Assembly: GCA_945860685.1 (NCBI GenBank)
Contig: CAMASJ010000005.1
Span: forward strand, 1-38,866
Direction of reading: 5' to 3'
DNA length: 38,866 bases
DNA from: Akkermansia muciniphila
GTDB taxonomy: Bacteria; Verrucomicrobiota; Verrucomicrobiia; Limisphaerales; UBA9464
The notes under the pieces are model-generated. The model searched no databases. It was not told where the DNA came from and worked only from the letters and a program-made list of their open reading frames with translations. Each line of letters starts with the position of its first letter. Position 1 is the stretch's first letter. The position numbers were made by a program, and so were the translations under genes. Shown one piece after another: positions 1 through 38,866 of this stretch.

Positions 1-204
1 CAGCTCCGCCGCCATTTTTCGTGTCGAAGGCGCCGGATTTCCCGGCGCCAGCGGCCGGCCATTGTGCAGTGGCGCGAGACATTGCGCCTCCAGACGGATC
101 CGTTCCTCCTCCGCCGTGGCCCCTCCGACACCCGCCCACAAGGAAACCATCGCCACGGCGGTACTCAGCCGTCGGACAAGGTTTGGTGAGGCCAACCAGT
201 TCAA
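1..204 (-). CDS. Possible N-terminal fragment of a secreted protein running off the left edge (start codon uncertain: TTG at 204 or 195, or ATG at 151)
   Basis: Minus-strand frame stays open to the window edge and reads ...LNWLASPNLVRRLSTAVAMVSLWAGVGGATAEEERIRLEAQCLAPLHNGRPLAPGNPAPSTRKMAAEL, i.e. a basic n-region, hydrophobic h-region and AxA-like cleavage site. Not in the ORF track because it is truncated. Confidence 0.4.
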   Translation of the reverse strand, partial: MNWLASPNLVRRLSTAVAMVSLWAGVGGATAEEERIRLEAQCLAPLHNGRPLAPGNPAPSTRKMAAEL

Positions 205-615
205 GATCCTTGTGCGACCCCAGACGTCGCAAGTGGTTACAGTTGTTGTAGGTGAACCATGTTCGCTGTTCACGAACTGGTTCCGGAGTGGGGTGAGCTG
301 TTCGATGTTGGTGGGCTCCGGGGAAAGCGAAGGGGCCTCCGCTGGAATGCGCTGAGAGAACGGGGAATATCCGAAACCGCGCAATGCGGGAGCGGCGATC
401 AAACTGGGCTCGCCGGCAGGAATCCGAGGCGATTGCGGATCGCGATGGCGGACCGTGTTCCGCGGATGGGGCGGCTTTCAGGGCCAGGGAGTCCGGGGAT
501 TCGACCAAGATGACCGGGGCTCGGTTTGGACAAATCACACGACTTGCCAACACCTGCGGCTGGAGTCCATCCGTGGGATCTGCGGATGGATCCGCGGTTC
601 CCCCTCAGGCCCGGT

Positions 616-2052
616 TTACCGTTTTACGCCGAGGGCGGCGAGGATGCCGCCGGCCTTGGCCCAGGTCTCCTCGTGTTCCGCGGTGGGATCGGAGTCGGCG
701 ACGATGCCGGCACCGACGTGGAACCAGGCGCGTTGGTCCTTCAGCACGACGGTGCGGATGGTGATCGAGAGCTGGCTTTCCCGGTTGAAGCCGAGGTAGC
801 CGATGCAGCCGGTGTAGGGGCCCCGGGCCACGGGCTCGAGGTGGTCGATGATCTCCATCGCGCGGATCTTCGGGGCGCCCGTGATGCTGCCGCCCGGGAA
901 GCAGCTCTGCAGCACGTCGAGGTGCGACAGGCCGAGACGGATCTCCGATTCGATGGTGGAGACGAGGTGCTGCACCTGGCGGTAGCGCTCGAGCCGGGCA
1001 AGTTCCGGGACCCGGACGGATCCGTATGTGCTGACGCGTCCAAGGTCGTTGCGGAGCAGGTCGGTGATCATGACCAGTTCCGAGCGTTCCTTCTCGCTGC
1101 CCAAAAGCTCGCGGGTGAGGTTGGAGTCGAGTTCCGGCGAGTCGGATCTCGGTCGGGTGCCCTTGATCGGCCGCGTCGTCGCACGGCTGCCGCTCAGGCG
1201 GAGGAAGAGTTCCGGCGAGGACGAGAGGATGCATTCCTCCTCGCCCTCGAGGAACGCGGCGAACGGCGAGGGCGACACCTCGACGAGGCGCCGGAAGAGC
1301 TCCCAGGGCGCGTGTGGCCAAGGTGCGTCCAGCCGTTGGGACAGGTTCACCTGATAGATGTCCCCGCTGCGGATCCAGCGTTGGGCGGCGTGGACCGCCT
1401 CCAGGAAACGCTCACGGGGGAACGCCGTGCGCACCGGACCGGGCGAGACCGCGGGTGGCAGGTCAGTGGGTTCCTGCGGTTCCGGATCCGTTTCGAGATG
1501 ATCCCTCCAGAACCGGAGGTCGGCCCGGGCGCGTTCTTCGGAGCGTTCGCCGTCGGCGCGCAGCCCGGTGGAGACCACGGTGGCGGTGTTCTCTAGATGG
1601 TCGAAGACCACGAGGCTGGCGTGGAAGCCCACGGCACAGTCGGGAAGCTCGAGGTCGTGCACCGCGTGGCGGCTGAGGCGGGGCTCCACGAAATGCTTGA
1701 GGTCGTAGCCCCACGAGCCGAAGACGCCGCCCAAGGGGAAGGGGAGGGCGGTTTCGTCGAGCAGCTCGAACCGGGTGATCAGGGAGTCGAGGAGCGACCA
1801 CGGGTTGCCGAACTGGATGTCGACGTGGCCGTCGTCGAGCCGCGTCTCGCATCGGGAACCCACGGAGCGGAACCGGAGGAAGGGGCGGGCGGTGACGACG
1901 GAATGCCGTGCCGACGGCACCTCGAACATGGCGGTGCGCAGCAGGACTCGCCCGGGTTCGCCGCGGAGACGGGCGGCGAGGGAATCGGGGGTGTGACGGG
2001 TGGCGACCTTTTCGAGCAGCGTCCGCATGGATGTCCGGCGAGCGTAAGCCAC
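616..2052 (-). CDS. pabB: Aminodeoxychorismate synthase component I / anthranilate synthase component I family (PabB-like)
   Basis: Chorismate-binding domain motifs: SGDIYQVNLSQR, PIKGTRPR (PIKGT lysine favours PabB over TrpE), SELVMITDLLRNDLGRV, FPGGSITGAPKIRAMEIIDHLE. Confidence 0.9.
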   Translation of the reverse strand: MAYARRTSMRTLLEKVATRHTPDSLAARLRGEPGRVLLRTAMFEVPSARHSVVTARPFLRFRSVGSRCETRLDDGHVDIQFGNPWSLLDSLITRFELLDETALPFPLGGVFGSWGYDLKHFVEPRLSRHAVHDLELPDCAVGFHASLVVFDHLENTATVVSTGLRADGERSEERARADLRFWRDHLETDPEPQEPTDLPPAVSPGPVRTAFPRERFLEAVHAAQRWIRSGDIYQVNLSQRLDAPWPHAPWELFRRLVEVSPSPFAAFLEGEEECILSSSPELFLRLSGSRATTRPIKGTRPRSDSPELDSNLTRELLGSEKERSELVMITDLLRNDLGRVSTYGSVRVPELARLERYRQVQHLVSTIESEIRLGLSHLDVLQSCFPGGSITGAPKIRAMEIIDHLEPVARGPYTGCIGYLGFNRESQLSITIRTVVLKDQRAWFHVGAGIVADSDPTAEHEETWAKAGGILAALGVKR

Positions 2053-2093
2053 ACCATCCGCCGGCGGGGGCCGACGTCAATCCATGGAAACGA

Positions 2094-2126
2094 AACCGCC
2101 GGGAACGCGAGGCGTGCCCGGCGGTT
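2094..2126 (-). terminator. Rho-independent-like terminator of the FKBP gene
   Basis: Perfect 10-bp inverted repeat AACCGCCGGG / CCCGGCGGTT with 13-nt loop just downstream of the FKBP stop; T-rich TCGTTTCC follows on the minus strand. Confidence 0.65.
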
Positions 2127-2142
2127 CGCGAAGTGGATCCGG

Positions 2143-2844
2143 TTACTTGCCGGCCTCGATGCCGAGCAGTTCGACCTGGAAGACCAGCGTCGAGTTCGGC
2201 CCGATGGCGCCGCCGGCGCCCTGTTCGCCGTAGGCGAGGTTCGACGGGATGGTGAACTCGAACTTGTCGCCGACCTTCATGAGCTGGACGCCCTCGGTCC
2301 AGCCGGGGATGACGCCGTTCAGGGGGAAGGAGATGGGCTCGCCGCGCTGGACGGAGCTGTCGAACACGGTGCCGTCGATCAGGGTGCCGTGGTAGTGCAC
2401 CTTGACGGTGTCGGTCGCCTTCGGGGACTTGCCGCCATCGGGACCGGCCTTGACGACCTTGTACTGGAGGCCGCTGGCGGTGGTCTTGACGCCTTCCTTC
2501 TTGGCGTTGGCGGCGAGGTACTCGGCGCCCTTCTTGGCGTTCGTGCCGCCGGCCGCGGCGGCCTCGGTCTGGCGCTTCTGGAAGAGCGAGGTTTTGAAGT
2601 CGTTCAGCGCCTTCTCGAGCTCGGCCTCGTTGAGGGCGAGCTTGTCGGCGAAGGTGTCGACAACGCCGGCGGCCAGAGCCTTGGAATCGAGGTCCAAGTT
2701 CTGGCGCTTCATGCTCTTGCCGATGTCCGCGCCGATGGCGTAGCTGGCGCGGGCCTTGTCGCCGGTGAGGTCGAGCTTGTCCTGGGCGAGGGCCGCGGAG
2801 GCGGCGAGGGTGGAGGTGATCAAGGTGGCGACGTGTTTGTTCAT
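2143..2844 (-). CDS. FKBP-type peptidyl-prolyl cis-trans isomerase (secreted/periplasmic)
   Basis: Signal peptide MNKHVATLITSTLAASAALAQ; FKBP N-terminal helical domain followed by TVKVHYHGTLIDGTVFDSSVQRGEPISFPLNGVIPGWTEGVQLMKVGDKFEFTIPSNLAYGEQGAGGAIGPNSTLVFQVELL. Confidence 0.95.
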   Translation of the reverse strand: MNKHVATLITSTLAASAALAQDKLDLTGDKARASYAIGADIGKSMKRQNLDLDSKALAAGVVDTFADKLALNEAELEKALNDFKTSLFQKRQTEAAAAGGTNAKKGAEYLAANAKKEGVKTTASGLQYKVVKAGPDGGKSPKATDTVKVHYHGTLIDGTVFDSSVQRGEPISFPLNGVIPGWTEGVQLMKVGDKFEFTIPSNLAYGEQGAGGAIGPNSTLVFQVELLGIEAGK

Positions 2845-2936
2845 GTGCACTCCCGCCTCACTGGATCGCGCAGCGGGGCCGGAACGCTGCTGCAAGGAAA
2901 CGGGCCGGGGAAGGAAAATGATGTCCCGTAAAAGAA

Positions 2937-2968
2937 GCCACCCGGCGTCCCGGAGGACGGCGGGTGGC
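2937..2968 (-). terminator. Terminator downstream of lpdA
   Basis: GCCACCCGGCGTC / GACGGCGGGTGGC inverted repeat (one mismatch), followed on the minus strand by TTCTTTTAC. Confidence 0.7.
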
Positions 2969-2986
2969 GAAGGGAGAATCGGGCGG

Positions 2987-4408
2987 TCAGTGTGCCTTCT
3001 TCTTGGAGAAGACGTGCGTCGCGTGGCCGAAGAAGACCTCGGCGCCTTCCATCACGGTCTCGCTGAGTGTCGGATGCGGATGAACGATGTTGGCGAGGTC
3101 GTGGACCGTCGCGCCCATCTCGATGGCGACCGTGCCTTCGCCGATGAGTTCGCCGGCGCCGTGGCCGACGATTCCCACACCCAGGACGCGTTCGGTCTCG
3201 GGATCGATGATCAGCTTGGTGAGGCCGTCCGTGCGGTCGTAGGTGAGGGCGCGGCCGCTCGCGCCCCACGGGAACTTGGCGACCTGAACGGCGATCCCCT
3301 TGGCCTTGGCCTCGGTTTCAGTCAGGCCGACCCAGGCGACCTCGGGATCGGTGAACACCACCGCCGGGATCAGGTAGTCGCGGTTCACCGCGCCCGACTC
3401 GCCGGCGATGTTGTCCACGGCGATGCGGGCCTCCTTGCTCGCCTTGTGGGCGAGCATGATGCCGCCGGCGATGTCGCCGATGGCGTAGATCTTCGGATCG
3501 GTGGTCGCGAGGCGCTCGTCGACCTTGATGAAGCCGCGCTCGTCGCGCTGGACCAGCGTGTTTTCGAGGCCGAGGTCGCCGCCGTTGGGCACGCGTCCGA
3601 CGGAGACCAGCACGCGGTCGTAGTACTCCTCCAGCTTCTGGCCGTTGAACTCGATGGTGACCTTGATCTGCTTCCCGGCGGTCTTCATCTCGAGGACCTT
3701 CGCCTTGAGCCGAACCTCCTTGAACGCCTTCTTGGCGTAGGCTGCGACCGGGCGTGCCAAGTCGGGATCGGCTCCGGCGAGGATGGCTTCCGCCGCCTCG
3801 ACCACCGTCACCTCGGAACCCATCGAGGCGTAGACCGTTCCGAGCTCCATGCCGATGTAGCCGCCGCCGACCACGAGCAGCTTGGCGGGAATGTCGGCGA
3901 TCTCGAGCGCCTCGGTGGAGGTCATGACCCGGGGATTGCCGAGGTCGAAGGCCTTGGGGAGGGCGGGACGGGAACCGGCCGCGATGATGGCGGTCTGGAA
4001 CCTCACGTACTGCTGGCCCGCCGCGGTCTCGATGCGGAGCGTGGTGGAATCCTCGAAATGGGCGCGTCCGTGGACCACCTCGACGCCACGCATCTTGGCG
4101 AGCGAAGTGATGCCGGATCCAAGCTTCTCGAGGATGCCGTCCTTCCAGGCGCGCAACCGGTCGAGGTCGATGGTGGGTTCGCCGAAGGAGATGCCACGAT
4201 GGGCGGACTCCTTCGCGGCGGTGATCATGTGCGAGGCGTTGAGCAGCGCCTTCGACGGGATGCAGCCGCGGTTCATGCACACGCCTCCAAGACGCGGGTC
4301 GCGCTCCACGAGGAGCACCTTGCGTCCGAGGTCCGCGGCGTAGAACGCAGCGGCGTATCCGCCGGGGCCTGCGCCCACGACGACGATGTCGGTCTGGATG
4401 GGTTCCAT
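2987..4408 (-). CDS. lpdA: Dihydrolipoyl dehydrogenase (E3)
   Basis: GAGPGGYAAAFYAADLG FAD-binding motif, redox disulfide GGVCMNRGCIPSKALL, second GxGxxG VVGGGYIGMELG, C-terminal HPHPTLSE. Confidence 0.97.
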   Translation of the reverse strand: MEPIQTDIVVVGAGPGGYAAAFYAADLGRKVLLVERDPRLGGVCMNRGCIPSKALLNASHMITAAKESAHRGISFGEPTIDLDRLRAWKDGILEKLGSGITSLAKMRGVEVVHGRAHFEDSTTLRIETAAGQQYVRFQTAIIAAGSRPALPKAFDLGNPRVMTSTEALEIADIPAKLLVVGGGYIGMELGTVYASMGSEVTVVEAAEAILAGADPDLARPVAAYAKKAFKEVRLKAKVLEMKTAGKQIKVTIEFNGQKLEEYYDRVLVSVGRVPNGGDLGLENTLVQRDERGFIKVDERLATTDPKIYAIGDIAGGIMLAHKASKEARIAVDNIAGESGAVNRDYLIPAVVFTDPEVAWVGLTETEAKAKGIAVQVAKFPWGASGRALTYDRTDGLTKLIIDPETERVLGVGIVGHGAGELIGEGTVAIEMGATVHDLANIVHPHPTLSETVMEGAEVFFGHATHVFSKKKAH

Positions 4409-4424
4409 GGGTTTCGGGATGCGC

Positions 4425-5723
4425 TTAGAGCTTCACCGCGGATTCCTCGAACCCCTCGATCGCCCGGACCAGGTCGACCGTGAAACGGGCGGCGGACCCG
4501 CCGTCGATGATGCGGTGGTCGTAGCTGACGGTGATCGGCATCATCGGCCGCGCCTCGATCTTGCCGTCGTGGGTGACCACCGGCTTCAGCGAGGTCTTGC
4601 CCAATCCGAGGATCGCCACCTCGGGCTTGTTGATGATCGGGGTGAAGTGGGCGCCGCCGATGGCACCTTGGTTGGAGATGGTGAACGTGCCGCCCTTCAT
4701 CTCCTCGGCGCCGATCTTCCGGTCGCGGGCCTTGGCCGCTATGGCGGCCAGTTCCTTGGCGATCTCCAGCAGCGACTTCTTGTCGGCGTCTTTCAGCACC
4801 GGCACCAGCAGGCCGGCGTCCGTGTCGACCGCGATGCCGATGTGGTAGTAGTGCTTGAGGACCAGGGTCTCGGCGACCTCGTTGACGCTCGAGTTGAACT
4901 TCGGGTGCTTCTGGAGGGTGAGGACGAGGGCCTTGATGAGGAACGGGGTCGGCGAAAGCTTCGCGCCGGCCGCCTCGTACGCCGCCTTGTAGCGGGACCG
5001 CAGGGTCTCGATGCCGGACATGTCGACTTCGTCGAACTGGGTGACGTGGGGCAGTGTGACCGCGTTTTCCACCATGCGCGCCGAGATCACCTTGCGCAGC
5101 GCCGTCAGGGGCTCGCTGGTGACCGGGCCGTGGAGGCTGAAGTCCTGGTTGATCAGCGGGAAGCTGAGTCCCTGTGGCCCTTCGGCGTAGCGGCCGGCCC
5201 GGGCGACCTTGGACTCGAGCTTCGAGACGTAGCGCGCCAGGTCCTCGATGACCACCCGTCCACCCGAGGCGCTGCCGCGCACGCGGGAGAGACGGATGCC
5301 GAGTTCGCGGGCGACCTTGCGGACGTACGGGCTCGCCGCCGGCACGGGGCCGTCCTCGGCGGGTTCGTCACCGATCACGTCGTCTTCCTCGTCGTCGACC
5401 ACCGGCGCGGCGGTCCGTGCGGGGCGGGGGGCCTTGGCCGCCGCCGGAGCCGCGGGGGCCGCCGGGGCGCTGCCGGTGCCGCCGTCGAGCGAAACCAGGA
5501 CGGAGCCCACCGAGATGGTGTCGCCTTCCTTGACCGCGACGGCGGTGACCGTGCCGGCGTTCGGAGAGGGTATCGGCGCGATGGCCTTCTCCGATTCCAG
5601 CTCGATGAGGGTCTGGCCGACGGTGATCGCATCGCCCACTTTGACGAGCACGCTCACCACCTTGCCGCTTTCGGCGCCGTCGCCGATTTTGGGAAACCTT
5701 ACGTCCATAAAATTGACGGGCAA
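4425..5723 (-). CDS. Dihydrolipoamide acyltransferase (2-oxo acid dehydrogenase E2)
   Basis: N-terminal lipoyl domain (LIELESEKAIAPIPSPNAGTV), Ala/Pro linker, peripheral subunit-binding domain (SPYVRKVARELGIRLSRVRGSASGGRVVIEDL), catalytic domain with SYDHRIIDGGSAARF. Confidence 0.95.
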   Translation of the reverse strand: MPVNFMDVRFPKIGDGAESGKVVSVLVKVGDAITVGQTLIELESEKAIAPIPSPNAGTVTAVAVKEGDTISVGSVLVSLDGGTGSAPAAPAAPAAAKAPRPARTAAPVVDDEEDDVIGDEPAEDGPVPAASPYVRKVARELGIRLSRVRGSASGGRVVIEDLARYVSKLESKVARAGRYAEGPQGLSFPLINQDFSLHGPVTSEPLTALRKVISARMVENAVTLPHVTQFDEVDMSGIETLRSRYKAAYEAAGAKLSPTPFLIKALVLTLQKHPKFNSSVNEVAETLVLKHYYHIGIAVDTDAGLLVPVLKDADKKSLLEIAKELAAIAAKARDRKIGAEEMKGGTFTISNQGAIGGAHFTPIINKPEVAILGLGKTSLKPVVTHDGKIEARPMMPITVSYDHRIIDGGSAARFTVDLVRAIEGFEESAVKL

Positions 5724-5855
5724 ATGTGTGGCATCTGTTCGCGACGGTGAAATGGATTTTTTTCAACAACCCCGCGCGGAACGTTTGACTTCCGGCGGAT
5801 TCATGTCGGTGGGTTCCGATTGGCCTTCCGCTTCCGGGGCGCCCATCCTCCCTCC

Positions 5856-7250
5856 ATGAAGATCCACTACCTCGGTGCCACGCGCACCACCACGGGGTCG
5901 ATGTACCTGCTCGAGATCAACGGCGCGCGCATCCTCCTCGAGTGCGGTCTCTATCAGGGGCGCCGTCAGGAGTCGGTCGAGCGGAACCGGGAATTCCCGT
6001 TCGATCCGTCGAAGATCGACGCCGTCGTGCTGAGCCACGCCCACATCGACCATTCCGGCAACCTGCCGACGCTGTGCCGCCGGGGATTCCAAGGGAACAT
6101 CTACTCCACCTTCGCCACCCGCGACCTCTGCGCGGTGATGCTGGAGGACTCCGCCCGGGTGCAGATCGCGGACAGCCAGTATGTCTCCAAACAACGGGCC
6201 AAGGAGGGCCTTACTCCGGTCGAGCCGCTCTATTCCGTGGAGGACGCCGAGAAGGCCGTCCGGCAGTTCGTGGCCATCAACTACAGACGCCGCATGCCGG
6301 TGGCCGACGGCGTGACCCTGGAGTTCCGCGACGCCGGACACATCCTCGGCTCGGCCCAGGTGATCCTTGACGTCCGCGAAGGCGACCGCCGGTTCCGGTA
6401 CCTGTTCAGCGGCGACATCGGCCGTCCGGCGCAGGAGATCCTGCGCGATCCGGAACCGGTGGAGGACGTCGACTTCCTGCAGGTCGAGAGCACCTACGGC
6501 GACCGAGAGCATGAGGATGCCGGGGATTCCCGCGACCAGCTCTGCCGGCTTGTCTCCGGTGCGATTGCCCGGGGTGGAAAGGTCATCATCCCGGCCTTCG
6601 CCGTCGGACGCACCCAGCAGTTGGTCTACGTGCTCAACCAACTCACCGAGTCCGGGTGCATCCCCAGGCTGCCGATCTTCGTCGACAGCCCGCTCAGCGT
6701 GAACGCGACCGAGGTCTTCCGCCTGCATCCCGAATGCTTCGACACCGAGACCTACGAACACCTCCGCACGAAGGGCAACCCGTTCGGCATGGAGAACCTC
6801 ACCTACATCCGCGAGGCCGCGCAGTCGAAGAGGCTCAACGACCTCCGTGAACCGTGCCTCATCATCAGCGCCTCCGGCATGGCCGAGGCGGGACGGATCC
6901 GTCACCACCTCGCCAACAACGTCGGGGATCCGCGGAACCTGATCCTGTTCGTCGGCTTCTGCGCCGAGCACACCCTGGGATACCAGATCGTCTCCGGCCG
7001 GAGCCCGGTGAACATCTTCGGCGTGCCCCACGAGGTCCGCGCGGAGATCGGGCGCGTCGACGCCTTCTCCGGCCACGCCGGACGCAGCGAACTGCTCGCC
7101 TACGTGAAGTCCCTCACCGGCTCGATGCGGACGATCACCGTGGTGCACGGCGAGGAAGCCCCGGCCTTGGCGTTCGGTGAGGCGCTCCGGGGCCTGAAGC
7201 CGAAGTCGGAGGTGGTCGTCCCCGTGCGCGGCCAGGTCGTCGAATTCTGA
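5856..7250 (+). CDS. MBL-fold/beta-CASP RNA-type metallo-hydrolase
   Basis: MKIHYLGATRTTTGSMYLLE..., SHAHIDHSGNLP zinc motif, FSGDIGRP, beta-CASP/RMMBL motifs ISASGMAEAGRIRHHLANN and DAFSGHAGRSELL. Confidence 0.93.
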   Translation: MKIHYLGATRTTTGSMYLLEINGARILLECGLYQGRRQESVERNREFPFDPSKIDAVVLSHAHIDHSGNLPTLCRRGFQGNIYSTFATRDLCAVMLEDSARVQIADSQYVSKQRAKEGLTPVEPLYSVEDAEKAVRQFVAINYRRRMPVADGVTLEFRDAGHILGSAQVILDVREGDRRFRYLFSGDIGRPAQEILRDPEPVEDVDFLQVESTYGDREHEDAGDSRDQLCRLVSGAIARGGKVIIPAFAVGRTQQLVYVLNQLTESGCIPRLPIFVDSPLSVNATEVFRLHPECFDTETYEHLRTKGNPFGMENLTYIREAAQSKRLNDLREPCLIISASGMAEAGRIRHHLANNVGDPRNLILFVGFCAEHTLGYQIVSGRSPVNIFGVPHEVRAEIGRVDAFSGHAGRSELLAYVKSLTGSMRTITVVHGEEAPALAFGEALRGLKPKSEVVVPVRGQVVEF

Positions 7251-7289
7251 TCCGGAGCCCCGCTGAAGGGACCATCACGGCAAGGCGCG

Positions 7290-8714
7290 ATGCCGCGAAG
7301 CGGGGGAGGAAGGGGAAGGGGACCGCGGATTGATGTTGTCTCCCGGCCCCAGGTCCGCTTCAAACCGCGCGTGAAATCGAAGTTCAAGGCCGTCGAGGGC
7401 GCCGTCGTGGCTCCGCTGGGGTTCCGCACGGGAGGCGTGTTCTGCGACATCAAGCGCCTCGGCACCGGCAAGGGTTCGGACAAGGGCCAGAAGCGCGACC
7501 TGTGCCTGCTGGTCAGCGAGACCCCGGCCTCGGTCGCGGGCCTCTTCACCACCAACCAGATCTGCGCCGCACCGGTGAAGGTCTGCGTGCCGCGGGTGGC
7601 CAAGGGCCTCGCCCAGGCCGTGGTGGTCAACTCCGGCAACGCCAACGCCTGCACCGGCCGCAAGGGCATGAAGGACGCGCTGGCCATGGCCGCGCTCGCC
7701 GAGGAGGCCCTCGGGCTTCCGGAAGGACGCGTGCTGGTCGCCTCCACCGGCCGCATCGGCGTCCAGCTTCCGATGACGCAGGTCGGCTCCGGCATCGCCG
7801 CCGCGGCCCAGGTCCTCGGGACCTCGCCGGAGCACGCCGCCCATGCCGCCGAGGCCATCATGACCTCCGACACACGGCCCAAGACCATCGCCGTGGAGTT
7901 CCGCGTCGGCGGCAAGACCGTGCGGATCGGCGGCATGTGCAAGGGCGCCGGGATGATCCAGCCGGGGATGTCGCCGAACGGCGCCCGGCCCGCCACGGCG
8001 CCCGCGGGGCTCCACGCCACGATGCTGTGCTTCATCACCACCGACGCGGCCATCGCGGCCAAGCCGCTGCAGGCCGCTCTCAACGAGGCCGTCGCCGGAA
8101 GCTTCAATCGCATCACCGTGGACGGCGACATGAGCACCAACGACACCGTGCTCGTGCTCGCCAACGGACTCGCCGGGAACACCCCGCTCCGCAAGGCCTC
8201 CGGTCCGGGCTTCACCGCGTTCGCCGAGGCCCTCCAGCATGTCTGCCTGGAACTCGCCAAGATGATCGTCCGCGACGGCGAGGGGGTGCACCGCGTGGTG
8301 ACCGTCCGCGTCGAGGGGGCGAAGTCCGATGCCGAGGCGGATTCGGCCGCGCGCGCCGTCGCCAACAGCCTCCTCGTCAAGACGAGCTGGCACGGCGGCG
8401 ATCCGAACTGGGGCCGCATCATCGACGCCCTCGGCTACAGCCCCGCCACCGTGGTCGAGGACCGCGTCGACATCGGCTACGGCTCGGCCGGTTCGAAGCG
8501 GATCCTCTGGAGCCTCCGTCGCGGGCAGCCCACGAAGACTCCGTTTGCCGACCTCTGGAAGGCCGTGCAGGCCGACGAGTTCGAACTCCGCATCCGCCTC
8601 AACCTCGGCAAGGGAAGCGCCTTCATCCATGCGGCCGACCTGACCGAGGAGTACGTGGACTTCAACAAGGGCACCATCGCCGACCCGTCCCAAGCCGGCG
8701 CCTTGGGCGGCTGA
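7290..8714 (+). CDS. argJ: Bifunctional glutamate N-acetyltransferase / ornithine acetyltransferase; start may be internal (e.g. near residue 26)
   Basis: GFRTGGVFCDIK, PASVAGLFTTNQICAAPV, NSGNANACTG, ATMLCFITTDA autocleavage region, DGDMSTNDTVLVLANG, NWGRIIDALGYS. Confidence 0.95.
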   Translation: MPRSGGGRGRGPRIDVVSRPQVRFKPRVKSKFKAVEGAVVAPLGFRTGGVFCDIKRLGTGKGSDKGQKRDLCLLVSETPASVAGLFTTNQICAAPVKVCVPRVAKGLAQAVVVNSGNANACTGRKGMKDALAMAALAEEALGLPEGRVLVASTGRIGVQLPMTQVGSGIAAAAQVLGTSPEHAAHAAEAIMTSDTRPKTIAVEFRVGGKTVRIGGMCKGAGMIQPGMSPNGARPATAPAGLHATMLCFITTDAAIAAKPLQAALNEAVAGSFNRITVDGDMSTNDTVLVLANGLAGNTPLRKASGPGFTAFAEALQHVCLELAKMIVRDGEGVHRVVTVRVEGAKSDAEADSAARAVANSLLVKTSWHGGDPNWGRIIDALGYSPATVVEDRVDIGYGSAGSKRILWSLRRGQPTKTPFADLWKAVQADEFELRIRLNLGKGSAFIHAADLTEEYVDFNKGTIADPSQAGALGG

Positions 8715-8738
8715 GTTTTCCGACTGGCTCCGCGAGCC

Positions 8739-8801
8739 CCGCGCCTCCGCGTGGGCTGGCCTACCCCGACCGGGGTTTCCCGCGGAGACGCGGAGGCGCG
8801 G
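8739..8801. repeat. Long inverted repeat / nested hairpin downstream of argJ
   Basis: Perfect 14-bp arms CCGCGCCTCCGCGT (8739-8752) and ACGCGGAGGCGCGG (8788-8801), with a nested ACCCC-gacc-GGGGT hairpin in the spacer. Confidence 0.8.
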
Positions 8802-8990
8802 AGGGGATTCGCAACCCAGGATGCCAAGGAACAGGAAGTCCGCTTCCTGCTCTTCCCCTGGAGGCCGTCCGCCGCCTTCGTGCGTTGGAGCGACTCCCGT
8901 CTTCACCCGGCACCGGGATCTTGGCGTCGATGGCCGAAGACCTCGCCGCGGTGACTTGAGGAACGGGCTTGTGTCGGGGATCCTGCGGAC

Positions 8991-9365
8991 GTGTCCAACG
9001 ATCCAGCCTCGCCGTCCGGGTCCGAGTCCGTTTCGGAGATCGTCGCGTTGACCGCGCGGTTGCGGGCCTTCCGCGACGAACGGGACTGGGGCCAGTTCCA
9101 CAACGCCAAGGACCTCGCGATGGCTCTCAGCATCGAGGCGTCGGAACTGCTCGAATGCCACCTTTGGAAGGGGCCCGACGACGCGGATCCGGCGAAGGTC
9201 CGCGAGGAGTTGGCCGACGTCTTCGCCTACGCCTTGCTGCTCGCCGACCGCCACGGTCTGGACGTCACCCGGATCGTCACCGAGAAGATCGCCCGCAACG
9301 CGGAGAAGTATCCGGTGGCGAAGTCCAAGGGCTCGGCGAGGAAGTACACCGAACTCGGATCATGA
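8991..9365 (+). CDS. MazG-like nucleotide pyrophosphohydrolase (GTG start)
   Basis: LRAFRDERDWGQFHNAKDLAMALSIEASELLECHLWKG...VREELADVFAYALLLADRHGLD; the EAxELLE ... EELADVxxY pattern is the MazG/dUTPase-2 all-alpha NTP-PPase signature. Confidence 0.9.
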   Translation: MSNDPASPSGSESVSEIVALTARLRAFRDERDWGQFHNAKDLAMALSIEASELLECHLWKGPDDADPAKVREELADVFAYALLLADRHGLDVTRIVTEKIARNAEKYPVAKSKGSARKYTELGS

Positions 9366-11224
9366 TCCTGTATCAGGCCACCAAGTCGGACTTCCTTGGG
9401 GACCTCGAGGAGTCGCGGATCGACCAGTTGCTGGTGGACGGATTCCGTCGGCATTTCCGCCAGGGCGTCTCGCCGGCCGAGGTCGGGAGTTGGCGGAATT
9501 CGCTCCAGTATGTCGGCAACGTCCTGCGCGATCCGGCGATGCCCAACGACCTCGGAGTAAGCGTCGAATGCCAGATCCCTCGGAGCAGCAAGCGGATCGA
9601 CGTCATCCTCACCGGACACGGGGCCGCGGACTCGGCCCACGCGGTGATCCTGGAGCTGAAGCAGTGGGAACGCGCCGCGCGCACGGACATGGACGCCATG
9701 GTCCGGACGTTCCTCGGTGGAGGAGAACGCGAGACCATCCACCCGAGCTACCAGGCCTGGTGCTACGCGCAGTTGCTGGAGCAGTTCAACCAGACCGTGC
9801 AGCAGGAGAGGGTGGTCCTCCATCCGTGCGCCTTCCTCCACAACTGCACCGACGCCGCCGGCCTGCGGGACCCCTTCTACAAGGAGCATCTCGAAAGGGC
9901 CCCGGTCTTCACGCGCCATGAGGTGGCCCGCCTACGCGGCTTTATCCGCGAATTCATCCTGCACGGCGACCACGACGGGATCATGCGGCGGATCGAGCGG
10001 AGTCCGCTCAGGCCGAGCCGGAAGCTGTCCGACGCGGTCGTGGGCATGTTGGAAGAGCGGCCGGAATTCGTCCTCGTGGACGAGCAGAAGGAGGTCTTCG
10101 AGAAGGCGTTGCGTCTGGTGCGTCTCTCGGAGACCTCCGGGAAGCAGGTGATGATCGTCCATGGCGGCCCCGGCACTGGTAAGAGCGTGGTCGCCATCAA
10201 CCTCGTTGCCCGGTTGATCGGCGAGGGACGCTTCGCCCAATACGTCAGCAAGAACAGCGCTCCGCGGGCGGTGTACAGCGCGCGACTCGCGGGCCGGCGG
10301 AAGGTCTCGGAGATCTCGGGCCTGTTCTGCGGTTCCGGAAGCTACATCGGGATCGAGCCCGACTCCTGCCAATGCCTCGTCGTGGACGAGGCCCACCGCC
10401 TGAACGAGAAGAGCGGTCTCTACGGCAACCTTGGCGAGAACCAGATCCAAGAGATCATCCGTGCGGCCAGGTGCACGGTGTTCTTCGTCGACGAGAACCA
10501 ACAGGTGACCTTGAAGGACATCGGGATGCCTGAGGACCTCCGGATGTGGGCGGATCGCTTGGGCGCGCAGGTGACGGAGATGCGCCTGGAAAGCCAGTTC
10601 CGTTGCCAAGGCAGCGACGCCTACCTCTCGTGGCTCGATCGCCGGTTGGGCATCCGGGACGAGGGCCGGGCCGATCTCGAGGGGGCCGGCTACGACTTCC
10701 GGATCTTCGACGATCCTTCGGAGCTGAGGGCCGCCATCGAGGCGAGGAACCAGGACAACGGCGCCCGATTGGTCGCGGGATATTGTTGGCCCTGGAAGAG
10801 CAAGAAGGACCCGGCCGCATGGGACATCGAGTTCCCGGGAACGGGCTTCCGCGCACGGTGGAATCTGGCCTCGGACGGCAGCCTGTGGATCGTGCAACCC
10901 GGATCGGTTTCAGAGGTGGGCTGCATCCACACCTGCCAAGGACTCGAGGTGGACCACGTGGGAGTCATCATCGGTCCCGATCTGGTGATGCGCGGCGGCG
11001 AACTGGCCACGGATCCCGCGGCGCGGGCGGGATCGGACAAGAGCGTCCACGGCTGGCGTCAGCGGGCGAAGCGGGATCCGGAGGGGACGGCGAAGCTGAC
11101 CGACCGAATCATCCGGAACACCTACCGCACCCTGATGACCCGTGGCACGAAGGGTTGCTACGTCTACGCCGTCGACCCGGGCGTCCGCGAGTGGCTGCGG
11201 GATGGGCCGACGCCGACGGCGTGA
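9362..11224 (+). CDS. DUF2075-type DNA/RNA helicase-like ATPase with N-terminal PD-(D/E)XK-like nuclease segment
   Basis: ATG at 9362 overlaps the MazG-like stop (ATGA). Walker A MIVHGGPGTGKSVVAINL, Walker B CLVVDEAHRLNE, VFFVDENQQVTLKDIG, LESQFRCQGSDAY, late-helicase motif IHTCQGLEVDHVGVIIG, RNTYRTLMTRGTKGCYVYAVD. N-terminal RIDVIL-(x)n-AVILELKQWE. Confidence 0.9.
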   Translation: MILYQATKSDFLGDLEESRIDQLLVDGFRRHFRQGVSPAEVGSWRNSLQYVGNVLRDPAMPNDLGVSVECQIPRSSKRIDVILTGHGAADSAHAVILELKQWERAARTDMDAMVRTFLGGGERETIHPSYQAWCYAQLLEQFNQTVQQERVVLHPCAFLHNCTDAAGLRDPFYKEHLERAPVFTRHEVARLRGFIREFILHGDHDGIMRRIERSPLRPSRKLSDAVVGMLEERPEFVLVDEQKEVFEKALRLVRLSETSGKQVMIVHGGPGTGKSVVAINLVARLIGEGRFAQYVSKNSAPRAVYSARLAGRRKVSEISGLFCGSGSYIGIEPDSCQCLVVDEAHRLNEKSGLYGNLGENQIQEIIRAARCTVFFVDENQQVTLKDIGMPEDLRMWADRLGAQVTEMRLESQFRCQGSDAYLSWLDRRLGIRDEGRADLEGAGYDFRIFDDPSELRAAIEARNQDNGARLVAGYCWPWKSKKDPAAWDIEFPGTGFRARWNLASDGSLWIVQPGSVSEVGCIHTCQGLEVDHVGVIIGPDLVMRGGELATDPAARAGSDKSVHGWRQRAKRDPEGTAKLTDRIIRNTYRTLMTRGTKGCYVYAVDPGVREWLRDGPTPTA

Positions 11225-11376
11225 GGTGCAGGGCGCTCCGGTAGTCGTGGAGCGGTCAGAGACTCGTGACCTCGTCTCCTCCAAAACTCAGTTCCTCTAC
11301 CAAGACTCGCTTAGCCATGGATGTCGTCGATGGCCCGTCTGGTTTCGTTGCAAAGGCACCTCTTCGATTTCCAAAG

Positions 11377-11757
11377 TCATGAGCGACTCTGCTGCCATTT
11401 CTGTCCCCAGAGGGTCGTCCGATTCGGGACGAACGCTGGAAAGTGATACTCGGCAAGCCAGTTGGTGCGAATGCCAGGGAACCTGCGCTCCAACTCTGTG
11501 AGCAGCTCGCCGTAACCGGCGAAGTCATCGCTGACCATCATGGATGTGCCGTCCTCATGCACACGGAACCCAAGACACGTTTCGTCTGTGGTGAAAAGAT
11601 CCCTCTTGTATGCGAAGATCTCCAAAATCTCCGACCATGAAGCACGCGCCAAGGTGTTGCCGTGGTCGACAACGGTGAATCCCGAATCGTCGGAGATTAT
11701 CTGACGGTTCTCTTTTGCCGGGCCAAGTGCTTCAAGGATTGTGGTTATCAAATTCAT
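11377..11757 (-). CDS. Small conserved-looking protein, possible immunity-protein-like family
   Basis: MNLITTILEALGPAKENRQIISDDSGFTVVDHG...WSEILEIFAYKRDLFTTDETCLGFRVHEDGTSMMVSDDFAGYGELLTELERRFPGIRTNWLAEYHFPAFVPNRTTLWG. Acidic and compact; pattern resembles immunity-like small proteins (inference). Confidence 0.7.
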   Translation of the reverse strand: MNLITTILEALGPAKENRQIISDDSGFTVVDHGNTLARASWSEILEIFAYKRDLFTTDETCLGFRVHEDGTSMMVSDDFAGYGELLTELERRFPGIRTNWLAEYHFPAFVPNRTTLWGQKWQQSRS

Positions 11758-12088
11758 CAGGACGCGCGAATTGGGGCAACGCAAAGTTCAATGGTAGAGG
11801 GCTTCCGTTGGTGCCCTTGAAGTTGTCTCTGTGCTGAATGGTCGCCCCTGTTCGCCGATCTGTCGGACTTGCATTCCGAATACCCAAAACGGTCTGCTGC
11901 ACTCAGGGGTTACCGACGGTTTAGAGCAAGTATTGCAAGGCGGATACCGACAAGGTGACGTCCCTCACCCTGGGTTGCAGCGCTTGCAATAATGAAGCTT
12001 TCGGCGAATTCGCTACTGCAATTGATTGAACTGAAATCAAACGAGGCGAATTTGTGGTGATTGGAGCCCAATCTAGGAGATGATATCA

Positions 12089-12406
12089 CTATTCAACGCC
12101 CTTTCGTAGTGGTGAACAAATCCATGCCGGTCGAGAAGTGAGGTCTCGCTCTCCCCGTTGGAAAGCTAGGTGGTTTCGAAGATATTGAGGAATAGGAAAT
12201 TCCAACGCTCGGCCTTCTGAAAGTTCAATGGCCGCCAAAATTCGTGTGTAGTCTTCGATTGGGCGGTAGTTGAAGGTTACATCGTACTGATCATTGACCA
12301 GGGTGGCCTGATTGGGAGCGGGAAGGAATTCTATATGAGTCCTTGCATCTGGTTCCCTATAGTTCCCCAATCTCTCGCTAAATTCATTCAGGTCGATGCG
12401 ATTCAT
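12089..12406 (-). CDS. Hypothetical small protein
   Basis: 105-aa ORF (MNRIDLNEFSERLGNYREPDARTHIEFLPAPNQATLVNDQYDVTFNYRPIEDYTRILAAIELSEGRALEFPIP...) with balanced protein-like composition, unlike the Arg/Pro-rich spurious ORFs. Confidence 0.6.
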   Translation of the reverse strand: MNRIDLNEFSERLGNYREPDARTHIEFLPAPNQATLVNDQYDVTFNYRPIEDYTRILAAIELSEGRALEFPIPQYLRNHLAFQRGERDLTSRPAWICSPLRKGVE

Positions 12407-12527
12407 TTAGGTGCTTTGAGATCGTCCCGCAGCACTTTCTCCGCGCAGTAGCAGAGGGACGTTAAAAATGGAGAACCGCTCGCTCGGCTCTGAGGTGAGC
12501 GGGAGCATGATCTGCGTCCCCTCGCGG

Positions 12528-12557
12528 GAGGCCGCGACCTTCAACGGTCGCGGCCTC
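12528..12557. repeat. Perfect 12-bp hairpin
   Basis: GAGGCCGCGACC - TTCAAC - GGTCGCGGCCTC. Confidence 0.85.
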
Positions 12558-12875
12558 TTCGCCCTATCCCGAGCGAAGTCTATGGCAAAGCTGTGGGTAA
12601 CCTATTCGTCTCGAACCTGTGACTCAAATCTTGGTAAGGTGGTCAAGGTTGCCAAAACCGGCATTCAGCACGGTTTGGATCATTCATGAAGCAATCGAGG
12701 CTGCCAGGCCAGAGGCCGTACAACTGGATTCAGTGTTGCCAGTCGTACGTTCCGGTCGAGGATCCAGTCGTTGAGTCAGGTTCCAATTGCTCTGCTTCCT
12801 GTCGGGAAAAAGTTCACAGCAGCTTGCCGCCTCTAGCCGAGTTACCAGTGTTCGAGGTAGGTGTCACGTTATCGT

Positions 12876-12915
12876 ATTACACAGGAGGCGTAAAAATTAC
12901 ACAGGAGGCGTAAAA
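12876..12915. repeat. Two perfect tandem copies of a 20-bp unit ATTACACAGGAGGCGTAAAA
   Basis: Read directly: ATTACACAGGAGGCGTAAAA ATTACACAGGAGGCGTAAAA followed by GGTAG. Confidence 0.95.
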
Positions 12916-13143
12916 GGTAGGCAGCGATTCAGTGCACGTCGTGGATTCGGCACATACCTTTCAATTCCCGGATGCATTTTATCTTTTTTGTTATCGCGAC
13001 CACAAAATGGAGCCGTCATGAGGATTTCCAATGAGAGTTACCGACTCCCGGCATCGATCTGGAACGGGTTTTTTTCGCATCTCGGCGTTCGAGATTGGCA
13101 ATTGCGCTTGTTCCGTGGGCCGGTGTCCCCCTTAATCCGCCGC

Positions 13144-13234
13144 GCCAGGGTCCATGGATCTCGGACTTGTGAACCCCGCCAGGGCCGGAAGGCAGCAACG
13201 GTGCTTGCTCCGTGACTGCCGTGGGTGCCCTGGC
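13144..13234 (+). ncRNA. ffs: Bacterial small signal recognition particle RNA (4.5S-type)
   Basis: Conserved core TGTGAACCCCGCCAGGGCCGGAAGGCAGCAACGG; 5' GCCAGGG pairs with 3' CCCTGGC; T-run (ATTTTT) follows immediately. Confidence 0.94.
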
Positions 13235-13348
13235 ATTTTTCCTTCCTCCCTTTCCCCCTACGGCCTCGTCCGGACTCCTGTCCGGCTTCCTCCACGGAGC
13301 GATTCCCGCGGTTGTTGACACCCGAGGGCATGGTATGGTCAGCGGACC

Positions 13349-14797
13349 TTGAAGACTGACGTCCACTGGTTCCGCCGGGATCTCCGGATCTCGGACAACA
13401 CCGCGCTCCATGCCGCCTGGTACGGCTCGGATCGACTGGTGCCCTTCTTCTGCTGGGACGACGCGATCCTCAAGGCCCCCGACGTCGGTCCGGCCCGCGT
13501 CGCCTTCCTGTTGCGTTCCTTGGAGTCATTGGCACGCAACCTCGAGTCCTTGGGCCATCGGCTGATCGTGCGGCATGGGCGCCCGGAGGAGGAGTTGGTC
13601 CGGCTTTGTCGTGAGACCGGGGCCAAGGAGGTCCACACGAACCGCGACTACGAGCCCTACGCCCGGGAACGCGACCTCCGGGTGCACACGGCCTTGGAAG
13701 TGGAAGGGGTGTTGCTGAAAAGCCACCGCGACTCGGTGATCCGTGAGGAGCGGGATCTGCTCTCGAAGACCGGCGGGGTCTACACCGTGTTCACGCCGTA
13801 CTCCCGGGCCTGGCGTGCGTTGCCTGTGCCTGCGCCGCTTCCCAGGATCGGAGGTCCCCGCACCGCATTGCCGGCCGATTGGGTGTCGCTGCCGCTGCCG
13901 TCGGACACGGAGGCCTTGGGTCATCCGCTGCGGCAGGAGCTGTTTCCGGCAGGGGAACGGTCCGCACGCCAGGCCTTGGACACCTTCGTCGAGCACCGCG
14001 TGTTCGACTACGAGACCGCGCGTAACCATCCCGCCGACGACACCGGGACCTCCCGGCTTTCGGCGCACCTGCGGTTCGGCACGGTGAACATCCGGACGGT
14101 GCTGGAGCGGCTCTCATCGGCGCGGGCGAAGGCGACGACGCCAGCGCAGGTCAAGGGTGCCGACGTATGGCTCAGCGAACTCGTCTGGCGCGAATTCTAC
14201 ATCCAGATCCTCGCCAACCATCCCCACGTCGCCCGCGGTGCCTTCCGTCCCGAGTACGACGCTCTCCAGTGGTCGGGCAAGGACGCCTGGTTCGACGCGT
14301 GGGTGGCGGGACAGACCGGCTATCCGATCGTCGACGCCGCGATGCGTTGCCTCGCGAAGACCGGTTGGATGCACAACCGCCTGCGGATGATCGTGGCCAT
14401 GTTCCTGACCAAGGACCTGTTGGTGTCCTGGCAGCGTGGGGAGCGGCATTTCATGCGGGCGCTGGTGGACGGCGACCTCGCGGCGAACAACGGCGGCTGG
14501 CAATGGAGCGCCGGTTGCGGCACCGACGCGGCGCCGTATTTCCGGATCTTCAACCCGGTCAGCCAGGGCGAGAAATTCGACCCCGAAGGAACGTTCGTAC
14601 GGCGCTGGGTGCCGGAATTGCGGGACGTTCCGGCGGATCGCATCCATGCTCCATGGGAAAGCCCTTTACTGCCGTCGCGCAGTGGGTATCCGCCGCCGAT
14701 CGTGGACCACGACGTGCAGCGCCGGCGCTGCCTGGACATGTTCCAGGCGGTGAAGGGGAAGCCGAAAGCGGCGGAGAAGGAAGAGGAGACGGAATGA
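13349..14797 (+). CDS. phrB: Deoxyribodipyrimidine photo-lyase / cryptochrome family (TTG start)
   Basis: VHWFRRDLRISDNTALHAA, WREFYIQILANHPHV, GYPIVDAAMRCLAKTGWMHNRLRMIVAMFLTKDLLVSWQRGERHFMRALVDGDLAANNGGWQWSAGCGTDAAPYFRIFNP. Confidence 0.97.
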   Translation: MKTDVHWFRRDLRISDNTALHAAWYGSDRLVPFFCWDDAILKAPDVGPARVAFLLRSLESLARNLESLGHRLIVRHGRPEEELVRLCRETGAKEVHTNRDYEPYARERDLRVHTALEVEGVLLKSHRDSVIREERDLLSKTGGVYTVFTPYSRAWRALPVPAPLPRIGGPRTALPADWVSLPLPSDTEALGHPLRQELFPAGERSARQALDTFVEHRVFDYETARNHPADDTGTSRLSAHLRFGTVNIRTVLERLSSARAKATTPAQVKGADVWLSELVWREFYIQILANHPHVARGAFRPEYDALQWSGKDAWFDAWVAGQTGYPIVDAAMRCLAKTGWMHNRLRMIVAMFLTKDLLVSWQRGERHFMRALVDGDLAANNGGWQWSAGCGTDAAPYFRIFNPVSQGEKFDPEGTFVRRWVPELRDVPADRIHAPWESPLLPSRSGYPPPIVDHDVQRRRCLDMFQAVKGKPKAAEKEEETE

Positions 14798-15405
14798 ACG
14801 ACGTGGACCGACTCGAATACGACGCGCTGACCCGCCAATTGGAGCGGATGCGGGCGATGCAGTACGCCTACAACCGCAAGTTCTTCATCCTGCTGCTGGT
14901 CTCCACGCTCGTCGCGGTGGCTTTGATCCTGGACGGCCGGCGTGAGGGGTTGGCGGTGGTTTGCTTCGGGCTGGTCACCACCGGGGTGACGTCGTCGTTC
15001 TTCCTCCACTTCTGCGACTTCGCCCGGGTGCATGCGCGGGCGTTGGAACGTCGCATCAACCGGCTCATCGGCCGTCCCGTGCTGATCGCGTCCGAGTTGG
15101 AGGCCGACTACTTCTATCCGCACGTCTCGCCGAAGCTGAGCGGCTTCAGCTTCGCCGCCCCGGGCTTGTTCTTCTCCGTCTTCACGCTGCATTTCTGCGT
15201 CGTGTGGGGGGCGCTGGTGATTTGGGCGGGCCTGAAGCTGAGAGACCTCATGTCGGAAGGCCCCTGGTTCCTGCTCCTCTCGGCCTGGATCCTCTGGACC
15301 GCTGTCCAGTTGGCCTACCTGTATCACTGGTTTGTGATGTCTGGGGCCGAGGCCCGGCTCGCGGCCCGGCTCGCGGCGAACTACTCGGACGACACGCCGG
15401 CCTGA
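14794..15405 (+). CDS. Multi-pass membrane protein of unknown function, translationally coupled to the photolyase
   Basis: ATG at 14794 overlaps the photolyase TGA (ATGA). MNDVDRLEYDALTRQLERMRAMQYAYNRKFFILLLVSTLVAVALIL... with several hydrophobic TM segments. Confidence 0.8.
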   Translation: MNDVDRLEYDALTRQLERMRAMQYAYNRKFFILLLVSTLVAVALILDGRREGLAVVCFGLVTTGVTSSFFLHFCDFARVHARALERRINRLIGRPVLIASELEADYFYPHVSPKLSGFSFAAPGLFFSVFTLHFCVVWGALVIWAGLKLRDLMSEGPWFLLLSAWILWTAVQLAYLYHWFVMSGAEARLAARLAANYSDDTPA

Positions 15406-15579
15406 TCGGGACCCTAGTTCAGGGACCCTCCTGCGAAGGCGCCAAGCGGCGAAGCGGATCTGATGCGGGTGGTTGAGGCGGGCGTGCCGCGACGCCCGAC
15501 GCCCATGGGCCAAGGACGCGGGTGCGGGCCGGCGGGAGGGAAGGAGGAAAGTCCGCCAAAATGCGGGGTCTCTTCCCTT

Positions 15580-15608
15580 TTGCGTTCCGGGCGGTCCGGT
15601 CCAATACT
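15580..15608 (+). promoter_or_regulatory. Possible sigma70-like promoter of mdh
   Basis: TTGCGT - 17 nt - AATACT, 17 nt upstream of the mdh ATG. Confidence 0.4.
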
Positions 15609-15625
15609 GTCCCCCTCATTCCAAC

Positions 15626-16609
15626 ATGAACGCACCCATCCGTGTCGCTGTGACCGGCGCCGCCGGCCAGATCGGTTACTCCCTCCTCTTCCGCATCGCG
15701 TCCGGCGCGATGTTCGGTCCCGACCAGCCCGTGATCCTCCATCTCATCGAGATCGAGCCGGCGCTGAAGGCGCTCAACGGCGTGGTGATGGAGCTCGACG
15801 ACTGCGCCTTCCCGCTCCTCCAGGGCGTGGTTCCGACGGCCAGCCTCGACGAGGGCTTCCGCGGCGTGAACTGGGCGCTGCTGGTCGGCAGCGTGCCCCG
15901 CAAGGCCGGCATGGAGCGCAAGGACCTGCTCGGCATCAACGGCCGCATCTTCACCGGCCAGGGCCAGGCCATCCAGCGCAACGCCGCCTCCGACATCCGC
16001 ACGCTCGTCGTTGGCAATCCCTGCAACACGAACTGCCTCATCGCCCGCAACTCGGCGAAGGACATCCCGTCCGACCGCTGGTTCGCGATGACCATGCTTG
16101 ACCAGAACCGCGCCTCTTCGCAGTTGGCCCGCAAGGCCGGTGTGCCCGTGACCCAGGTCAGCAACCTCGCCATCTGGGGCAACCACAGCTCCACGATGTT
16201 CCCCGACTTCGCCAACGCCCGCATCGGCGGCCGCCCGGCGACCGAGTTCATCAACGAGCCGGCCTGGTTCAAGGACACCTTCATCCCGACGGTCCAGAAG
16301 CGCGGCGCCGCCATCATCGAGGCCCGTGGCCTCAGCTCCGCCGCCTCCGCCGCCAATGCGGTCGTGGATACCGTCCGCGCCCTCACGACGGCCACCCATC
16401 CCGACGACTGCTTCAGCGTTGCCGTCGAGTCCGACGGCAGCTACGGCATCGAGAAGGGTTTGATCTACTCCTTCCCCATCCGCAGCTGCGGCAAAGGCTG
16501 GGGCATCATCCCCAACGTTCCGGTGGACGAGTTCAGCCGCTCCAAGATCGTTGCCACGGAGAACGAGCTGAAGGAGGAGAAGTCGCTCGTCGCCGAGCTG
16601 CTTGCCTGA
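15626..16609 (+). CDS. mdh: Malate dehydrogenase
   Basis: [96 protein letters not shown]. Confidence 0.97.
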
Positions 16610-16635
16610 TCCGGCCAACGCCGAAGTCCGATTCC

Positions 16636-16670
16636 GGGCCGTCCTGCCGTGCAATGCGGGACGGCCCTTT
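16636..16670 (+). terminator. Rho-independent-like terminator of mdh
   Basis: GGGCCGTCCTGC / GCGGGACGGCCC stem (one G-U pair) followed by TTT, shortly after the mdh stop. Confidence 0.75.
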
Positions 16671-16810
16671 CCATTCCCGCCCGCCTCGCTCGGCGGTGGG
16701 ATTGGCACGCGGAGCCGAGGAAGGCGCTGAGAAATGGGGAGGTGACGTGCTTCAGGCCCTGGCCGCTGTCGCGATCCAACCGAATCCAGGGCGTGACGTC
16801 GGTGGGCGCC

Positions 16811-17881
16811 TCAGGCGGAGCGGTCCGACAGAAGGTCGTACTGCCAGTCGAGCAGGTCGTCCCAGGCCCCGGGCTCGTTGCGTCCCAGGGCGAAGAGGGT
16901 CGCCTTCGACGCGATCAGCGTCGGGTCGATTCCCAGATCCTTGGCCTTCTGGTCCCGCCGCTTCCCGATGCGGTCGGCCTCGTCGAGTTCCTCCCGGGTC
17001 ATCCGTCGCGAATGGACGCGGATCGGCCGCGGACGCTGGTCCTCCGGAATCTCCAGCCCCCGGCGCACTGCCGCGACCAGGTCGGCGCGGCGCTTCGAGG
17101 TGAGGAAATGGGGCAGTGCCAGACTGCGGGTGGAATTCTTCAAGGCGGCTTCCGCCGCGATCTCCGCCATCGTCTCGTGCATGAGGATGAAGAAGGGCGG
17201 GCGTCCGGTCCGGAAGGCGTCCTTTTCCCGCCAATGCCAGACTTCCCGCAGAACGGCGAGTCCCAGCGGATCAAGCTTGTCGTGGCCCTTGGATCGCCAG
17301 ACGGAGTTGTCGTCGACCTTCTCGGGCTGACAGCAGTCCTCGACGAGCCGTCCGCACGACTGCCGGTGCCAATCGAGGCGACCCAGTTCCTCGAGGCGCG
17401 AACGCAACCGCTGCTCCAACGGACGCAGATGCAGCACGTCGTTGAGGGCGTACTGGATCATCTTATCGGTGAGCGGGCGTCGACCCCAGTTGGCCTTCTG
17501 GGCACCCTTCTCGAGGGTGATGCCGAGTTCCTTGGTCAGGACGTCGTTGAGCCCGAACCGCGTCTCGCCGAGCAACCGCGCCGCCCACATCGTGTCGAAA
17601 ATCCGGGAGGGCTTGAAATGGTGGCCTTGGAACAGCAGCCGAAGGTCGTAGTCTGCGGCGTGGAAGATGATCTCGTGGTCATCCATCGCCTCCCAGATCG
17701 GTTCCAGGTGGAGGTCGGCGAGGGGATCCACGAGGACGGCTTCGCCCGGGATGGCGACCTGGAGCAGGCACAGCTTCTCCGGGTAGGCATGGAGGGAGTC
17801 CGCTTCGGTGTCGAGTGCGACCCATTCGGACTGCCGAATGCGTGCGGCGAAATCCCTCAACTCGGAGGTGGTGCTGATCAC
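16811..17881 (-). CDS. rnd: Ribonuclease D-type 3'-5' exoribonuclease
   Basis: WVALDTEADSLHAYPEKLCLLQVA (DEDD motif I), IIFHAADYDLRLL, IQYALNDVLHLRPL, HRDC-like C-terminal region. Confidence 0.92.
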   Translation of the reverse strand: MISTTSELRDFAARIRQSEWVALDTEADSLHAYPEKLCLLQVAIPGEAVLVDPLADLHLEPIWEAMDDHEIIFHAADYDLRLLFQGHHFKPSRIFDTMWAARLLGETRFGLNDVLTKELGITLEKGAQKANWGRRPLTDKMIQYALNDVLHLRPLEQRLRSRLEELGRLDWHRQSCGRLVEDCCQPEKVDDNSVWRSKGHDKLDPLGLAVLREVWHWREKDAFRTGRPPFFILMHETMAEIAAEAALKNSTRSLALPHFLTSKRRADLVAAVRRGLEIPEDQRPRPIRVHSRRMTREELDEADRIGKRRDQKAKDLGIDPTLIASKATLFALGRNEPGAWDDLLDWQYDLLSDRSA

Positions 17882-17936
17882 GGCGCCGGGAAAATGCGGA
17901 AAGGCGACGCCGAGGTGAAGCGCAATCGCGGCCGCA

Positions 17937-19454
17937 TCAGCCTCGGGCGGATCTCCGGACCGTCCTTTCGAGGAACAAGATCAGCATGATCCCAAGGGTG
18001 ATCCGGGCAAGCCAGGATCCGGGAGACCCTTCGGGATCGAACCCGCGCCAGCCCCTTTCCCACAGCTCGCGGAACAGCAGCGGCCCCCCGATGGACACCA
18101 CCGCGGGGAGCCCCGTGCGGTGGAGCAGGACCGTCATCGGCGGGATCGCCAGCATCCAGAGCTGGAGTTCTGCCAACCAGGGAAGCGCTTCGGACGGATC
18201 GGGCAGGCGCCCGTTCCGCAGCCACCCCATGAGTCGGCTGCCCGCGGCGCCGCCGACGGCGCCGACCACCGCCGCGACGCGGACTCGCCGTTGCCATGCA
18301 AGGACAAGGCCCTTCGCAGACAACGGCGTCGTCCGGAGTAGTTCGTCGGCCTCGGTTTGGAATATCCGCCTCCATGAATGGAGCGCGCTCCCCGCGCAAA
18401 GGGCCGCCAGCAGGAGGTCGCGCTGTTCGCCAGGTCGGCGGCTGAAGGTCCCCGCGAGCAGGATCCCGACGCCCAGCCCGAGGAGTAGCCAAAGCCGGGG
18501 ATCGTGGAGCCGGCCGTCCATGCGACGCACCAGCCAGGCCGCGGGATCCGCCGGGATCCAGTGCGACGGATTCCTTGCGGATGCGACCAGGCCGGAACCG
18601 CGGTTGGGTTCCTCCGCGGGACGCCAGGTCCGCACCAATGAACGGCCGGCGAGATGGACGGCGCCAAGGACCGCCGCGAGGGAGAGAGCGAGGACACCGG
18701 CTGCCGCGGTGACGTCGATCCAGCCAGTGCCCGTGTTGATCTGGGGCGCCGAGAGGAAGTTCACGGAGCCGTATTGCAACCCGGAGGTCCACCAGAGCAT
18801 CCGCCACCGCAGGAACCATGAGTCCTCGAACGAGCGGACCAGCAGGTTCGAAGGTGTCGCGAGGTGCTGTCCCAGCGTCGATGCCGTCACATGGAGAAAC
18901 ACCACACCGGCCGCCGCGGCGGCGGAGAACCCGACCGCGGCCAGCCGGGCTGCGAGGCCATCGCGACACAGGGACGAGGCCAGCAGCCCCGACGTCAGCG
19001 CCAATGCGAGGGCCGCCGTCTGGAAGAACGCCATCCTGAGGATGTCGGGCAAGGTGATGCCGCCAAGGAGCAGGGGGACCACGAGGACCGGCACGATTGC
19101 GAGGAGGACGGAGGCGCCTTGGAGGCAGTGTGCGGCAACCTTGGACAGGACCACCTCGATGGGCCGGAGCGGTGTGAGGAAGAGCAGGCCGATGGTCCCC
19201 TCGCGTTTCTCGCGGCTGAGGCAGTCCGCCGTCAGAAGCGGACCCACGATCCAGAGGAAGGCGAAGACGAGGCGGTTCAGGCCGATGAAGAGGGGGCGGC
19301 CCGAGGTCGCGGCCGCGAGCCGGAGCGGCTCGACGGCATTCCAGACGACCACTGACATCACCACGACGGCGAGGGCACGGACGACATGGGTGGTCGATCT
19401 CCGCGCCATCTCCAGCAACTCGCGGCGGAAGGCGGGGGAGGCGCGAAAACCCAT
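17937..19454 (-). CDS. ABC-2-type transporter permease
   Basis: MGFRASPAFRRELLEMARRSTTHVVRALAVVVMSVVV..., LSREKREGTIGLLFLTPLRPIEVVLSKV motif typical of ABC-2 permeases; multiple TM segments; adjacent to the ATPase gene. Confidence 0.87.
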   Translation of the reverse strand: MGFRASPAFRRELLEMARRSTTHVVRALAVVVMSVVVWNAVEPLRLAAATSGRPLFIGLNRLVFAFLWIVGPLLTADCLSREKREGTIGLLFLTPLRPIEVVLSKVAAHCLQGASVLLAIVPVLVVPLLLGGITLPDILRMAFFQTAALALALTSGLLASSLCRDGLAARLAAVGFSAAAAAGVVFLHVTASTLGQHLATPSNLLVRSFEDSWFLRWRMLWWTSGLQYGSVNFLSAPQINTGTGWIDVTAAAGVLALSLAAVLGAVHLAGRSLVRTWRPAEEPNRGSGLVASARNPSHWIPADPAAWLVRRMDGRLHDPRLWLLLGLGVGILLAGTFSRRPGEQRDLLLAALCAGSALHSWRRIFQTEADELLRTTPLSAKGLVLAWQRRVRVAAVVGAVGGAAGSRLMGWLRNGRLPDPSEALPWLAELQLWMLAIPPMTVLLHRTGLPAVVSIGGPLLFRELWERGWRGFDPEGSPGSWLARITLGIMLILFLERTVRRSARG

Positions 19455-19468
19455 GGTCGGTCCTCGAC

Positions 19469-20446
19469 CTACTGGGTCTCGCCCCGGGTGACCCGGAGGA
19501 ACACCTCCTCGAGGCCGACTTCTTCCGGTTTCAATTCCAGGACCCCCAGACCGGCGTGGACCAGCGTCCGGGCGATCACGGAGGGATCGGCATCGGGGCT
19601 GGCGAGGACGACGCGGACCTGTCGTTCGAGCGGAGCGGCCTCGAGGATGCCTTCCGCACCCCGGAGGCAGCGAACGACGGCTTCCGGCTCCGAATGGGAT
19701 CGGACGAGGTACACGGGGCCCGCGGAGGCTGGGCCGGCGGCACCCTGCACGGGACCGGAGTAGATCAGGCGACCCCGCTCGATGATCGCACATCGATTGC
19801 ACAGCGCCTGCAGCTCGCTGAGGATATGGGAGCTGATGATGATGGTCTTACCCATCCGCCGGAGCTCCTGCAGGATCGCCATCATCTCGATGCGGGCCCG
19901 CGGATCGAGGCCCGATGCCGGCTCGTCGAGCAGCAGCAGCTGGGGATCGTGTATCAATACCCGAGCGAGGCCCAAGCGCTGTTGCATGCCGCGGCTCAGG
20001 GCGCCGATGACGGAACCCCGTTTGCCGGTCAGCCCCACCAGCTCGAGGACGTCGGCGACGGTCCGTTCCCGGCGTTCCGCGGGAATGCGGTAGCAGGCCC
20101 CGAAGAAGTCGAGGTACTCGGTGACCTCCATGTCCTTGTACACGCCGAAGAAGTCCGGCATGTAGCCGATCAGGTGCCGCACCTGGTCGGCTTCGGCGAC
20201 GACGTCCTTGTCGAAGATCCGTGCGGTGCCTGCGCTGGGGGTCAGGAAGGTGGCGAGGATCCGGAGCGTCGTCGTCTTCCCGGCGCCGTTGGAGCCGATG
20301 AAGCCGAACAGGTCCCCGCGCTGGACGGTCAGGTCGAGCCGGTCGAGCGCCGTCATCGTTCCATAGGTGCGGGTGAGTCCCGAGGTGTGGACTGCGGGTC
20401 CCGGAGGTACCGGGGGTGGATTGGCGGCGGCGGCACCGGGATTCAT
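19469..20446 (-). CDS. ABC transporter ATP-binding protein
   Basis: FGFIGSNGAGKTTTLRILATFL Walker A, ALSRGMQQRLGLARVLIHDPQLLLLDEPASGLDPRARIEMM signature/Walker B, IIISSHILSELQALC. Confidence 0.97.
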   Translation of the reverse strand: MNPGAAAANPPPVPPGPAVHTSGLTRTYGTMTALDRLDLTVQRGDLFGFIGSNGAGKTTTLRILATFLTPSAGTARIFDKDVVAEADQVRHLIGYMPDFFGVYKDMEVTEYLDFFGACYRIPAERRERTVADVLELVGLTGKRGSVIGALSRGMQQRLGLARVLIHDPQLLLLDEPASGLDPRARIEMMAILQELRRMGKTIIISSHILSELQALCNRCAIIERGRLIYSGPVQGAAGPASAGPVYLVRSHSEPEAVVRCLRGAEGILEAAPLERQVRVVLASPDADPSVIARTLVHAGLGVLELKPEEVGLEEVFLRVTRGETQ

Positions 20447-22680
20447 GGGCGGCTGGGATTCTGGGGACGGAGCAGCATCCGGAAGACGGAGGTCGTCCGG
20501 TGGCGGGAAACCTCGAAGCGGTTCAGGGGATCGGAAGGCCGATGGTCCTCGACCAACGCGAAGACGAGCAGGCCCTCGTCCTGCAACAGCGAGGACATGT
20601 CCTGGCCGGCGGCGCCGCGGCTTCGGTATCCCCGATCCTCTTCCCGTTCCTCCGTCTCCTCCAGAGGGGGGACCTCCGAACCCAGGATGGAGGCCGCGAC
20701 CACCGCGGCGCCCCGATCGTTGAGCCGGGGCGGATCGTCGCTTCGACCGAACATGGCCCGTCGATGGTTCAGTACGGCTCGGAACCGCGGAAGATGTTCT
20801 TCCAGGAAGCCCATCCGGGAGACGACCTCACTGGATTTGCGGTGCAGCGTCGCGGATCGACCCGGCGGAAGGTCCCGGATCGGGCCGTGGACCAACCCGG
20901 ATTCGACCACCCAGATGGCGGTGATGCGGTCGGGACCGCTGTTGCGGAAGGAGACGCTGGCGCCATCGGCGGAAAGGGCCGCCTCGAATGGGGCGGTCGC
21001 CGTGCCGGCCCACTCGGCTGCGGCGGTGCGGCTGGTCCAGATCGGCACGAAGAGTTCTGCATCCATCCCCTCAGACTTGCCGCGGCTCAGGAGCCCGGAA
21101 CCGCCGCCGACGAGGTCCATCTCGCCGAAGGGTCGGCGGAACACGGCGGAATCCCGGTCCAACGACAGTGAGTAGCGTTCGTTTGAAGGGGAATAGACCG
21201 AGCCGTAGGTCCTGCCGCGGACGCCCATGGCCGTGCCGTTGGTTCCGAGCGGGTGCAGGTCGACGAGGTGGAACTCGTTCCACTCCGTCTTCCCGGCCCG
21301 CAGGTGGAAGCCGATGGCGTAGAGCATCAGGGAGAAAGCGACGACATAGGCCGGGAAGGTGACCAAGGTCAGCATCGGCTTCCGGAGGCGGCGGACCAGC
21401 CAGCGGTCGAAGGGGCCGATCACCACCAGGTACACCACGAGCAACGCGAGGAGTGAAACGATCGGAAGCTTGCGGACCTGTTCGGTCTCCACGAGGGCTG
21501 ACATCACGTCGTCGAACATCGGTTCCGCCCAAGTCAGCAAGGCCTCGGAGGTGAGCAGTTGCGGAGGCACCCCGAAAAGGGCGGCCCAGAAGTGTCCGCC
21601 GGCCGACGCGCCGCGGAGCGGTTCCCGTTCGGGATTCCAGCCGAGGAGGGTGACGCGACCCCAACCCACCGCCCGGGTCGAGGCGATGGTCGTCCCGCCG
21701 ACAGAGATCACCGGACGGGCGTTCGGTGCCAGCGTTCCGAGGACCGTCGAACTTTCCAAACTCCGGTCGAGGCCGTCGCCCGGGGCCGTCTGGAAAAGCC
21801 GCCCCGATCTTGGAGGCTGGCCCTCATCCTTGCCCTTCCGAGACCGCAGGCGAGGCGAGGGCGACTCGAATCCGTGGGAGGGACGTGCCGGGGCCGACCG
21901 GATCCATTCGAGCAGGGCGGGACCGACGACGACCGCACCGCTGTTTCGCGGCTGGATGGGCAGGAGGGATTTCAGCGCGGGTGCCGAATCCGCGCCGGCA
22001 ACCTGCTCGAGGGCGAGGACCAGATGGCCGCCGTTGTGGACCCAGGCGAGTAGAGCGTCGACTTGGGCCGGCCGGAACGAGGCCAGCCGGTCGGAGTGCA
22101 GGTAGAGCCCGCCAAGACCTTCCAGCGCGAGTGGGTTCTCCGGGAAGTAGGCGGGATCCATCCGGGCGATCCGGACGTTGCCGTCCCAAGCTTCCGACGA
22201 TGCTCCGGGCATGGATGGGAGTCCGCCGGACGACGCTGGAATGGCGCCAAGTACCGACCCTTCCGCGGGGACAAAGGCCAGGTTCTGGGTTCGTTCCGCC
22301 AGGGTCTTGTCGAGGGAGTCGGCGACGCGGACGTGGACGCCCGAGACGTTCACGGAAGACGCGTAGGCGGTGAGCAGGAAGCGTTTCCGGGTGCCGGTGG
22401 GAAGCGATTCCCGGAGAACCTGACGGTCCGAGGCGGCGCCGCCGAACCCGAGCTCGATCGTCGCATCGAAGGTTCCGCCGTCGTTGAAGACCTCCACAGC
22501 CACCGGGAACCAGTGTCCGGTACGGACGGCGCCTTCGTAACCAGCGAAGACGTCCAACTGGATCTCCGCCCGCGCCTTCAGGAACAGGAGCCCGAGGACC
22601 AGGAGGAACCCGGCGACCAGGCGTCCGGACCACATGCGGCCTTGCGACGGAGTTGGGTGTCCGTTGAAGCCTGCGTTCAT
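20443..22680 (-). CDS. Large membrane-anchored protein of unknown function (GATase-like fold possible), coupled to the ABC exporter
   Basis: N-terminal TM/signal MWSGRLVAGFLLVLGLLFLKARAE, beta-sandwich-like N-terminal half, LGGLYLHSDRLASFRPAQVDALLAWVHNGGHLVLALEQVAG, internal TM region VSLLALLVVYLVVIGPFDRWLVRRL; 4-nt overlaps with both neighbours. Confidence 0.8.
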   Translation of the reverse strand: MNAGFNGHPTPSQGRMWSGRLVAGFLLVLGLLFLKARAEIQLDVFAGYEGAVRTGHWFPVAVEVFNDGGTFDATIELGFGGAASDRQVLRESLPTGTRKRFLLTAYASSVNVSGVHVRVADSLDKTLAERTQNLAFVPAEGSVLGAIPASSGGLPSMPGASSEAWDGNVRIARMDPAYFPENPLALEGLGGLYLHSDRLASFRPAQVDALLAWVHNGGHLVLALEQVAGADSAPALKSLLPIQPRNSGAVVVGPALLEWIRSAPARPSHGFESPSPRLRSRKGKDEGQPPRSGRLFQTAPGDGLDRSLESSTVLGTLAPNARPVISVGGTTIASTRAVGWGRVTLLGWNPEREPLRGASAGGHFWAALFGVPPQLLTSEALLTWAEPMFDDVMSALVETEQVRKLPIVSLLALLVVYLVVIGPFDRWLVRRLRKPMLTLVTFPAYVVAFSLMLYAIGFHLRAGKTEWNEFHLVDLHPLGTNGTAMGVRGRTYGSVYSPSNERYSLSLDRDSAVFRRPFGEMDLVGGGSGLLSRGKSEGMDAELFVPIWTSRTAAAEWAGTATAPFEAALSADGASVSFRNSGPDRITAIWVVESGLVHGPIRDLPPGRSATLHRKSSEVVSRMGFLEEHLPRFRAVLNHRRAMFGRSDDPPRLNDRGAAVVAASILGSEVPPLEETEEREEDRGYRSRGAAGQDMSSLLQDEGLLVFALVEDHRPSDPLNRFEVSRHRTTSVFRMLLRPQNPSRP

Positions 22681-23888
22681 CGGCGGACTCCTTCCGTCTG
22701 CGCGAGTTCCTTGAACAGCCGTTCGAAATCCCCGAACACGCGGTCAAGGCTGAAGCGCTCTTGCACGGTTTCCCGGGCCGCCTCGGTGAGAAGCCGGGTG
22801 CCGGGGGCGTCGTCGAGCAGCCGCCGCAACGAGTTGAGGTAGGCGCCGGCGTCTCCCAGTGGGACGACCAGGCCGTCGATGTCCGAGGTGAGGATCGCGG
22901 TGACGCCACCGGCTCCGGCGGCCACCACCGGGGTCCCGACCGCCATCGACTCGATCAGCACCCTTCCGAAGGGTTCCGGCTTCAGCGAGGTGTGGAGGAG
23001 GACGTCGAGGCTGGAAAGCGCGGCGGCGATGTCGCTTTGGAAGGGGACCATGGAGACGCGTCCGTGGAGCGGAGCTTGGGCGACGCGGCTCCGCAACTGC
23101 TGTTCGAAGGGTGCGTCCTCGTTGAAGGCGCGTCCGATGATGACGAAGCGTCCGGCGCGTCCGGAGGCGATCCACTGTTCGGCGATCTGGAGGAAGAGTT
23201 CCTGGCCCTTCCAGGGGGTGATCCTTCCGACGACCCCGATGAGGGGTTCCCGGGGCGCAAGGTCGAGTTGCGCGCGGAGCGGTCGTTTGGCGTCGCGGAC
23301 GTAGCGGTCGAGGGGGATGCCGTTGAGGATCGTCCGGATCCGTTGCCGGGGGACACCCAACCGGACGAGGGCGTCGGCTCCGGCCTGGGACACCGGAGCC
23401 AGGCGGGAGGCAAGTCGGCGGGCCTTGTGGGAGAAGGCGCGCCGGATCGGCCAGCCGAAGAACTCCGGCGTGAGCAGGTCGTTGACCCACCAGACGGATG
23501 GGATTCCCGAACGGGCGGCCGCGGCGCCGGCGGCGAAGTGGTCCTTGTTGGTGGGTGTGAGGACGGCCTCCGGCTTCAGGCGGGAGATGAGTTCGCGGAG
23601 CGTTCCTGTGGCCCGTTGAAGCTCCAGAAGGCCCTTCACCTTGGCCCATGGGGAGAAGGAGCGTCCCACCACCCGGAGCTCGTTCAAGGCCGGTGCGAAG
23701 CCGTACGGCACTCGGTCCACGCCCATGGCGGCCAAAGCGGAATCCAGCGGACTGCCCGGGGCGCAGGCGACCGTCACCTGCCATCGCAATGCCAGTTCGG
23801 GGTGCCCCAGCAGTTCGACCACGTTCACCTCGGCCCCGCCGAGGACCTTGCTGACGTGGTCGGCGATGAGGATGCGCCGCGGTGACAT
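22677..23888 (-). CDS. Glycosyltransferase family 4-type (GT-B)
   Basis: RRILIADHVSKVLGGAEVNVVELL, IGVVGRITPWKGQELFLQIAEQW, FVIIGRAFN, LKPEPFGRVLIESMAVGTPVVAAGAGGVTAILTSDIDGLVVPLGD. Confidence 0.95.
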   Translation of the reverse strand: MSPRRILIADHVSKVLGGAEVNVVELLGHPELALRWQVTVACAPGSPLDSALAAMGVDRVPYGFAPALNELRVVGRSFSPWAKVKGLLELQRATGTLRELISRLKPEAVLTPTNKDHFAAGAAAARSGIPSVWWVNDLLTPEFFGWPIRRAFSHKARRLASRLAPVSQAGADALVRLGVPRQRIRTILNGIPLDRYVRDAKRPLRAQLDLAPREPLIGVVGRITPWKGQELFLQIAEQWIASGRAGRFVIIGRAFNEDAPFEQQLRSRVAQAPLHGRVSMVPFQSDIAAALSSLDVLLHTSLKPEPFGRVLIESMAVGTPVVAAGAGGVTAILTSDIDGLVVPLGDAGAYLNSLRRLLDDAPGTRLLTEAARETVQERFSLDRVFGDFERLFKELAQTEGVRR

Positions 23889-24160
23889 CGGAACGAACTT
23901 AGCCAAGTCTGGATGGGAAGACCAAGCCGGGACGCAATCTGGAGCCAAGGCAGGGTGCCCGTTGCGGTGCCCTTACAGTTCACTCCGAACCAGAAGCCGA
24001 CCTTCATGGCTCCCTTTGGGCGACGAGGTGGAGGACCGTCGTCCGAGGTGGATCTTGGGCCGCCGTGGTCCGGGAAGGTCGCCGGCACCTTTTGGTAGAC
24101 GCTCGGCTCGGAGGAGGATTCGCATTGCGGCCGTGCCGAAAAGATGGAGGGTTGGGTCGG

Positions 24161-27118
24161 ATGTCCGGAAAACGTCTGGCGACCCTCCTCCTGCTGCTCT
24201 CGGCGCTTTGCCCTACCGGCATTTCTGCCGCGACGCCACCCGTGCCGGATGCCCCGGTACTCCAGGGTTCGCTGCTGGGCGGCGGCGGACCGGACTACAC
24301 CCAGGACGCAGGACATCGGCTCGTCCGCGGACCGGGCGGCGCCTTGTTCCTTTCCGGCATCTCCGGTTCGAGGGTCTTCCCCTACACGTTGCGTATCGGT
24401 GATTCGACCGGGGAGGGCTCGTTTGTGGCCCGGTACCGTCCGGACGGTTCGGGCACCGACTGGATCGCGTTCCTCGGCTCGCTGGACGTCCGCGCCATCG
24501 CGGTCGACGCCGCGGGCGCGGTCTACCTTGCGGGGGACACCGGCGGCTACTCGCCGATGGCCAGCACCGCGCAGCCCCAGGCGGGCGGCAATCGGGACGC
24601 CTTCGTGGCCAAGCTCCGGCCCGATGGAATGGCCCTGGACTACTTCACCTTCCTCGGCGGTTCCCAGCTGGACCTGGGGTTGGCCATTGCCGTGGACACC
24701 AACGGCGCCGCGGTGGTCTCCGGAACCACCACCTCCAAGGACTTCCCCGTGACCGCCGGCGCCGCGCAGACGGTGGCGGGCGGACGCTACGACGCCTTCG
24801 TGGCCCGCGTCTCCCCCGACGGTCGGCGCATCGAATACGCGACCTACCTCGGCGGCACGGGTTCGGAGCGCGCGGCGGATGTGGCTCTCGATTCCCAGGG
24901 GCGTGCGATCGTGGCCGGTCGCACCAGCGGGACGAACCTCGTGGCCGGTATCGAAGAGGCCCGGTTGGGTGCGTCTTCCGGGCGCATCGACGCCTTCGTG
25001 GCGCGGTTGGGTGTCGCCGGAACGACCTTCGAGGCCCTGGCCCGGATCGGTGGCGATCGCAACGACGGCGCTGCCCGCCTCGCGCTCACTCCCGGAGGCG
25101 ACGTCGTCCTGCTCGGCACCACCGATTCGGAGGATTGGCCCGTCGCAGGCGTTCCGCTCCCGGGTGCCAACCGCGGTGGCGACGACCTGTTCCTGGCCCG
25201 TTTGGATGCCGGTCTCACCCGCTTGGAATCCGCGGTCTGGCTGGGATCCGAGGGCACCGAGTCTCTGGAACGGCTCCAGTACTTCGGCGGATTTCAGATC
25301 GACGGCGAACCGGCCGGCGACGGAAGCCTGCCGTTCGAGACCGGCGGGCTCGCCATGGCGGCAAATGGCGATGTGCTTGTGGCGGCCACCACGCGGAATC
25401 CCTTCTGGAACGGGGTCCGCGCCGCGGGCGGGAACTCGGAGGTGCTGGCCGCCCGATTCTCGCCGGACTTCGCCACGATTCGTTGGATGGATCTGCTGGG
25501 AGGACGCGAGGACGACCTGGGGGCGGCCGTGGCCGACGATGGAGCCGGTGGCGCTTGGGTTGCAGGAGAAGCCGGGCGTCCGCTGGTGCCGCCCTATTTC
25601 CCCACCACCGGACCGTCCGGACAGGCGGACTTCGGTGGCGGCGTTTCCGACGCCTTCCTGCTCCGGTTGGGAGCCGTGGCCACGGCTCCCGTCAACGATG
25701 CCTTCCTCGCTGCCACGCCGGTGGTCGGCGGAAGAGTGACCGTCCGTGCGGACCTTTCCACGGCGACCGCCGAACCGGGAGATCCGGCATTCGGCGATGC
25801 ATCCCCGGGGCGCACCGCCTGGTGGACCTGGACCGCGCCGGTCGCGGGCCGGCTCTCGATCGGAACCCGCCCCGGAAGTCCGGCGGCCTGGGGCGTCTAC
25901 ACCGGGTCCACTCTCTCCTCCCTCGCCGAGGTCGCCGTCGGTCTGCAGCCCGGCGTGCCCGGACGCTTCGCGGTGACCGCCGGGACGACCTATCGGATCC
26001 TGCTACGCGCCCCGGCGGGACAGGCCGGGCCTGTCGATTGGAGCCTGCGGTTCTCGGGTGTTCCCAACGATGACTTCCTCGAACGGACTCCGCTGACGGG
26101 ATTGCCGGTGGAGGTCACCGGCGACACCACACGGGCGACCGTCGAGCCCGGGGAAGGGCTGCTGGCGGATGGCTCGGTCGGCGGCGGTTCCGTCTGGTGG
26201 GAATGGACTGCCACGACCACCGGCGCGGTGGAGGTCGAGGTGGACGGCGGCATCTTCCTGCCGTCGCTCGTGATCTTCGTTGGCGACACCCGGGAATCCC
26301 TGGTCCGGATCCAGTCCGGCTCCGGCGCCTCGGGTCCGGAAGGTTCGTTCGGAAGGTCCGTCACGTTCCTGGCCACCGCCGGGGTCCGCTACCCGATCGC
26401 CCTCGACGGCTACATCGGGGTTTCGGGACCGTTCCGCCTGCGCCTCCGCACGGGCCGGCCTCCGGTCAACGACCTGTTCTCCAACCGGACGCGACTCGAG
26501 GGTCCCTACGTGGTGCAGGCCGGCTCCAACCTCCGGTCGACCTTCGAACGCGACGCGTCGGAACCGCCCCTCGTGCGGACCAACGCCCTCGGCGAAGTGG
26601 GCGCCCCCGCGTCCATGAACACCGTCTGGTACACCTGGACGGCCACCGATACGGGCCGCACGCGGGTGGGCATCACCAACGCCGTTTTCGACACCCGGGT
26701 GGCCGTGTACCGCGGGAGTACGCTTGGAACGCTGGTGCGGGTGGCCGACGCCGATGGCCTGACGCCGGACGACCGGAACTCGCTGGCCGTCTTCGAGGCG
26801 GTCGCCGGGACCGTGTACCAGATCCAGGTCGACGGCGGGAACTACGACGGGCGCTCCGGGGATTTCCTGCTGACTCTCGTGTTGGACCATCCGCCGCGGA
26901 TCCTCCCGGGGACGCTGGTCCGGGAGACCGACGGCGCACTGCGCTTCGGCGTCGAGGCGGTGCCGGGACGCCTGCTGAGGCTGGAGGCGAGCGAGGACCT
27001 CAGGACCTGGACCGAGGTCTCCTCCGAGACGCCGACGGAGCCGCGGATCTCGGTCCGGGCGCCCTCGGATGCCGGTGGCCGGCGCTTCTTCCGGTTGAAC
27101 TCCCCGGAAGGTCCCTGA
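24161..27118 (+). CDS. Secreted SBBP beta-propeller repeat protein with three tandem C-terminal beta-sandwich-like modules
   Basis: Signal peptide MSGKRLATLLLLLSALCPTGISA; repeats such as GGNRDAFVAKLRPDGMALDYFTFLGGSQLDLGLAIAVDTNGAAVVSGTTTSKDFPVT and GGRYDAFVARVSPDGRRIEYATYLGGTGSERAADVALD; three NDxF...WxWTA modules. Confidence 0.9.
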   Translation: MSGKRLATLLLLLSALCPTGISAATPPVPDAPVLQGSLLGGGGPDYTQDAGHRLVRGPGGALFLSGISGSRVFPYTLRIGDSTGEGSFVARYRPDGSGTDWIAFLGSLDVRAIAVDAAGAVYLAGDTGGYSPMASTAQPQAGGNRDAFVAKLRPDGMALDYFTFLGGSQLDLGLAIAVDTNGAAVVSGTTTSKDFPVTAGAAQTVAGGRYDAFVARVSPDGRRIEYATYLGGTGSERAADVALDSQGRAIVAGRTSGTNLVAGIEEARLGASSGRIDAFVARLGVAGTTFEALARIGGDRNDGAARLALTPGGDVVLLGTTDSEDWPVAGVPLPGANRGGDDLFLARLDAGLTRLESAVWLGSEGTESLERLQYFGGFQIDGEPAGDGSLPFETGGLAMAANGDVLVAATTRNPFWNGVRAAGGNSEVLAARFSPDFATIRWMDLLGGREDDLGAAVADDGAGGAWVAGEAGRPLVPPYFPTTGPSGQADFGGGVSDAFLLRLGAVATAPVNDAFLAATPVVGGRVTVRADLSTATAEPGDPAFGDASPGRTAWWTWTAPVAGRLSIGTRPGSPAAWGVYTGSTLSSLAEVAVGLQPGVPGRFAVTAGTTYRILLRAPAGQAGPVDWSLRFSGVPNDDFLERTPLTGLPVEVTGDTTRATVEPGEGLLADGSVGGGSVWWEWTATTTGAVEVEVDGGIFLPSLVIFVGDTRESLVRIQSGSGASGPEGSFGRSVTFLATAGVRYPIALDGYIGVSGPFRLRLRTGRPPVNDLFSNRTRLEGPYVVQAGSNLRSTFERDASEPPLVRTNALGEVGAPASMNTVWYTWTATDTGRTRVGITNAVFDTRVAVYRGSTLGTLVRVADADGLTPDDRNSLAVFEAVAGTVYQIQVDGGNYDGRSGDFLLTLVLDHPPRILPGTLVRETDGALRFGVEAVPGRLLRLEASEDLRTWTEVSSETPTEPRISVRAPSDAGGRRFFRLNSPEGP

Positions 27119-27209
27119 TCGGCGGCGCCGGTTGGCCCTCGTGGGGAGCTCCGGAATCCGCCTCCGAGCGTTGGCGGGAACACGATGTGCCTGCTAGGAA
27201 TTGCAGGCC

Positions 27210-29243
27210 ATGCACGGCGTCGAATTCCTCCAGGACATGGCGGTGGTGATGATGGTGGCCGGGCTGGTCACCATCCTCTTCCACCGCTTCCGCCAACCCG
27301 TCGTCCTCGGCTACGTCGCGGCCGGCGTGATCGTCGGGCCCCACACGCCGCCATACACCCTCATCCACGACGAGGCCACCATCCGGACGCTGGCCGAGAT
27401 GGGCATCGTGTTCCTCATGTTCGGCCTCGGCCTCGAGTTCAACCTGAGGAAGCTGAAGAAGGTCGGTTCCACCGCGCTGATCGCCGCCCCGCTCGAGATC
27501 ACGCTGATGCTCGGGCTCGGCTACCAGCTGGGGCGGTGGTTCGGCTGGGAGTTGATGGACTGCCTCTTCCTCGGGGCGATGATGTCCATCTCGTCGACCA
27601 CCATCATCGTCAAGGCCCTGCGCGAACTCGGGCTCACCAAGGAACGTTCCTCGGGCCTGATCTTCGGGATCCTCATCGTCGAGGACGTCCTCGCGATCGT
27701 GATGATCGCCCTGCTTTCCGGCATCGCGATGACCGGCTCGTTGAGCCTGCAGGACGTCGGCGTGACCGTCGGCCGACTGTCAATCTTCCTGGCCACCGCG
27801 TTGGTGGCGGGGTTGATCGGGGTGCCGCGGCTGATGGCCTACGTGGGGCGTTTCCGGAGCGACGAGATGCTCCTGGTGACCGCGCTGGGGCTGCTGTTCG
27901 GGTTCTCGATCCTCGCGGTGAAGCTGGGGTACAGCGCCGCGCTCGGGGCGTTCGTGGTCGGCGCGATGGTGGCCGAATCCCGCGAAGCCGGCCGGATCGA
28001 ACACCTGGCTGCGCCGATCCGCGACATGTTCTCCGCGGTCTTCTTCGTCACCGTGGGCATGCTCATCGATCCCCGTCTGCTGTGGCAGCACGCCGGCCCC
28101 ATCCTGGCGATCAGCGCCGCGGTGATGCTCGGCAAGCTGACGGCCTGCTCGTTCGGGACCTTCGTGGCGGGCGAGGGCGGCAGGAGCTCGCTCCGGGTCG
28201 GCTCGGGCATGGCCCAGATCGGCGAGTTCTCCTTCATCATCGCGGCGCTCGGCGTGCAGCTGAAGGTGACCTCGGACTTCCTCTATCCCATCGCCGTGGC
28301 GGTGTCGGTGATCACGACCCTGTTCACCCCGTACCTGATCCGCTCCGCCGGGCCCCTGGCTGCCTTGGTCGAGTCCAAGGGACCTGAACCCCTCGTCCGG
28401 CTGCTGGAGGCGTACACGCAATGGGTCGGTCGGCTCAGCCGGCGCGAAGGCCCCGGCGTCGCCTCCCGCATGATCCGGCGCTGGACGGTCCAGATGGTCC
28501 TCAACCTCCTGCTCGCCGCGGGCGTGTTCCTCGCCGCCGCCTTCCTGTCGCGGCAGACCCCTTCCTGGCTACCGACCGTGTTGCGGGAAGGGGCCGCCCA
28601 CGGGGTGTTCCTCTGGTTGCTCGCGGTGGTGGCGACGTTGCCGCTGTTCATCGCCACCTTCCGCAAGCTCCAGGCGCTGGGCCTCCTCGTGGCGGAACTC
28701 AAGGTGACCCGCGCCGCCGCCGGCGAACGAACCGCGGCCCTCCGGTCGATGGTGGCCAACGCCATCCCGCTGGCCGGCCTCGCCGGAATGGTCGTCTTCG
28801 GCCTCGCCCTCAGCTCGCCGGTCCTTCCGACCCAAGGCGTCCTGCCCGTCCTGGTCGCGACCGTGGCCTTCCTCACCGCGCTGCTCTGGAAGTCCGCGAT
28901 CCGCATCTATTCCAAGGCGCAGTTCGCGCTGGAGGAGACCTTCCGGAATCCCGCTCCCGTCGAGGAACCCGCGCCGCGTCCGATCCCGGCCCTGCTGCGC
29001 GATGCCGACCTCCAGACGGTGACGCTCACCGAGGGCGCGCCCGCCGTGCGCCGGCTCATCCGTGAACTCGCCTTGCGCACCCACAGCGGCGCCAGCGTCG
29101 TCGGCATCGAACGTCGTGGCGTGCCGATCATCAATCCCGGGCCGGACGAGGAACTGCAGTCCGGGGACGTGGTCCTGCTGCTGGGCAGCGCCAACCAGAT
29201 CGATTCCGCGAGGAAGGTCCTGGTCGGAGCCGCCTCCGACTGA
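27210..29243 (+). CDS. CPA2 family cation:proton antiporter (KefB-like) with C-terminal TrkA-C-type domain
   Basis: RFRQPVVLGYVAAGVIVGPHTPP, EMGIVFLMFGLGLEFNLRKL, SISSTTIIVKALRELG, GMAQIGEFSFIIAALG; C-terminal SGASVVGIERRGVPIINPGPDEELQSGDVVLLLGS. Confidence 0.94.
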   Translation: MHGVEFLQDMAVVMMVAGLVTILFHRFRQPVVLGYVAAGVIVGPHTPPYTLIHDEATIRTLAEMGIVFLMFGLGLEFNLRKLKKVGSTALIAAPLEITLMLGLGYQLGRWFGWELMDCLFLGAMMSISSTTIIVKALRELGLTKERSSGLIFGILIVEDVLAIVMIALLSGIAMTGSLSLQDVGVTVGRLSIFLATALVAGLIGVPRLMAYVGRFRSDEMLLVTALGLLFGFSILAVKLGYSAALGAFVVGAMVAESREAGRIEHLAAPIRDMFSAVFFVTVGMLIDPRLLWQHAGPILAISAAVMLGKLTACSFGTFVAGEGGRSSLRVGSGMAQIGEFSFIIAALGVQLKVTSDFLYPIAVAVSVITTLFTPYLIRSAGPLAALVESKGPEPLVRLLEAYTQWVGRLSRREGPGVASRMIRRWTVQMVLNLLLAAGVFLAAAFLSRQTPSWLPTVLREGAAHGVFLWLLAVVATLPLFIATFRKLQALGLLVAELKVTRAAAGERTAALRSMVANAIPLAGLAGMVVFGLALSSPVLPTQGVLPVLVATVAFLTALLWKSAIRIYSKAQFALEETFRNPAPVEEPAPRPIPALLRDADLQTVTLTEGAPAVRRLIRELALRTHSGASVVGIERRGVPIINPGPDEELQSGDVVLLLGSANQIDSARKVLVGAASD

Positions 29244-29252
29244 ACCCGGCCC

Positions 29253-32105
29253 TCATTTCCGCGCGCGGCGCTTGGCTTCCAGAAGCCGGTCCATCCCGCC
29301 ACCAGCGTTGCCGGGCTGTTCGGAACCGGGCTCCGACGGCTGCGTTGCCTTCGGCTCCATGACGGCGATTGGTGCCGTCGGGACGTTCGGTCGGATGTCG
29401 GCGGGCCTCTCGGCTTTGGAGGGCTCCGTCGCCGGGGCCTGGGGTGCGGCTGCGCGGACGGCATCGCGTTTGCCGAGCAGTGTCCGCAACGACTCCTCGG
29501 AGGCGCCGGCCTTGGATTCGTCTTCCGCGCCTTTGCCGAATCGCCGCAGCCGGCTCAGCCAACGTCCCCATTCGTCACGGTCGATCTCGATCCGCCGCAG
29601 GCCGATGTCGGCGACCAACAGCAGGACGATCCACTTCAGCAGGATTTCCCAGAGGTCCACCGGACGCCGGGTCCGCACGCGGTCCAGCAGGAAGGGGTTG
29701 TCCTTGGCCGGGTCGAGGATCCGTCCGCCGCCGAGCTGGGCGAGGGATTCGAGCACGGGCCGGTTGGCGCCGTGGTTCTCGAACTCGGGCGACGTGTTGA
29801 CAGTGGTTCCCAAGGATTGCATCGCCACGATCCGGCCGTCGCGCCGTTCCGCGAGCCCGATCAGGTACGCGCCGATTTCCCCGGCCGGGAAGGCCGCCTC
29901 GTAGTGCCCCGGTCCCTTCTGTTCCAGGCGCACCTCGGTGCGTCGGCCGGTCGGCGAGACGGCGGTGGCGGTGAGTTCGAGGAAGTTCCGGTAGGCGCCG
30001 TCGGAGTCGACCGCGTCGACCGTCAGCCGTCCCTCGCCCCGGTCCGTGGACGCCTCGGCCTGGAACTCCGCGGTGTCCACGCGGCGGAGCACCCAGCCTG
30101 TCGCCTGCAACCAGAAACGCTTGTAGCTGCCCCAGCCCAACCAGTCCTGCGCCCAACGCGAGCGGGCGTCGGAGGTGAAGGCCGCGGTCCGTCCCAACCC
30201 GTGCTGCCAGTGGGCCAGCAGCGGATCCCCCGACGGCGTGACCAGCGGAACCTCCGCCCGGGCCTTGGGCTCGGTCACCACATGGCCGCGCAGGACCGGG
30301 AAGGCGCCGTCCAGTCCCCGGAGCGGCTCGGTTGCGGAGACCACCCGCGGAACGAACGGCGTCTCGTCGATGGCCGACTTCAAGATCACCGCCGTCTCCT
30401 TGATGAAGATCTGCGGCAGCTCCGCGCTGGAGCGCACCTCGTGGAACCGTCCACGTCCCGCCTCCGCCATGCGGATCATGGTCCGCGGCGCCACGTGTGC
30501 CCCGATCATGACCGTGCTGACCGTGATCTTGGAGTCGACGATGGATTCCATCAGGGCGTCTGCGGGTGCGGCGGGGTCGCCGTCGCTGAAGACGAGGATG
30601 TGCTTGAGGTTCGCCGTGGATTTCCGGAGGCCGTCGCGGGCCAGGGTCATCAGGCCGTCGAAGGCGGGAAGGTCGCCCTGGTTCATCCCGGCGATGGCCT
30701 TCGACGCCGCGGCGCGGTCCCCCACCGGGGCGAGGTCGAGCAGCCAGCGGTCTGTTCCGTCCCACAGCACCACGCCCAGTTCGTCGCGCGGACCGAGCGA
30801 GTTCAGGGCGGCGAGTCCGATCTCCCGCGAAATCTGGTTGCCGTTGGCGAACTCCATGCCGTGCATCACCAGCACCAGCGCCCCGGCCGGAAGCACCTTC
30901 TTCGAACTCAGGTCCATCGACACCGGCAACGCCGCCTCGAGCGGCGTTCCGCGGTAGGCGCCGGCGGTGAACGAGTCATCGCCGCCGATGCACAGCAGCC
31001 CGACGCCGAAGTCGCGGACCGCGCTCTCGAGCAGACGCATCCGGTCCGGCCCGAGGACGCCCGCGCCCACGTTGCCGAGGATCACCGCGTCGTGGTCCTG
31101 GATCTCGGCGAGGGTCGACGGGAACGCGTTCGCCGGAAGGACCCGCACCTCGTATTCGGGCCGCAGGGCGTCGACGAGGTTGCGGTCCTGCTCCGGCGAG
31201 GACGACACCAGGAGGATGCGCGGCGTCCCGCGCACCGAGGTGAAGCCCGTCGCACGGTTGTTCTGCGGGACTGTGTCGCCCTCCGCCTCCACCGTGACCT
31301 CGTATCCGTGGAACCCGGTCTCCTCGAGCCGCTGGGGGAAGGTGAAGAGGTTCTTGCCCGCCTCGAGGGAGACCTCCTGTTCGCCTAGGAGGCGGTCGTT
31401 GCGCAACAGGCGGACCTTCGCCCGGCGAGCGGCATCGGACGTGATGTGGACGCGCGCCTCGAACGGGCTGCCGCGCTTGACGGTGGCGGGCAGCACGATC
31501 TTGCGCACGGACAGGTCGGAGCCGCGGCTGCCGCCGAGCGGGAGCACGTCGAGCGTGGCGCCCTGGCGACGCGCCTGGGCCAGGGCCTGGCGGGCGTCGC
31601 CGAGGTTCTCGTGTCCGTCGGAGAGGAGCACGAGCCGCTTCTGGCCGGACTCGGGGAAGGCGGCGGTGGCGAGGCGGATGGCGGAGGCGATGTCCGTCCG
31701 GTCACCCGGGACCACGGCCTGGATCTTCTCCGTCGCCCCGCCGGAGGTGGCCTCCGACTCCAACGCGGCCTCGCTGCCGAAGACGAGGAACCCGGCCTTG
31801 TCCACCCGCTTGGCCTCGGCCGCCCAGCGGTTCGCCTGGTCGCGGGCGGACTCCTGGACCGTCGCGGCGAGCGAGTCGGAACGGTCGAGGAGGAAGAACG
31901 TGTTCATCCCCTCGACCGGGTGCCGCCAGCGGAATCCGGCGAGGGCGAGGACGACGCCGCAGACGAGCAGGAGACGGAGAGCCGTCGAGAGGCGACGGCG
32001 CCAACCGGCGAGCAGCGCATCGGAGTGCACACCCAGCCACCAGGTGGCCCCGGCCGTCACCGGAAGCAACCAGAGCCAATGCGGATGGGTGAAGTCGAAC
32101 GGCAT
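29253..32105 (-). CDS. VWA-domain membrane protein with GATase-like segment
   Basis: MPFDFTHPHWLWLLPVTAGATWWLG, FFLLDRSDSLAATVQESAR, KRLVLLSDGHENLGDARQALAQARRQGATLDVLPLG, ILVFSDGDPAAPADALMESIVDSKITVSTVMIG, VGLLCIGGDDSFTAGAYRGTPLEAALPV. Confidence 0.9.
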   Translation of the reverse strand: MPFDFTHPHWLWLLPVTAGATWWLGVHSDALLAGWRRRLSTALRLLLVCGVVLALAGFRWRHPVEGMNTFFLLDRSDSLAATVQESARDQANRWAAEAKRVDKAGFLVFGSEAALESEATSGGATEKIQAVVPGDRTDIASAIRLATAAFPESGQKRLVLLSDGHENLGDARQALAQARRQGATLDVLPLGGSRGSDLSVRKIVLPATVKRGSPFEARVHITSDAARRAKVRLLRNDRLLGEQEVSLEAGKNLFTFPQRLEETGFHGYEVTVEAEGDTVPQNNRATGFTSVRGTPRILLVSSSPEQDRNLVDALRPEYEVRVLPANAFPSTLAEIQDHDAVILGNVGAGVLGPDRMRLLESAVRDFGVGLLCIGGDDSFTAGAYRGTPLEAALPVSMDLSSKKVLPAGALVLVMHGMEFANGNQISREIGLAALNSLGPRDELGVVLWDGTDRWLLDLAPVGDRAAASKAIAGMNQGDLPAFDGLMTLARDGLRKSTANLKHILVFSDGDPAAPADALMESIVDSKITVSTVMIGAHVAPRTMIRMAEAGRGRFHEVRSSAELPQIFIKETAVILKSAIDETPFVPRVVSATEPLRGLDGAFPVLRGHVVTEPKARAEVPLVTPSGDPLLAHWQHGLGRTAAFTSDARSRWAQDWLGWGSYKRFWLQATGWVLRRVDTAEFQAEASTDRGEGRLTVDAVDSDGAYRNFLELTATAVSPTGRRTEVRLEQKGPGHYEAAFPAGEIGAYLIGLAERRDGRIVAMQSLGTTVNTSPEFENHGANRPVLESLAQLGGGRILDPAKDNPFLLDRVRTRRPVDLWEILLKWIVLLLVADIGLRRIEIDRDEWGRWLSRLRRFGKGAEDESKAGASEESLRTLLGKRDAVRAAAPQAPATEPSKAERPADIRPNVPTAPIAVMEPKATQPSEPGSEQPGNAGGGMDRLLEAKRRARK

Positions 32106-32154
32106 CGCGGACGCACCAACCGTGCGGCGCGCCCCGTTTTGCGCGAGGAAAAAG

Positions 32155-32271
32155 GCGTTGAAGCGTTGAAGCGTTGAAGCGTTGAAGCGTTGAAGCGTTG
32201 AAGCGTTGAAGCGTTGAAGCGTTGAAGCGTTGAAGCGTTGAAGCGTTGAAGCGTTGAAGCGTTGAAGCGTT
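32155..32271. repeat. 8-bp tandem repeat (satellite), unit GCGTTGAA, ~14.6 copies over 117 bp
   Basis: Uninterrupted GCGTTGAAGCGTTGAA... read directly; produces artefactual RFNASTLQ repeats in minus-strand ORFs. Confidence 0.98.
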
Positions 32272-32376
32272 CCATCGGCGGCAAAGGAGTTTTGCCAAAA
32301 AGTCCACTGCCATCTCCGCCCCCCTTAAGCCCTTCAACCTTTCAACGCCCCCGTCTCCGCCACCCCCAGCACCACC

Positions 32377-32406
32377 TTGCTACACGTCGGGGTGGCCGGG
32401 TATCCT
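32377..32406 (+). promoter_or_regulatory. Possible sigma70-like promoter of dapA
   Basis: TTGCTA - 18 nt - TATCCT, 15 nt upstream of the dapA ATG. Confidence 0.35.
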
Positions 32407-32421
32407 GCCCCTCCTTTGCTT

Positions 32422-33294
32422 ATGTTCACCGGCACCTACACCGCTTTGGTCACCCCCTTCCGCGACGGAGTCCTCGACGAGGCCGCCTTCGAGAAACTGG
32501 TCGCGAGCCAGCTCAAGGGTGGCGTGGACGGCATCGTCCCGGTGGGCACGACGGGCGAGTCGCCGACCCTGGACTACGACGAACACATCCGCGTGGTCGA
32601 GCTGGCGGTGAATTTCGCCAAGGGACGCGTCCCGGTCATCGCCGGCACCGGCGCCAACTCCACCAAGGAGGCGATCCTCCTCACCGAACGGGCCGAGGCC
32701 GTCGGCGCGGACGCCTCGCTCCAGGTCGCGCCGTACTACAACAAGCCCAGCCAGGAGGGACTCTACCGTCACTTCGCCGAGATCGCCCGGCACACCAAGC
32801 TCAAGATCCTGCTCTACAGCATCCCGGGCCGCTGCGGCATCGAGATCGGCGTCGACACCGCGAAGCGTCTCGCGGCGGATTTCCCGAACATCGTCGGCAT
32901 CAAGGAAGCCGGCGGTTCCTGCGACCGCGTCAGTCAGCTCCGCGCGGCGTGCGGACCCCGCTTCGTCATCCTCAGCGGCGACGATTCGCTGACGCTGCCC
33001 TTCATGTCCGTCGGCGCCGTCGGCGTCGTCAGCGTGGCCTCCAATGTGGCTCCGAAGCAGGTGTCCCGCATGGTCAACGCCTTCCTCGCCGGCGATCCCA
33101 AGACCGCCCTGAAGATGCACGCGAAGCTTTATCCGCTCTTCCGGAACCTCTTCGTCGAGACCAACCCGGTGCCCTGCAAAGCCGCCCTCGCCCTCGAGGG
33201 GATGATGACCGATGAGGTCCGCCTGCCGCTCGTCTCCGCCTCCCAGGCCACCCGCGAACTCATGGCCGCGACGATGATGCAAGTGGGGCTGTGA
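32422..33294 (+). CDS. dapA: 4-hydroxy-tetrahydrodipicolinate synthase
   Basis: FTGTYTALVTPFRDGVLDEAAF, GIVPVGTTGESPTLDYDEH, VIAGTGANSTKEAI, LQVAPYYNKPSQEGLYRHF, LLYSIPGRCGIEI, IVGIKEAGG, ILSGDDSLTLPFMSVGAVGVVSVASN. Confidence 0.97.
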   Translation: MFTGTYTALVTPFRDGVLDEAAFEKLVASQLKGGVDGIVPVGTTGESPTLDYDEHIRVVELAVNFAKGRVPVIAGTGANSTKEAILLTERAEAVGADASLQVAPYYNKPSQEGLYRHFAEIARHTKLKILLYSIPGRCGIEIGVDTAKRLAADFPNIVGIKEAGGSCDRVSQLRAACGPRFVILSGDDSLTLPFMSVGAVGVVSVASNVAPKQVSRMVNAFLAGDPKTALKMHAKLYPLFRNLFVETNPVPCKAALALEGMMTDEVRLPLVSASQATRELMAATMMQVGL

Positions 33295-33346
33295 GGAAGG
33301 GGACCTTTTCGTCCCGTCTTCCTCACCTACCACGCCTCGTGGTTTC
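33291..33346. terminator. Double-hairpin terminator region between convergent dapA and DUF1501 genes
   Basis: GTGAGGAAG (33291-33299) / CTTCCTCAC (33318-33326) with inner GGGAC/GTCCC, then CCACG-cct-CGTGG followed by TTTCCCCTTTT. Confidence 0.7.
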
Positions 33347-33364
33347 CCCTTTTGCGCGGACTGG

Positions 33365-34870
33365 TCAGATCGCCTTCTGGAACAGGCTCGCGATCGGCTT
33401 CCCGACGCCGTCCCGGGTCACGTAGAACGGCCGCTTCTCGATCTCGTAGGCCAGGTTCGCCGGAATCCCCAGCGCCCGGTGGATCGTGGCGTGGAGGTCC
33501 TCGATGACCACCCGGTCCTTCAGCGTGCGGCAGGGACGTTCATCGGCGGTGACGCCGTGGAGGTGTCCCTTGCGGATGCCGCCCCCGAACATCAGGACGC
33601 ATCCCGCGTCGGTGAAGTGGCGGTGCATCCCGTAGTGGGTCAGGGATTCGATCCGGTCCGGCACCGGCACCTGGTTGGTGATCGGTTTGTCCGGCTTGCC
33701 CTCCTGCATCATGTCGCGGCTGAACTCGCTCGCCAGCACCACCAGAGTGCGGTCCAGCATCCCGCGCTCCTCGAGGTCGAGGACCAGCTGGGCCACCGCG
33801 CCGTCGATCGCCCGCTTCATGTTGGCCAGCTTATCGTGGCCATGCTCGTGGGTGTCCCAGTTCAGGAACGGGATGTACTCGGTCGTCACCTCGATGTACC
33901 GCGCCCCGGCCTCGGCCAGGCGGCGGGCGAGAAGGCATCCGAGGCCGAACCGCTGGATGTTCGCCTTCTCGTAGCTGCCTTCGCGGGTGAAATCGCCGCC
34001 GAGCCGCTTCGAGAAGTCCCATCCGCCCGGCACGTACTTCGCCACGGTCTCGGGCTTCTCCAGCGTGAGGTCGAAGGCCTTGGCCGCCGGCGAGGCCAGC
34101 AGGCGGTGCGCGTTGTCCAGGGAGCGGATCAGGGATTCCTTCTGGAACCCGCTGCCGAGCTGGCCCACCGGCGATGCCGCCGCGAGCCGACGGTAGAACG
34201 CGTCCCGGTTCGCGAAACGCCCCGGACTCATCCCGCCGGGCGGGGTGACCACGTCCTTGGCGGCGTCGGGGAAGGGCACGTTGAACGGTCCGTACTCGCT
34301 GCCGAGGAACCCGGCCGAGGTGAACGCCTTCAGCTCCTCGCCTTCGCCGACGTCCAGCCGCTGGCCGATGTTGATGAACGCGGGGACGGCCGGGTCGCGC
34401 GGCCCGAGCGTCCGCGAGATCGTCGCCCCGATGTGCGGGCAGGCCACCGACTGCGGCGGCGCGTAGCCGGTGTGCCAGTGGAACTGGTGCCGCGAATGCA
34501 GGATGAAGCCCAGGTCCCCGGCCGTGTAGCTGCGGATCAACGTGCCCCGGTCCATCACCGAGGCGATCCGTTCCAGGCCCTCGCTGAAGCGGATGCCATC
34601 CACCTTCGTGGGGATCGAGGGGAACGTCGAAAGCACGCGGTTGGGATCCATGCCCTTCTCGAAGGGGGCGTGGCGCTTCGGATCGAAGGTCTCGGTCGCG
34701 GCCATGCCGCCGCCCATCCAGAGCACGATGACGGTGTCGGCCGTGGCCGGAAGCCGTCCGGTGGATCCCGCCCCGAGGGCCACGCGTGGGAAGCCGGCGG
34801 ACAAGGCCCCGAGCGTCGCCGCTCCCAGGCCCTTCACGAATCCGCGGCGGGTGTAGTCGATGTGTTTCAT
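33365..34870 (-). CDS. DUF1501 domain-containing protein (sulfatase-like, Tat-type signal)
   Basis: N-terminus MKHIDYTRRGFVKGLGAATLGALSAGFPRVALG (RRGFVK twin-arginine-like); DTVIVLWMGGGMAATETFDPK; YIEVTTEYIPFLNWDTHEHGHDKLANMKRAIDGAVAQLVLDLEERGMLDRTLVVLASEFSRD. Confidence 0.93.
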   Translation of the reverse strand: MKHIDYTRRGFVKGLGAATLGALSAGFPRVALGAGSTGRLPATADTVIVLWMGGGMAATETFDPKRHAPFEKGMDPNRVLSTFPSIPTKVDGIRFSEGLERIASVMDRGTLIRSYTAGDLGFILHSRHQFHWHTGYAPPQSVACPHIGATISRTLGPRDPAVPAFINIGQRLDVGEGEELKAFTSAGFLGSEYGPFNVPFPDAAKDVVTPPGGMSPGRFANRDAFYRRLAAASPVGQLGSGFQKESLIRSLDNAHRLLASPAAKAFDLTLEKPETVAKYVPGGWDFSKRLGGDFTREGSYEKANIQRFGLGCLLARRLAEAGARYIEVTTEYIPFLNWDTHEHGHDKLANMKRAIDGAVAQLVLDLEERGMLDRTLVVLASEFSRDMMQEGKPDKPITNQVPVPDRIESLTHYGMHRHFTDAGCVLMFGGGIRKGHLHGVTADERPCRTLKDRVVIEDLHATIHRALGIPANLAYEIEKRPFYVTRDGVGKPIASLFQKAI

Positions 34871-34886
34871 GTCGGGTTTCGGGGAA

Positions 34887-37361
34887 TCAGAGGGTGAGCT
34901 GGAATTCCGGCAGCATGGCGACGCTCCAGAGGAAGTCCTCGACCCCCTCCGTCTTCGGACGGCTTCCGACGAGCCCCAGGGAAACCCGGAGTTCCTCGCG
35001 GGTGGGCGGACGCGAGAGCGCCTGCCGAAAGACCTGTTCCACCAGCGTCCGTCCGTCGCGGTGCTTCTCCACCAGTTTGCCGGCTCCCTGCTGCAGGATC
35101 GTCGACAGCGTCTCGCCGTTGGTGAGCTCGAGGGCCTGGAGGGTGGTGGCGATGGACTGGCGGACGGTCGTCACCTGCTCGCGGTTCGGACGGCCCAGCG
35201 CCAACTGGAGGGGATCCGCCGAGGTCAGGGACGTCCGGACGCGTCCGTAGGGGCTTCTTCCGGCGACCGCCGTGGCCAGGGCGTCGGCGACGTTCCAAGG
35301 CGCCAGCGAGGCGCCGCCGAGCACCTGCGCCGGTTTCCAGCCGGTGGTCGTTCCGTCACGGGTCCATTCCCCGGTCGGCGCGGAAACGGCCATCCAGGCG
35401 GCGTCGGTCGCCAGGTCGTGGATCCGCTCGCCCTTGCGGTCCGCGGTCCGGATCCGCGCGTGCAGCAAGAGTCCGGCGGGATTCGGGCGGTCGCCCCCGT
35501 TGACCGCCTCGACCGCGATCCAGTTGGTGCCGGCCTTCAGACGGGACCGTGCGTCGTAGATCCCGGACTGGCTCCAGTCGGAAGCATCCACGCCCCGCAG
35601 ACGTTCGCCGTTCACGAAGACCCGGGCCGAGTTGTCGACATGCACGAAGAAGGTCGCCTCGGTCGGCACGGCGGGCAGGACGAGGCTCCGCAGGAATCCG
35701 TTGGTCCCCGGCGGCACCGCGGTCGCCCCGTGCGGATCGCCCCAGATCCAGAACGCCTCCGTCGCCGACACGGCCGTACCCTTGCCCTCGAGCAACAGCC
35801 GGTCGAGTCCACCTTCGGGCCGTTCCTGCCAGACGCCGGTGAGGGAACCCAACGCATCCCGGAACTGTTCGGCCGTGAGCCGCCGGATCCCGGGGCCGGT
35901 GAAGACGTCGTCCGAACCGTGCTTCTCTGGGAGGTCGACGGACGGCAGCTGGTAGGCGTGGGAAGTCAGGATCAGCTCCAGCGTCCGCTTGAGGTCCCAA
36001 CCGTGGGCCACGAGGTCCTCGGCGAGCCAGTCCAGGAGGTCGGGGTCCCAGGCGGCGTTCTGCATCACGTCCAGCGGCTCCACCAGCCCGCGGCCGAGAA
36101 GTCGGGCCCACAGGCGGTTCACCACCGTGCGGGACAGCCGGCCGTTCTCCTTGCGCGTGATGATCCCGGCGAGCTGCCGCAGGCGTTCCGGGCGTGGCGC
36201 CTTCGGATCGACCGCGCCGAGTTCGGGGAAGAGGAACTTCAACGGCGCCGTCTTCCCGGTGGGCCGGTCGCACAGGACCATCTCGAGCGGTCCGTCGGCG
36301 TAGATGCCCGCGAGCCCGTAGGCGTCCCCGAGCTGCCAGTCGTCGATGAACGAGTCGTGGCAGGAGGCGCACTTGAGGTTCACGCCCATCATCACCTGGC
36401 CGATGTTCTGCGCCGCCTGCATCGAGGGGGTCATCGAGGCGTTCACGGTGCCGCGCCACACGATGCCCTTGGTGAAGCCCTCGCTGCCCTCGCCGGGATC
36501 GACCAGTTCGCGGACGAAGCGGTCGTACGGCGTGTTGTCGCGCAGCGCCGTGTAGAGCCAGCGGCTGATCTGCTTGCGTCCGCCGTCGATGTAGCCCGTG
36601 CCCTTGTAGTCGTTCCGGAGGAGGTCGTTCCAGAAGGTCAACCAGTGCTGCGCGTAGCGTTGCCGGTCGGACAGCAGGGTCCGCACGAGCTGGGCGCGCT
36701 TGTCCGGGGAACGGCTGCGCTGGAAGGCGTCGAGCTCCTCGGCGCCGGGCAGCATCCCGACGGTGTCCAGGTAGACCCGCCGGGCGAAGAGGCGGTCCTC
36801 CACCGGCTTCGGCGGCGTCCAGTTCCGCTGGCGTCCGTAGGCTTCGAGAAAGCGGTCCAACGGATGCTTCGCCCTACCCTTGGGCAGTTCCGGCGTCCGG
36901 GGATCGAGGTTCCGAACCGGGGGCTTGGCGAAGGTCACGGACGCGTCCCATCCGAGACCCTGGTCGATCCATGCGCGGAGGATCCCCACCTCCTCGGGGG
37001 TGAGGCGCTTTCCCTTCTCGGGCATGACCGAATCGGGATCGGTGCCGGCGACGAGGTGGATGAGGTGGCTGCGTTCGCTGGAACCGAGGACCACCGCCGG
37101 ACCGGAGTCGGCGGTGCCGAGGACGTCCGCGCGGGTGTCGAGGCGCCAGCCTCCCTTGGACTTGCCCCGTCCGTGGCACTTCACGCAGCTCGCGTCGAGG
37201 ATGGGCTGGACGTCCCGGATGAAGTCGACCTTCCGGTTCGCGGCCGGCGGGAGTTGGCGGATGGCCTCGGGAGCGGGTTCCGCCGCGAGGGCCGCGAAGG
37301 TTCCCAGGAGGCCGGCCAGGCCGGCGAGGCCGCTGCGGGGGATCGGTCGGGGGAAACGCAC
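34887..37361 (-). CDS. PSCyt1/DUF1549/DUF1553 domain-containing protein with c-type cytochrome-like motif
   Basis: FIRDVQPILDASCVKCHGRGKSKGGWRLDTRADVL (CxxCH), AHWLTFWNDLLRNDYKGTGYIDGGRKQISRWLYTALRDNTPYDRFVRELV, NLKCASCHDSFIDDW, ENGRLSRTVVNRLWARLLGRGLVEPLD. Confidence 0.93.
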   Translation of the reverse strand: MRFPRPIPRSGLAGLAGLLGTFAALAAEPAPEAIRQLPPAANRKVDFIRDVQPILDASCVKCHGRGKSKGGWRLDTRADVLGTADSGPAVVLGSSERSHLIHLVAGTDPDSVMPEKGKRLTPEEVGILRAWIDQGLGWDASVTFAKPPVRNLDPRTPELPKGRAKHPLDRFLEAYGRQRNWTPPKPVEDRLFARRVYLDTVGMLPGAEELDAFQRSRSPDKRAQLVRTLLSDRQRYAQHWLTFWNDLLRNDYKGTGYIDGGRKQISRWLYTALRDNTPYDRFVRELVDPGEGSEGFTKGIVWRGTVNASMTPSMQAAQNIGQVMMGVNLKCASCHDSFIDDWQLGDAYGLAGIYADGPLEMVLCDRPTGKTAPLKFLFPELGAVDPKAPRPERLRQLAGIITRKENGRLSRTVVNRLWARLLGRGLVEPLDVMQNAAWDPDLLDWLAEDLVAHGWDLKRTLELILTSHAYQLPSVDLPEKHGSDDVFTGPGIRRLTAEQFRDALGSLTGVWQERPEGGLDRLLLEGKGTAVSATEAFWIWGDPHGATAVPPGTNGFLRSLVLPAVPTEATFFVHVDNSARVFVNGERLRGVDASDWSQSGIYDARSRLKAGTNWIAVEAVNGGDRPNPAGLLLHARIRTADRKGERIHDLATDAAWMAVSAPTGEWTRDGTTTGWKPAQVLGGASLAPWNVADALATAVAGRSPYGRVRTSLTSADPLQLALGRPNREQVTTVRQSIATTLQALELTNGETLSTILQQGAGKLVEKHRDGRTLVEQVFRQALSRPPTREELRVSLGLVGSRPKTEGVEDFLWSVAMLPEFQLTL

Positions 37362-37425
37362 GCCCGAACTTCCACGCGGAAGCGGTCCTGGGGCAAGTCC
37401 CCGGTGGTCGGATTCGGGGCGCGAC

Positions 37426-37698
37426 TCAGGCCGCCGGTCCGGAAGACTTCTCGGCCACCGCCCTGGCCATCGCGGAGACGCTGCCGAGCACCCGTGTTGC
37501 GACCTCGCGGTCGGTGACCTTGACGCCGTACTTCTTGTCGAGGGCCACCACCAACTGCAGGGCGTCCACGGAGTCGAGGCCGAGGCCCTCCGGACCGAAC
37601 AGCGGGCGTTCGTCCGTGATCTCCCCGGCCGGGATCGGGAGCATCAGCGTCTCGACCAGCATCGACCGGATCTCGTTGCGGAGGGCGGTTTCGTCCAT
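37426..37698 (-). CDS. Acyl carrier protein
   Basis: MDETALRNEIRSMLVETLMLPIPAGEITDERPLFGPEGLGLDSVDALQLVVALDKKYGVKV; phosphopantetheine site LDSVD. Confidence 0.93.
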   Translation of the reverse strand: MDETALRNEIRSMLVETLMLPIPAGEITDERPLFGPEGLGLDSVDALQLVVALDKKYGVKVTDREVATRVLGSVSAMARAVAEKSSGPAA

Positions 37699-37735
37699 GG
37701 CAGTCGCGGCGGTATATCCGGAACGGCGGGCCGGT

Positions 37736-38461
37736 TCAAAGGATACCGCCGTCGACCTTGATCTCGGCGCCGGTGACGTAGGAGGCCTCGGGTCCGGCGA
37801 GGAACCGCACCACGGACGCGACCTCCTCGGGCCTGCCGAACCGGCGCATGGGCACCGAGGCCACCGCCGCCTGACGCCGCTCCGGGGCCATGTGCGAGAG
37901 CGCCTCGGTGTCGATGAAGCCCGGGCAGACGGCGTTCACCGTGATGCCCAGGCGGGCCACCTCCTTGGCCAGCGAATGGGTGAGACCGACCACGCCGGCC
38001 TTCGCCGCGGCGTAGTTGGCCTGGCCCGGGGGCGCGAGCAGCGCGCTGAGCGAGGCGATGTTCACGATCCGGCCTTGGCGGCGGCTGATCATCCCGCCCA
38101 ACACGGCCTGGCAGCCATGGAACACGCCGTCGAGGTTGGATGAGATCACCCGGGTCCAGGACTCCACGGGCATCGTGGCCAGGAGGCCGTCCTCGGACTC
38201 CCCGGCGTTGTTCACGAGCACGTCGAGCCGTCCGTCCGTCGCCTCGATTTCCGTGACCGCCCGGTTCCATGCCGCGCGGTCGGAGACCTCCAAGGCCACG
38301 ATCCGGACCCGGTCGGGGAACTCGGCGGCGAGGGCGTCGGCGTTCTGGCGCCGGTTGCGGATCCCGAGCCAGACCCGCGATGCGGAGGGGCTGGCGAGGA
38401 GCGCGCGGGCGATGGCGATCCCGAGCGCGCCGTTGGCGCCGGTGACGAGGCAGACCTGCAT
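37736..38461 (-). CDS. fabG: 3-oxoacyl-ACP reductase (SDR family, FabG-like)
   Basis: VCLVTGANGALGIAIARALLA, VLVNNAGES, NIASLSALLAPPGQANYAAAKAGVVGLTHSLAKEVARLGITVNAVCPGFIDTEAL, YVTGAEIKVDGGIL. Confidence 0.93.
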   Translation of the reverse strand: MQVCLVTGANGALGIAIARALLASPSASRVWLGIRNRRQNADALAAEFPDRVRIVALEVSDRAAWNRAVTEIEATDGRLDVLVNNAGESEDGLLATMPVESWTRVISSNLDGVFHGCQAVLGGMISRRQGRIVNIASLSALLAPPGQANYAAAKAGVVGLTHSLAKEVARLGITVNAVCPGFIDTEALSHMAPERRQAAVASVPMRRFGRPEEVASVVRFLAGPEASYVTGAEIKVDGGIL

Positions 38462-38475
38462 GGAGGGGGAGGAGA

Positions 38476-38866
38476 TCACCGCGGAGCCGCGGCCTGAAGC
38501 GGCAAGTCGCCGGCGGGCACCCGGCGGAACCGTGCGCCGAGGGACTGGAGGTTCGCCCCGCAGACGAGGGCCGCGGCGGTTTCGGCCTGGCCTTTGAGAA
38601 TGGCCTCGATGGCGGACACACAGGTCCATCCGCCCGCGGCGCCCAGTCCATCGCCCAACCGCGATTCGACGCCTTCCGGCCGATCGGGAAAACCGTGGGT
38701 CGCGAGGTGGTCCACCGGACCGAGTTCCGCCTGGAGCCGCCGGAAATCGCGTTCCGGGTCGCGTCCCACCGAGTGGGGCAGGGGATCGGTGATCCCGGTC
38801 AGTTCGACCGGACCCGGTTCCGTGCGGAGGAGGATGGCGGCGGATCCCTCGGCGATGTGTCGGCCG
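38476..38866 (-). CDS. Beta-ketoacyl-ACP synthase-like protein (partial; runs off the right edge)
   Basis: Frame remains open to the window end and reads GRHIAEGSAAILLRTEPGPVELTGITDPLPHSVGRDPERDFRRLQAELGPVDHLATHGFPDRPEGVESRLGDGLGAAGGWTCVSAIEAILKGQAETAAALVCGANLQSLGARFRRV, resembling the C-terminal thiolase-fold half; lies upstream of FabG and ACP. Confidence 0.65.
   Translation of the reverse strand, partial: GRHIAEGSAAILLRTEPGPVELTGITDPLPHSVGRDPERDFRRLQAELGPVDHLATHGFPDRPEGVESRLGDGLGAAGGWTCVSAIEAILKGQAETAAALVCGANLQSLGARFRRVPAGDLPLQAAAPR

Follow-up and report, generated by a model that had tools for sequence, protein, structure and literature searches.

An octamer array beside dapA in Akkermansia muciniphila is one arm of a dispersed bipartite repeat element

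In Akkermansia muciniphila, a gene for a VWA-domain membrane protein and a dapA-like gene are transcribed away from each other, and the space between them holds a long run of 8-bp repeats. This arrangement raises the question whether the repeat is a switch for the two genes or a sequence that is found there for reasons of its own. The window analyzed here is the whole stretch of 38,866 nucleotides (assembly GCA_945860685.1, contig CAMASJ010000005.1).

The array and its inverted partner

The array, (GCGTTGAA)14.6, has a period of 8 with 100% matches and zero indels (TRF). The window contains the octamer 16 times, compared to an expected 1.27, and a count of 16 was reached in 0 of 100 shuffles. 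The intergenic space is divergent and 316 bp long; in addition to its ATG at 32422, dapA has an alternative in-frame TTG start at 32377. A first-pass annotation, made from the sequence alone, had described a pure array of about 14.6 copies at 32155-32271, located outside both coding sequences, with gene starts at 32105 (VWA, minus strand) and 32422 (dapA, plus strand), and all of this agrees with TRF, the shuffles and the ORF coordinates. Two further parts were overlooked: a second, inverted array, TTCAACCTTTCAAC, located at 32333-32346, and the core that separates the two. Together, the first array (as left arm), this 47-bp core and the inverted right arm make up a bipartite element:

29253..32105, minus strand: gene for a VWA-domain membrane protein with a GATase1-like domain (ORF; Pfam PF13519, PF13768, PF07090)
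32155..32271, plus strand: left arm, (GCGTTGAA)14.6 (TRF 100%; the hexamer recurs at an 8-bp period elsewhere in the genome)
32272..32318, plus strand: 47-bp core, subtype A, CCATCGGCGGC...AAAAAGTCC...ATCTCCG, recurring between arms in genomes G000, G004, G006 and G013
32319..32346, minus strand: right arm, degenerate unit(s) followed at 32333-32346 by two inverted GTTGAANN units, that is, TTCAAC, the inverse of GTTGAA (minus-strand pattern match)
32422..33294, plus strand: dapA-like gene of the dihydrodipicolinate synthase family (Pfam PF00701, DHDPS, E 2.9e-95)

The same organization recurs at other loci. The core motifs GCGTTNNATNGGCGNC and AAAGTCCN6ATCTCCG are found again with arms flanking both sides, the left arm being composed of GCGTTGAA units and the right arm of CTTCAGCC and CTTTCAAC units, and the two sister species G004 and G013 each have the core with its arms at 5-6 loci. 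The copies lie on the following contigs:

G000 (the source genome): C5 (the window) and C53
G004: C3, C20, C53, C59 and C60, plus the copy at the dapA site, on C1, which the contig end truncates
G006: C800 (cut)
G013: C101, C151, C199, C270 and C374

A genome-wide scan for further arrays, which the first-pass annotation had suggested, detects GTTGAANN at an 8-bp period in 38 places of the source genome: the pattern GTTGAANNGTTGAA gives 88 matches (places were counted manually), compared to 1 match for the reversed-pattern control. Long (GCGTTGAA)n arrays are present in this genome at the window site and where contig C53 ends. The octamer arrays often have runs of a heptamer beside them, for example (ACAACGG)n / (CCGTTGT)n (L118, L130, L099, L129, L232). 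Within the genus, 4-unit arrays are present in 4 of 19 genomes (G000, G004, G006 and G013), and dapA is 98% identical to the window copy in G004 and G013 and 76-80% identical in most other congeners. The distant congeners were considered as candidate empty sites and rejected: the sequence upstream of their dapA is different, with no array in the stretches read, so that they show no insertion.

Because the source genome is a draft (4.22 Mb in 398 contigs, 88.8% complete) and many arrays of the family in three species are located at contig ends, the figure of 14.6 copies is to be taken as the value of the assembly. The frequency of contig ends at arrays could even suggest that the array itself is an assembly artefact. 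We consider this highly improbable, given that the array is spanned inside one contig in G000 and that two sister-species assemblies independently contain arrays at the dapA/VWA site, as they do at many others.

Differences between orthologous sites

At the dapA/VWA site, the flanks of G000 are 96-99% identical to those of G004 and G013. In G004, both contigs at the site stop inside the element; the VWA side has at least 10 GC units, and the dapA side has six TTCAAC and eight CTTCAGCC units. In G013, the VWA side has four GTTGAAGG units followed by an IS end, and the dapA side comprises at least 10 GC units together with the core and three TTCAAC units. Differences of this kind are found at most other sites: the number of exact units is unequal at 18 of 19 further orthologous sites, a manual tally of between-species variation at the sites where G000 is comparable to G004 or G013 across the whole segment, with the single equal case in L124. 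The unit numbers in G000, G004 and G013 are 11, 7 and 0 in L118, 2, 6 and 1 in L128, and 3, 13 and 4 in L120, respectively. The unit type also differs at orthologous sites in the two sister species, and the differences mostly come in 8-bp steps. The homogeneity of the units, combined with the 8-bp steps between orthologues, suggests that the arms probably grow and shrink by replication slippage. The slippage expansion and copy-number variability proposed in the first-pass annotation are thus supported at the between-species level.

The cores differ at orthologous sites as well. At loci v (G013:C151, G004:C3/C60) and x (G013:C101, G004:C20), the flanks are 96.6-97.2% identical, and the cores belong to different subtypes in G013 and G004 (67% identity). 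Between loci of the same genome, core identity is 95% in G004 (C20/C59 and C3/C53) and 93% in G013 (C101/C151). At locus x the core is, moreover, inverted relative to the shared flank, although both the swaps and the inversion are read from draft assemblies that are broken at arrays, where chimeric assembly is possible. Because core subtypes appear swapped at conserved loci, we infer that cores have probably been exchanged, and in one case inverted, via homologous recombination or gene conversion through similar arrays or cores.

Taking into account all these observations, we consider it probable that the array is an arm of a dispersed, mostly intergenic element with arms resized by slippage and cores exchanged among loci, which resides between dapA and the VWA gene as a passenger. 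Under this model, a short core flanked by inverted GTTGAANN arrays would be dispersed mostly between genes; the length of the arms would change through replication slippage; and the many similar arrays and cores would let recombination or gene conversion move cores between loci, once with inversion. At the dapA/VWA site, the element would have no dedicated regulatory role and would be neutral with respect to both genes. The origin and turnover of such elements become testable with three close genomes in which copy changes, swapped cores and the targeting of arrays by an IS are seen at orthologous sites.

Gene context, folding and transposition

The first-pass annotation had put forward a different view of the site, namely that of a possible promoter contingency locus, where copy changes alter the promoter/operator spacing and could thereby tune dapA, the VWA gene or both. 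In contingency loci, simple repeats lie in promoters, and the likeness is apparent: a slippage-prone repeat occupies a divergent intergenic space of 316 bp and varies in unit number between species. Nevertheless, the proposed tuning is unsupported for either gene, and we regard it as improbable. Unlike contingency loci, GTTGAA arrays are not confined to particular genes or promoters, given the 38 places of the family in the genome. In G000, G013 and a 792-kb sample of G004, the array sites that fall into the intergenic class comprise 25 in tandem, 10 in convergent and 3 in divergent contexts, compared to 168, 55 and 54, respectively, among 277 intergenic spaces of G004 without arrays, where the classes derive from a simple codon-usage gene caller and some of the sites are mutual orthologues and hence non-independent. 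The mix of contexts is similar to that of other intergenic spaces; with 3 of 38 divergent array sites against 54 of 277 in the background, there is no preference for divergent promoters, and the dapA/VWA site is the sole divergent one among the classed sites of G000. Furthermore, the conserved stretches (~50 bp beside the VWA gene and ~75 bp beside dapA) lie outside the array, and a copy change in a pure array would leave the gene-proximal units in position. Neither a sigma-70-like promoter nor a terminator-like site was found in the intergenic region, although the sigma-70 pattern may not represent the promoters that this lineage uses. A lone repeat between two genes, then, need not be their switch.

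We also considered whether the VWA gene could undergo translational phase variation, given that the minus strand of the array is stop-free, and rejected this because the upstream starts that read through the array are out of frame with this gene, in accord with the first-pass annotation, which expected no coding phase variation. A frame change of the VWA gene via another unit number, without a conserved start, is conceivable; the ATG in the window core is missing from the other (subtype B) core copies.

The plus strand of 32155-32350 folds better than shuffled sequences (z -6.7), as could be expected if the arms formed a hairpin in a structured RNA, serving as a terminator or stabilizer. To this possibility we attach hardly any weight. 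The minus strand of the same segment folds no better than shuffles (z -0.4), and arrays made up of the common unit types, GTTGAAAG and GTTGAAGG, do not fold, so that a hairpin is not a shared property of the GTTGAA family; moreover, no terminator-like site was found there. The Rfam search gave no known RNA family at the array, its sole match within the window being a small bacterial SRP RNA elsewhere, at 13143-13238 (RF00169, 65.2 bits); just upstream of this RNA, there is a perfect 20-bp tandem duplication at 12876-12915 (TRF).

The bipartite structure with inverted arms and the recurrence of the core at several loci would also fit a non-autonomous, REP/MITE-like transposable element with a transposase acting in trans. 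We consider this quite improbable, as neither an empty site nor a target duplication of the repeat element was found, and Y1/RAYT genes are scarce in the carriers of arrays (1 match in G000, 1 in G004, 2 in G006 and 0 in G013) compared to the 3-12 matches in nearly all non-carrier congeners, except for G010, which has 1. REPs, which are imperfect palindromes, are associated with RAYT transposases, whereas GTTGAA arrays are tandem octamers without a stable family-wide hairpin, in carriers with few RAYT genes; a RAYT-driven REP seems unlikely given this scarcity. An IS element does enter the arrays but has different ends of its own:

L213:1501-3019 (G013:C349), also L204-L212 and L214: IS481-like element; transposase at L213:1557-2945, minus strand

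In G013, all 10 detected ends of this element, which has terminal GTGACAGGGAGAGTTGGTC, are located within ~20 bp of GTTGAA/TTCAAC units, and the single copy in G004 is ~70 bp from such a unit. The transposase, 462 aa long, has a match to the IS481 model (E 2.1e-13) that falls short of the curated cut-off, and a search for relatives with solved structures found none. One pair of flanks, those in C95 and C349, points to TTTTAAC as a target duplication of the IS481-like element. The location of its ends at GTTGAA arrays parallels IS insertion into REP/BIME sequences, dispersed extragenic repeats that are selective insertion targets of particular IS elements (PMC1525189).

The GTTGAA motif and other dispersed repeats

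Cyanobacteria reportedly contain short tandemly repeated repetitive (STRR) sequences, described by Mazel and others, which are heptamers with clade-specific units. The GTTGAA arrays can be likened to such STRR/SSR-type families by description, not by sequence, STRRs being heptamers from another phylum: one unit is found in tandem at many places of the genome, the location is chiefly intergenic (a few sites overlap gene ends called by the simple gene caller), and the length at a given site differs among relatives (18 of 19 sites). The unit, however, is 8 bp long. In Xanthomonas and Nostoc, the heptamers GGGAATC / GGGGA(C/T)T form dispersed intergenic tandem repeats with fixed and free positions (GGGANTN), and these resemble the GTTGAA arrays in occurring as inverted pairs and in sharing gene borders among relatives with extensive length variation (PMC4692102). 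The heptamer is G-rich and quadruplex-prone, whereas the GTTGAA octamer is not rich in G runs, and the recurring core between inverted arms is a feature of the GTTGAA element unlike these heptamers (PMC4692102). TAACTGA direct repeats, found in Beggiatoaceae, cyanobacteria and Bacteroidetes with up to 43 copies in some, likewise represent one short intergenic motif that is patchy across distant lineages; this 7-bp unit is located, in BOGUAY, mostly directly upstream of start codons, as opposed to the 8-bp GTTGAA unit with its variable dinucleotide, for which no gene-start preference was seen (PMC4679880). Our literature search found no paper on such repeats in Verrucomicrobia. The best reading is that the GTTGAA family is an octameric relative of the known dispersed intergenic heptamer repeats, which slippage appears to have expanded and recombination to have shuffled, the octamer unit and the core between inverted arms marking it as a variant.

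The hexamer itself recurs beyond the genus. Motif-blind scans for period-8 arrays give GTTGAA in three families: it accounts for 12 of 13 arrays in the 792-kb sample of G004, for 6 of 8 in 400 kb sampled from G194, and, with N runs excluded, for 4 of 7 in a 291-kb sample of G254, where the other three are TCAAACGG-like. Across the phylum, 5-unit GTTGAANN arrays were detected in 13 of 388 genomes, compared to 3 for the reversed motif and 2 for a shuffled hexamer, and 6-unit arrays occur in many bacterial phyla according to a bacterial genome scan run with no control motif. Among 23 arrays from further genera of the Verrucomicrobiota, the hexamer positions are changed in 6 of 888 cells, positions 7-8 vary and the dinucleotides are mixed within 21 of the 23, a contrast that is partly due to ascertainment because these arrays were located via the hexamer. 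A near-fixed hexamer that recurs across families is not predicted by pure slippage from random seeds, so that selection or dispersal of the motif is needed.

These features would be accounted for if GTTGAA were a putative recognition site of a host protein, the arrays serving as multi-site docks in chromosome organization or regulation and the dinucleotide as a spacer. We consider such a binding function fairly unlikely: 15 of the 19 congeners lack 4-unit arrays, the unit count is unconserved, one orthologous site having no unit at all, and the hexamer count is due in part to ascertainment. A related proposal, that GTTGAA at an 8-bp period is a recognition motif kept across several Verrucomicrobiota families, with inverted arms that make the core an exchangeable and invertible cassette and a landing pad for the IS481-like element, also seems unlikely to us. 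The preferred reading, that of a dispersed passenger element, still extends what is known: 7-bp dispersed tandem repeats have been reported from a few phyla, and an octamer in which the hexamer is fixed and the dinucleotide free, present in several families, is an addition.

Other octamers occur in the phylum as well. One of the genomes with shuffled-hexamer arrays, G068 (C10, C12, C16), has a separate (GATTGAGG)n family of its own, so that octamer families may be clade-specific; GTTGAA recurs more often than either of the other two motifs tried. The G254 sample (L454-L473), in which several stretches read N, contains a second, TCAAACGR-like octamer family besides its GTTGAA arrays. In G162, a member of another family, TTCAAC arrays are located at predicted protein starts, for example MKNLQNTSCHKDKTMKAIQKIFSTFQLFNLSTPSVLLAAVLCAATSSA (L437:1638 onwards, L438:3742 and 4344 onwards), and a length change of 8 bp at these positions would alter the reading frame.
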